Below are positions 1 through 43,137 of a DNA stretch of 43,137 bases, piece by piece. The position numbers were made by a program, and so were the translations under genes. Location: IMG/VR virus record IMGVR_UViG_3300020204_000131, positions 1 through 43,137 of that record; one strand, 5' to 3'. The DNA comes from a virus. The notes beneath the pieces were generated by a model. That model saw only the letters and a list, made by a program, of their open reading frames with translations. It was not told the DNA's origin and made no database searches. Each line of letters starts with the position of its first letter. Position 1 is the stretch's first letter.

Positions 1-193
1 CATCCTCCGCAAATCCGGCTTCACCGTCTCCAGCCCCCGCAACCCCTGGAAAATCCGCGACAAAATCACCTGCGTCAACACCGCCCTCCTCGACGCCTCT
101 GGAACCCGCCGCCTCTTCATCAACCCCAAATGCAAAGAACTAATCAAGTCCCTCCGCACCCTCACTTACGCCCCAAACACCGGCCTCCCCAAC
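1..193. repeat. terminal overlap, left copy
   Basis: These bases match 42945-43137. The first 123 positions are identical. Six substitutions follow, at 124, 148, 172, 175, 176 and 177. Both copies lie in the same frame of the large terminase gene, so the window is one genome unit cut inside terL. The differences give one amino-acid change (Asn here, Gly in the right copy); the other changed codons are synonymous. Confidence 0.95.
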
Positions 194-304
194 AAAAACC
201 TTGGCGTAGACCACAGTTTTGACGCCCTCGGCTACCTCTGCCTCCAAGTCTTCAACCTTGCCAAACCAGAATCCCTCGGCAAAACCAACTATCGTGTGTG
301 GTAA
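2..304 (+). CDS. terL: large terminase, C-terminal part (nuclease domain end)
   Basis: This is the last 100 codons of the DNA-packaging ATPase/nuclease that begins at 42004; base 1 is the third base of a codon. The reading frame continues exactly across the window ends, giving 414 residues in all. The segment carries the HSFDALGY signature near the stop, which resembles the conserved H-x-x-D-A-x-x-Y end of terminase nuclease domains, where an Asp binds metal. It ends with TAA at 302-304. The protein cuts concatemers and pumps DNA into the prohead through the portal encoded at 1705. Confidence 0.9.
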   Translation: MLRKSGFTVSSPRNPWKIRDKITCVNTALLDASGTRRLFINPKCKELIKSLRTLTYAPNTGLPNKNLGVDHSFDALGYLCLQVFNLAKPESLGKTNYRVW

Positions 305-322
305 CAGCCTTGCTGGAACGTA

Positions 323-493
323 ATGGCGGCCAAAAAACCCACCAAAGCCCAGAAAAAGGTGGAAAAAGTGATGTCTGAGTACAAATCAGGCGCACTGAAG
401 TCCAGCTCGGGCAAAAAAGTAGCCAGCCGCAAACAAGCAATCGCCATTGCCATGTCCGAGGCTGGCATGACCCGCAAAAAGAGGAAAAAGTAA
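323..493 (+). CDS. small basic phage protein, DUF6496-like
   Basis: This 56-residue Lys-rich protein has the segment KVMSEYKSGALKSSSGKKV followed by SRKQAIAIAMSEAG. That pattern is typical of the small DUF6496-type proteins often found in phages and bacteria. Its molecular role is unknown; the strong positive charge suggests nucleic-acid binding or packing in the head. It starts 18 bases after the terL stop, and its own stop (TAA) shares one base with the ATG of the next gene, so the two are probably co-translated. Confidence 0.85.
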   Translation: MAAKKPTKAQKKVEKVMSEYKSGALKSSSGKKVASRKQAIAIAMSEAGMTRKKRKK

Positions 494-648
494 TGGCAAA
501 ACGCGGTCTTTACGCCAACATCGCCGCCAAACGCAAGCGCATCGCCGCTGGCTCGGGCGAAAAAATGCGCAAACCCGGCACCAAAGGCGCCCCCACCGCC
601 GCCGCCTTCCGCGCCTCCGCCAAAACCGCCAAAAAGCCCAAGAAATAA
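493..648 (+). CDS. small basic phage protein (51 aa)
   Basis: The protein starts MAKRGLYANIAAKRKRIAAG and ends in an Ala/Lys-rich tail. Proteins with this N-terminus recur near terminase and portal genes in marine siphoviruses, but I know no established function. About a third of residues are Lys or Arg, so DNA binding or virion packing is plausible. The start ATG overlaps the preceding TAA by one base. The stop lies 3 bases before the next ATG. Confidence 0.85.
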   Translation: MAKRGLYANIAAKRKRIAAGSGEKMRKPGTKGAPTAAAFRASAKTAKKPKK

Positions 649-651
649 CCC

Positions 652-1014
652 ATGGCCACTGGAACCGGCATCGTCTACGACGGCGAACTAACGATTTACC
701 CCGCCCAAAGCCGCACCACCGCCGGCTTTATGGACTTCACCGACGTCACCGCCGGCCACAGCTGTTTCCAAGTCACCGTTACCGGCTTCGTTTCCGGCCA
801 CATCGACATCGACTTTTACGGCAGCCTCAATAGCGACTTCGGCAAGATCACCGCCACCACCAAGCACGCTGGAACCCAACGCATTAGCGCCAACGGCACC
901 TACCTCTATTTCATCCAAGACAAACCTGTTCGCAGTTACCGCTTTGAGGTCGTGGATATTACCCATGCCGGCCCCACGGTCACCGTCATACTTGGCGCCC
1001 TATCCGACAGCTAA
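652..1014 (+). CDS. hypothetical beta-rich protein in the head module
   Basis: This is a 120-residue protein rich in Thr, Val and Gly, with alternating hydrophobic residues that suggest a small all-beta fold. There are no charged catalytic clusters, signal peptide or membrane segment. Its place between terL and portal, together with its beta-rich composition, fits a minor structural or decoration protein, which is inference only. The stop TAA overlaps the next ATG by one base. Confidence 0.75.
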   Translation: MATGTGIVYDGELTIYPAQSRTTAGFMDFTDVTAGHSCFQVTVTGFVSGHIDIDFYGSLNSDFGKITATTKHAGTQRISANGTYLYFIQDKPVRSYRFEVVDITHAGPTVTVILGALSDS

Positions 1015-1202
1015 TGATTGAAACTATCAGCGGAGGTTGCATCCACATCGAGGTTGACGCCGAAGAAGGCACAACCTCCGCCACATTTGTATTCCCAACT
1101 CCATCCGAACCCGCAATCCTCGGCTGCTTCGTCTCCAAGCTGGCACAAGGCATCGAGGTCCTCATCCCCATCGAAGAACTGGAGGAAGACGATGACGATT
1201 AA
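1014..1202 (+). CDS. hypothetical small acidic protein
   Basis: This 62-residue protein ends in an acidic run (ELEEDDDD). I do not recognise a family. The start overlaps the previous stop by one base, and the last 11 bases overlap the start of the next gene at 1192. That is the compact arrangement expected of a real co-translated gene rather than a chance ORF. The acidic tail contrasts with the basic proteins on both sides, which might let it pair with them. Confidence 0.65.
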   Translation: MIETISGGCIHIEVDAEEGTTSATFVFPTPSEPAILGCFVSKLAQGIEVLIPIEELEEDDDD

Positions 1203-1467
1203 CTATCGCGGCGAGCAATTTTCGGGCTACAACAAACCCAAGCGCACCCCCGGCCACCCCAACAAATCCCACGCCGTCCTCGCCAAAGAAGGCGACAAGG
1301 TCAAACTCATCCGTTTCGGCCAACAAGGCGTCTCTGGTTCGCCCGCCCGAAAGGGCGAATCCACCGCCGACAAAACCCGCCGCGAAGCCTTCAAAGCCCG
1401 CCACGCCACCAACATCGCCAAAGGCAAAATGTCCGCCGCCTACTGGGCAAACCGCGTCAAGTGGTAG
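1192..1467 (+). CDS. small basic phage protein (91 aa)
   Basis: I chose the internal ATG at 1192 because the protein then begins MTINYRGEQFSGYNKPKRT and runs through KSHAVLAKEGDKVKLIRFG to an end of MSAAYWANRVKW. This complete small basic protein type recurs beside terminase and portal genes of marine phages. A longer frame from 1018 would run antisense-like through the acidic gene and is unlikely. The function is unknown. It is the third basic protein between terL and portal. Its last bases overlap, tail to tail, with an opposite-strand ORF ending at 1457. Confidence 0.85.
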   Translation: MTINYRGEQFSGYNKPKRTPGHPNKSHAVLAKEGDKVKLIRFGQQGVSGSPARKGESTADKTRREAFKARHATNIAKGKMSAAYWANRVKW

Positions 1468-1732
1468 ATCTCTCCTTATCTTTTATCCACATCTTCAACT
1501 CCATCACATAAATTCTGAGCTGGTGTGCCTTCTCGTTGTGCCAACAATCACCAGTTTCTCTATATAAAAGTCCATGCCGATCAATACCATCCAGCGCCTG
1601 CTTAATTAGCGCATTCCACGGCGCTCTGACAGGGGTATTCCACTCGCGCACGGAGCATGTGCCGTAACCCGATGTCAGAATAGGTACAAAGTAGGAGTCA
1701 AGCCGTGGTCTACAGCGCCAATATCCCCCCAA
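1457..1732 (-). CDS. hypothetical protein on the opposite strand inside the head module
   Basis: This is a 91-residue ORF on the minus strand. The part from about residue 30 on has the look of a real helical phage protein, including HGLLYRETGDCWHNEKAHQL and YVMELKMWIKDKE. The first 30 residues are doubtful, because the ATG at 1730-1732 lies inside the portal gene. A GTG near 1645-1650 (residues VREWNTPV) is an alternative start. It is the only sense-capable content of the 237-base gap between the basic gene and portal, and its bases lack the C-ending codon bias of its neighbours. It may be a moron or insertion. Confidence 0.5.
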   Translation of the reverse strand: MGGYWRCRPRLDSYFVPILTSGYGTCSVREWNTPVRAPWNALIKQALDGIDRHGLLYRETGDCWHNEKAHQLRIYVMELKMWIKDKERSTT

Positions 1733-3177
1733 CTGGAGCTGTAGTCAGCGAATCCCCGTTCGTCCGCAGCCTCGACGTCATCGCCATGATGCCCGACTGG
1801 GGCGTAATGGCCGCCGTCACCCGAGGCACCAACTACATCCGCGACCTGTGTGAGACATATCTCCCTCAAGAACCCCGCGAAGACGACGACGCCTACCAAA
1901 TCCGCGTCGACCGCAGCGTCCTCAGCCCCTACACCAGCCGCCTAATCGAAACCGCTGCCGGAGCCATCCTCCGCAAACCCATCCACATCGAAGGCGACCC
2001 CTACTGGTTGGAATTAAGCGAAAACATTGACGGCATCGGCTCCAACCTCAACGAGTATGCCCGCCGCGCTTTGGTAAGCAGCCTTACCTACGGCCACAGC
2101 GCAATTTTGGTGGATTACCCGGCTGCAATGGGCGCCCGAAACCTCGCCGAGGAACGCGCCCAAGGCCGCCGCCCCTATTTCATCCACGTCGACGCCCCCC
2201 AAATCTGGGGCTGGCGCCAGGAATCCACCATGCCTGGCTCCCCCCTCACCCAAGTCCGCATCCACGAGTACACCACCCGCCCCCTCAACGACTTCGGCGA
2301 AGAGCAAATCGAACAAATGCGGGTGATCTACCCCGGCAAATACGACCTCTACACCTTGGGCCAAGACGTCGTCGAGTTCACCCAATCCGGCGGCTACAGC
2401 CTCGACGCCATTCCCCTAGTCCCCATCTACAGCAACCGCCGAGGAATGCTGCGCTCCCTGCCACCTCTCCTCGACATCGCCAACCTCAACATCACCCACT
2501 ACCAACGCCAAGCCGACCTCATCCACGCCCTCCACATCGCCGCAATGCCCACCCTCGTCCTAGAGGGCTGGGACGACACCAATGGTTCCGCAACGATGGG
2601 CGTCAACTACGCCATCGCTATGCAACCCGGCAACAAGGCGTACTACGTGCAAGCCGACGCCACAAGTTTTGAAGCCCAGATGGCCGAACTCCAATCTCTG
2701 GAGAGCCAAATGTCGACACTTGGCGTCACCAAACTCTTCGGCCAAAAGTTTGTCGCTGAATCCGCCGAGGCCAAGCGCATCGACCAGGCCCAATCCAACA
2801 GCGTCCTCTCAATCATCAGCCAAGAGCTGGAAAGCGCCCTTAATCAGGCTTACGCCTTCGCCGCCCAATACGTGGGCATCGAACCCCCCGAAATCACCAT
2901 CGACCGCGACTTCGACTACTACCGCCTCATCGGCCAAGACGTCTCTGTCCTTACCCAACTCAACGAAATGGGCAAGATCAGCGACTCCATGCTGCTGGAG
3001 ATCCTGCGCCGAGGCGAAATCCTCCCCGACAACATCAACATCGAGGATGAGATGGAATCCGCCGACGAAGACGCCACCGAACTCGTCGAACCTGCCGAAA
3101 CCACCGAGGAAGCCGAATCCCCTGAGGAAATGACACCCGACCGGGTTGACCGCCTGATCGAACTCCTCTCCCGCTGA
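1705..3177 (+). CDS. portal protein, DUF4055 type
   Basis: This 490-residue protein forms the dodecameric ring at the capsid vertex through which terminase pumps DNA and to which the connectors attach. The N-terminal region ([44 protein letters not shown]) matches the DUF4055 family of phage portal-like proteins as I know it, and the length fits. The acidic C-terminus ([18 protein letters not shown]) resembles other portals. It starts with GTG at 1705 in the context AAGCC-GTG, with no clear Shine-Dalgarno site. Its stop overlaps the next ATG (TGATGG). Confidence 0.85.
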
Positions 3178-4187
3178 TGGCCACTCCAACCGAGCAGCTA
3201 ACGCTCGCCCAAGTCACCGCACTGGTGCGCCTAACCCAGCGCGTCGACTCCCTCAACACCATTCACTCAGGCGACGATCCCCCACGTCCCACGCTCGGCA
3301 CCGACGGCGACTGGTACATCGCCCTCGACCCCCTCACGATCTACGGCCCCAAAACCAACAACGACTGGGGCACCGGCGTTGAACTTGCCACCCGCACTCA
3401 ACTAAGTGGACTAACCGTCGGTGGCGGCCTCCCCGGTAGCGGCAGCGGCGGAGGTGGCGAAGCCGCCACGATCGCCGTTGGCACCGTAACCACCGGCGAC
3501 CCCGGCACCAGCGCCTCCATCACCAACGTCGGCACAAGCAGTGCCGCCATCTTCGACTTCGTAATCCCCCGAGGCAACACCGGCACCACAGGCGCGACCG
3601 GCCCAACCGGCGCGACTGGCCCCCAAGGCGCCACCGGACCTGCTGGCGCCACGGGTCCTCAAGGCCCCCAAGGTGAAACCGGTCCCCAAGGCATCCAAGG
3701 TATTCAAGGCGAAGCTGGTCCACAAGGTGACCAAGGCCCACAAGGCGAAACCGGTCCAACTGGAGCAACCGGCCTCACGGGTCCCCAAGGCGACCCCGGT
3801 CCCCAAGGCACCGCCGGCACGGCAGCCACCATCACCATCGGCGCTGTCACTACCGGCTCTGCTGGCACCGGCGTCTCCGTCACCAACAGTGGCACTAGCA
3901 CCGCCGCCACCCTCAACTTCACAATCCCCCGTGGCGACACTGGTTCAGACGCAACCGTCACCGCCGGCACCGGCATTACAGTCACAACCGGCCAAGTCTC
4001 TTTAGCCAGCAGCTTTTACACCACCAACGCCTACATCCAAGCCCCCACCGGCACAACCGCCCAACGCCCCGACACCCCCAGCGCCGGCATGATCCGCTTC
4101 AATACAACCACCTCAAAATTCGAGGGTTACACAGGAACTACTTGGGTAATCATGTCCCCGACATCCATTGACGACGTTGGCGCATAG
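3177..4187 (+). CDS. collagen-like head or tail fibre protein
   Basis: This is a 336-residue protein with about 27 Gly-x-y triplets at residues ~133-213, which should form a trimeric collagen-like rod. Two copies of a ~40-residue module (starting [10 protein letters not shown] and [10 protein letters not shown], each ending in IPRG-N/D-TG) flank the rod. The C-terminus ([20 protein letters not shown]) is a module shared with the tail fibre at 20462. Its position between portal and scaffold suggests a head fibre or decoration protein. Whether it sits on the head or the tail cannot be told from sequence. Confidence 0.8.
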
Positions 4188-4237
4188 TTTTACGTGCACT
4201 ATGTCTTAAAGTAGCGTCGTCCATGTAATACACAACC

Positions 4238-4945
4238 GTGCCCGAAGAACAGCAGGCCCCAGCAACTCCTGTGGAGACTGGTGCGCCTCAGCCTGTGGCT
4301 GAAACGTCTGATCTGGCCGCTCAACTTGAAGCCCTCCGCGCAAAAAACCAAGAACTGATCGCCGAGCGCCGCAAGGACCGCGAAAACCGCGAAAGCCTGC
4401 AACAACAGCTCGACGAAATCCGCATCGCCCAAGAACAGGCCAAAACCGCCAAACTCGCCGAATCCGGCGAATACCGTACCCTCTGGGAAGAAGCCCAAAC
4501 CACGGTCGCCGACCTCAAACAGCAACTAGCTGCCAAAGAGGCCGAAGTAGACCAAATTCGCCAAGGTTTCACCCAAGAGCAAGTTAAATCCTCCGCAATC
4601 GCCCAACTTTCCCAAGCTGGTGCGTTGGCACCCGATCAGCTGTATCGTCTAGTGCAGGAGAACTTACGTGCCAAAGAAGGACAGCCTGTGGCTGTTGTCG
4701 GCGGCGTCGAAGTTCCGGTTGGCGAATATATCGCCAACCTAAAAAACCCAGGCAGTGGTTACGAGCATCATTTTGCCGCCACGAACCGCGCCGGAATGGG
4801 TGTCACGGGTAGTGCCCGCGCCACCGCCCTTCCCGGTCAATCCAACCCTTGGTCACCCGAGGGCTGGAACGTCACTCAACAGATGTTGATGTTGTCGGAA
4901 GACCCAGATCGCGCCCGTTTGTTGAAAGCGGAAGCCGGGAAGTAA
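4238..4945 (+). CDS. scaffold / head assembly protein
   Basis: This 235-residue protein has a disordered Pro/Ala-rich start and a long charged coiled coil at residues ~28-115, rich in Glu, Gln, Lys and Arg heptads. A shorter globular end (PWSPEGWNVTQQ) follows. This architecture, directly upstream of the major capsid gene, is characteristic of phage scaffolding proteins that direct prohead assembly and are then removed. It starts with GTG at 4238 after ACAACC, the same unusual start context as the portal. No protease gene was recognised nearby, so scaffold release may not need cleavage. Confidence 0.8.
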   Translation: MPEEQQAPATPVETGAPQPVAETSDLAAQLEALRAKNQELIAERRKDRENRESLQQQLDEIRIAQEQAKTAKLAESGEYRTLWEEAQTTVADLKQQLAAKEAEVDQIRQGFTQEQVKSSAIAQLSQAGALAPDQLYRLVQENLRAKEGQPVAVVGGVEVPVGEYIANLKNPGSGYEHHFAATNRAGMGVTGSARATALPGQSNPWSPEGWNVTQQMLMLSEDPDRARLLKAEAGK

Positions 4946-4991
4946 GCCCCTGTGGGGCAACCGCTAACCACGACTCCACTGGAGCTACCCA

Positions 4992-6098
4992 ATGTCTGCT
5001 TCTAACAGCAACTTCGGGGGAACTTTTCTCTCGAACCTCGTAACTCGCCCCGAGTTCCTTCAGTACACCGCTGAGGGCATTTTCGAGCAATCGAAGTGGG
5101 TGCAGAGCGGCATCATCCAGCGCAACGCTGCCCTCGACGCTCGTGCCGGCGGCACCCGCGTGCGCGTGCCCTTCTTTGACCCCATCGCCCCCACCGAAAC
5201 CCAAATCCTCTCCACCTCCAGCTGGAACGGTGGCCTGGGTTATCTGACCGCGCAGAACGTGACTGCCGACGAGCAGATCATGACTCTGCTCCACCGTGGT
5301 TTCGCATACGCCGCCGACGACCTCTCGAAACTCGGTTCCGGTGCCGATCCTCTGGCCCACGTCCGCAATCAGCTGACCGCCGCCATCAACAAACTGAAGA
5401 CCGCCACCCTGGCAGCCCAACTGTTGGGTCTGTTCGGTGGTATCTCCGGCGCCGGCGTGCTCGGCGGCAACCAAACCAACAAAACGTTTGCTGGTGTCCC
5501 CGGTTCGATGACCGAGGCCAACTTCATCAACGTTGCCAACGTGGTGGCCGCCAAGGCCAAGCTGGGTGAGCGCGGCGACGAACTCGACGCCATCGCCATG
5601 CACTCCAACGTGGCGTATTACCTCCAGCAGGTCGGAATGCTGACCTTCAGCACCTCCGCTCTGGCTGCCTCCGGCGCCATTGTTTGGGGCGGCGGCGGCG
5701 TTGGCGTGACCCAACCCGAAGTGGCGACTTTCGCTGGTCTCCGCGTCGTGATCGACGACCAACTGACCTACCTGACCGGTGGCACCTCCACCCACGCGGT
5801 GAAGTATCCGGTCTACCTGTTCAAGTCCGGCGTCGTCAGCGAAGGCATCCAACAGGATCTCCGCCTTGGTGCAGACCGCAACATCCTGTCTATGCAGGAC
5901 ATCCTGGCGGTCGACTACCACTACGGTTACCACGTGACCGGCACCAAGTGGAACGTGGCCGGCGACAACCCCACCAACGCCGCCACCACCGGCAACCTGG
6001 CCGACACCGCTTCCTGGGCTCTGGTCTACAGCGCCGCTAAGCAGGTGCCCCTCTGCCGTCTGCTCGTAAACACGCCATTCGACCTAACGGCGTACTAA
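4992..6098 (+). CDS. major capsid protein
   Basis: This 368-residue protein is the predicted shell subunit. Support comes from its position directly after scaffold, its typical length, and segments usual for HK97-fold capsid proteins of this type: an N-terminal RPEFLQYTAEGIFEQSKWVQ, then GGTRVRVPFF, a long Ala-rich spine helix, and a C-terminal domain with YPVYLFKSGVV and KWNVAGDNPTN. The codon bias is very strong, as expected for a highly expressed protein. A strong intrinsic terminator follows at 6126-6149. Confidence 0.88.
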   Translation: MSASNSNFGGTFLSNLVTRPEFLQYTAEGIFEQSKWVQSGIIQRNAALDARAGGTRVRVPFFDPIAPTETQILSTSSWNGGLGYLTAQNVTADEQIMTLLHRGFAYAADDLSKLGSGADPLAHVRNQLTAAINKLKTATLAAQLLGLFGGISGAGVLGGNQTNKTFAGVPGSMTEANFINVANVVAAKAKLGERGDELDAIAMHSNVAYYLQQVGMLTFSTSALAASGAIVWGGGGVGVTQPEVATFAGLRVVIDDQLTYLTGGTSTHAVKYPVYLFKSGVVSEGIQQDLRLGADRNILSMQDILAVDYHYGYHVTGTKWNVAGDNPTNAATTGNLADTASWALVYSAAKQVPLCRLLVNTPFDLTAY

Positions 6099-6125
6099 TA
6101 AACCGCTTAACTTGCGGTATGATAC

Positions 6126-6149
6126 GGGCCTCTTCCGAGGCCCTTTTTT
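6126..6149 (+). terminator. intrinsic terminator after the capsid gene
   Basis: The stem GGGCCTC pairs with GAGGCCC around a TTCC loop, followed by six T. It should end or attenuate transcription of the head genes. The ATG of the HNH gene begins at the base right after the T tract. Confidence 0.92.
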
Positions 6150-6659
6150 ATGGAAACACGTCCCATCCCTTCTGTAATCGGCTACAGCGCTTCAAAAGAC
6201 GGAGAAATCATCAGTCACCATCGTTTAGAACCATTTGCCTTAAGGCAGACAAACCACACTCAGGGCTACAAACAAGTAAACCTCAAAACGTCTAAAGGCT
6301 TTCGCACAAGACTTGTTCATGTACTTGTAATGGAAGCCTGGATCGGACCTAGGCCGGAAAAACACGTCACCAACCATAAAAACGGCGACAAAACTGATAA
6401 CCGCCTTGACAACCTTGAGTATGTAACTCAAACCGAAAACATGCGTCACTCGTACGCAACAGGGCTAAGCCCCAAACCACCTACGCGCTACGGGGAAGAC
6501 CTGAAGCACTTAGCCAAAATGACGACACAAAAAGTCCTGGCTCTGCGAGCTGAAACAGACCGAGAACCAGGCTATCTAGAGCGTTTGGGCGTTAAGTACG
6601 GGATCAGTGCCGCAACAGTATCCAAGATTTTGCTGCGTCAGACGTGGAGGCACATTTAA
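6150..6659 (+). CDS. HNH homing endonuclease (HNH_3 type with C-terminal HTH)
   Basis: This is a 169-residue free-standing homing endonuclease. It has an N-terminal segment of NUMOD4 style, then LVHVLVMEAWIGPRPEKHVT and NHKNGDKTDNRLDNLEYVT, the HNH_3 core with its His-Asn residues. The C-terminus (YGISAATVSKILLRQTWRHI) is a helix-turn-helix for DNA binding. It starts directly at the end of the capsid terminator. Its stop overlaps, tail to tail, the stop of the minus-strand gene at 6656 (shared TTAA). Base composition is more A/T-rich than the capsid gene, consistent with insertion. Confidence 0.9.
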   Translation: METRPIPSVIGYSASKDGEIISHHRLEPFALRQTNHTQGYKQVNLKTSKGFRTRLVHVLVMEAWIGPRPEKHVTNHKNGDKTDNRLDNLEYVTQTENMRHSYATGLSPKPPTRYGEDLKHLAKMTTQKVLALRAETDREPGYLERLGVKYGISAATVSKILLRQTWRHI

Positions 6660-6931
6660 GCCTCGATTTCCCCAATACGCAGGCGCTCCTGATAATCAAA
6701 GATCTCAGGAGCCCGCCCCACCATCTTGTACGAGTGGGTCAACAACTCCCGAAACACATGCGGACTCACTTCCAGCTCCTGCTGGATCGCCTCCGCATCT
6801 TCACCAGCAGCAACCTTGGCGCGAATCGCCTCAGCAACTACCTCAAGCAAGCGCACGTCAGCACCTGGAATAGCCGACGCCACAGGCTTTTCTACACTGA
6901 CTTCAGTGTTGGCAGATTTGCGAGCAGGCAT
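6656..6931 (-). CDS. hypothetical helical protein on the opposite strand
   Basis: This 91-residue protein has a disordered basic start (MPARKSANTE) and then a helical, charged body (DVRLLEVVAEAIRAKVAAG, AIQQELEVSPHVFRELLTHS) that looks like a small DNA-binding or regulatory protein. I recognise no family. Amino-acid composition favours this strand over the plus-strand shadow frames. The start codon is interleaved with that of the divergent gene at 6930 (CATGG). The stop overlaps the HNH stop. The gene lies opposite to all other head genes. Confidence 0.65.
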   Translation of the reverse strand: MPARKSANTEVSVEKPVASAIPGADVRLLEVVAEAIRAKVAAGEDAEAIQQELEVSPHVFRELLTHSYKMVGRAPEIFDYQERLRIGEIEA

Positions 6932-7124
6932 GGGAACCGTTCGTCTTTTCGTACTACATGATAAAACCCGTTCTCACATTGACGTCCCTTACGGCCAACA
7001 CCTAGAAACCCAAGCCGATCTGGAGATGCAGGGGGCCGAGGTTTACCACGCCATGCTGCTTAGTCCACCCCCCAGCAAAAGGAAATTACGGACTGGCGCT
7101 AGACTCAAACAAAGGATGTATTAA
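6930..7124 (+). CDS. hypothetical small protein
   Basis: This is a 64-residue protein starting MGTVRLFVLHDKTRSHIDVP and ending in a basic tail. I chose the ATG at 6930 rather than the longer upstream frame, because that extension is antisense to the better supported minus-strand gene. The function is unknown. It ends 3 bases before the GTG of the connector gene at 7128. The basic tail and the tight spacing suggest a genuine structural-module gene. Confidence 0.55.
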   Translation: MGTVRLFVLHDKTRSHIDVPYGQHLETQADLEMQGAEVYHAMLLSPPPSKRKLRTGARLKQRMY

Positions 7125-7127
7125 GCC

Positions 7128-7658
7128 GTGGCCGCTGTCATCGACGCCACTTTGAGTGGAGCTTCGGCGAATAGCTACGTCACGCTGGCTGGCGCCAACA
7201 CATATTTCGAGACGGTCCCCGACTCCAGCACCTGGACTACCAAAACCGACGACCAGAAAAACCGCGCCCTGATCTCCGCCACCCGCTGGATCGACGCACT
7301 GAGCTTCTACGGCGACCGCTGCACCACCACCCAAGCCCTTAAATGGCCACGTGACGAGTACAAAGTCGACGGCATCGACCTGGCCTGCACTCTGATTCCC
7401 GAGCCCATCAAAACCGCCACCTACGAGCTGGCACGCGCCCTCGCCAACGACACCGACGCCATCACTGGCACCACCGGCACCACGGGCATCTACGACGAAG
7501 TTGAACTCGGCGAACTCAAAGTCAAATACAACAAGACCAGCCAAACCAGCGGCGTCATCAACAACGTCTTCGACGTCTACCCCTGGCTCCAGTCCTACCT
7601 CGGCCCCTACTGCATGGGTGGCGCCGCCAACTATGCCGTCCGCTTATTCCGAGGTTGA
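7128..7658 (+). CDS. head-tail connector, DnaT-like domain family
   Basis: This 176-residue protein has the N-terminal signature ANSYVTLAGANTYFETV and the conserved ATRWIDALSFYGDRC and QALKWPRDE segments. These are typical of the phage 'DnaT-like' adaptor family that docks below the portal. It starts with GTG at 7128 in the context TTAAGCC-GTG without a Shine-Dalgarno site; the start fits the family N-terminus. The stop is 1 base before the next ATG. The following three genes are the further connector and tail completion proteins expected in this order. Confidence 0.8.
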   Translation: MAAVIDATLSGASANSYVTLAGANTYFETVPDSSTWTTKTDDQKNRALISATRWIDALSFYGDRCTTTQALKWPRDEYKVDGIDLACTLIPEPIKTATYELARALANDTDAITGTTGTTGIYDEVELGELKVKYNKTSQTSGVINNVFDVYPWLQSYLGPYCMGGAANYAVRLFRG

Positions 7659-7659
7659 C

Positions 7660-8037
7660 ATGGGCCTCATCGACGACACCTTCAAACCCCTACCCACAGC
7701 AATCCTCGCTGACTGGGGCCAAACCATCACGTACATCAAAACCACCACACCCCGCACCTACAACCCCACAACCGGCGTAGTGACTGGCGCGGACACCACC
7801 GTTTCCGTGAAAGGCATCATCAGCCGCATCACCTCCCGCGAATCCGAAGGTCTATACCAATCCACCGACCTCAAGGTCATCATTGGGGCAGCCGAACTTG
7901 ATAACTACTACCCCACCGAAGCCGACCGCATCCAATACACCCAGGACAGCGTGACCCGCGAAGCCAAAATCATCAACGTCAGCAGTTATCGCGGCGATGC
8001 CCCAGTTATGCACACTCTCATCGTGAGGCCCCAGTAA
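7660..8037 (+). CDS. head closure / head-tail joining protein
   Basis: This 125-residue beta-rich protein starts at the ATG at 7660, right after the previous TGA; an upstream extension would overlap the connector out of frame. Segments such as WGQTITYIKTTTPRTYNPTT and VKGIISRITSRE are in the style of stopper proteins that close the head after packaging. The assignment rests mainly on its order between the DnaT-like connector and a HK97-gp10-like protein. The stop overlaps the next ATG (TAATGG). Confidence 0.65.
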   Translation: MGLIDDTFKPLPTAILADWGQTITYIKTTTPRTYNPTTGVVTGADTTVSVKGIISRITSRESEGLYQSTDLKVIIGAAELDNYYPTEADRIQYTQDSVTREAKIINVSSYRGDAPVMHTLIVRPQ

Positions 8038-8579
8038 TGGCAAGGCGTATTGGTACAAGACGGCAGGACGTTCGTAATTTGGCCACGGACGCTTTACAAG
8101 CAATTAACACGGCTACGCGCCAAGCAGCAGTGGAGATAATGAATGACCTTGGCAAGCTAGGTCCGGCGTATTCAGGTGAATTTAGGGATAGCTGGATTGC
8201 AGTTCCGGCAGGCAAAGGAGCCAGTGGTAGCGCTGGCGGCGAATATCCATATCAGCTATCTGATGTCCCCGAACTATCGCTTAGTCGGCGCGAGGTTGCA
8301 CGAGTGACAAAGTTCACCATTGAAAATACTCAGCCGTATGCCGAATATGCACTGGATTTAAGAGAAGGGCGATTTTATCCACCGGACGAGTTTGGCCCTA
8401 TCAAAAAGCCTGTGGCAGAAGGTAGTCGCGCAGCAGGACTTACCAAACGAGGTGCCGTTACCGAAGGAGCCGGCGAGGCCAAAAGCACCGCCGAACTCGA
8501 TTGGTACACGACGTACACAAACGGTGGTGGGTTACAGAAAGCTCTTGAGCGTGGAGTAAAACTAGGATTTAAACCATGA
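8037..8579 (+). CDS. HK97 gp10-like tail completion protein
   Basis: This 180-residue protein has an N-terminal helix (TRQAAVEIMNDLGKLGPAYS) followed by SGEFRDSWIAVP and ENTQPYAEYALDLREG. The order of helix, S-x-x-F-R-x-S-W and N-x-x-P-Y-A-x-x-x is that of HK97 gp10/tail completion proteins. It joins the tail tube to the head. Codon use is more A/T-rich than in the genes on both sides, suggesting a separate origin. It overlaps the next gene by 4 bases (ATGA). Confidence 0.75.
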   Translation: MARRIGTRRQDVRNLATDALQAINTATRQAAVEIMNDLGKLGPAYSGEFRDSWIAVPAGKGASGSAGGEYPYQLSDVPELSLSRREVARVTKFTIENTQPYAEYALDLREGRFYPPDEFGPIKKPVAEGSRAAGLTKRGAVTEGAGEAKSTAELDWYTTYTNGGGLQKALERGVKLGFKP

Positions 8580-9007
8580 ACTACCAAGCAATCCGCGCCG
8601 CCGTCGAAAACCCCCTCCTTTCAGCGTTTGGGGCACTGGTTCCTGCGGTTCCGGTCCATTTCGACAACATCACCGCTGTCCCACCCAACACAACAACGGA
8701 ATACGTCCGCGTCAATGTTACTTTCGGCATTACCAACGAACCCACGCTTACCAGCAGCGTGGACAACGCTCGTGGAGCGATTGTCATCCGCATTTTCACC
8801 GAAAAAGGCCGTGGTCCAGCCCGCAATCAAACTCTGCTAACCACCGCCGTCAACGTGCTGGAAACCCTCAACAACGGCACCAAGGGAACATCCGGCGTGT
8901 ACTTCAAAGTCGGTGAAATTAACGGCCCCACATTTTCTGCAACAGAAGAGTCTCCCCACTTCATGGGACGAATTGACACTTCTTATGTGGCAACTGTGCT
9001 GTCGTAA
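8576..9007 (+). CDS. tail terminator protein, DUF4128-like
   Basis: This 143-residue protein starts MNYQAIRAAVENPLL, continues with VPVHFDNITAVPP and EYVRVNVTFG, and includes a segment RIFTEKGRGPARNQ. The pattern matches the DUF4128/lambda gpU-like family of tail terminators, which cap the tail tube and fix its length. Its place just before the tube gene supports this. The start overlaps the previous stop by 4 bases (ATGA). Confidence 0.8.
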   Translation: MNYQAIRAAVENPLLSAFGALVPAVPVHFDNITAVPPNTTTEYVRVNVTFGITNEPTLTSSVDNARGAIVIRIFTEKGRGPARNQTLLTTAVNVLETLNNGTKGTSGVYFKVGEINGPTFSATEESPHFMGRIDTSYVATVLS

Positions 9008-9081
9008 GAAATGTATTGGATGGGCGCTAACCTGTATTAAGCCGGGCAGTGCCCGCCCACAACGTCGTCTTTGGTAAGCCA

Positions 9082-9855
9082 ATGGCCACCACCGTTCTGT
9101 CCGGCACGTCCGGCGCCCTCTACTACAAACCCGCTGGAACCACCGGATCGTTCGGCGAAGCCGGTGTCAACACCACTACCGACACCATCACCGTTGAGAC
9201 CTACCTCAACTTCAAGGTCGGCGATCCGGTCAAGTTCTCCGTTATCAACAGCCAGACCGGCGGCTCCGGTTCCGGCACCCTGCCCGCCGGCCTTTCCGCT
9301 GGCACCACCTACTACGTAATTGCGTACACCGCAAACACTGGTGCGCTCCAAGTGTCCGCCACCGCCGGCGGTGCTGCTGTTGACATCACCGACGACGGCA
9401 CCGCCGCCGCCCCCAACGAATTCCAAGTTGCCTACGCCGACTTCGCCGTTGTCGGCCAAGTCCGCGACTGGAGCTTCGAGATCAGCCGCGCTGAAATCGA
9501 CGTCACCACCATCGGCCAAACCCCCGGTCAGTACGTTCCCTTCCGCAGCTACATCTCCGGCTTCGGCGATGGCACCGGCACCGCCACGGTCTACATGACC
9601 AACGAAGATGCCGCCCTCTCCAACCGGATGGTGCAGGACGTCCTCCAGCGTCAACAGACTGGTGCTGCCTTCAAGCTCTACACCGACCGCGTGTTTAGCG
9701 GCGGCACCTTGAGCGAAAGCCTCAGCCGCTCGATCTCCTTCGATGCAGTGCTGACCTCGGCCAGCCTGAACATCAACCCTGATGACGCACAATCCGTGAC
9801 CGTCAACTTCCGCCCCGCTGGCACCCCCTCCTTCGACTTCAGCACTTCTGCCTGA
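9082..9855 (+). CDS. major tail (tube) protein
   Basis: This 257-residue protein is the predicted tail tube subunit. I chose the ATG at 9082 (MATTVLSGTSGALYYKPAGT); a GTG at 9049 would add 11 unlikely residues. Features are a tube-like beta core with VVGQVRDWSFEISRAEIDVT, a mid-protein Gly/Thr-rich insertion (residues ~45-115), and a C-terminus with SFDAVLTSASLNIN. Codon bias is strong, as for the capsid gene. A terminator follows at 9877-9903, and the assembly chaperone and tape measure genes come next, the standard order. Confidence 0.85.
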   Translation: MATTVLSGTSGALYYKPAGTTGSFGEAGVNTTTDTITVETYLNFKVGDPVKFSVINSQTGGSGSGTLPAGLSAGTTYYVIAYTANTGALQVSATAGGAAVDITDDGTAAAPNEFQVAYADFAVVGQVRDWSFEISRAEIDVTTIGQTPGQYVPFRSYISGFGDGTGTATVYMTNEDAALSNRMVQDVLQRQQTGAAFKLYTDRVFSGGTLSESLSRSISFDAVLTSASLNINPDDAQSVTVNFRPAGTPSFDFSTSA

Positions 9856-9876
9856 TAGTCTGCCTTTTGTGGGGAC

Positions 9877-9903
9877 ACCCCGGCTTCACCGCCGGGGTTT
9901 TTT
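9877..9903 (+). terminator. intrinsic terminator after the tail tube gene
   Basis: The stem CCCCGGC pairs with GCCGGGG around a short TTCACC loop, followed by six T. It separates the highly expressed tube gene from the chaperone and tape measure genes. Confidence 0.92.
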
Positions 9904-9947
9904 ATTGCTTCTAATCCGCTACAGTAGTACCAGAACAAATCTCGTTC

Positions 9948-10289
9948 ATGCCTGTTCCCGTCCGCGCCATTGACCGCCTGAAAAAGGCAGCCAACTTGGA
10001 GCCCGTCAAAAAGATTGTTGAACTGTCTGACGGCAGCAAATTTGAAATGTGGGTGGCACCCCTGACGATGGCCGAGCGCGAGCGCGCCCAAAAACAGGCC
10101 AAATCGGACGACGCCAACGCCTTCGCCCTCCAACTCCTGATCGCCAAAGCCCTCGACGAAAACGGTGCAAAGCTGTTTTCCGCCGGTGAAGTCGACGTCC
10201 TCAAAAACGAAGTCAAGGACAAGGATCTCCAGGCCCTGATGCTGGCGATCCTGACCGACGATTCCGAGCCCATCGACCCCAAGAACTAG
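9948..10289 (+). CDS. tail assembly chaperone, upstream frame (gpG-like)
   Basis: This 113-residue protein (residues include SDGSKFEMWVAPLTMAERER and LQLLIAKALDENGAKLFS) is the gpG-like half of the two-frame tail chaperone that coats the tape measure protein during tube assembly. It lies between the tube and tape measure genes, the fixed place for this gene pair. A -1 frameshift just before its TAG (10287-10289) would extend it into the frame ending at 10474. It lies 92 bases after the tube gene stop. Confidence 0.85.
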   Translation: MPVPVRAIDRLKKAANLEPVKKIVELSDGSKFEMWVAPLTMAERERAQKQAKSDDANAFALQLLIAKALDENGAKLFSAGEVDVLKNEVKDKDLQALMLAILTDDSEPIDPKN

Positions 10290-10474
10290 CCAAGGAGCTT
10301 CGCCAGGACAACTGGCTCATGCTCCAGTTCGGCGTCGCCAAAGAGCTGGGACTAAGCCTCGGCGAAGTCCGCACCACAATGACCGCCGAAGAACTCCTTG
10401 GCTGGAGCGCCTACTTCTCAATCCTGAACGAGGACCAGCAGAAGGAAATCGAAAAGGCCAAACGCCGCCGCTAA
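10277..10474 (+). CDS. tail chaperone frameshift extension (gpT-like)
   Basis: The -1 frame relative to the gpG-like gene is open to TAA at 10472-10474. From 10283 it encodes ELAKELRQDNWLMLQFGVAK and then TAEELLGWSAYFSILNEDQQ. This is the usual gpT-like C-terminal half, with its Leu-x-x-Trp...Tyr-Phe motif. No good start codon precedes it. The likeliest slip site is CCCCAAG at 10277-10283 (codons CCC AAG), where the first tRNA re-pairs perfectly and the second with one mismatch. That makes it a non-canonical site. The extension adds about 63 residues. Confidence 0.8.
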   Translation, partial: PQELAKELRQDNWLMLQFGVAKELGLSLGEVRTTMTAEELLGWSAYFSILNEDQQKEIEKAKRRR

Positions 10475-10488
10475 CCCGGCGGCTTTTT
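10464..10488 (+). terminator. intrinsic terminator after the tail chaperone
   Basis: The stem GCCGCCG pairs with CGGCGGC around CTAACC, followed by five T. The upstream stem arm is inside the end of the gpT-like frame, so translation of the frameshift product may affect folding. Confidence 0.88.
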
Positions 10489-10524
10489 ACAGCGTAGACT
10501 GCTTTAACAGAGGCACGAAAACTT

Positions 10525-13500
10525 GTGGCCGCCGACTACTCAGCAACTATTAAGCTGATCGTTGAAGGTCAGCAAAAACTTACTGAACTGCAAAACCAAG
10601 TAACAGGTTTTAGTAAGCAGTTAAAAGAGTTAGCACGTTTAGATGTATCAGGGGTATTTGAAGATCCCTTGACTGGAGGTGCTGTAGCAAAATTACGCGC
10701 CGCACGTAAAGACCAACTAAACACGCTAAAACAAACTGGACAGCAACAGGCTTCTGTTAATCGTGGACTTGAAAATCAACTTTTAAATCAAATACGCTTA
10801 AACAGCGCAGTCGATTTATACAAACGACGTTTAAATGAAGTAGGTAGAACTGCTGCACCGGAGCAGAAACAGTTTCAAGGTCGTCTTCAGGAGCTAGAAG
10901 AGGCTTTTCAATTTTTTAGAGGGCAGAAAAGCGTATCTGGTGTTCAAGCTGTAGCAACAGAATTAGGTCGTATTGTAGAGTATTCTAGAGAAGTTACTCG
11001 GCTAGAACTGGGCAGAACTAAAAGTAGCCAACAAATTAAAGATTACTATGCCCAAATAAGTAAGCTGCAAGCAGCAGGTCTGGATACACGTAAAGTTGAA
11101 GCTACGTTAGAAAAGTTTGCGGTCAATGCAGGAACAAATAAATACGCGCTTGCCGAAAAATACCGAGTTACTTTAGATGCAAATCTTAAAACTTTAAAGG
11201 ATGAACTACGTACACAAGAAAAAATAAACAAAGAACTTGCTGTTGCAGCAAAAAACCGACGCGCCCGCACAAAAGAAGCTGTAAGCAGCGGAATCATCGG
11301 TGGCGCTTTCCCCTTGCTGTTCGGACAAGGCATTGGCGCCTCAGTAGGCGGCGGTGTAGGCGGTGCAGTGGGTGGTCTTATGGGAGGACAGCTAGGCTTC
11401 GGTCTGTCCCTTGTCGGCACAGCTTTAGGCTCTCAATTCGATCTGGCTGTTCAAGGAGCTATTGAACTTGGTAAGGCTTTACAAGAACCAATAAAAAACT
11501 TTGAACAGCTAAAAGATAAAGCACTTATTTCATCTAAGGCACTTGAAAAAGAAATTGAAGTACTCATACAAGCCGGGTTTACGGCTACTGCATCTGCAGC
11601 AATTCAGCAAGATATAAATGAACGTCTGGGGCCTACAGCAGTACGTAATCTGCAGGAACTTGCTGCTGCTCAGAACGAATTTAATCGTGCTACATCGGCA
11701 GCCACAGCGCAGTTACAGGTACTAATTACAAACTTTATCGGTCTTGCTCCGATTCTTAAAGGACTTGCTTCTGGAGCACAAATAAACGCTCTTCAGACCC
11801 GCGCACAGAATACAATCACAGAACTTCGCGCACAAGGTAAAGGTCAAGCAGCCGGAAAACTTGAAGAAGTATTTGGGCGCACACGACTTACAGCTATTAC
11901 CCCAGAAGAGTACGCCCAACAACTTAATGACGCCCTTGCGGAAGCAGAAAAGAGTTTAAAGCCTGTAAAAATTAAACTCAGTCCGGCACAAGTACGTGAG
12001 GAGACAATCAGTATTCTGCAAAAGCAATTAGAAGTTTTAGATATAACTAAAAAATTTAGTGAAGCGGCCAATGAACAACGTGAATTTGACCGTCAGCGTT
12101 ACGATCTTGTGCAAGGGTATGAGGAGAGTATTGCGGCTATACGCCGCCGTGTAGAAGACGAAATAACCAACAAGCGTCTGGCACTGATTCAAAAAGAAAA
12201 CGAGTTACTCAACATTCAGGCATCAATACGCCAAGAAAGCCTGGCGATAAGCAATATGCAAGCGCGGGCAACAGCTGGCGCAGGATTACCGACGGCAGCA
12301 CGAGATGTAGCCCGACAAGCCGCAGAAGCGGTAGGCAGTTTTCAAGAAAAAGAACTTTCTCTTGCCGAGCAAGCTGCAAAGTTAAAAAGAGACGCAGCTT
12401 TAGAAGCCCTTCGTACAGACATAGAAGCTGCCAAGTTCCAGGCCGATACGGCCCGCGAAGTCAGCAAATTAAATATCGAAACTGCCAAAAAAGTAGCGCA
12501 GTTTAACGAGTCCGTCCGCAGACAAAACCAACAGCAAGACACTAGGCGTTTTGAGATTGAAAAACAACTTGCTTATTTGCGTCTTCAAAATGTACTGGCT
12601 GAGGTATCAGTACTTCAGAATATTGCCCCCACCGATGAACAATTTGAAGCTGCAGGTGCCCTACTATCAGCTACGCAGTCCGCCATGAGTTATGTTGAAG
12701 CCCAAAAAGCTCCTACTCCTATTTCGACCACAGGCGGACCAGCGATTCAAGGTGTATCACTTGCCGGAATAAATAGCCTAAATCAACAGCTTAAGATTAC
12801 ACAAGAACGCATAAATGCAGCACAACTTGCACTTAACGATCTGCTGGCACTACAAAATGCAGAAGATTTTAAAGCTAAGATGTTAAGTATAGCTGAAAAT
12901 ATTGATGCTCCGCTAACGCAATTTGCAGAAAGGCTTGTAGAAGAGGAAGCGAATAGAACTCGGTATATTGAGCTAGTACGTCAGGGTATAAAAGGTGTTG
13001 TAGCGGAACAAATTATACAGGTAGAAAATATGCGTGACCAGGCGCTGTTGCAGTACGATGCGGTCATCGCCACTTTGGAAGAGCAAAAAGCAAGGAAAGG
13101 CGTTACTGACGCGGTTAGAGCGCAAATACAAGCAGAAATTGATTTACAAGAAGCACGCAAGGGTGAGATTGCCGGTGAAGCAACTACTGCTATCACCCAA
13201 GTAAAAAATCAAGATCGCGGTAAAGCACTTCAAGAGTACATAACAAACGCGCAAGAAGGGCTTAATGATTTAGAAGCGCGTGCTGTACGTGTTGCGGACG
13301 GCATCGGCAACGCCATCGGCAATTCGATGGCACAAGGCATTACCGGTCTTATTGAAGGCACGCAATCAGCACAAGAGGTTTTTGCTAATTTTCTTAGAAA
13401 TATAGCGGATATTCTTATGCAAGAATCCACACGAATGATTGCCCAATACATTGTTTTAGGTATTGCAAGGGCATTCGGTTTAGGAACTCCTCCAAATCTT

Positions 13501-13830
13501 TCTCCTCGTTTATCGACAGGCATTGACGTGCCTATAGGTCAAATGCCAGCCGGAATGCAGTTCCGTGCTAACGGAGGTTCAGTTTCCGCCGGCTCTCCAT
13601 ACATCGTTGGCGAACGCGGCCCCGAGCTTTTTGTCCCAGGTCGCTCTGGCACCATTGTCCCCAACGACAAGTTGAGCGGTGATAACCTAAGCGTTGTCGT
13701 TAATGTGGATGCAAAAGGCACCAGTGTCCAAGGTAATGACCAACAAGGCAACCAGCTGGGACGTGTTATCTCGGATGCGGTCCAGCAAGAACTAATCAGA
13801 CAGAAGCGTCCTGGAGGCTTGCTTGCATAA
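10525..13830 (+). CDS. tape measure protein
   Basis: This 1101-residue protein sets tail length and is ejected at infection. It has long helical, Gln/Glu/Lys-rich stretches (coiled coil) at ~1-240 and ~490-700, a Gly-rich hydrophobic membrane-active segment at ~252-310, and a C-terminal GERGPELFVPGRSGTIVPN motif at ~1029, common in tape measure proteins. It starts with GTG at 10525. Codon use is clearly more A/T-rich than in head genes except in the Gly-rich and C-terminal patches, which suggests mosaic origin. The stop overlaps the next ATG. Confidence 0.92.
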   Translation: MAADYSATIKLIVEGQQKLTELQNQVTGFSKQLKELARLDVSGVFEDPLTGGAVAKLRAARKDQLNTLKQTGQQQASVNRGLENQLLNQIRLNSAVDLYKRRLNEVGRTAAPEQKQFQGRLQELEEAFQFFRGQKSVSGVQAVATELGRIVEYSREVTRLELGRTKSSQQIKDYYAQISKLQAAGLDTRKVEATLEKFAVNAGTNKYALAEKYRVTLDANLKTLKDELRTQEKINKELAVAAKNRRARTKEAVSSGIIGGAFPLLFGQGIGASVGGGVGGAVGGLMGGQLGFGLSLVGTALGSQFDLAVQGAIELGKALQEPIKNFEQLKDKALISSKALEKEIEVLIQAGFTATASAAIQQDINERLGPTAVRNLQELAAAQNEFNRATSAATAQLQVLITNFIGLAPILKGLASGAQINALQTRAQNTITELRAQGKGQAAGKLEEVFGRTRLTAITPEEYAQQLNDALAEAEKSLKPVKIKLSPAQVREETISILQKQLEVLDITKKFSEAANEQREFDRQRYDLVQGYEESIAAIRRRVEDEITNKRLALIQKENELLNIQASIRQESLAISNMQARATAGAGLPTAARDVARQAAEAVGSFQEKELSLAEQAAKLKRDAALEALRTDIEAAKFQADTAREVSKLNIETAKKVAQFNESVRRQNQQQDTRRFEIEKQLAYLRLQNVLAEVSVLQNIAPTDEQFEAAGALLSATQSAMSYVEAQKAPTPISTTGGPAIQGVSLAGINSLNQQLKITQERINAAQLALNDLLALQNAEDFKAKMLSIAENIDAPLTQFAERLVEEEANRTRYIELVRQGIKGVVAEQIIQVENMRDQALLQYDAVIATLEEQKARKGVTDAVRAQIQAEIDLQEARKGEIAGEATTAITQVKNQDRGKALQEYITNAQEGLNDLEARAVRVADGIGNAIGNSMAQGITGLIEGTQSAQEVFANFLRNIADILMQESTRMIAQYIVLGIARAFGLGTPPNLSPRLSTGIDVPIGQMPAGMQFRANGGSVSAGSPYIVGERGPELFVPGRSGTIVPNDKLSGDNLSVVVNVDAKGTSVQGNDQQGNQLGRVISDAVQQELIRQKRPGGLLA

Positions 13831-14171
13831 TGGCTACCTTCCCCAGCTACCAACCGACCTACTCGGCCAACAAAAAGTCCGAGCCCAAAATCCGCACAAC
13901 CCAATTCGGTGACGGCTATCAGCAGCGCATCAGTTTTGGACTCCATCAGAATCCGAAGGAGTGGTCATTGAGCTTCAATGTCGCCGATGCAGACGCCGAT
14001 GTGATCGAAGCATTTCTCGACGCTCGTGCCGTAGACGCCGCCAGTTTCGACTGGACCCCACCAGATAGCAACACGTCGTACAAGTGGATTTGCCCCAGCT
14101 GGACCCGCGAAATGTTTGATTTTCAGCGCAGCCGCATTGATGTGACATTTATGCAGGTCTTTGAACCGTAA
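13830..14171 (+). CDS. minor tail protein, lambda gpM-like
   Basis: This 113-residue protein has the family pattern RTTQFGDGYQQRISFGLHQN, followed by WSLSFNV, FLDARAVDAASFDWTPP and a C-terminal DVTFMQVFEP. This matches the phage minor tail family of lambda gpM. It helps join the tape measure complex to the tail tip. It sits in the order tape measure-M-L-K-I-J. The start and stop overlap its neighbours by one base each (TAATGG). Confidence 0.88.
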   Translation: MATFPSYQPTYSANKKSEPKIRTTQFGDGYQQRISFGLHQNPKEWSLSFNVADADADVIEAFLDARAVDAASFDWTPPDSNTSYKWICPSWTREMFDFQRSRIDVTFMQVFEP

Positions 14172-15787
14172 TGGCTTATACCGCTTGGACCGCTAGTGCT
14201 GCCTATACGGTCGGTCAAATTGTCCGTGCAACCACCTTGCCCGGCACCGGCTTGGTGTTCAAATGCATCACTGCTGGCACGTCAGCGTCAACAGAGCCAA
14301 ACTGGCCGACGGTCATTTATACGACCGAGACCATTAGCGGCACACGTACCAATAAGGTTGGCTTTGTCACGGATGGAACGGTCACATGGGCAGCCATTAT
14401 GGCTGTTTCGGAAGATTTACAGATAATTGCCCCTTCGGCAATCATTGAACTGTTTGAGCTTCATCTAGACCAGACGTTGCATGGCGGCACCGATATTTAT
14501 CGCTTCCACGCTGGCTCCAATGCGTTGAATACCCCAGGCGACGTTATCTGGAATGGCAATAACTATCTGCGTTATCCGGTACAGGTTGAAGGTTTTGAAT
14601 ACAGCGGGCAGGGACAGTTGCCACGTCCAAAGCTGACAGTCAGCAATTTGGCAAGCACCATCAGCGCCTTGCTTTTGATTGTTAATGCTGAAACGCCCGG
14701 CAATGACCTGATTGGTGCCAAGTTGATTCGCATCCGCACGTTGGCACGCTATCTCGATGGGGCAAATTTTGAAGGCGGTGCCAATCCAAGCGGTGCAGCA
14801 GATCCGACTGCCGAGTTTCCACGAGACATTTACTACATTGCTCGCAAGTCTGCCGAAAATCGCGACGTTGTTGAGTTTGAGTGCGCGGCTGCTTTTGACT
14901 TGCAAAACGTCAATGCGCCACGTCGTTTATGCATCAACAACATTTGCCAGTGGACTTACCGCAGCTCGATTGGTTGTGGATATGACCCGACCGAAATTGG
15001 ACCATTTTGGACAGCAGCCGATCAATCTGCCGCAAGTATCGCTACGGACGTATGCAGTAAAAGGCTAAATAGTTGCATTTTGCGCTTCGGTGAGGTTGCT
15101 GTAACTGGCACTGTGACCAGCGGCAGCAATATCTTGACCAATTTGAGCACCGAAGAATTGAACCGAATTCGAGTAGGAGACACGATTGCTGGATTCGGAT
15201 TGCCGACTGGAACGACGGTTACCGCCAAAGCTGAAGACCAGTTGACGTTATCGAACAATGCAACAGCAACAACGGAAATAACTCGCAACGGCACGCTAAC
15301 CGCTGATGGACTTCAAATGACAGTGGCATCAACAACCGAACTAGCTGCTGGTCAAACAGTTACCGGCACCGATGTTCCAGCCAACACCACCATTAAAAGC
15401 ATCTCGGGCACAACGCTGACGCTGAGCATTGCCTTCAACGAAAACTACCAAGGCAGTTCAACCGCCAAGACAGTTCAATACAGAGTTGTATCTGAACAGG
15501 CTCGTCTCTACATGAGTGATACCAGTGGCATCGCCGTCAACGATCTTGTTTCTGGAACTGGAATATCAAAAGGGACAAAAGTGAGGGGCATCAGCACAGA
15601 TAACTTTGTGGCAATTAACAAGAAAACAAGCGCAGCGGTAAATACAAACTTCACCGCGACCTTTTATGTGCCAAAAACATTTACATCTCAGAGTTATACG
15701 TTCCGCTCAAGTGATCGTTACGTCATCCGCCCAGGCGGTCAAATTCCGTTTGGATCATTCCCTGGCGTCGGCACCACAAAAGTATGA
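14171..15787 (+). CDS. minor tail protein, lambda gpL-like with repeat insertion
   Basis: This is a 538-residue tail tip hub protein. Residues ~85-250 match the gpL core ([20 protein letters not shown] and [19 protein letters not shown]). Cys at 254, 259, 269, 295 and 302 form a cluster; four with spacing near x9-x25-x6 recall the iron-sulphur ligands reported for lambda gpL. The protein is much longer than lambda gpL. Residues ~310-505 insert three beta-type repeats with the pattern GxxVxGxGIxxGTxV before the C-terminal [10 protein letters not shown]. The first ~80 residues are also extra. It overlaps the next gene by 4 bases. Confidence 0.88.
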
Positions 15788-16512
15788 ACAAGACCGCTCG
15801 CGCTGCAGCCGCTGCCCACGCCAAAGACTGCTTGCCCCATGAGGCGTGCGGATTGCTTGTGGTCATCAAGGGTCGTCAGCGGTATTGGCCGTGTAAAAAC
15901 CTTGCCAGCGCCGATGATTTTTTCATCCTTGACCCAGAAGATTGGGCGGCGGCGGAAGATAAAGGGGAAATTGTTGGGGTGTTCCATAGCCATGTGCTGA
16001 TGCCACCTACACCTAGTCAGGCTGATCTGGTGGCGTGCGAAAAGTCAACACTTCCTTGGTATATCTACAACGCACAACTGGATAGCTGGGGCGGTTGTGA
16101 ACCTACCGGATACAAGGCTCCGCTGATTGGACGGCAATGGGTGTGGGGCGTTACGGATTGCTGGACGTTGGTGCGCGATTGGTACGCCGAGCATGGATTG
16201 CAACTACGCGACTGGGATCGCCCGCTCACGCCAGAGGAGTTCGAGGCTGCTCCGATGTTCGACGACTGCTGGAAGGACGCAGGATTCCGCCCCTTAGGCG
16301 AAGACGAGCAGCTTGAGGTGGGCGACGCGATCTTGATGAACATCCAAGGCGTCGGACTGAACCATGTCGGCGTCTACATCGGCGACCAACTGGTGCTGCA
16401 TCACATCCGTGGGCGGTTGAGCAGTCGGGATCTATATGGCGGCTGGCTTCAGAAATGCACTGGGCGCGTGCTTCGTCATCCCAGCTTCAGTACGATGGAC
16501 AAAGGAAGCTAA
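15784..16512 (+). CDS. tail tip assembly protease, lambda gpK-like (JAMM + NlpC/P60)
   Basis: This 242-residue two-domain protein has an N-terminal MPN/JAMM metalloprotease with [10 protein letters not shown] and [17 protein letters not shown], giving the Glu, His-x-His and Ser-x-x-Asp ligands. A C-terminal NlpC/P60 cysteine peptidase domain has Cys in [13 protein letters not shown] and His in [10 protein letters not shown]. The same fusion is seen in lambda gpK, which acts in tail tip assembly and possibly in local cell wall cleavage during entry. The start ATGA overlaps the gpL stop. Confidence 0.92.
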
Positions 16513-16517
16513 GACCC

Positions 16518-17168
16518 ATGCTCCGCGAGATCCGAGTTTATGGGCAACTGGCGAAGTTCCTAGGTCGCCGCAAGTTCATGGCGGCAGTGGATAGCGCTGC
16601 AGAGGCTGTTCGTTTCTTGCTGGCGAACTTCCCGCAGTTGGAACGCCACATGATTGACCAGCACTATCGCGTCAGTGTTGGCAGCTATGACCTAGGCGAA
16701 AACGAGCTGCACGATCCAGCAGGACAGCAGGTGATCAAAATCACGCCCGTGATTGTTGGTGCTGGTGGGCGAGGTATGGGTATTGGCGCGATCATTGCTG
16801 GCGTAGCCCTGATCGCTGCGTCCATATTTATTCCCGGTTCAACAGCACTTCTCGGAACAACCTTTGGCAAACTCTCTCTTGCAGTGGGTCTTACCGGCGC
16901 GAGCTTGGCGCTGTATGGCGTTGCGCAGGTATTATCACCAACTCCAAGGGCATCCGCCCTGAACACTGTTGGCGGAATTAACGCTGGCTTCGGCGGTGGC
17001 TTCGGCGGTGGTGGCGGTGGCGGATCTGATCCACGTGATTCCTACAGCTTTAATGGCGTGCAAAATGTCTCACGACAGGGCGTGCCAGTCCCAATCATTT
17101 TTGGGGAAGTGATCTGCGGATCCGTTACTGTTAGCGCAGCTATTGATGTTGCGCAAAAGAAAGGCTGA
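16518..17168 (+). CDS. tail assembly protein, lambda gpI-like
   Basis: I chose the ATG at 16518, which gives 216 residues beginning MLREIRVYGQLAKFLGRRKF, the expected ubiquitin-like start of gpI. It continues through a hydrophobic Gly/Ala-rich middle (residues ~95-150) and a Gly-rich linker to SRQGVPVPIIFGEVICGS. The upstream extension to 16455 would overlap gpK. It has the usual place between K and J and helps tip assembly. The stop overlaps the gpJ ATG (TGATGA). Confidence 0.88.
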   Translation: MLREIRVYGQLAKFLGRRKFMAAVDSAAEAVRFLLANFPQLERHMIDQHYRVSVGSYDLGENELHDPAGQQVIKITPVIVGAGGRGMGIGAIIAGVALIAASIFIPGSTALLGTTFGKLSLAVGLTGASLALYGVAQVLSPTPRASALNTVGGINAGFGGGFGGGGGGGSDPRDSYSFNGVQNVSRQGVPVPIIFGEVICGSVTVSAAIDVAQKKG

Positions 17169-20100
17169 TGACATACACACCATTCACAGCAAAAGACAAT
17201 CTTGATTCGATTGCTTACGTCAATATCATTGACCTTTTATGTGAAGGCGAAATTCAAGGTTTTGCAACCCCATCGAAAGAGGGTTACACACGCGATGGCA
17301 CCGATTGGAACAAGGCGTTGCTAAAAGATGTTTACGCAAACGACACCCCAATCCTTCGCGCTTCAGCAGACATCAGCAACCTGCAAGATACCGACTACAA
17401 CTTTCAAGATGTTGAAATTTCAGCGCGATATGGCACTAACGATCAATCTGCCCTGACAGAATTCAACCAAGTTGAAGCCGAAACCGCAGTCGGAGTTGTT
17501 GTCGAAAAAGATACACCAATTACACGCACAATCACTGACACAGATACCGATACTGTCCGCGTCACGATATCTATTCCTGCACTGCAAAGGTTTCAAGACA
17601 ACGGAGATATTGTTGGCAGCTCAATTAAACTGGAAATTCAAATTGCCGAAAATGGTGGCGCATTCTCAACAGCTATAGCAGATACAATCAAAGGTCGAAC
17701 CAATGATCTGTATCAACGGGACTACGAAGTAAGCCTAAAAGACAAAATTTTCCCGATTGACCTACGTGTTGTTCGTATTACAAATGACAGCAACAACCCT
17801 AAAGTTGCAAATGCTTTTACGTGGGCGAGCTTTACGCAGATTGTTTCCCGCAAGATGCGCTACCCAAACAGCGCATGTGTTGGACTGCGCTTATCGGCGC
17901 AGCAGTTCCCCTCGATTCCAAGCCGTTCCTATCGGATTCGCGGCTTAAAAATTCAACTCCCCAGCAATGCCACTGTTGATGTAACCAATGGCCGCGTAAC
18001 TTACGCCGGGATTTGGAACGGAACATTTGGTGCAGCCCAGTGGTGTTCAGATCCAGCTTGGTGCCTTTACGCATTGCTAACCAACACGCGCTGGGGCTTT
18101 GGGCAACATATTGATGCCGCGCAAATTGACAAGTGGAGTTTTTATCATGCTTCGGTTTATTCAAACACGCTTGTTGATGATGGTTTTGGTGGCGAGGAAC
18201 CGCGTTTCCAATGCAACGTCAACATTCAAACGCTGGATCAGGCGTACAACCTGATTAACGAACTGTGTTCAGTATTCCGGGCGATGCCGTTCTGGAGCAC
18301 TGGGGCACTAACTGTTGCGCAGGACACGCCACAGGACGCCACGTTCCAGTTCAACCAATCCAATGTTGTTGAGGGTAGTTTTTCTTATAGCACTGCTGAC
18401 ATCAGCACTCGATTCAATAGCGTCACCGTGTCCTATTTCGATATGGACACACGCGATGCCGCATTCGAAATCGTTGAAGATGACGACCTAATTGCCAAGT
18501 ACGGCTTCAACAGCACCGAGGTAAGTGCTTTTGCCTGCACATCTCGTGGGCAAGCCCGTCGTTTAGGTCGTTGGTTGATCTATAGCAACAACAACGAAGC
18601 CGAAACAGTCACTTTTACTGTATCCATCTACGCTGGAACGATTTGCCGCCCAGGGCAGATTATTGAAGTAGCCGACCCGATGCGTGCTGGCGTGCGCCGT
18701 GGCGGGCGAGTTACAAGCGCCACGACAACCACCGTCACCGTTGACAATGCCACCGCCAGTGATATTCCTGTCACTGCGACCGCATCTCTTGGCGTAATCC
18801 TGCCTGACGGGCGGATGGAATCGCGTCCCATCACAGCCGTCTCCAACAGAACCATTACAGTTGATCCTGCTTTTAGCACTGCTCCAGCAACAAACAGCGT
18901 TTGGATTGCACAGGACAGCGCAATTCAGACAAGCACTTGGCGCGTCTTAGCAGTCAACGAAGACAGTGATGGCACGTTTGGCGTTACCGCACTTTCGTAC
19001 AACAGCAGCAAATATGCTTACGTCGAAAACGGCGAGACACTGCAAACCCGTGATATTACAAACCTCAATGTTATTTATCCCGGTCCAAATAACTTAAGTC
19101 ACACCCTACAGGTTTATAGCCTGAACGGGCAGGCAAAGGTTAAGATTGTTCTAAGCTGGGATGTGGTTGTTGGCGTTACTGCGTATAAAGTTCGTTTCCG
19201 CGCTGATGACGACAACTGGGCTGAGCAGATTGTCCAGACCGGCACCAGCTTTGAAATTTTGGATGCTCGCGTTGCAATCTACGAGATTGAAGTCGGCTCA
19301 CTGAATGCGGCGTTAAAGCAAACAGGCGTCAGCAAATTAACGCTGGCATCATCCGGTAAATCGACGCCACCTGCAGATGTCACAGGAATAACAATTTTAC
19401 CAGCAGATGATGGTACAGCCTTGCTGCGCTGGGATTTAAGCGTTGATCTTGATGTTGTCTTGGGCGGCAATGTCCTGATCCGGCATTCAAATGTTTTAAG
19501 TGGCGCAACGTGGGAAGACTCACAGTCCATTGTTGATGCCGTTAGCGGTAATTCAACCGAACGCCGCGTTGCCCTGCTTGAAGGCACTTATCTGCTGAAA
19601 TTTGCCGATGTCGAAGGCAACCGCTCTGTTAATGCCGCGAGCGTGATCGTCGATCTACCGGCATTGTTCCCCCGGCTATCGGTTACGACATTTTCGGAAG
19701 ACACCACGGTTCCGCCGTTCCAAGGCAATGCCACCAACATGTTTTATTCAGAGGAACTAGATGGGCTGATCTTGGATGCTGGCGACGCCGTGGACGACAT
19801 GGCGGTGGACGATGAATGGGATTTGCTGCCTTCGATTGATGGCGTTGGTGGGGTTGTGCCGAGCGGTGAGTACGAATTTGGTTCGAGTTACGACATGGGT
19901 GCCCGTTATGACGTAAATCTCCAACGTCGCTTTGTTACCCGCCCCTATTTGCCGTCATCGCTGTTTGACGATCACTTCGAGCTGATTGATAGCTGGACGA
20001 CAATCGACGAGGACAATTTGGACAAGGTGGATGCCAAGCTCTATGTCCGCACAACTGACGATGATCCGAGCGGTACACCGACTTGGAACCAATGGGAGGA

Positions 20101-20458
20101 AATCGTCAATGGGGTGAAGCGAGGACGCGGCTTCCAGTTCAAGACCATCGCCACTAGCACTGACCAGAGCATCAGCATCGTGATCGACGAACTGGGCGCG
20201 GTGCTTGAGCTTCAGCAGCACACAGAGCAATCCGCATCCATCAGTTCTGGCGCTGGCACCTACACGGCGACATTTTCAAATGCCTTTTACGAAGCCCCTG
20301 CGGTTGCAATCAGCCCTGCCAATATGGCAACAGGTGACTACCTGGAGTTGACCAGCGTGACGCGCACGGGTTTCCAGGTAACATTTAAGAACAGTGCCGG
20401 TTCCGCTGTGTCCCGCAATTTTAGGTACGTCGCCGTGGGTTACGGGAGGGAGGTCTAA
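17168..20458 (+). CDS. tip attachment / central fibre protein, lambda gpJ-like
   Basis: This 1096-residue host-specificity protein at the tail tip has an N-terminal hub with VNIIDLLCEGEIQGF, then CVGLRLSAQQFPSIPSRSY and WCLYALLTNTRWGFGQHID, the hallmark segments of the gpJ family. Fibronectin-like beta modules follow at ~640-860. The C-terminus (residues ~1030-1096, FSNAFYEAPAVAISPAN to FRYVAVGYGREV) looks like an H-type lectin-like tip, which could bind cell-surface glycans. The length is close to lambda gpJ. A fibre gene begins 3 bases after the stop. Confidence 0.93.
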   Translation: MTYTPFTAKDNLDSIAYVNIIDLLCEGEIQGFATPSKEGYTRDGTDWNKALLKDVYANDTPILRASADISNLQDTDYNFQDVEISARYGTNDQSALTEFNQVEAETAVGVVVEKDTPITRTITDTDTDTVRVTISIPALQRFQDNGDIVGSSIKLEIQIAENGGAFSTAIADTIKGRTNDLYQRDYEVSLKDKIFPIDLRVVRITNDSNNPKVANAFTWASFTQIVSRKMRYPNSACVGLRLSAQQFPSIPSRSYRIRGLKIQLPSNATVDVTNGRVTYAGIWNGTFGAAQWCSDPAWCLYALLTNTRWGFGQHIDAAQIDKWSFYHASVYSNTLVDDGFGGEEPRFQCNVNIQTLDQAYNLINELCSVFRAMPFWSTGALTVAQDTPQDATFQFNQSNVVEGSFSYSTADISTRFNSVTVSYFDMDTRDAAFEIVEDDDLIAKYGFNSTEVSAFACTSRGQARRLGRWLIYSNNNEAETVTFTVSIYAGTICRPGQIIEVADPMRAGVRRGGRVTSATTTTVTVDNATASDIPVTATASLGVILPDGRMESRPITAVSNRTITVDPAFSTAPATNSVWIAQDSAIQTSTWRVLAVNEDSDGTFGVTALSYNSSKYAYVENGETLQTRDITNLNVIYPGPNNLSHTLQVYSLNGQAKVKIVLSWDVVVGVTAYKVRFRADDDNWAEQIVQTGTSFEILDARVAIYEIEVGSLNAALKQTGVSKLTLASSGKSTPPADVTGITILPADDGTALLRWDLSVDLDVVLGGNVLIRHSNVLSGATWEDSQSIVDAVSGNSTERRVALLEGTYLLKFADVEGNRSVNAASVIVDLPALFPRLSVTTFSEDTTVPPFQGNATNMFYSEELDGLILDAGDAVDDMAVDDEWDLLPSIDGVGGVVPSGEYEFGSSYDMGARYDVNLQRRFVTRPYLPSSLFDDHFELIDSWTTIDEDNLDKVDAKLYVRTTDDDPSGTPTWNQWEEIVNGVKRGRGFQFKTIATSTDQSISIVIDELGAVLELQQHTEQSASISSGAGTYTATFSNAFYEAPAVAISPANMATGDYLELTSVTRTGFQVTFKNSAGSAVSRNFRYVAVGYGREV

Positions 20459-20461
20459 GTC

Positions 20462-21061
20462 ATGGCGCAACACGATTACGTCATTGCCAATCAAAGCGGA
20501 GCCAGTTTCCGCGCAGATCTCAACAATGCCCTGTCGGCAATCGTCAGCCAGAACAGCGGCAGCAGCGAACCCAGCACTACATACGCCTATCAGTTCTGGG
20601 CAGACAGCAATACCGGACTTCTTAAGCAACGCAACGCCGCGAATAGTGCTTGGATCACGGTCGGCACACTGGCTAGCACCAATCTTGGGTTGGCAACCGT
20701 TGCATCGCCGAGCTTTACCGGAACTGCCACGTTTGCGGGTGATGTACTGCTAAGTGGTACGGGTCAGCTTGATTTGCCCGCTGGTACTACTGCTCAGCGA
20801 AGCGGTTCGCCCAACTCGGGCATGATCCGTTTCAACACCGACCTGACGACATTCGAGGGGTATAACGGCACTGCATGGGGTGCCATTGGTGGGGGCGCTA
20901 CGGGCGGTGGTTCGGATGATGTGTTCTACGAAAACGGACAGACCGTAACTACCAACTACACTTTGAGCACCGGCAAAAACGCCGTGACTGCTGGACCAAT
21001 CACAATTAACAGTGGCGTAACGGTTACTGTGCCATCCGGCCAATCCTGGGTCATCGTCTGA
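20462..21061 (+). CDS. short tail fibre protein
   Basis: This 199-residue fibre protein starts MAQHDYVIANQSGASFRADL and contains YQFWADSNTGLLKQRNAANS, typical of fibre N-termini in marine phages. The module LPAGTTAQR to NSGMIRFNTDLTTFEGYNG is shared with the collagen-like protein at 3177. The C-terminal 60 residues are Thr/Val-rich beta repeats. It is the first of four short fibre genes with 2-9 base spacers. Attachment to gpJ is inference from context. Confidence 0.82.
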   Translation: MAQHDYVIANQSGASFRADLNNALSAIVSQNSGSSEPSTTYAYQFWADSNTGLLKQRNAANSAWITVGTLASTNLGLATVASPSFTGTATFAGDVLLSGTGQLDLPAGTTAQRSGSPNSGMIRFNTDLTTFEGYNGTAWGAIGGGATGGGSDDVFYENGQTVTTNYTLSTGKNAVTAGPITINSGVTVTVPSGQSWVIV

Positions 21062-21063
21062 TC

Positions 21064-21549
21064 ATGGCAATCACTATTAACGGCGACGGATCAATCAGCG
21101 GCATCAGCGCAGGCGGACTTCCCGACGCCTCGATCCTTACGGCTGATATTGCGGATGCCAACATCACCGCCGCCAAACTTGATGGCGCACAGTCCGGGTC
21201 GGCACCGATCTATGGCTGCAGAGCGTGGGTCAACTTCGATGGCACCAGAGACACCACCGGAGCCACAAGTACAGCCAACACCAACCGCTTGATTCGTGCT
21301 AGTGGCAATGTCACATCAGTGCTGCGAAATGGTACTGGTGACTACACAATCACCTTCACGACGGCAATGCCGGATGCGAATTACTGCGCAACAGTTACAG
21401 GATCTAGCACTGATGGCACAACTGGTTGCACTGTTATGGATATTCTACAAAGCACCGCGCCAACTGCCAGTGCAATTAGAGTTCTAAACGAGACTAGTGG
21501 TGGTGCCAATGCGGATTCCGAGTATTCCAACGTCGCTATCTTCCGCTGA
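21064..21549 (+). CDS. short tail fibre protein with receptor-binding-like end (paralogue A)
   Basis: This is a 161-residue protein. The N-terminal ~50 residues (GDGSISGISAGGLPDAS, then a repeated D-I/A-T/N helix) resemble fibre shaft starts. The C-terminal ~110 residues (CRAWVNFDGT, TGDYTITFTTAMPDANYC, ASAIRVLNETSGG) are clearly paralogous to the end of the gene at 22188. That places a duplicated knob or receptor-binding domain on two different N-termini. It starts 2 bases after the previous stop. Confidence 0.82.
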   Translation: MAITINGDGSISGISAGGLPDASILTADIADANITAAKLDGAQSGSAPIYGCRAWVNFDGTRDTTGATSTANTNRLIRASGNVTSVLRNGTGDYTITFTTAMPDANYCATVTGSSTDGTTGCTVMDILQSTAPTASAIRVLNETSGGANADSEYSNVAIFR

Positions 21550-21558
21550 GGTAACACC

Positions 21559-22185
21559 ATGACCTTACGTCTCAACGGTTCCACATCCGGTTATGTGGAG
21601 ATCGACGCCCCCGCAATCGCTGGCTCGAACACGCTTGTCCTTCCGACGGGGAATGGCAGCGCAGATCAAGCACTGGTCACCAACGGCTCTGGAACGCTGA
21701 GCTTTGCGGATCGCGGGCGGATGACGCTTGCCACTGCTCAGAACAGCACCTCCGGAACCAGCATTGACTTCACGAGCATCCCGAGTTGGGTGAAGCGGGT
21801 GACGGTGATGTTTAACGGGGTGAGTACCAGTGGTACTAGCCGTCTGTTGATTCAGTTGGGTGATTCTGGCGGCATTGAAGATACTGGATATAACGCAGGG
21901 ACTTTCTATGGTGGCGGCACTGCGGTGAACTCAGCGTCTTCGACTGCGGGTTTTATCCTTGAAGTCAGCGCCGCTGCTGGTGCTCATTATGGTCCAATTC
22001 AGTTTAGTTATTTCGGATCTAACTCATGGGTTGGCAGCGGCTGGGTGAAAACCAATACCAATAGTTTTGCTAGCACCATGGGGGAGAAAACCCTTTCCAA
22101 CACCCTCGACCGCATCCGCATCACCACCGTCAACGGCACCGACACCTTTGACGCTGGTTCCATCAACATCATGTACGAGGGCTGA
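21559..22185 (+). CDS. short tail fibre protein
   Basis: This 208-residue fibre protein has the N-terminal motif MTLRLNGSTSGYVEIDAP and SNTLVLPTGNGSADQALVTN, frequent in cyanophage fibre proteins. A different C-terminal domain starts SIPSWVKRVTVMFNGVSTSG and ends NIMYEG. A Shine-Dalgarno-like GAGG lies 10 bases before the ATG. It sits between the two paralogous knob genes, so the fibre complex probably carries at least two knob types. Confidence 0.82.
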   Translation: MTLRLNGSTSGYVEIDAPAIAGSNTLVLPTGNGSADQALVTNGSGTLSFADRGRMTLATAQNSTSGTSIDFTSIPSWVKRVTVMFNGVSTSGTSRLLIQLGDSGGIEDTGYNAGTFYGGGTAVNSASSTAGFILEVSAAAGAHYGPIQFSYFGSNSWVGSGWVKTNTNSFASTMGEKTLSNTLDRIRITTVNGTDTFDAGSINIMYEG

Positions 22186-22187
22186 TC

Positions 22188-22868
22188 ATGAGCACACTAT
22201 CTACAACCAACCTCAAAAACGCCAGTTCAGCCAGCAATAACATCGTCCTCAACAGCGATGGAACAGTTGGTGGCGCTGCATTAGCAACAACCAGCGACAT
22301 GGTTGGTATTACAACTACCGGCACTAACACAGCAAACAGCGCAACACTGACTGTTGGATCCGCCACCGGCATTAGTGCTGGAATGTTCATCGTTGGTGAG
22401 GGTATTGCCCCTGGCACCACGGTGAGCACGATTGTCGGCACCACGGTGACAATGAGTCAGGCATCGGCAGCATCACCCAACCTTGGTTTAAGTGGCACCG
22501 AGCCTGTTACCTTTTACGCCAATAACAAACTGGTCACTCCTGGAGTGGTTGGCGGGATGCTCTGCCGCGCTTGGGTGAACTTCAACGGTACTAGCACCGT
22601 AGCAATCCGCGCCGCTTACAACGTGAGCAGCATCACGGATAACGGAACGGGCGAATATACGGTGAACTTCACAACGGCGATGGCGGATGCTAATTATGCA
22701 GCAGTAATGACAAGTTCAAGTAACGATCAATCATCGGCAACAGGAAATACCGTTCTTGACATACTGCAAACCAGTCCTCCGACCGCATCAGCAATCCGTA
22801 TTCTTAACGAGACTGCCGTCGGAGGCAACGCTGATCCAGATTATGCCTGCGTCGCTATCTTCCGCTAA
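22188..22868 (+). CDS. short tail fibre protein with receptor-binding-like end (paralogue B)
   Basis: This is a 226-residue protein. Residues 1-30 (LKNASSASNNIVLNSDGTVG) are of fibre-anchor style. Residues ~55-110 hold one beta repeat (GMFIVGEGIAPGTTVSTI) of the same type as the three inserted in the gpL-like protein. The last ~100 residues (CRAWVNFNGTSTVAIRAAYN, TGEYTVNFTTAMADANY, ASAIRILNETAVGG) are paralogous to the gene at 21064. It thus combines modules from two other tail genes. Confidence 0.82.
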   Translation: MSTLSTTNLKNASSASNNIVLNSDGTVGGAALATTSDMVGITTTGTNTANSATLTVGSATGISAGMFIVGEGIAPGTTVSTIVGTTVTMSQASAASPNLGLSGTEPVTFYANNKLVTPGVVGGMLCRAWVNFNGTSTVAIRAAYNVSSITDNGTGEYTVNFTTAMADANYAAVMTSSSNDQSSATGNTVLDILQTSPPTASAIRILNETAVGGNADPDYACVAIFR

Positions 22869-22880
22869 GAGGTAACCGTC

Positions 22881-23357
22881 ATGACACGAATCATTTACCA
22901 AAACGAATCCGGCGGCGTCAGCGTCATCATCCCAACGGGTGAGCTGAGCATCGAAGAAGTCGCCGCAAAAGACGTTCCCGAAGGTGTCGCCTACGAAATC
23001 GTGGAAAACGATGCCATCCCATCAGATCGCTTCTTCCGCAATGCTTGGGTGATGGGCGACTGCTGCGTGGAGCATGACCTAGGCAAGTGCAAGGCACTGG
23101 GTCATGACATTCGCCGTCAGCAACGCGCTGAAGAGTTCGCCCCACTTGATGAGGTGATCGCCAAGCAAATCCCTGGCATGGATGCTGTCGCTGCAGAAGC
23201 TGGCCGTCAGTTGATCCGCGACAAATACGCCCAAGTGCAGGAGCAGATCGACGCTGCTGCAAGTCCTGATGAAATCAAAGAGGCATTGGGGCTAGCCGAA
23301 GGCAACATGCCGCTTCCGGCGGAGCAGGCTTCGCCTGCAGAACAGCCCGAGACCTAA
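22881..23357 (+). CDS. tail fibre-associated or fibre assembly protein
   Basis: This 158-residue protein starts MTRIIYQNESGGVSVIIPTG, followed by EEVAAKDVPEGVAYEIVEND and FFRNAWVMGD. The pattern of a short beta start, the Val-Pro-x-Gly segment and FFRNAW is that of small proteins encoded after fibre genes in many phages. They are often called fibre assembly or virion structural proteins. The C-terminus is helical and acidic. A GAGG Shine-Dalgarno sequence precedes the ATG by 7 bases. Confidence 0.75.
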   Translation: MTRIIYQNESGGVSVIIPTGELSIEEVAAKDVPEGVAYEIVENDAIPSDRFFRNAWVMGDCCVEHDLGKCKALGHDIRRQQRAEEFAPLDEVIAKQIPGMDAVAAEAGRQLIRDKYAQVQEQIDAAASPDEIKEALGLAEGNMPLPAEQASPAEQPET

Positions 23358-23360
23358 ACA

Positions 23361-23495
23361 ATGGCAGTCAAGTCAAAGACCGCACTGGGGCGTGTCGAAC
23401 ACAAACCCGGCAAGCCCAAGCGCACCAGCATCGGGATGGGGCAACACTCCCGCCCCCGCAACCGTAAGAAACTTCGCGGGCAGGGTAAGGGTTAG
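23361..23495 (+). CDS. small basic phage protein (44 aa)
   Basis: This 44-residue protein (MAVKSKTALGRVEHKPGKPK, then RTSIGMGQHSRPRNRKKLRG) belongs to a recurrent type of very basic small phage protein with a central TSIGMG...RPRN motif. I know no function for it. The ATG lies 3 bases after the previous stop. The stop TAG shares its G with the GTG start of the next gene. Confidence 0.82.
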   Translation: MAVKSKTALGRVEHKPGKPKRTSIGMGQHSRPRNRKKLRGQGKG

Positions 23496-23644
23496 TGGAC
23501 CAGCGAAACCGCGAAAACTGGCGCAAGATCAAGGAAGCGCTGGAACTTGCGGGTAAGACCGACTGCTTTTTCTACCGGCGTGCTGTTGCCATTGTTAAAG
23601 GTGGAGCAGACCCAATGGACAAGATAGCCCCGCTATCGAAATAG
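23495..23644 (+). CDS. small conserved phage protein (49 aa)
   Basis: This 49-residue protein starts with GTG at 23495, overlapping the previous TAG by one base. The sequence NWRKIKEALELAGKTDCFFY, then RRAVAIVKGGADPMDK, is of a type I have seen as a short conserved protein near phage lysis genes; its function is unknown to me. Good codon structure and the tight overlap support it. Confidence 0.75.
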   Translation: MDQRNRENWRKIKEALELAGKTDCFFYRRAVAIVKGGADPMDKIAPLSK

Positions 23645-23684
23645 GTAGTCGGTACACTGTAAAAAAGGCCGGCTACGCCTCGCA

Positions 23685-23945
23685 ATGGAGAACCACGACG
23701 AGGCGGTTTATCACGCCGAACCACCTCACAATCCCTTCAATCAAGTCGTCCCGGCGCTGCTAACTGCCGCAGTAGTTGGCCTCGCCGGACTTTTTATGCA
23801 AGTCGCCAAGCTGGATCAGTCAGTCAACACCGTCGCCGCCGACATCCAGGAACTCAAAAACGACAGCAAAGAACGCCTCAGCGACCTCGAATCCCGCGTC
23901 CGCCTAATCGAAATGCGCGTCGGCGCCTACAGCCAAAACAAATGA
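23685..23945 (+). CDS. holin-like or spanin-like membrane protein with coiled coil
   Basis: This 86-residue protein has one predicted transmembrane helix (ALLTAAVVGLAGLFMQVA, residues ~24-41), followed by a charged coiled coil (IQELKNDSKERLSDLESRVR). This one-pass topology with a cytoplasmic or periplasmic coiled coil is common for phage holins and lysis accessory proteins. It lies upstream of the endolysin at 24919. The stop overlaps the next ATG (ATGA). Confidence 0.7.
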   Translation: MENHDEAVYHAEPPHNPFNQVVPALLTAAVVGLAGLFMQVAKLDQSVNTVAADIQELKNDSKERLSDLESRVRLIEMRVGAYSQNK

Positions 23946-24286
23946 GCACCATCATCCAATCCACCCAGTACGAAGGCGGCTTTGCACTGGAGCAACTGGA
24001 AAACGAACGCGGCGACCTGTACTACCGCGCCTGCATCAACAGCATCTGCCGCTACGCCGAAGACGAGTACATCGCCCGCATGTACCTCGAAGGCATGGGC
24101 TGGAACCCTACGCAACCTCCACTTCCACCGGATCAATCCACGAATCAATCTCAGCCTCTAGCCGCTGATCCCAAAAATCCTGCTCCCGAAACCACTCCCG
24201 CCACTCCCGACTCGCCTTCCGCACATTGCACGACAGACACGCCGGGATTAAGTTCCTCGGATGCGTGTGCCCGCCTTTACTTTTAG
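23942..24286 (+). CDS. hypothetical protein, 3' end apparently overrun by an HNH gene
   Basis: This is a 114-residue ORF. Residues 1-56 (STQYEGGFALEQLENERGDL, NSICRYAEDEYIARMYLEG) look like a real small protein. From ~residue 57 the frame is antisense to the HNH gene on the minus strand, and its Pro/Ser/Thr-rich sequence looks like a shadow. The likely history is that insertion of the HNH gene replaced the original 3' end and added a tail. The ATG overlaps the previous stop. The true function is unknown. Confidence 0.55.
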   Translation: MSTIIQSTQYEGGFALEQLENERGDLYYRACINSICRYAEDEYIARMYLEGMGWNPTQPPLPPDQSTNQSQPLAADPKNPAPETTPATPDSPSAHCTTDTPGLSSSDACARLYF

Positions 24287-24434
24287 CCAACACATGATCC
24301 AACGTGGCTGACCGCCCCAAATCCGAATTGCAGTAGGCACATCTATTACGCCACCGCCAAATAATTTCTTGCCTAAACCTTAACTTCGCCTCCTTTTTAT
24401 TTAAGTATTCGCCATCCTCGATGCGATGGTCCAT
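24108..24434 (-). CDS. HNH endonuclease
   Basis: This is a 108-residue HNH nuclease on the minus strand. It has CAYCNSD, then LDHVLAKSKGGHTHPRNLIP and ACLSCNVRKASREW. The two Cys-x-x-Cys pairs bind structural zinc, and the D-H...N...C-N core is the HNH catalytic motif. It is probably a free-standing homing endonuclease or a packaging-associated HNH protein; the isolated opposite-strand position favours homing. Its 3' end overlaps the ORF at 23942. Confidence 0.9.
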   Translation of the reverse strand: MDHRIEDGEYLNKKEAKLRFRQEIIWRWRNRCAYCNSDLGRSATLDHVLAKSKGGHTHPRNLIPACLSCNVRKASREWREWFREQDFWDQRLEAEIDSWIDPVEVEVA

Positions 24435-24473
24435 ACCTGCAAGTCGCTACCCGCAAAGTAGCGGTAGAAACAC

Positions 24474-24501
24474 TTAAGTGCTGGCTCTTCTTATCTAGTA
24501 C
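24474..24501 (+). promoter_or_regulatory. possible sigma70-type promoter before the lysis genes
   Basis: TTAAGT and TAGTAC are separated by 16 bases, 31 bases before the holin-like ATG, in the only gap between the divergent HNH and lysis genes. The -35 match is weak. TAGTAC recurs in other intergenic spots (9926, 40226). Confidence 0.35.
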
Positions 24502-24531
24502 AGCTAAGCTTTCGCAAGATTCCAGTATTCC

Positions 24532-24669
24532 ATGGATCCCACCACCGCTGCAGTCGTCGCCATTGTCATCGCGGCTAGCTCCGAAATCATCACCCTGCTC
24601 CCCATCAAGGAGAATTCCTGGGTGCAGTTGATTGTTAAAGCGCTAAAGATCATCTTCCCAAAGCGCTGA
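24532..24669 (+). CDS. small holin-like membrane protein (45 aa)
   Basis: This 45-residue protein has a hydrophobic N-terminal helix (AAVVAIVIAASSEIITLL, residues ~6-23) and an amphipathic C-terminus (WVQLIVKALKIIFPKR). Similar tiny membrane proteins lie just before endolysin genes in marine phages, and a holin role is plausible but not proven. The last codons CCA AAG form the slippery heptamer CCCAAAG at 24657-24663. The -1 frame beyond is open for ~95 codons, so a longer fusion may also be made. Confidence 0.75.
   Translation: MDPTTAAVVAIVIAASSEIITLLPIKENSWVQLIVKALKIIFPKR
24657..24663 (+). other. candidate -1 ribosomal frameshift site CCCAAAG
   Basis: The heptamer fits X XXY YYZ exactly in the frame of the holin-like gene (C CCA AAG), two codons before its TGA. 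Slipping joins it to the frame that ends at 24947. The downstream frame lacks ATG or GTG near its beginning, which makes the heptamer functionally attractive. Confidence 0.6.
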
Positions 24670-24947
24670 ACGCCGACACCGTTTGGCTGGCACGATTCGG
24701 CAACAAGGACTGGCGCCACAAAGCCCACCGCCTGGCGCAAGACCACAAGTTCCAAGCAACCTTAAAACCTCGCTTGGATCGTGCCATCGACGATTGGCAC
24801 GCGGATCAGCCATTAACACCAAAACCCGTTGTGGTTCACGAACCACCCGATGACGAGCTACAAACCGGCGACAGCCGCCTCCTCGGCGGTGCCATGAGCA
24901 TCCACTCCCCTTGGTCCGATGGCCCAAAACAAGATCCGCCTCGCTGA
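24666..24947 (+). CDS. start-less ORF behind the holin-like gene, likely frameshift product
   Basis: The frame is open from the stop at 24636-24638 to TGA at 24945-24947. It encodes LNADTVWLARFGNKDWRHKA, then HRLAQDHKFQATLKPRLDRA and a Pro/Asp-rich tail, with codon use like real genes here. The only near-start is CTG at 24666, overlapping the TGA of the holin-like gene. Expression could be by -1 frameshift at 24657-24663, giving a ~137-residue membrane-anchored protein, or by rare CTG initiation. The last 29 bases overlap the endolysin start. No family is recognised. Confidence 0.6.
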   Translation: MNADTVWLARFGNKDWRHKAHRLAQDHKFQATLKPRLDRAIDDWHADQPLTPKPVVVHEPPDDELQTGDSRLLGGAMSIHSPWSDGPKQDPPR

Positions 24948-26043
24948 TCTCTTCCGCTACTACAAAGCGTTGCCCCACCAGATGGCGGCAATCACCGAGC
25001 TGGAGCAAGCCATCGACAAGGCCAACCCGCACATCCTCGGACGCGACCAAGGCTGGTTCAAAACCTGGAGTGTGGCCGGCAAACAAACCACCTTCCCAAA
25101 CACCTGGGAAGGTGTAGTCGAAGCCGCCCGAGTCGCTGGCGCCAAATTCCCAGAACTGGTCGCCGCCCAATGGGCCTGCGAATCCGGTTACGGCAACTTC
25201 GTCTCGGGCCGCAACAACTTCTTCGGCCTCAAGGGCGATGGCACCGCCACCACAACCAAAGAATTCATCAACGGCCAGTGGGTCACCATCACCGCCAGCT
25301 TCATTGATTTCCCCGACCTCCTCTCCTGCGTCATCTACCTCGTAGATCGCTGGTATCGGGACTACAAAAACTACAAAGGCTGCAACAACGCCACCACCCG
25401 CGAAGACGCCGCCAAGTGGCTGGTGCGCGAAGGCTATGCCACCGACCCCAAATACGCCGAAAAACTAATCACCCTGATGAACGAACACGCTGGTACTAGC
25501 CCACCAGTCCCAGCCAAGGAAAAGATTTTGCGCGTGCCGTATGAGTACCAACTCGGCAGCGACGACGGCCCGCAAGGTTACCGCCAGTGTTTTAGCTCCA
25601 GCTGCGCAATGGTGGCCCGGTATTACGGCAAGATCTCGGGCGACTACGAGTACAACCGCATCCGCGCCCGCTTCGGCGACAGTACCGACCCCAAAGCCCA
25701 AAAAGCCGCCCTCCGTTCACTGGGACTGAAGGCCGAGTTCGAGATGGAAGGCACCGCCGAAATGCTGGTCAACGAAATCTCCAACGGCCACCCGGTTCCC
25801 GTCGGCTGGCTCCACCACGGTCCGTCCTACGCCCCACGCGGCGGCGGCCACTGGACCGTCGTTGTCGGCTTCACCCCCACCCACTTCATCCATAACGATC
25901 CCTACGGCGAGGCAAACCTTGCCGCCGGTGGCTACATCAGCCACAAAGGCGGCGCCGGAATCGCCTATTCCCGCAAAAACTGGCTGCCGCGCTGGCTCGT
26001 CGACGGCAACGACACGGGCTGGTTCATGAGTATCCGCCCCTAA
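24919..26043 (+). CDS. two-domain endolysin: glucosaminidase + C39-like peptidase
   Basis: This is a 374-residue lysis enzyme. Residues ~60-190 form a FlgJ-like N-acetylglucosaminidase domain with the likely catalytic Glu88 in AAQWACESGYGNF and the following NNFFGLKGDG. Residues ~205-374 form a papain-like C39-type peptidase domain with Cys224 (GYRQCFSSSCAM), His311 (GGGHWTVVVGF) and Asp327 (IHNDPYG). It would cut both glycan strands and peptides of the host wall. There is no signal peptide, so export needs a holin. It overlaps the upstream ORF by 29 bases. Confidence 0.88.
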   Translation: MAQNKIRLADLFRYYKALPHQMAAITELEQAIDKANPHILGRDQGWFKTWSVAGKQTTFPNTWEGVVEAARVAGAKFPELVAAQWACESGYGNFVSGRNNFFGLKGDGTATTTKEFINGQWVTITASFIDFPDLLSCVIYLVDRWYRDYKNYKGCNNATTREDAAKWLVREGYATDPKYAEKLITLMNEHAGTSPPVPAKEKILRVPYEYQLGSDDGPQGYRQCFSSSCAMVARYYGKISGDYEYNRIRARFGDSTDPKAQKAALRSLGLKAEFEMEGTAEMLVNEISNGHPVPVGWLHHGPSYAPRGGGHWTVVVGFTPTHFIHNDPYGEANLAAGGYISHKGGAGIAYSRKNWLPRWLVDGNDTGWFMSIRP

Positions 26044-26047
26044 AACC

Positions 26048-26269
26048 ATGAGACCCATCGAACACACGCCCGAATCCAGCTTCCACAAGACAGCCCAGGA
26101 TCGCTGGCTCGTCGACCTCTTCAACAAACAGGACTATCGCGGCCTCCTCGAAGCCGCCCTCGTCCTCAACACCCTCCACCAAATGGAGCGCACCAAGGCC
26201 AACTGGGCAATCCGGGAAGCCGCCGACAACCTAGCCGACCAATTCGGCTTGGACCGCGATTCAGCTTGA
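26048..26269 (+). CDS. hypothetical helical protein after the endolysin
   Basis: This 73-residue soluble helical protein (QDRWLVDLFNKQDYRGLLEA, then LNTLHQMERTKANWAIREAA) starts 4 bases after the endolysin stop and is thus the last gene of the rightward late unit. I recognise no family. Its 3' end overlaps by 9 bases the end of the convergent minus-strand gene at 26261. No terminator separates the two converging units. Confidence 0.7.
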   Translation: MRPIEHTPESSFHKTAQDRWLVDLFNKQDYRGLLEAALVLNTLHQMERTKANWAIREAADNLADQFGLDRDSA

Positions 26270-26425
26270 TTGCTTCAGCGTGTACTTCTGGTACAACCCG
26301 GTGTACGTCCCATGCAGCGGATGGCTGAGCTGGTCACGTCCATCCCTATAGAACAGCTCATCTAAATAGTCAGCCTTCGCCATCTCGGCATCGGCCTTCG
26401 TGAAATTGATCTTTGGAACGGTCAT
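26261..26425 (-). CDS. small hypothetical protein (54 aa), end of leftward operon
   Basis: This 54-residue protein (MTVPKINFTKADAEMAKADY, then LDELFYRDGRDQLSHPLHGT) is encoded on the minus strand. The coding look is good: charged helix followed by the conserved-looking HPLHGTYTGLYQKY. The ATG overlaps the stop of the next upstream gene by 4 bases (ATGA), which marks it as the last gene of the leftward replication operon. Function is unknown. Confidence 0.72.
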   Translation of the reverse strand: MTVPKINFTKADAEMAKADYLDELFYRDGRDQLSHPLHGTYTGLYQKYTLKQSS

Positions 26426-26721
26426 TTCTTGTCCGCGAGTTTTCTGCGTGAATTTGCCACCACGCTGGGGCTTGTCTTCGACCGAGCCAGCCTAGGTTTC
26501 TTTGCCGCTTGCGGCGGCACATCAATCCGGCAATTCGGATACCGATTCTTCGCAAACTCAATCGCCTGCTGGAGCGACTCCGCCCGAATCAAATCCCGCA
26601 TCGCCCCTTGCCCAGCCAACCAAATCTGCAGCTCGAACAGCTTGGCCTTCTCCGAGCTGGTGCGAGACACACCTTCCCCGAGCTTCAAGTCCCGGTTTTC
26701 TTCCCACTGAAGCGGATTCAT
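26422..26721 (-). CDS. hypothetical protein (99 aa)
   Basis: This 99-residue protein starts MNPLQWEENRDLKLGEGVSR. It has a helical core (AKLFELQIWLAGQGAMRDLI, AIEFAKNRYPNCRIDVPP) and a basic disordered tail. The LQQAIEFAKNRYP segment resembles small phage proteins of unknown function. It overlaps both neighbours by 4 bases (ATGA), consistent with translational coupling. Confidence 0.7.
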   Translation of the reverse strand: MNPLQWEENRDLKLGEGVSRTSSEKAKLFELQIWLAGQGAMRDLIRAESLQQAIEFAKNRYPNCRIDVPPQAAKKPRLARSKTSPSVVANSRRKLADKK

Positions 26722-26924
26722 TTCTGCTGGTATGAAGGTTCATCAATGCTGTGGACCGCCACAAAACTGTGGGTCCGTGCAGCAACGGTCTGCGCCGCCA
26801 TCAACGCCTGCTCATACGTCGCCCAACTCGACGCATCTGCCTTGGAGCGCGTCACCCCAACTCCTTCAGATCCAAAGATGGCCGTGACCCACCAAGTCCC
26901 CGCCATCACCGCATACCTTGTCAT
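26718..26924 (-). CDS. hypothetical protein (68 aa)
   Basis: This 68-residue protein starts MTRYAVMAGTWWVTAIFGSE and has KADASSWATYEQALMAAQTV in the middle. The N-terminal beta-like strand and central helix suggest a small alpha/beta fold, but no family is recognised. It overlaps the downstream gene by 4 bases. The 77-base gap upstream (26925-27001) shows no clear feature. Confidence 0.65.
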   Translation of the reverse strand: MTRYAVMAGTWWVTAIFGSEGVGVTRSKADASSWATYEQALMAAQTVAARTHSFVAVHSIDEPSYQQK

Positions 26925-27001
26925 CAGTTAATTTGATTTACTGTGTAAGCCTAGAGATTCTACGCCACCTGAACCAGACTATGACGCAATCTCACCGAGT
27001 C

Positions 27002-27274
27002 TCATGCGTCTCTTTCTGACCCACCTTTGTCTTGCTTGGAGCGCAATCTCCCCTCTACCCGCCGTTGGACTGATCTTGCCCAAACATCTTTATCAGCCTG
27101 CTCAGCACTGCCATAATCCTCCGGCTGGATCTGGGAAAGCGCCGTGTACACGAACTCCCGCAGCATGGCCGTCACCCTTACGCCTCTTTCGCTGGCCAAC
27201 TTTTCGGCCAACTTGTACCGATTGGAATCCAACAGCAGCTGGCAGTAGATCTTTGACCCGTGCTGGAGCGGCAT
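27002..27274 (-). CDS. ribbon-helix-helix-like DNA-binding protein
   Basis: This is a 90-residue protein. Residues ~7-48 (SKIYCQLLLDSNRYKLAEKL, then ASERGVRVTAMLREFVYTAL) have the order beta strand, helix, turn, helix of ribbon-helix-helix repressors. The remainder is a charged helix with a basic tail. It may regulate the leftward operon or other phage promoters; the target is unknown. A 49-base A/T-rich gap lies upstream and may hold its own promoter. Confidence 0.65.
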   Translation of the reverse strand: MPLQHGSKIYCQLLLDSNRYKLAEKLASERGVRVTAMLREFVYTALSQIQPEDYGSAEQADKDVWARSVQRRVEGRLRSKQDKGGSERDA

Positions 27275-27323
27275 TTCTAACGCTATAGTCTGCTACACAA
27301 TAGCATACTGCGACACACTAGAC

Positions 27324-27527
27324 CTACCACCGCACATCCCCATCCAAATCCTTCCGCCACGCATTCGACTGAGCCACCCTTGCACTCCCCCTCTGCTTGG
27401 CGCATCCCTTCCTAATCCCCCGAGCCCACTCCAAAAAAGCGGCAGCCCTCTGCAAATCCGCCGTCTTCGCCGCACGAATCTCCCGATACAACCACTCCAG
27501 CACAATCTCCCTGCCAGTGCGACTCAT
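27324..27527 (-). CDS. hypothetical basic protein (67 aa)
   Basis: I chose the ATG at 27527 (MSRTGREIVLEWLYREIRAA), because it overlaps the stop of the upstream gene as ATGA. The longer upstream frame is the shadow of that gene. The protein has an amphipathic helix (ADLQRAAAFLEWARGIRKGC) and a basic C-terminus, and could bind nucleic acid. No family is recognised. Confidence 0.65.
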   Translation of the reverse strand: MSRTGREIVLEWLYREIRAAKTADLQRAAAFLEWARGIRKGCAKQRGSARVAQSNAWRKDLDGDVRW

Positions 27528-27682
27528 GAGACACTTGATGAGAACGTGTCTTTTGTGCGTCGAATGGAAACGACGTGCTGATCCGGGCAAGTTTTTAGCG
27601 CATATGTCCGCGCCGTAAAAGCATCCGGAGCTTCAATAAACAAGGTATGAGTGGCCCCGTGTCGAGGCCACATCGTAACCAT
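27524..27682 (-). CDS. small hypothetical protein after DNA polymerase (52 aa)
   Basis: This 52-residue protein starts MVTMWPRHGATHTLFIEAPD and continues FTARTYALKTCPDQHVVSIR. A Shine-Dalgarno-like GGAG lies 10 bases before the ATG, directly after the polymerase stop. The stop overlaps the next ATG (ATGA). The alternating hydrophobic pattern suggests a small beta-alpha protein. Function is unknown; co-translation with polymerase suggests a replication link, which is inference. Confidence 0.7.
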   Translation of the reverse strand: MVTMWPRHGATHTLFIEAPDAFTARTYALKTCPDQHVVSIRRTKDTFSSSVS

Positions 27683-27699
27683 GTATTCCGCAAGCTCCG

Positions 27700-29559
27700 T
27701 CACTTAGCGGTATCCCAGCTATCTCCGACGTTAGCTTCGGCAAGAGGGGGAATATCGCCCAACCATTTAGCTTCACAATCCTCCATCACGGTTTGGAGCT
27801 GGAGCGCCCAAATTGCAGCGTGTTCTTCTTTTACGAGCAAGATGATCTCGTCATGCACCACGCCGGCCAAACGCACCACGTCTTCCCCGTCGGCCCTAAG
27901 GAGCGGCCACAATTTGCCGAGCGTAGATTTGAGCACTGCGGCACCTGCGCCTTGAATGGGTGTGTTACAACGAGTCGTGAGCTTGTTGTTCTCGCCCGGT
28001 AAAAACCGCCGCAAGTTCGAGATGCGTATGCGGATATATGGATTCCCCTTAGCCGCATTAGCAGCGTCAGCATTTTCACGCTGCCATTTGGAGATGCCTT
28101 CATAAGCATTGTGAAATTTTTCCCGCACTTCCTTCGCCTCATCAAGATCCATTTGGATTCCCATTGCAGCGGCGTAGTTCCTGAGTCCTTTTGCTCCACT
28201 TCCGTACAACAGTCCGAAGTTGGCTGACTTACTGACTTGACGCTGTTCCTTTGTAACTTCATCCTCGGGCACCCCGTAAATCTGCGTCGCCGTAATCGTA
28301 TGAAGATCCTTCCCCTGCTGGAACACTTCGGTCATTAAAGGATCCTGTGCTTCTGCCGCCGCCAACCGCAGCTCCATCTGCCCATAGTCCGCAACAACCA
28401 GCTTCCATCCAGCCGGTGCCTGCACACACGCCCTAAACCGTTGATCCCGAGGAATCTGCTGCAGGTTTGGACTCATGCAACTCATCCTTCCGGTGTCCGC
28501 ACCCATCTGCAAGTAACTGGCACGAATAAAACCATCAGGCGCATAGTTTTTAAGAAGTGTTTCAGCCATCTGCCGACGCTTTTCCGTCCGTTTCCACCGC
28601 AAGTAGTCAGCAATGACCTTGTGCTCACCCACGTATTCCTGCAACGCAGACTTACTGGCGCTAGGTTTCTCGCTCTTCATATCAATGGGTGCTTTACCCA
28701 AAAGAGCCGTAAATTTTTTAAGTAGCTGCGCAGGACTATTCAAATTAAAGACATCAGGATCAGCTTTTTTTCCCTTTACTCCAGGCTTTGTCTGGTACAG
28801 CAATTTACCATCTAAACCTCTACACAATTTATGTTCACGAGGTAGTGCCGCGTCAAAATCTTCAATAAACTGCTCTCCAATCTCATGGTGCTCAATATCC
28901 AAAGTTTCAATAACTTCCTCAAGCGCTTTTTTATTAAACGGCAATCCTGTTCGCCACAACTGCGCCATCGACGACAGGGCATCACACTCCAAATTCCAGG
29001 CTGGGTACAACGCACCATCGCCCATACGTTGTGTTATGTGTTCATACAAATCTAAAAGCAAGACCACATCTTTTGCGGCATAAACTAACTGACTCTCACT
29101 AATATCCTGCGACCAATCACTTTTTTGCTCTTCTTTAGAAATATCGAGCTTCAAATACCGCTTAACCACATGCTGCAAACCGTGTTTTACGTTCGGCATC
29201 CCGTTAGTCAATATGCGACTTGCGAGCATGGAACACCGCACAACACCTTGTGGATAGAGATCGTGCTCCTGCAACCATCCCAAATCAAAGACAGCGTTGT
29301 GCGCCATCCACGTGCGCTCAACCTCAAAAAATTCGTCCAGTTCACGCCAACCATCGTCATCCAGATCCCAACAGTCAATGACCACAGGATCCTTACCAAA
29401 AGTCGCCAACTGGAGCAGTCGAAGACCCCCAAGTTTGGGCTGAAGTCCGGTGGTCTCAACATCAAACGCCACAAAAGTAGCGTCCTCCAGCGTGTGGAGG
29501 TGCTCAATGCCTTGAAGAATGTTCACGCCTGGTAGGGCAGGTTCGTGTACTACTCTAAC
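27700..29559 (-). CDS. family A DNA polymerase with 3'-5' exonuclease
   Basis: This is the phage replicative polymerase, ~619 residues from a GTG at 29559, which has a GGAG upstream; a TTG at 29586 would add 9 residues. The exonuclease domain has FDVETTG (Asp33, Glu35), AHNAVFD and YAAKDVVLL. The polymerase domain has motif A (VVADYGQMELRLAA, Asp ~391), motif B/O-helix (RQVSKSANFGLLYGSG) with Phe at the place of E. coli Pol I Phe762, and motif C VHDEI (~568). There is no 5' nuclease domain, as in other phage polymerases. It overlaps the upstream gene by 10 bases. Confidence 0.95.
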   Translation of the reverse strand, partial: VRVVHEPALPGVNILQGIEHLHTLEDATFVAFDVETTGLQPKLGGLRLLQLATFGKDPVVIDCWDLDDDGWRELDEFFEVERTWMAHNAVFDLGWLQEHDLYPQGVVRCSMLASRILTNGMPNVKHGLQHVVKRYLKLDISKEEQKSDWSQDISESQLVYAAKDVVLLLDLYEHITQRMGDGALYPAWNLECDALSSMAQLWRTGLPFNKKALEEVIETLDIEHHEIGEQFIEDFDAALPREHKLCRGLDGKLLYQTKPGVKGKKADPDVFNLNSPAQLLKKFTALLGKAPIDMKSEKPSASKSALQEYVGEHKVIADYLRWKRTEKRRQMAETLLKNYAPDGFIRASYLQMGADTGRMSCMSPNLQQIPRDQRFRACVQAPAGWKLVVADYGQMELRLAAAEAQDPLMTEVFQQGKDLHTITATQIYGVPEDEVTKEQRQVSKSANFGLLYGSGAKGLRNYAAAMGIQMDLDEAKEVREKFHNAYEGISKWQRENADAANAAKGNPYIRIRISNLRRFLPGENNKLTTRCNTPIQGAGAAVLKSTLGKLWPLLRADGEDVVRLAGVVHDEIILLVKEEHAAIWALQLQTVMEDCEAKWLGDIPPLAEANVGDSWDTAK

Positions 29560-29831
29560 ACAGTCTCCAGCTCCTTTGCCGGACAATTTTCGGCATACCG
29601 CGTCCCGCCCTCAGGAATCCCCAGCAAACACCGGTGCTTCCAGTGGACACAACACCGGCACTCCCCACCCCCATCAATCCGGGTGTACTTTTGGAGCATG
29701 ATCTCCCGCTTCTTGTCCTTCAGGCCCGCCGGCGTCTTGAAGTAACAGTCGTAGCAATACAGCGGATTTGGTGTGTTGGTGCCGCACGAAAGGCAGCGCC
29801 GCTCGTTGATTCGGAGTTCAGGCAGTTTCAT
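29550..29831 (-). CDS. Cys-rich zinc-binding protein, paralogue 1
   Basis: This is a 93-residue protein from ATG at 29831. It has a zinc-ribbon-like start (CLSCGTNTPNPLYCYDC) and a C-terminal CRCCVHWKHRCLLGIPEGG...YAENCPAKE. That second Cys cluster (C-x-x-C-x-H-W...C-x-x-G-x-P-E-x-G...C) is shared with the upstream gene at 29818, so the two are paralogous in this part. They may bind zinc or DNA and act in replication or regulation. It overlaps both neighbours. Confidence 0.75.
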   Translation of the reverse strand: MKLPELRINERRCLSCGTNTPNPLYCYDCYFKTPAGLKDKKREIMLQKYTRIDGGGECRCCVHWKHRCLLGIPEGGTRYAENCPAKELETVLE

Positions 29832-30147
29832 TTTCAAAAAGTGAGCAGTCGTTAGCAAAGTTGCCCCCGGCCTCAGGCACCCCCATCGAGCACCCATGCC
29901 TGGTCCAGTGAATACAGCTGGTACACGAGTCCGGATTAGCCACCTGCATGTACGCAGCAATAGCAGCATCAAGGCGTTGGAGATCCTCGAATTGCTTCAT
30001 CTGGTCAGCGGTGATCTCGTAGGTCGTCTCACCGTGACCACAGTTGAGACACTTGCGACGCACCCGATTGGCCGAAACCCCACTGGAGCGGGGCCTCATT
30101 TCCGTCATCTTCAGCGCCTTCGTCCCGCACTTGGGACAGACTTTCAT
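29818..30147 (-). CDS. NrdR-like zinc-ribbon protein, paralogue 2
   Basis: This is a 109-residue protein. The N-terminal 50 residues (MKVCPKCGTKALKMTEMRPR, KCLNCGHGETTYEIT) look like the zinc ribbon of the transcriptional repressor NrdR, without its ATP-cone. A short helix follows, and then CTSCIHWTRHGCSMGVPEAGG...CSLFE, the Cys cluster shared with the next gene. A regulatory or replication accessory role is possible. It overlaps its neighbours by 4 and 14 bases. Confidence 0.75.
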   Translation of the reverse strand: MKVCPKCGTKALKMTEMRPRSSGVSANRVRRKCLNCGHGETTYEITADQMKQFEDLQRLDAAIAAYMQVANPDSCTSCIHWTRHGCSMGVPEAGGNFANDCSLFENETA

Positions 30148-30341
30148 AACCAGCTCCAGGCTTCGTAATTACAAATCCGCCAAGCGTGCTTGCGGTCAAT
30201 TAAAAATTCGTCGCTCAACTTTGAATAAGACCAGCCTTGCTTTCGCAGCTGGCGCATCTTGACGACGAGTTCCGGGGTAAGGATGGCGGCGTGATTTTCC
30301 TCACCCCGCTTGAACCGGCGGCCTATTGGTGGTCGCGTCAA
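30144..30341 (-). CDS. small helix-turn-helix-like protein
   Basis: This 65-residue basic protein (MTRPPIGRRFKRGEENHAAI) is followed by LTPELVVKMRQLRKQGWSYS and KLSDEFLIDRKHAWRICNYE, a probable helix-turn-helix. The same arrangement is seen at the C-terminus of the HNH enzyme at 6150 and in the gene at 31113, so it may be a freed DNA-binding module of homing endonuclease type. It overlaps both neighbours by 4 bases. Confidence 0.68.
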   Translation of the reverse strand: MTRPPIGRRFKRGEENHAAILTPELVVKMRQLRKQGWSYSKLSDEFLIDRKHAWRICNYEAWSWL

Positions 30342-30604
30342 TTTTCGGTATAAGCCTCGGCGGCAAGTTTATTCACCAGCCGATTCAAATACCACTGGGC
30401 CTTTCGAGCATCCTCGTAAGGATTCTTCTTCAGCCACATCCGGCTGATGTACTTGATAACCTGCCATTGAAGGCCACCAAGTACAGCATCGGGCGCCGCC
30501 TTCACCCAGTCTTCCAGCACATCAATCACTTCAGTTTTCCCAGCCGTGTAATGACTGGGGTGATTGACGTTATCTTCCAGCATCAGGTTGAACTCGTTCA
30601 TCAT
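30338..30604 (-). CDS. DUF3310 family protein
   Basis: This 88-residue protein carries NHPSHYTAGKTEVIDVLEDW, then GGLQWQVIKYISRMWLKKNP and EDARKAQWYLNRLV. This is the DUF3310 pattern, common in phage nucleotide-metabolism clusters and sometimes annotated as nucleotide kinase-like, although a reaction is not established to my knowledge. It lies next to dCTP deaminase, which fits that context. It overlaps both neighbours by 4 bases. Confidence 0.85.
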   Translation of the reverse strand: MMNEFNLMLEDNVNHPSHYTAGKTEVIDVLEDWVKAAPDAVLGGLQWQVIKYISRMWLKKNPYEDARKAQWYLNRLVNKLAAEAYTEN

Positions 30605-31113
30605 CCTTTCGAGGCTTGAACTTTAAGGTCGCCTTGATAGCGCCCGGTCTGCGAATAATCCTTCCCAGGCAGGAGTGACATCTTGTGGAACACAATCTGT
30701 CCAATCCGCATCCCCGGCCACAACGCCACTGGATGCAAACACCGAGCATTCTGCAATTCCAGCGTCAGCCGCCCGGAATAACCAGGATCGACATAGCCGG
30801 CCATCAAATGCTCGATCCCCTCCCTGGCCCGGCTGGACTTGAGCGCCAGCTGGCCAGCCACCACATTGGGTACATTGAAGCGCTCCAGCGTCTCCGCCAA
30901 CACGAACTCATGTGGCTGGAGCATGAACGGTTCTTCCTGCGTGAACCCCGCAATGGAGTACGGCTGTAGTTCCGGCGTTGCCTTGTCTTCGATCAGCAGG
31001 TTCTCGCCCAACCGCACATCCAGGCTGGCCGGATTGACCAGCACTGGATCGAACGGATGAACCAGCCCCCGTTTAGCGAGACAAACAATCTCGTAGTCCG
31101 GGAGGATCGACAT
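30601..31113 (-). CDS. dcd: dCTP deaminase
   Basis: This is a 170-residue enzyme from ATG at 31113 (MSILPDYEIVCLAKRG); the longer frame would overlap the upstream gene. It contains ALKSSRAREGIEHLMAGYVD and PGYSGRLTLELQN, the conserved Ser-Arg...Glu active-site and D-P-G-Y-x-G-x-L-T-L-E-L-x-N segments of the dCTP deaminase/dUTPase fold. It would turn dCTP into dUTP to feed thymidylate synthesis during phage replication. A bifunctional deaminase/dUTPase cannot be excluded. The ATG overlaps the previous stop (ATGA). Confidence 0.9.
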   Translation of the reverse strand: MSILPDYEIVCLAKRGLVHPFDPVLVNPASLDVRLGENLLIEDKATPELQPYSIAGFTQEEPFMLQPHEFVLAETLERFNVPNVVAGQLALKSSRAREGIEHLMAGYVDPGYSGRLTLELQNARCLHPVALWPGMRIGQIVFHKMSLLPGKDYSQTGRYQGDLKVQASKG

Positions 31114-31469
31114 CAGGCCGTAACTTCCTGCTGGAGCTGAACGTGCTTCCAGGTCTTGCCCCACTTGATGCAGTTGACAGTAGTTACGTGTACACCGAAG
31201 TCCTTGGCAATCTTGGCCACCGACTTCCCACCAGCAGCCAACTGGCGCTTGATCTCCAGCACCTTGCCCTCATCCAGCACCGACACCCCACGCTTACCGC
31301 CGGACTTACGGGTCTTACCGTGAGACTTCTGTACGGCAGTTGTACGTACAACCTTTTCCTTAGAGGTGGTCAGATCCAGCTCAATCCGCTGGGACGCTTC
31401 AAGAGCAGTGCGAGCAGTGTCCAGCGCATGGATGAGCTGCTGGAACTGTGCGTCAGAAAGAATGTGCAT
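31113..31469 (-). CDS. helix-turn-helix protein
   Basis: This is a 118-residue protein. Residues 1-35 are helical, the middle is basic and disordered (KSHGKTRKSGGKRGV), and the C-terminus (VLEIKRQLAAGGKSVAKIAK, DFGVHVTTVNCIKWGKTWKH) is a resolvase-like helix-turn-helix. The last part resembles the C-terminal DNA-binding piece of the HNH enzyme at 6150. It may be a regulator or a homing-endonuclease remnant. The 42-base gap upstream may contain a promoter. Confidence 0.75.
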   Translation of the reverse strand: MHILSDAQFQQLIHALDTARTALEASQRIELDLTTSKEKVVRTTAVQKSHGKTRKSGGKRGVSVLDEGKVLEIKRQLAAGGKSVAKIAKDFGVHVTTVNCIKWGKTWKHVQLQQEVTA

Positions 31470-31510
31470 TTGTAAGGTCTGAAACGGGTGAAGTGTAGTA
31501 CAGGATCAAC

Positions 31511-31768
31511 CTAGTCGGTAGCCAGCTCGATCTGAATAGCCGCCTGGAAATAGTTGGCCATTTTCATGCGGCGGTACTCGCCCTTGGCATCGTCGCTCTG
31601 CTTGTTATCCAGCAGCTCGTACTTGTGCCGCGCCTCGTTTAGCGCCGCCAACGTATCAATGTTCAGCATGTTCAGCTCGTCATCCGAGAGCTTGTCCAGC
31701 TCGTTCAGATAAACCACCCGATTCAGCAGAAACGACCGATAAAAAGGGACCAGTGTGCTTTCAGTCAT
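31511..31768 (-). CDS. hypothetical helical protein (85 aa)
   Basis: I chose the ATG at 31768 (MTESTLVPFYRSFLLNRVVY), because the upstream extension is antisense-like and overlaps the next gene. The protein is helical (LNELDKLSDDELNMLNIDTL, EYRRMKMANYFQAAIQIELA), with many charged residues and no recognised domain. It follows the gene at 31773 by 4 bases, inside the leftward operon. Confidence 0.68.
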   Translation of the reverse strand: MTESTLVPFYRSFLLNRVVYLNELDKLSDDELNMLNIDTLAALNEARHKYELLDNKQSDDAKGEYRRMKMANYFQAAIQIELATD

Positions 31769-31772
31769 AAAT

Positions 31773-31958
31773 TCAGCCGAAGTAGTCACGTCGTTTTTGT
31801 TCGACCCAAGCATCGTATGCCGCCCGATCAGCAAACTGGTGCTTAAAGCAGTCGGGCACTGGCAGATCAGTCCTGGGTTTCTGCTGGCGCATCTCCATCA
31901 GATCGTGCCAGTTGTACCCGCGCGATTGGCGGTAGTAGTCGGCGTACCAGTCAGTCAT
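31773..31958 (-). CDS. hypothetical small protein (61 aa)
   Basis: This 61-residue protein is rich in Tyr, Trp, Asp and Arg (MTDWYADYYRQSRGYNWHDL, DRAAYDAWVEQKRRDYFG). No domain is recognised. The composition, with many aromatic residues in helical spacing, suggests a small protein-interaction module. It overlaps the upstream gene by 8 bases. Confidence 0.65.
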   Translation of the reverse strand: MTDWYADYYRQSRGYNWHDLMEMRQQKPRTDLPVPDCFKHQFADRAAYDAWVEQKRRDYFG

Positions 31959-32280
31959 GCGAAAAATTAGGGTCTTGGTGTTTTAAGCGGGTGAGATCCG
32001 TGAGTCTCAACTTGAGAATCTCGTGGATGGCAGCGCTGGCGAGTTTGCTGGAGCAAATCGTGTCGCTGGTGGAAAAAACGTAGATGAGGTGGCGGTAAAG
32101 GTGGGTCAGGGTGCGGACCTTGACCCAGTGCGTATCGCCGGGGATTGGCTCGGTGCCGTACTCCCAGTCGTCGTAGTCGGGAGCGTTGCGCAGCTCCCGA
32201 ACCTCGGCGGCTTCAATCGTCCGGGTCAAGAACTTCCCAGTCGTCGACGCGGTCGTAGAAGAGTCGGCAGAGTTCTGCAT
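31951..32280 (-). CDS. hypothetical protein (109 aa)
   Basis: This 109-residue protein has a Ser/Thr-rich start and a core with DDWEYGTEPIPGDTHWVKVR and LTHLYRHLIYVFSTSDTICS. I recognise no family. Its 5' part overlaps the end of the upstream gene by 68 bases, long for this operon, so a later internal start is possible (no ATG is found; TTG/GTG candidates would need checking). Confidence 0.6.
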   Translation of the reverse strand: MQNSADSSTTASTTGKFLTRTIEAAEVRELRNAPDYDDWEYGTEPIPGDTHWVKVRTLTHLYRHLIYVFSTSDTICSSKLASAAIHEILKLRLTDLTRLKHQDPNFSHD

Positions 32281-32458
32281 CGGTTGCCGGGATCAGGTCT
32301 TCATCCGAAAGGTAGAAGGTGCCTCGGCACAGGGCAGGTCCGTACTCCGGTGGGTCGAACGCTGTTTGCTGGTGCGTAAGCACCATCTCATCAACAACAG
32401 CAGTGACGGTGACAAGGCCATCGGCATCCATGGAAAAGTCATCGAGATCGATAATCAC
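32213..32458 (-). CDS. hypothetical acidic protein (81 aa)
   Basis: I chose the GTG at 32458 because a perfect Shine-Dalgarno sequence (AGGAGGTG) lies 5 bases upstream and because GTGA overlaps the previous stop. The upstream ATG at 32506 would be antisense to nothing but lies well inside the previous gene. The protein is acidic (VIIDLDDFSMDADGLVTVTA, GTFYLSDEDLIPATDAELCR). No family is recognised. Confidence 0.7.
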   Translation of the reverse strand: MIIDLDDFSMDADGLVTVTAVVDEMVLTHQQTAFDPPEYGPALCRGTFYLSDEDLIPATDAELCRLFYDRVDDWEVLDPDD

Positions 32459-32694
32459 TTGTTCACCTCCTGAACAGTCTGCTTGGGATCCAGGTCGTTC
32501 ATCCATTGATCCCAGCTCATTTTGAGGAACATTTCCATATCGTCCAACTGCTTTAGCTGGTACATGTCGTAAGCGGCGTTCCAGCCCTTGGCCTCGTAAT
32601 CAGCGATCCGCTGCTGGAGCACAGTGCGTGCCCAACCGATGGCCAGCCACCAGGACGTGAGTTTGTAGTTTGGCAGTGGAGTTGTACGTGTCAT
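32455..32694 (-). CDS. hypothetical protein (79 aa)
   Basis: This 79-residue helical protein is rich in Trp and Gln (YKLTSWWLAIGWARTVLQQR, DMYQLKQLDDMEMFLKMSWD). It is the first gene after a 219-base regulatory gap in the leftward operon. Two TGTTACACA copies lie 43-95 bases upstream. No domain is recognised. Confidence 0.68.
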   Translation of the reverse strand: MTRTTPLPNYKLTSWWLAIGWARTVLQQRIADYEAKGWNAAYDMYQLKQLDDMEMFLKMSWDQWMNDLDPKQTVQEVNK

Positions 32695-32736
32695 TTGATT
32701 TGAAGTAGGTGCCGGCTCGGTGCCGGTTACCAGTAG

Positions 32737-32790
32737 TGTTACACACCCTCATACGTTTGGCAAGCCCCGGCAGTCACTTTCTGTTACACA
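32737..32790. promoter_or_regulatory. two TGTTACACA copies, 45 bases apart
   Basis: Copies lie at 32737-32745 and 32782-32790 in the gap upstream of the leftward gene at 32694. The second is followed by a palindrome GCGCT-AA-AGCGC (32792-32803). The motif recurs at other transcription-unit heads (35976, 39007, 40298, 41940), so it may be an operator or promoter element. Confidence 0.5.
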
Positions 32791-32879
32791 CGCGCTAAAG
32801 CGCCTGGGGCGTCTAGCTTGGTGGCTTCGTACTTCTTTCGAGGAGAACGGAATGGTCCGCTGACGGCAGGCAGCGGTAA

Positions 32880-32904
32880 GGCCGGCACCTCGTGAGGACC
32901 GGCC
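32880..32904 (-). terminator. terminator-like hairpin after the gene at 32914
   Basis: GGCCGG pairs with CCGGCC across 13 bases that can pair further (CCTC/GAGG). It begins 9 bases after the stop of the leftward gene at 32914. Only two T follow on the minus strand, so termination may be weak. Confidence 0.45.
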
Positions 32905-32913
32905 ACCTGCCAC

Positions 32914-33249
32914 CTATTCCGGCACCCCGAGTGCTGCTGGTTCGTACTGGGTGAGTACGGCCACATCGGCACCCTGCTTGAGCGCCGTCCCGACGACGTA
33001 GTGGAACTGCGCCGTGGCGTCGTCAGATTCCTCGATCTGGTACTCCTCGACCTCGTAGGCCATCCCCTTGCGATACCACTCAATCCGCACGATGGCGAAC
33101 AGCTCGAAGGGAATGTCCCCAACCGTGTAACCCAGGACGGGCTTCCTGGGCCGTTTGGGTTGGGGCGGTTCAGCTTTAGCCACGGGATCCCTCCAAAAAG
33201 CCCATGCGATAACCCGCATGAGCCCTAGGAAAAAGTTAGGCGTGTTCAT
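32914..33249 (-). CDS. hypothetical protein with N-terminal hydrophobic segment
   Basis: This is a 111-residue protein from ATG at 33249 (MNTPNFFLGLMRVIAWAFWR). The first 20 residues could anchor in a membrane. Then comes a basic Pro-rich linker (PPQPKRPRKPVLGYTVGDIP) and a soluble alpha/beta domain. The function is unknown. It overlaps the previous gene by 14 bases. A hairpin at 32880-32904 may end this part of the operon. Confidence 0.65.
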   Translation of the reverse strand: MNTPNFFLGLMRVIAWAFWRDPVAKAEPPQPKRPRKPVLGYTVGDIPFELFAIVRIEWYRKGMAYEVEEYQIEESDDATAQFHYVVGTALKQGADVAVLTQYEPAALGVPE

Positions 33250-33391
33250 TAGCCAATGCCTTCTTGAATCGACAGGGCGCCTTAAAGACTTTGGCCAGTT
33301 CTGCGGGTGTGGGCTCGGGAATGGCATCCCAAACCGCCGCCACCCACCGGAGGAACCGAAGCTCCTCCTCCTCCTCTGTGGTGTGATGCAT
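33236..33391 (-). CDS. small protein after primase/helicase (51 aa)
   Basis: This 51-residue protein (MHHTTEEEEELRFLRWVAAV, then WDAIPEPTPAELAKVFKAPC) has coding-like composition, an acidic start and a basic end. Its ATG overlaps the primase stop (TGATG) by one base, and its own end overlaps the next gene by 14 bases. Function is unknown; coupling to primase suggests a replication accessory role, as inference. Confidence 0.65.
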   Translation of the reverse strand: MHHTTEEEEELRFLRWVAAVWDAIPEPTPAELAKVFKAPCRFKKALANEHA

Positions 33392-35832
33392 CACTTCAGC
33401 AAGTCCCAAGCGGCCTTGTCCATCTGCTCCAGCTCTTCCTTGGAGCGAAGCCTCCCTTGGGGGGTTACAGAAATTGTGTCCCCCTTGGCAAAACCCGCAT
33501 CAATACTGGTGGTCTCAGGGGGACACCCATTTTCGTGTCCCCCTAAATCCAGCAAATTTTCGCCGTCTGCTCCAGCAGCCTCGTTTTGACCGGAAATTAA
33601 GGGGGACACCCCTACCCCCTGTCCCCCTAATTTTTCCAGTTCAGGACTGGATTCTTCACTAGGGGGACACACACTCACACACATATCACGCGAGACCTTT
33701 GCGAAGTACCTTTTGACGCTGGAACCAGAGCGCTTGGAGCTGGGTTCCTCACGACAAAAAATCAGACCACGAGCTTCAAGGCGTTGGAGCGCCTTTTTGA
33801 TTCCGGTCACGCTGCCTCCACAGATCGGATCCCCGTTGAGTTCGACCCGTGTGCGCCCCTCGTCGTGGTTGGCGGCAGTACGAAGGCGTTGGAGCACGCG
33901 ATCAACGATGGATGCGGGCGTAGCGCTGTCCGCCGTCAGCTCCACAAAATCCTTGAGTTCAAAGGTGAGGTCCTCAAGCATTTTCAGGATGAGCTTGGAG
34001 CCCCCACGACCGGCACGGCTCTTCTCGATGGTGATGAGGCGACTGGCGACCCCTACCCGTTCAATCTCCTTTTCGGAGGGCTTACGGAGGCTCCACACCT
34101 CATCACAGCTATCGCGCAAGGCCGTGGACCCCCTAAACCCACCGCTTTTGTTGGAGTGGTGGATCACGAGGATTGTGCAGGCAGGGAAGAGCCGCCCGTT
34201 GTTGTTGGCCAACCAGTAGAGGGGACCAGCAAATTCCTTGCGGTTCTCGTCAAAGGCCGAGCCCCTAGAGCAACCAGTGATCGAATCAATGATCACGAGA
34301 GCGGGCTGGTGCTTCTCAACGAGCTTGATGAAGCGCATGTACCAGTTGAGATCCCAACCCATAACCACGCGCACAGGATCGTCATGGCGCAATTCGAGGT
34401 CTTCCATCTGCTGTTTGACCTGCACCTCGGACTGATCACCATTGAGGATCAGAACCTTGCCTTGTTGGACTGGAACATCAGCGCCGCGAATCGAGAAGGG
34501 GATACCGCGAGCAACGTGTTTAGCGAGAGTCCAGGCGGTCATGGATTTACCGTCACCACCCGCGCCGTGAATCATCACAAGGCCAGGCTTAGGAAGCAGA
34601 TCGGGGATGAGGTAGTCCAGCGTCGTCTCCTTGTCGAGCAGAGCGCCGATGTCCATGTCGTCATCGCGCTGTTCGTACTGGATCTGGCTGATGAGAAGCC
34701 GTTCCAAGGCACCAGCATCTCTGTAACCGGCTTCAAGCGCCAGACAGTTCATGCGGTGAGCCATTTCCGCCGGGTTATCAAGCTGCTGGATCTCCTTGGC
34801 GCGAGCGATGACTTCGGCGTAGTTGAGGTTGGTCTGACGAATCCGAATGACGTTGTCAGCTTCAACATCGGAGACAACCTTGCGAAGGTCTTCCGAAAGC
34901 CAGAGTCGACCAGGCATCTGCTGATCGGCCAACCAGAAGAGGGAACCCAGGCTGACCGGACCCTTCTTAAAGGACTTCCAGACTTCCTCACAGGGGTTAC
35001 CGCTGGACCAATCCTGTGAAAATTCGGGGTCTTCTGCGGACCAAGCGGACCAAAGCGTCAAACCAAGGTCAGTCGGCAGTTCCGAATGGATCGCCATCCC
35101 CACTTTGACCCAGTGATCGCGGCTCCCAGCCCCTTGACCGGGAATGACCTTCAAAGCGGACTGAACGATCTCCGCCACTTCCGCTGGGTCACGATCCGAA
35201 AAATCGAGCGCCTTGCGATTTTTGATGAAGCCACCGTCTTGTACCTCTTTGCCCGAGGCGTCGCGCATTTCAGCAATCAGCCAATCGGGCGCCGTCGGAA
35301 TCGCATCCAGATCCCCCTCAAAGCCGTAGTGACCTGCTGGAGCCTTCCCATCACTGGAGCCGGGATAAGCGCCGTAAATGACCCCCTGACGGCCCCAGAG
35401 CACCTCGTAGCCCGCTCCGGTATCCGACAACCCAAAGCCCTTTACATCGCCCCACAGAGCCTCAGGGACGCGGAAGAGGTATTTCGCCGCATTCGCCTTG
35501 GTCGAAGTGATGACTGGAGCACCTTCCAGCGACTCGCCCCACTTCTTTTTGAGACGACTGAGATTCCGGTCCACATCAAGGATGACCAAGCCACCACTCC
35601 GAGCACCTGTAAATGCCCCAACGGCCTGGAACACAGCAGGTTTGCGCTCGATTTGCAGCGCGACATCAGCCGGGTTCATCACCTGATGATGTGCCCGCTC
35701 AAGAGGCGTCTTGCCTTTGGACAATTTGCCCGACTGGATCGCCTCATCTTTGGCGTAGATCGGCGTGTAGGCGATCCCAGCCGGTAACTGGCGCACGAAG
35801 GCCAGCAGTTCCAGCACTTGCTTAGTGCTCAT
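33391..35832 (-). CDS. primase-polymerase / helicase fusion protein
   Basis: This 813-residue protein begins the leftward operon. Residues 1-200 form a prim-pol domain with the DxD catalytic pair (Asp86, Asp88 in LVILDVDR). Residues ~225-300 form a PriCT-like region (DHWVKVGMAIHSELP). Residues ~405-600 form a RepA/DnaB-type AAA ATPase with Walker A GAGGDGKS (423-430), Walker B LVIIDS (Asp516) and ILVIHHSNK. A winged-helix end follows (~650-720). It would make primers and unwind DNA for the phage polymerase. The Ser/Gly-rich tail is probably disordered. Confidence 0.9.
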   Translation of the reverse strand: MSTKQVLELLAFVRQLPAGIAYTPIYAKDEAIQSGKLSKGKTPLERAHHQVMNPADVALQIERKPAVFQAVGAFTGARSGGLVILDVDRNLSRLKKKWGESLEGAPVITSTKANAAKYLFRVPEALWGDVKGFGLSDTGAGYEVLWGRQGVIYGAYPGSSDGKAPAGHYGFEGDLDAIPTAPDWLIAEMRDASGKEVQDGGFIKNRKALDFSDRDPAEVAEIVQSALKVIPGQGAGSRDHWVKVGMAIHSELPTDLGLTLWSAWSAEDPEFSQDWSSGNPCEEVWKSFKKGPVSLGSLFWLADQQMPGRLWLSEDLRKVVSDVEADNVIRIRQTNLNYAEVIARAKEIQQLDNPAEMAHRMNCLALEAGYRDAGALERLLISQIQYEQRDDDMDIGALLDKETTLDYLIPDLLPKPGLVMIHGAGGDGKSMTAWTLAKHVARGIPFSIRGADVPVQQGKVLILNGDQSEVQVKQQMEDLELRHDDPVRVVMGWDLNWYMRFIKLVEKHQPALVIIDSITGCSRGSAFDENRKEFAGPLYWLANNNGRLFPACTILVIHHSNKSGGFRGSTALRDSCDEVWSLRKPSEKEIERVGVASRLITIEKSRAGRGGSKLILKMLEDLTFELKDFVELTADSATPASIVDRVLQRLRTAANHDEGRTRVELNGDPICGGSVTGIKKALQRLEARGLIFCREEPSSKRSGSSVKRYFAKVSRDMCVSVCPPSEESSPELEKLGGQGVGVSPLISGQNEAAGADGENLLDLGGHENGCPPETTSIDAGFAKGDTISVTPQGRLRSKEELEQMDKAAWDLLK

Positions 35833-35862
35833 GTTAGAGTCTCACACGAGAATAGATAGACA

Positions 35863-35894
35863 CGCCTTTGCAGTAGCCACTGCAGGGGCGTTTT
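35863..35894 (+). terminator. terminator-like hairpin in the divergent region
   Basis: CGCC-TT-TGCAGT pairs with ACTGCA-GG-GGCG around AGCC, followed by four T on the plus strand. It lies between the divergent primase operon and the ssDNA-binding gene, so its role may be attenuation of rightward readthrough or of a leader. Confidence 0.5.
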
Positions 35895-35912
35895 CTCAAT
35901 GTAGCCGTTCTT

Positions 35913-35927
35913 GTCAACGCGGTTGAC
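35913..35927. promoter_or_regulatory. perfect inverted repeat, candidate operator
   Basis: GTCAAC-GCG-GTTGAC is a perfect dyad in the 157-base divergent region between the leftward replication operon and the gene at 35990. A second smaller dyad (AGTCG-ACAAAA-CGACT) follows ~25 bases later. Both are placed to control the early genes. Confidence 0.5.
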
Positions 35928-35989
35928 CACCGTGCTAATGTCATAGGGCAGTCGACAAAACGACTCGCAGCACCCTGTAACACAAGATC

Positions 35990-36586
35990 ATGCCTTTTCT
36001 TTCCAAGAGCGCTTCCAGCAACCTGAGCAGTGGGTCAAGCACTGGCGGGTATCTGAATCTGAGCAAGGTGCCCGACAAGGGCGAAGCACGATTCACGATC
36101 CTGGAGCAGCACCCGCTTGAGTTTTATCAAGTGTGGGCTACAAACCCTGACAACAAGCAGGAGCGTCGCCCTTTCCGCTGGGACTACCAACCCACCCCCG
36201 AGGATGTCGCCGCCGAGCTTGGTGATTGGGTTGCCGACGAGAAGTACGAACAGCCTGGCACCCAGGATGTCAAGTTCATGTTGGCGTGCCCCGTCTACAA
36301 TTACGGCACTAATAGTGTGCAAGTTTTTAGCTTCCACCAAGTGACTGTAATGAAGGAGATTGACGCCATTTCCCAGATGGAAGATTTCGACAAAGACATC
36401 ACCACGGTGGATCTGATTCTTGGCAAAGACACCACCAAACCCCCCGCTTTGATGTACACAGTACGTCCTGTCCCCAAGAAAAAGGGCAGCGAGGAAGTGG
36501 TGGCCGCAGCCTGGATCGAAGCTAAGGACAACGGCTTCGACATCAGCCGCCTGATCACCAACGGCAATCCTTTCAAGGATTCCTGA
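35990..36586 (+). CDS. putative single-stranded DNA-binding protein
   Basis: This is a 198-residue protein. The Ser/Gly-rich start (LSKSASSNLSSGSSTGGYLN) is followed by a beta-rich body (EFYQVWATNPDNKQERRPFR, SVQVFSFHQVTVMKEIDAIS) and a Lys-rich loop, as in several phage ssDNA-binding proteins. Position supports it: it is divergent from the primase operon and near an exonuclease. There is no catalytic motif. The assignment is tentative. The TGTAACACA motif ends 6 bases before the ATG. A terminator follows at 36599. Confidence 0.6.
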   Translation: MPFLSKSASSNLSSGSSTGGYLNLSKVPDKGEARFTILEQHPLEFYQVWATNPDNKQERRPFRWDYQPTPEDVAAELGDWVADEKYEQPGTQDVKFMLACPVYNYGTNSVQVFSFHQVTVMKEIDAISQMEDFDKDITTVDLILGKDTTKPPALMYTVRPVPKKKGSEEVVAAAWIEAKDNGFDISRLITNGNPFKDS

Positions 36587-36598
36587 TCTCAACAGTCG

Positions 36599-36620
36599 GC
36601 CCCAGGCAACTGGGGCTTTT
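36599..36620 (+). terminator. intrinsic terminator after the putative SSB gene
   Basis: GCCCCAG pairs with CTGGGGC around GCAA, followed by four T. It separates the putative SSB gene from the gene at 36646. Confidence 0.88.
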
Positions 36621-36645
36621 CACCATCTGTACAGCAGCCGCAGTC

Positions 36646-37155
36646 ATGAGTCCAACTAACAAGGTGCCAAGCGTCCAAACATTTGTGGAAGCTCGCCTTA
36701 TCACCTCAGCAGCAGGATCCCGTTTTTACCGTCTGCGATCTGCCACTTTTCCCGAGGTGGCACGCATTGACGAAAGCTACATCCAGTTTGTCCAGCCAGC
36801 CGTCGACCAGTTAATTGCTGGCGAAATCGAAAGTATCGACATCCACTGTGTCCCCGACAAACAGGACCCATTGGGCTGGCGCATAGACGTGGACCACTAT
36901 CGTCGCGCCGTCATGAGTCAGCAGACACCGGTGCCTACCGAGGCACCGCTTATAGACACCAAGAACATCACATTCACGTTGTCTGGACCTGATCACGCTT
37001 TTGCCACGGCGCTTCACAAACGCCTGAAACAAGCTGATCCCCGGTTCAATCGTTTCCAGGACACCAACGCCTACATCTTCGAGACGCAGTTGCGCCTGTT
37101 GCGACTGCAGTACCCCGATCTAGCTGGAGAACTTCCTAGCAACATCCCTTTCTAA
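36646..37155 (+). CDS. hypothetical protein between SSB and exonuclease
   Basis: This 169-residue protein starts MSPTNKVPSVQTFVEARLIT and includes FYRLRSATFPEVARIDESYI and LDTKNITFTLSGPDHAFATA. It looks alpha/beta and has no recognised motif. It has its own terminator on each side (36599 and 37170), so it is a single-gene unit, possibly made at a different level from its neighbours. A recombination or replication role is only suggested by context. Confidence 0.75.
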   Translation: MSPTNKVPSVQTFVEARLITSAAGSRFYRLRSATFPEVARIDESYIQFVQPAVDQLIAGEIESIDIHCVPDKQDPLGWRIDVDHYRRAVMSQQTPVPTEAPLIDTKNITFTLSGPDHAFATALHKRLKQADPRFNRFQDTNAYIFETQLRLLRLQYPDLAGELPSNIPF

Positions 37156-37169
37156 GTAACAAAATCCCG

Positions 37170-37192
37170 GCCCCGTCACCCACGGGGCTTTT
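37170..37192 (+). terminator. intrinsic terminator after the gene at 36646
   Basis: GCCCCGT pairs with ACGGGGC around CACCC, followed by TTTT and, after one C, four more T. Confidence 0.9.
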
Positions 37193-37209
37193 CTTTTGGT
37201 AATATCAAA

Positions 37210-38055
37210 TTGGGAAAGTGTATTTTCAGTCTCCAAGTGCAAGACGTTCTAGCTGGTTTAAGGCGTTGGAGACTGGAGCAGGACAATTCTGGACCTTTCC
37301 GGGTCTACAGAAACAGCAAGGGCGAAGTCTTCCATTCTGTTACACACATCCTCAAAGAAAGTGACGCCCAATGTAAAGCTGCACTGGAGCGTTGGGAAGC
37401 ACGCCTGGGACCTGAAGAAGCTGCCACTCAACGGACTATTGCTGCCACCAGGGGCACACAAGCCCACGACCAGCAAGAGTATTACTTAAAAACAACAATG
37501 CAACTGGCGCGTTCAGCAGCAAACCGCCGCAACGCCATCAAGTTCGACGATAACGGCCTGGCACGAATCCCTGCCCCGATCACCAAATGGGCACTCGACA
37601 AAGTCCACCCCAACCTCCCCAGCGTTGGCTGGAGCAGTTCTGGTTATGCGCGAGGACTATCAAGCTGGATCAAAGATAACGTCCAAGAAATTTTCGCCTC
37701 CGAATTTTCCATTCACCACCCAGCAGGATTCGCTGGAACCTGCGACGCCTTACTTTCCGCCAAGAATACCGAGCTGGGGCTAACTGGACGTGAAGTGCTG
37801 GTGTGCGACTGGAAAACCACCGTCAAAACAAAAGTCTTAGATGAGTCTCACAACTACGTACACCAGATTGCCGCCTACAGTCTCGGCCTCCGCCACCTAA
37901 CCGGCCTGGAACCCACCGGAGGCTTAATTGTGCTGGCGCGACGTTGCGGCTCCCCTCAGTTACATGTAATGGACAAAGACGCCCTCAAGCGTGCAGAAAT
38001 CGCATTCATGGACAGGGTTCACAGATACTTCGACCAACTGGCGCTTCCTGCCTAA
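37210..38055 (+). CDS. PD-(D/E)XK exonuclease (RecB/Cas4-like)
   Basis: This nuclease of about 270-281 residues carries the motif order of RecB-family exonucleases: GTQAHD (His), GFAGTCDALL (Asp), VLVCDWKTT (Asp-x-Lys) and YVHQIAAYSLGL (Gln-x-x-x-Tyr). It probably degrades or trims DNA ends for recombination or packaging, together with the putative SSB nearby. The start is uncertain: TTG at 37210 or GTG at 37237 (VQDVLAGLRRW), with no ATG nearby. A TGTTACACA copy lies inside the gene at 37338. Confidence 0.85.
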   Translation: MGKCIFSLQVQDVLAGLRRWRLEQDNSGPFRVYRNSKGEVFHSVTHILKESDAQCKAALERWEARLGPEEAATQRTIAATRGTQAHDQQEYYLKTTMQLARSAANRRNAIKFDDNGLARIPAPITKWALDKVHPNLPSVGWSSSGYARGLSSWIKDNVQEIFASEFSIHHPAGFAGTCDALLSAKNTELGLTGREVLVCDWKTTVKTKVLDESHNYVHQIAAYSLGLRHLTGLEPTGGLIVLARRCGSPQLHVMDKDALKRAEIAFMDRVHRYFDQLALPA

Positions 38056-38087
38056 AACTGCCCTTCATACTGCCAACAGCACGTGTC

Positions 38088-38171
38088 ATGACTGGAACTG
38101 TGCTTCTACTGTCCGCGATTTTGCTGGGGCTGTTCGGGCTGGTCGCCATCACGACCGACCCCCGACCATAA
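38088..38171 (+). CDS. tiny membrane peptide (27 aa)
   Basis: This 27-residue peptide (MTGTVLLLSAILLGLFGLVA plus ITTDPRP) would be one transmembrane helix. There is no clear Shine-Dalgarno site. It lies 32 bases after the exonuclease stop and converges with the RlpA-like gene. Very small membrane peptides are common but hard to prove from sequence. Confidence 0.5.
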   Translation: MTGTVLLLSAILLGLFGLVAITTDPRP

Positions 38172-38196
38172 AACAGCCCCCAAACAGGTCTCGAAC

Positions 38197-38544
38197 TCAA
38201 CGGATCGTGACCGTCGCCACCCCGTCGACTGGTACACCTAAGCGTCGTGCTGCCCCTGCAGACAGATCCACCGACCCACAGTCACACCGATCCGTGACTG
38301 GCACAACCAGTGTGCGCCCCCGATGCGAGATCGTAAGCCTGGTGTTGCACGGCAACCACGGATGTGCAGCACTGATCCCGTGGTGGTTGTAGGGCTGCCC
38401 ACAGTAGGTTGTGCGCCCATGAAACCACGGATCGTAAACCGTGGCCTTGACCTCCCTTGCTTGCACTGGCGCATGGGTAGCGCACACCAACCACAACAAA
38501 AGGGTGCTCTTCACACCCCGAGTCTTACTGATAATCATTCTCAA
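38197..38544 (-). CDS. secreted RlpA-like double-psi beta-barrel protein
   Basis: This is a 115-residue protein. Residues ~1-29 form a signal peptide (basic start, hydrophobic TLLLWLVCATHA, cleavage after PVQA). The mature part (VKATVYDPWFHGRTTYCGQP, LTISHRGRTLVVPVTDRCDC, SVDLSAGAARRLGV) has the RlpA-like barrel, including the conserved V-T-D-R-x pattern with its Asp. RlpA proteins act on peptidoglycan. It may weaken the wall at lysis or alter it during infection. Six or so Cys suggest disulphides. The start overlaps the previous stop (ATGA). Confidence 0.8.
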   Translation of the reverse strand: MRMIISKTRGVKSTLLLWLVCATHAPVQAREVKATVYDPWFHGRTTYCGQPYNHHGISAAHPWLPCNTRLTISHRGRTLVVPVTDRCDCGSVDLSAGAARRLGVPVDGVATVTIR

Positions 38545-38942
38545 GAGACCTTACGAGAGGGCTGGCGCTTACCGGCATCCGAGCGCTGTTTCCGTGGCGC
38601 ACCTTTGGTGGCCTTGGTGCGGGTTGCAGGAGCGCGACTCACTACGCGCGAAAAAAGTCCCATAGCCTGTGGAAAAACCTCAGACAGTACGTGCTGGGGC
38701 AGATCTGCACCCTTGTTGACGCGCTGGCAGTCGCGCCAGTAGGGGATGACCTCGGCGATCATCTGCAGCGGCCCCTCCTTGCCGTATTGCTGGTGCAAAG
38801 CGAGGAGATCACGCCAATCGCTCTCTTGGATAATGGAGCGCTCCACAGCCCACCTCAAGTCGCGCAACATGCGCTTTTCGAGGCGCACCTGCTCACGCTC
38901 TTGCTCTCGTGCGTCCTTGCGGTCCCGTTGACTGGCAAACAT
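38541..38942 (-). CDS. hypothetical basic helical protein
   Basis: This 133-residue protein is rich in Arg, Lys and Glu. The N-terminus is a charged helix (RDRKDAREQEREQVRLEKRM), the middle is globular helical (DWRDLLALHQQYGKEGPLQM), and the tail is strongly basic (RTKATKGAPRKQRSDAGKRQ). It could bind nucleic acid. It is co-translated with the secreted RlpA-like protein (4-base overlap) and divergent from the gene at 39079. Confidence 0.68.
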   Translation of the reverse strand: MFASQRDRKDAREQEREQVRLEKRMLRDLRWAVERSIIQESDWRDLLALHQQYGKEGPLQMIAEVIPYWRDCQRVNKGADLPQHVLSEVFPQAMGLFSRVVSRAPATRTKATKGAPRKQRSDAGKRQPSRKVS

Positions 38943-39078
38943 CCCTTGATTTGGGTAATGCCCTTACACAGTACACCACCAGTCAATCCCCCCAGCCAAT
39001 CTGTAAAGTTACACAACACCAGAGGAAAATGGACTGGTGCGTGGGGCACACTGGTGGAGTCATCAGGCACACCACGCC
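38943..39078. promoter_or_regulatory. divergent regulatory gap
   Basis: These 136 bases separate divergent genes. They hold an AGTTACACA motif (39007-39015) and ACTGGTG copies at 39033 and 39050 with an inverted CACCAGT at 38977. The arrangement suggests promoters and an operator for both directions. Confidence 0.4.
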
Positions 39079-39522
39079 ATGAACAACTGGAAAGAAAAAG
39101 AAGCTGCTGTCAACGCAGACCCGGTGTACATCGAGCTGCAGGCCGTTGCCAAAGGTCTCAACGAACGCACCACCGAACTGAAGAACGAGCTGGTGCGCGA
39201 CACCTACAAGCTGCAACGTCTGTTGATTCTGCGTGATGTGGCGCTAAAGCACATGTACCAGCTTGAAGACACCACAGCCGAAACCGACAACCTGCTCGAC
39301 GAACTCACCGCAAACAACGGTGAAGCCTGGTGCGGCATGACCAGTCAGGCTGTCGAAGATCTGCAAGAAGTCCTTTACGACTTGTGCGACAAGATCAGCG
39401 AATGCCGTGCCGAGCACGAGAGCCTAGACCACAAGCGCTCAAAAGCCTGGAGCGTTGCTCACGCCCGTGCTCGTGAAGTACGCACCGAGTTTGACGCCAA
39501 CACCACAACCACCGAGATCTAG
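39079..39522 (+). CDS. coiled-coil protein upstream of the small terminase
   Basis: This is a 147-residue helical protein from ATG at 39079 (MNNWKEKEAAVNADPVYIEL). Two long charged helices (GLNERTTELKNELVRDTYKL and LCDKISECRAEHESLDHKRS) suggest a coiled-coil hairpin. No domain is recognised. The upstream extension in this frame overlaps intergenic DNA and is unlikely. It precedes the terminase small subunit by about 40 bases. Confidence 0.72.
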   Translation: MNNWKEKEAAVNADPVYIELQAVAKGLNERTTELKNELVRDTYKLQRLLILRDVALKHMYQLEDTTAETDNLLDELTANNGEAWCGMTSQAVEDLQEVLYDLCDKISECRAEHESLDHKRSKAWSVAHARAREVRTEFDANTTTTEI

Positions 39523-39557
39523 AGCTGGGGCGATATGATTCGGGCACGACCCTGTTT

Positions 39558-40133
39558 GTGACAGTCGCCGTGCCCGATCTCGAACCCATTGAAGTCGACA
39601 TTCAGCCCGTGGTTGAAGACCTCGAAATCTCTACAGCATCCAAGCACGATCCTCTCCGAAGACTACGCAAAAACAAGTGCACAGTTGAAGAGCTGGATCG
39701 CCGAGTAAATGCGGCCTACATGATGATGCTCTCGGGCGGAAGTCGCCGCGAGAATTGTAACGCTCTAGCCACAAAGTACAATGTCACTTACCGTCAGGCC
39801 GAAAACTATTACTTTAAGGCTCAACAGTTAATGAAGACCGACATGATGGAGAACCGGCAGGATCTCCTAAATCAGGTCAACAACATGCGTATGCACACCA
39901 TTCAAAAAGCATTGAAGCGAGGGAATCTACAAGTGGTTGCGCACCTTTTAGATTCACTGGCGCGAAGTGCTGGCGAGGGGACTGCCGAACAGGAAGCCAC
40001 TCATGCGCCTACGTTGAATATCAGCATTCAACCGCAGCGCTCAAGTGGCCATTCACTGCAACCCGCCAACGATGAATCGTTGCATTTGGAGCCTGTCATG
40101 GTAACGGCCATTCATGAGGATGACCATTCATAA
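39558..40133 (+). CDS. terS: terminase small subunit
   Basis: This 187-191-residue protein probably recognises the packaging site and recruits TerL. A helix-turn-helix region (residues ~45-80: AYMMMLSGGSRRENCNALAT, KYNVTYRQAENYYFKA) is followed by a helical oligomerisation region (LLNQVNNMRMHTIQKALKRG, VVAHLLDSLARSAG) and a disordered tail. This is the terS layout. The start may be GTG at 39558 or GTG at 39570; the latter has the CC-GTG context of other starts here. The end overlaps a repeat cluster. Confidence 0.75.
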   Translation: MTVAVPDLEPIEVDIQPVVEDLEISTASKHDPLRRLRKNKCTVEELDRRVNAAYMMMLSGGSRRENCNALATKYNVTYRQAENYYFKAQQLMKTDMMENRQDLLNQVNNMRMHTIQKALKRGNLQVVAHLLDSLARSAGEGTAEQEATHAPTLNISIQPQRSSGHSLQPANDESLHLEPVMVTAIHEDDHS

Positions 40134-40170
40134 CGGCCATTCATACTGGCGCCCTTCATAGGCCATTCAT
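40106..40170 (+). repeat. GGCCATTCAT-type repeat cluster at the end of terS
   Basis: Copies lie at 40106-40115 (exact), 40122-40131 (GACCATTCAT), 40135-40144 (exact), ~40151-40159 (GCCCTTCAT) and 40161-40170 (exact), at 10-16 base spacing, so in phase with about one helical turn or a little more. The first two are inside the last codons of terS. A terS-adjacent direct repeat is a candidate packaging (pac) site or operator. Confidence 0.8.
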
Positions 40171-40203
40171 AGGCGTGCGTGCGTGAGCACTGGTACACGG
40201 GTA

Positions 40204-40231
40204 TTGTTGTACTGCTGTGAGAGGCTAGTAC
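40204..40231 (+). promoter_or_regulatory. possible sigma70-type promoter for the cassette after terS
   Basis: TTGTTG and TAGTAC are separated by 16 bases, about 135 bases upstream of the ATG at 40369. CGGGAGC copies follow at about 40244 and 40258. Confidence 0.4.
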
Positions 40232-40274
40232 ATAGAAACTAGCTTCGGGAGCCTAGCACGGGAGCGGCTTTGAG

Positions 40275-40306
40275 CGTTACAGTGTGACACATTACTAAGT
40301 GTAACA
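40275..40306. promoter_or_regulatory. inverted TTACA-type motif pair
   Basis: GTTACA (~40276) and TGTAAC (~40300) face each other across ~18 bases. Both match the TGTTACAC element found at other unit heads. A CCGGATCCGG palindrome follows at 40313-40322. The group lies 60-95 bases before the gene at 40369. Confidence 0.5.
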
Positions 40307-40368
40307 GTAGGCCCGGATCCGGTATGCCTGGGGTCTAATGTCGTTTGTGTCATCAGACCTATCCCGTC

Positions 40369-40956
40369 ATGACCCTATCTATCGGTGTGGATCGTTTTGA
40401 CTACGTGGCCGGTTCTTGGCTCTTCTGGAGTGAGAACCACACGGGTCAATTTTCAGAAGGTTACGAGAGGCTGTCGCGCTATCAATTCAATCCCGGAGCG
40501 TGTTTCACCGGCTGGCCATCATTAAGCGAAGCCGCGAGGGAAGTGTACCGCGCTTGGTGTAAACGTGAGAGCGTAGCTTGCGAATACGATACCGTACGCT
40601 ATCTGTTGGGTGAGCATGGCTGGGATGTGGAGAATCCCGATGGGTGTTTAGACTACTTTCTATATAATTACGGCGACGATAACATCAACGAGACAGGCTT
40701 AATTAACTATCAGCAGAGTGATTTTGTGAATTTAGATATGTGCTACACGCGTGATCTTCTAGATTTTTTTAGAGACTACAGCGCTGAGGTTCTTGATCTT
40801 GTTGACGAATACTGCGAGGCTATTGGCGCAACATCCCGTCTTCATGCTTTGGAGGGTCAAACGATCGAAGATCCGGACGGGTTCGCCGCTGCGCTGGTAA
40901 ATGCCGGGATGACATACCTGGGTGGTCAACTGTTGAGTGCTTTGGGGCTGCTGTGA
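40369..40956 (+). CDS. acidic hypothetical protein (accessory cassette)
   Basis: This is a 195-residue acidic protein from ATG at 40369. Segments include RFDYVAGSWLFWSENHTGQF, LGEHGWDVENPDGCLDYFLY and LDMCYTRDLLDFFRDYSAEV. It has 5-6 Cys and no membrane segment before a weakly hydrophobic end (AGMTYLGGQLLSALGLL). I recognise no family. The strong acidity could point to a DNA mimic or inhibitor of a host enzyme, which is speculation. Codon use is more A/T-rich than in the virion genes. A 313-base regulatory gap follows. Confidence 0.75.
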   Translation: MTLSIGVDRFDYVAGSWLFWSENHTGQFSEGYERLSRYQFNPGACFTGWPSLSEAAREVYRAWCKRESVACEYDTVRYLLGEHGWDVENPDGCLDYFLYNYGDDNINETGLINYQQSDFVNLDMCYTRDLLDFFRDYSAEVLDLVDEYCEAIGATSRLHALEGQTIEDPDGFAAALVNAGMTYLGGQLLSALGLL

Positions 40957-40990
40957 CCCTGATCATTCATAGCCTCCATGAGACTGCGCA

Positions 40991-41031
40991 ACGGGAGCCT
41001 GCGGTCCGTCTGTGACCTTAAAAGCTCCCGT
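40991..41031 (+). other. long-stem hairpin in the 313-base gap
   Basis: ACGGGAGC (40991-40998) pairs perfectly with GCTCCCGT (41024-41031) across 25 bases that contain a nested GGTC/GACC pair. There is no good T tract. It could be the terminator of the upstream gene or a structured leader. Confidence 0.5.
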
Positions 41032-41044
41032 CTCGTTTCGTAGG

Positions 41045-41178
41045 GCTTATTGCAACTGATTCTCAATAGCAACAAGTGCAGCGGCTTGGAACTTCCTGCA
41101 AATGAGAATCAATCGCAATAAGCAGCGAAACGTATTTGAGAACGGTTCTCAACAAGCGATTGTTACTGATTGTGAATC
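41045..41178. promoter_or_regulatory. array of four related operator-like sites, Fur-box-like
   Basis: Site A is at 41045-41073; B (inverted) 41097-41123; C (inverted) 41131-41157; D 41158-41178. The shared core is ATTGyAAyTGATTCTCAAT. A and B share a long inverted match that starts GCTTATTGC. C holds the perfect dyad TTGAGAAC-G-GTTCTCAA at 41136-41152. A and B match the 19-base Fur box at 13 of 19 positions by hand count. It lies 90-225 bases upstream of the gene at 41270. The rest of the gap (40957-41269) holds a hairpin and a GAGAGG-CCA-CCTCTC dyad at 41229-41243. Confidence 0.65.
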
Positions 41179-41269
41179 TTTACCATTACACTCTGGCCAT
41201 GGCCTCCCGATGGCCTAACGTTAAATACGAGAGGCCACCTCTCAACATCGAATCTTTATTTAAAAGCAA

Positions 41270-41557
41270 ATGAACCTCAAAACAGAAACCAGCGTTTCGT
41301 TGATTGCTACCGATCGCGTCTCGTTGTTCAACTGGAAAGGATTTACCCGCGTTCAGTTCAACGAAACCAGCGACAGTACGTTGGAGGTGGCCAATGTCGA
41401 CAGTGAAGAGCTGCTATTGGCGGTGTCCTATTTCGTACGTGATCTTGCCAAAGATGCGGAACGTTCCGATCGTCAGACCCGCTTACTGCACGACATCATG
41501 CACAGCTTGCAAGAATCGCTCAAAGTTAAAAAGGAGACTGAGAATGCGACCGCTTAA
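41270..41557 (+). CDS. hypothetical protein under the operator array
   Basis: This 95-residue protein (MNLKTETSVSLIATDRVSLF, NVDSEELLLAVSYFVRDLAK, LLHDIMHSLQESLKVKKETE) has a beta-rich N-terminal half and a helical C-terminal half; no family is recognised. It is the first gene after the four-site regulatory array. The next small gene starts inside its end (14-base overlap), so three genes are probably translated together. TACACT at 41187-41192 may be its -10 box. Confidence 0.7.
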   Translation: MNLKTETSVSLIATDRVSLFNWKGFTRVQFNETSDSTLEVANVDSEELLLAVSYFVRDLAKDAERSDRQTRLLHDIMHSLQESLKVKKETENATA

Positions 41558-41615
41558 ACTCTTTTTAGTTGGCGCTCTTCCCTTACTTCCTGTTGTTTTG
41601 CTGCTGCTCTTGTGA
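41544..41615 (+). CDS. tiny hydrophobic peptide (23 aa)
   Basis: The peptide MRPLKLFLVGALPLLPVVLL plus LLL is a single hydrophobic helix with a basic start. AAGGAG lies 8 bases before the ATG, a good Shine-Dalgarno sequence. The stop overlaps the next start (GTGA). It looks like a membrane-active peptide such as a small toxin, holin or lysis-inhibition peptide, but sequence alone cannot decide. Confidence 0.6.
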   Translation: MRPLKLFLVGALPLLPVVLLLLL

Positions 41616-41806
41616 CTCACATCATCACTACCGCTGAAATTCCCGTGTTCCGACTTAAGGTTCTAGCCTCTGCGCTATCGCTTGAAATTAAGGGACTTAA
41701 GCGTAGGGGCCCGAGCGCTTACTCTATCGTGAAACGCGAACTTAACCTAAAAGGATCGCGGGAATCAGTATTAGCTCAGTTGCACGACATAATGGCCGCT
41801 AGTTGA
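41612..41806 (+). CDS. small basic protein (64 aa)
   Basis: This 64-residue protein starts with GTG at 41612, overlapping the preceding TGA. It carries VLASALSLEIKGLKRRGPSA, then YSIVKRELNLKGSRESVLAQ. This L-x-L-E-I-K-G-x-K-R-R-G-x-S-A-Y pattern is one I know from many small phage proteins of unknown function. A hairpin follows the stop. Confidence 0.75.
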   Translation: MTHIITTAEIPVFRLKVLASALSLEIKGLKRRGPSAYSIVKRELNLKGSRESVLAQLHDIMAAS

Positions 41807-41817
41807 ACTTAACAAAC

Positions 41818-41847
41818 GCGGCGCTGTTTTATACTTAGCAGCGCCGC
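41818..41847 (+). terminator. strong hairpin, probable terminator of the cassette
   Basis: GCGGCGCTG pairs perfectly with CAGCGCCGC around a 12-base A/T-rich loop, followed by TTAATT. The T tract is imperfect, but the stem is strong and lies 12 bases after the stop at 41806. Confidence 0.65.
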
Positions 41848-41937
41848 TTAATTAACACAAACCGGGGGTAGAGTTCGGTATATTTTGCGCGTGTACCGGG
41901 CCCAGGGAACCTACTGACATAATCACGTTTTTCTTGT

Positions 41938-41985
41938 CCTGTTACACAAGGGGGCAGGGGTTCGATTCCTGTAATACCCTAGAAG
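41938..41985 (+). other. CCTGTTACACAAG motif and tRNA 3'-end-like sequence before terL
   Basis: CCTGTTACACAAG (41938-41950) differs at one base from 35974-35986 and can form the arm CTTGT/ACAAG with preceding bases. Next comes CAGGGGTTCGATTCCTG, which has the look of a tRNA T-arm, followed by ATACCCTA like an acceptor end. No full tRNA can be folded by eye. The rest of the gap (41848-42003) has no gene. It may be an attachment-site-like relic or a tRNA remnant. Confidence 0.4.
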
Positions 41986-42003
41986 CCACCCCCGAAAATA
42001 AAA

Positions 42004-43137
42004 ATGCCGGCTGGAGAACTCAACCTCCGTTACGCCCAAGGTCAAGTCTTTAACAGCCGCAAACGTTTCCGCGTGCTAGTAGCGGGTAGACGTTTCGGAA
42101 AGAGCTACCTCTCATGCATCGAATTGCTGCGTGGGGCGATCGAAAGGCCGGGCGAAACATTCTTCTACGCGGCCCCTACATACCGAATGGCGAAGGACAT
42201 CGCCTGGAAAGTAATGAAAAAGCTGGTCCCGAAGGCGTGGATCAAGTCGAAAAACGAGACGGACCTGAAGATCGAGCTGGTGAACGGCTCGACGATCGAA
42301 CTGAAGGGCACTGAAAACGCCATGGCCCTCCGAGGCCGAAGTTTGGCTGGCGTGGTCCTCGACGAAGCCGCCTTCATGTCCAGCGAAGTGTGGTTCGAGG
42401 TCATCCGTCCCGCCCTTGCCGACAAACAAGGCTGGGCACTGTTTATCTCCACCCCCGACGGCACCGCTAGCTGGTTCTACGACCTCTGGTGTTACTGCGA
42501 AGAAGGTGACTCCGACTGGAGCCGCTGGCAATTCACCACGATCGACGGCGACAACGTCCCACCCGAGGAAATCGAAGCCGCCCGCGCCCAACTCGACGCC
42601 CGCACCTTCCGCCAAGAATTCGAGGCCAGCTTTGAAAACCTCAGCGGCCTAGTCGCCATCAGCTTCTCGGACGACAACATCGACAAAACCGTCCAAGACC
42701 TCTCCGTCCTACCCCTTCTACTGGGTGTGGACTTCAACGTCGACCCTATGAGCGCAGTCTGCGCCGTCAAAAAAGGCGACGTCCTTTGGGTCTTCGACGA
42801 AATCGTAATGACTGGCGGCGCCACCACCTGGGACCTCTGCGAAGAAATCCAATCCCGTTACGGCGTCGAGCGCCGCATCATCGCCTGCCCGGACCCCACC
42901 GGCGGCGCCCGCAAAACTTCCGGCGTTGGAGCAACCGACCACAACATCCTCCGCAAATCCGGCTTCACCGTCTCCAGCCCCCGCAACCCCTGGAAAATCC
43001 GCGACAAAATCACCTGCGTCAACACCGCCCTCCTCGACGCCTCTGGAACCCGCCGCCTCTTCATCAATCCCAAATGCAAAGAACTAATCAAATCCCTCCG
43101 CACCCTCACTTACGCTCCTGGCACCGGCCTCCCCAAC
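42004..43137 (+). CDS. terL: large terminase, N-terminal part
   Basis: This part is 378 codons, open to the window end and continued at 2-304. The ATPase domain has Walker A GRRFGKS (residues 28-34), the LDEAAFMSSEVW Walker B region and FISTPDGTASW coupling motif. The nuclease domain starts at LLLGVDFNVDP (first Asp) and includes ACPDPTGGARKTSG. It powers DNA packaging and cuts genome units. The start ATG follows an A-rich stretch without a Shine-Dalgarno site. Strong C-ending codon bias appears from the middle on, unlike the cassette before it. Confidence 0.93.
   Translation, partial: MPAGELNLRYAQGQVFNSRKRFRVLVAGRRFGKSYLSCIELLRGAIERPGETFFYAAPTYRMAKDIAWKVMKKLVPKAWIKSKNETDLKIELVNGSTIELKGTENAMALRGRSLAGVVLDEAAFMSSEVWFEVIRPALADKQGWALFISTPDGTASWFYDLWCYCEEGDSDWSRWQFTTIDGDNVPPEEIEAARAQLDARTFRQEFEASFENLSGLVAISFSDDNIDKTVQDLSVLPLLLGVDFNVDPMSAVCAVKKGDVLWVFDEIVMTGGATTWDLCEEIQSRYGVERRIIACPDPTGGARKTSGVGATDHNILRKSGFTVSSPRNPWKIRDKITCVNTALLDASGTRRLFINPKCKELIKSLRTLTYAPGTGLPN
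42945..43137. repeat. terminal overlap, right copy
   Basis: These bases match 1-193 with six substitutions, all in the last 70 positions. The reading frame of terL is kept in both copies. Confidence 0.95.

Follow-up and report, generated by a model that had tools for sequence, protein, structure and literature searches.

Comparative evidence for a programmed -1 ribosomal frameshift in a small membrane-protein gene of cyanophages

A programmed -1 ribosomal frameshift at the heptamer C_CCA_AAG very probably joins a small membrane-protein ORF to an extension in the -1 frame in the virus record IMGVR_UViG_3300020204_000131, a cyanosiphovirus-like genome whose whole stretch of 43,137 nucleotides is the window analyzed here. 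On comparative grounds, we assign this reading a probability of about 0.93. The frameshift is supported because the heptamer and the -1 register are conserved, the -1 frame bears the mark of selection and usable starts are absent. This comparative support seems to be about as much as sequence alone can give.

Gene layout at the junction

Tail genes in the window are of the siphophage kind, as judged from the translations, and no tRNA genes are present. The capsid ORF is 47% identical to that of a marine single-cell virus, 41% to cyanophage S-2L and 30% to KBS-S-2A. Between a portal-like ORF and the ORFs that precede the capsid gene, a protein with a collagen-like Gly-X-Y stretch is encoded (3177–4187). 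The region of the putative frameshift is organized as follows:

24532..24669, + strand: 0-frame ORF, small membrane protein of 45 aa, phrog_22542 family
24657..24663, + strand: shift heptamer C_CCA_AAG
24667..24669, + strand: 0-frame stop TGA, one codon (CGC) past the heptamer
24663..24947, + strand: -1 frame extension, 94 codons plus stop, ending in the motif LLGGAMSIHSPW
24532..24947, + strand: predicted transframe protein of 138 residues, 44 from frame 0 and 94 from frame -1
24919..26043, + strand: endolysin of 374 aa, glucosaminidase (PF01832) plus C39-like peptidase (PF13529)

The product of the ORF at 24532–24669 is MDPTTAAVVAIVIAASSEIITLLPIKENSWVQLIVKALKIIFPKR, and its closing codons, TTC CCA AAG CGC TGA, agree with the original prediction that CCCAAAG at 24657–24663 is read in the 0 frame as C_CCA_AAG. 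The prediction had placed the heptamer two codons before the stop, which is correct when counted from AAG; the end of the heptamer itself lies one codon before TGA. A spacing of 0–1 codons between heptamer and stop is kept in nearly all homologues. The -1 frame is open from 24639 to 24944, being delimited by a preceding TAA (24636–24638) and a closing TGA (24945–24947), and the approximately 95 open codons that had been proposed amount to 94 plus the stop. The proposed absence of ATG and GTG near the beginning of this frame was confirmed and extends to TTG; only CTG is found, at 24666, where it overlaps the stop, and later. The length of the predicted fusion comes to 138 residues instead of the approximately 137 anticipated. 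The endolysin start at 24919 sits inside the end of the -1 ORF, with an offset that is identical in 41 junctions.

The likelihood of such a layout was evaluated on ATG ORFs of at least 40 aa from both strands. Only 2 of the 182 ORFs combine an in-frame X_XXY_YYZ close to their stop with a -1 frame that continues open for 60 codons or more past the heptamer, and the second of them (25541–25729) is out of frame within the endolysin gene. The comparative data described below remove a chance origin of the junction layout.

In the proposed mechanism, the Pro and Lys tRNAs decoding CCA-AAG would re-pair one base upstream on CCC-AAA, and a fraction of the ribosomes would bypass the nearby stop and append the 94-residue C-terminal tail. 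A single mRNA would then yield the 45-residue membrane peptide in abundance and smaller amounts of the 138-residue membrane-anchored form, in a fixed ratio. Slipping in the cyanobacterial host and its efficiency, hence which of the two forms is abundant, are what we infer. Slipping on AAG depends in part on the tRNA-Lys genes of the host, and would be favoured where these are of the UUU type only. No stem-loop, pseudoknot or internal Shine-Dalgarno sequence that might stimulate the shift was conserved among the junctions: mean z-scores of downstream folding range from -0.4 to -1.1 versus -0.7 to -0.8 in control windows, and upstream matches resembling a Shine-Dalgarno sequence span at most 4 bases and lack conservation. 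A stimulatory element is not obligatory in all cases of frameshifting.

Conservation of the register and the heptamer

A scan of IMG/VR with the -1 ORF as query returned 57 loci, and when alignments of the small protein or of the extension served as queries, each gave 80 loci, in overlapping sets. A tblastn search against GenBank phages revealed four cultured phages, Cyanophage KBS-S-2A and Synechococcus phages S-CBS1, S-CBS3 and S-EIVl. Profile searches in all forward frames found both parts at 178 loci, and the extension is in the -1 register in 178 of 178. As for the alignment of homologous loci that had been suggested as a check, an in-frame heptamer is present in 111 of 113 distinct junctions, and in 115 of 117 once four loci missed by a distance filter are added; these junctions, from environmental viruses and the four cultured phages, are mutually related, and the counts exaggerate their independence. 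The layout is the same in all four cultured phages, with the in-frame heptamers AAAAAAG (KBS-S-2A and S-CBS1), GGGAAAAAAG (S-CBS3) and GGGAAAG (S-EIVl), and the pieces of the pair are entered in their records as separate or partly unannotated hypothetical ORFs. The register is preserved by in-frame deletions in two environmental loci (L028 and L030). A search for prophage copies in GTDB genomes gave a single match, a 3.5-kb phage-like contig with the frameshift pair (L224; JAURFH010000308.1) in a MAG labelled Verrucomicrobiota, which is probably a misbinned phage.

Across the 115 junctions, the heptamer is CCCAAAG, AAAAAAG, GGGAAAG or a compound form. The share of A_AAA_AAG among the relatives is approximately 30%, AAAAAAG being found in 34 junctions of the Lys-Lys type. 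In E. coli, a high propensity to shift has been reported for CCCAAAG, AAAAAAG and GGGAAAG (PMC5009743). The C-terminal residues encoded in the 0 frame vary by clade (FPKR, ARKKS, KAKKG, PRGK), with a shift-prone heptamer retained, and parsimony on the tree of the extension protein gives 11 switches between heptamer types, a rough count from few alignment columns. Shift-proneness, rather than the local peptide, is what is conserved. The 74 distinct FPKR junctions have a synonymous entropy of zero at the codons TTC, CCA and AAG, whereas values at the remaining degenerate codons are mostly between 0.6 and 2.0, so that the low synonymous rate predicted around 24657 is found at exactly the three codons spanned by the heptamer.

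The coding of FPK differs with the presence of the extension. Where the extension exists, the 80 junctions have CCA-AAG in 77 cases, CCA-AAA in two and CCG-AAG in one. Where it is lacking and the endolysin is directly next, the Pro codon is CCC (12), CCA (10), CCT (4) or CCG (2), always with AAG. Non-CCA codons thus occur in 18 of 28 junctions without the extension, versus 77 of 80 with CCA-AAG when it is present (Fisher p 9e-11, kinship ignored). Three of the 10 extension-less CCA cases (L123, L124 and L125) keep CCCAAAG with the endolysin directly next, in what looks like a recent loss of the extension. CCCAAAG is also carried, without a homologous extension, by seven junctions of the FPKQ clade, so that the presence of the heptamer is not diagnostic by itself.

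Loss of the heptamer with both frames intact, which the original prediction had named as contrary evidence, was found in one clade only. This clade is represented by two separate contigs (L049 and L050, around 4940–4975), in which the junction reads GTA AAG AAG GGC TAG (GTAAAGAAGG) and shows neither heptamer nor replacement start. Together with L074, it accounts for 2 of the 117 junctions. In L074 (3100–3170), the junction CCG AAG AAG TGA has its heptamer destroyed and GTG as the codon over the stop. It is the only relative that combines the heptamer-breaking CCG with a GTG start (GTGA) for the extension, and has apparently switched from frameshifting to initiation.

Selection on the -1 frame and rival mechanisms

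The -1 ORF has a median dN/dS of 0.27 (0.18 in 25 equal-length sequences) versus 1.06 and 2.06 for the other two frames of the same DNA, which contain 4–7 stops. These values point to purifying selection on the -1 ORF, the second outcome expected from the alignment. Homologues with an ATG for the downstream ORF were also sought: none of the homologues examined has one at a usable position for the extension, and the single GTG is that of L074, where the heptamer is also lost. The -1 stop directly abuts AAAAAAG in L171 and is one codon upstream of the heptamer in L038 and S-EIVl; because of this proximity to the heptamer, no upstream start is possible in the three. Eight junctions, including that of S-CBS3, are without even CTG, ATT, ATC or ATA near the slip site.

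The -1 ORF might instead be a separate protein, translated by termination and reinitiation at the CTG over the stop (CTGA), in which case translational coupling would operate and no fusion would be made. The codon in that position is CTG in 77 of the 115 junctions, TTG in 18 and GTG in two, as reinitiation would have it, and the heptamer-less L074 has GTGA there. However, the remaining 18 junctions have CTA (9), GTA (5) or TTA (4), which are non-initiating codons, the position encodes Leu in nearly all cases, as for an internal residue, and reinitiation leaves the heptamer and its zero synonymous variation unexplained. We regard this mechanism as quite improbable. Even less probable is transcriptional slippage as the source of the fusion in the A-run versions (AAAAAAG, GGGAAAAAAG), which would be compatible with the 34 Lys-Lys junctions and for which polymerase slippage is a known precedent in such genes (PMC5009743). 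A6 is a possible site for such slippage, but CCCAAAG, the form of the window and most relatives, is not, and neither CCCAAAG nor GGGAAAG contains a long homopolymer, whereas tandem tRNA slipping is a single mechanism that covers all forms of the heptamer. Six A residues are, moreover, short for transcriptional slippage. We give the least credence to an incidental heptamer followed by an unexpressed remnant. The seven FPKQ-clade junctions, in which CCCAAAG stands without the extension, would fit such a remnant; strong purifying selection on the -1 frame, the register-keeping deletions in L028 and L030 and the conservation of the heptamer only where the extension exists argue against it.

Predicted products of the gene pair

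The short form, whose main family is phrog_22542, is predicted by AlphaFold2 (pLDDT 78) to consist of a hydrophobic helix (residues 3–22) and an amphipathic helix (residues 29–41), and reaches a hydropathy of 2.3 at residues 7–23. Its original description as holin-like is partly supported, by the hydrophobic helix and by weak profile matches to phrog_1356 ('holin'), in 5 of 30 members with a best E of 0.007. The extension is predicted as a single long helix (4–47) followed by a disordered tail with the motif LLGGAMSIHSPW (pLDDT 66). No Pfam family was matched by the short form or the extension, and a search for solved-structure relatives of the extension gave none that are credible. In six loci (L044, L045, L056, L058, L059 and L061), the motif is replaced by a shorter LDxLHIRAxW type while the heptamer is kept; the alternative sequence appears to be a swapped tail module of the extension.

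The C-terminal half of the extension is homologous to phrog_3316 of Kyanoviridae, at a distant level (hhalign probability 95%, E 2.6e-8). The phrog_3316 proteins are encoded in a single frame and have their own N-terminal hydrophobic segment. These relatives support the idea that the functional long form is a membrane-anchored version. The short form has positive charges past its hydrophobic helix, from which a cytoplasmic location of the tail would be predicted; in the Kyanoviridae homologues, Lys residues precede the anchor, and the opposite orientation would be predicted. In S-PM2 (L225:2099–2890), the gene directly upstream of the phrog_3316 membrane protein is annotated as a lipoprotein precursor, an arrangement reminiscent of two-component spanins.

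Genomic neighborhood and possible function

The fusion had been predicted to lie next to the endolysin. This is the case in the window, where the endolysin start overlaps the -1 ORF, and commonly elsewhere, although it is not universal: in L023 the pair is found between portal-like and capsid genes, and in L026, L067 and L074 other genes are directly downstream. In both L023 and L211, the pair is near portal-like and capsid genes, with no endolysin within the stretch examined. A link of the extension to one endolysin chemistry was considered and rejected, as it co-occurs with glucosaminidase/C39, GH24-like and other endolysins. Among relatives, the endolysin stays similar in its N-terminal region (24919–25110 in the window; IRLxDLFRYYKxLPHQ...) while its catalytic part varies and may be glucosaminidase/C39, GH24-like combined with M15-like, or of another type, which suggests modular swapping behind a constant N-terminal domain. 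Upstream of the pair, an 86-aa protein (23685–23945) combines a single hydrophobic segment at the N-terminus with a tail resembling a coiled coil, and weakly matches Rz-like spanins (phrog_89, E 0.04); an ORF of similar appearance precedes the pair in L023. An HNH endonuclease gene on the minus strand (24108–24434) overlaps the end of ORF 23942–24286 and represents an insertion between small membrane proteins.

A lysis role is a plausible leading guess. The likeliest function, which we propose tentatively, is that of a membrane protein that times lysis or disrupts the envelope, and whose short form is modified by the tailed one. It is also possible that the frameshift is real and its product acts in the virion or in another process, an alternative that concerns only the function. 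The position of the pair in L023, the loci L026, L067 and L074 without an endolysin directly downstream, the weak holin match and the lack of an assigned function for phrog_3316 would all suit a role outside lysis. Against it, most relatives and three cultured siphophages have an endolysin that overlaps the pair or comes directly after it, whatever its catalytic domain, and the Kyanoviridae homologues are frequently near lysozymes or endolysins. A more specific and rather doubtful proposal is a lysis clock by recoding, in which the frameshift would set the ratio of the short holin-like peptide to the tailed form. The latter might inhibit or modify the short peptide, or link the membrane to the endolysin or envelope. 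If true, such a clock would span a widespread group of cyanophages.

Comparison with known systems

The mechanism would be of a known kind; for the gene pair and its setting, we found no published description in the open-access literature, where the cases of frameshifting retrieved for holin genes, lysis genes or cyanophages were limited to tail genes and MS2. Here, the putative frameshift is in a small membrane protein, usually beside an endolysin, of abundant viruses of picocyanobacteria. The natural controls are unusually clean, and comprise swaps of heptamer type, heptamer drift without the extension and a single-frame relative. The analysis exposes a conserved protein of approximately 138 predicted residues, which is split or overlooked by annotation pipelines in cultured phages, and lysis control in cyanophages becomes testable with existing isolates.

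Programmed frameshifting in tailed phages is best known from tail-assembly chaperones. The lambda gpG/gpGT system resembles the cyanophage pair in that two proteins, a short one and a longer one with a tail, result from a -1 slip close to where a small ORF ends, and the chaperone heptamers (G_GGA_AAG, A_AAA_AAG) are of the same class. By contrast, the cyanophage pair begins with a membrane protein, shows no sequence relation to the chaperones and is placed after the tail-fibre genes and usually before the endolysin. Instead of the chaperone position (major tail protein/tape measure), the pair occupies a site at 24532, approximately 10.7 kb downstream of the tape-measure-like ORF (10525–13830). 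The E. coli dnaX site (A_AAA_AAG) shares the tandem slip with AAG in the A site; it differs in having an internal Shine-Dalgarno sequence and a stem-loop, neither of which was found conserved at the cyanophage junctions, and its shift shortens the product whereas the cyanophage shift would lengthen it.

Frameshifting was once linked to phage lysis-protein synthesis for the MS2 lysis gene; there, ribosomes that have shifted frame terminate and then begin again at the start of the lysis gene, so that no fusion results (PMC10885494, PMC5009743). The lambda holin-antiholin pair S105/S107 is similar in that one gene of the lysis region gives two forms of a small membrane protein. The lambda forms arise from two start codons and differ by two N-terminal residues, whereas those of the putative cyanophage holin would arise by frameshifting and differ by a 94-residue C-terminal tail. 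The phrog_3316 proteins of T4-like cyanophages (S-PM2 p161, DSL-LC03 WJZ48034) share the homologous C-terminal half with its LLGG-M-PW motif, an N-terminal hydrophobic anchor and a frequent location near lysins; they differ from the cyanophage pair in that they are made in a single frame, with an anchor unrelated to the short form.
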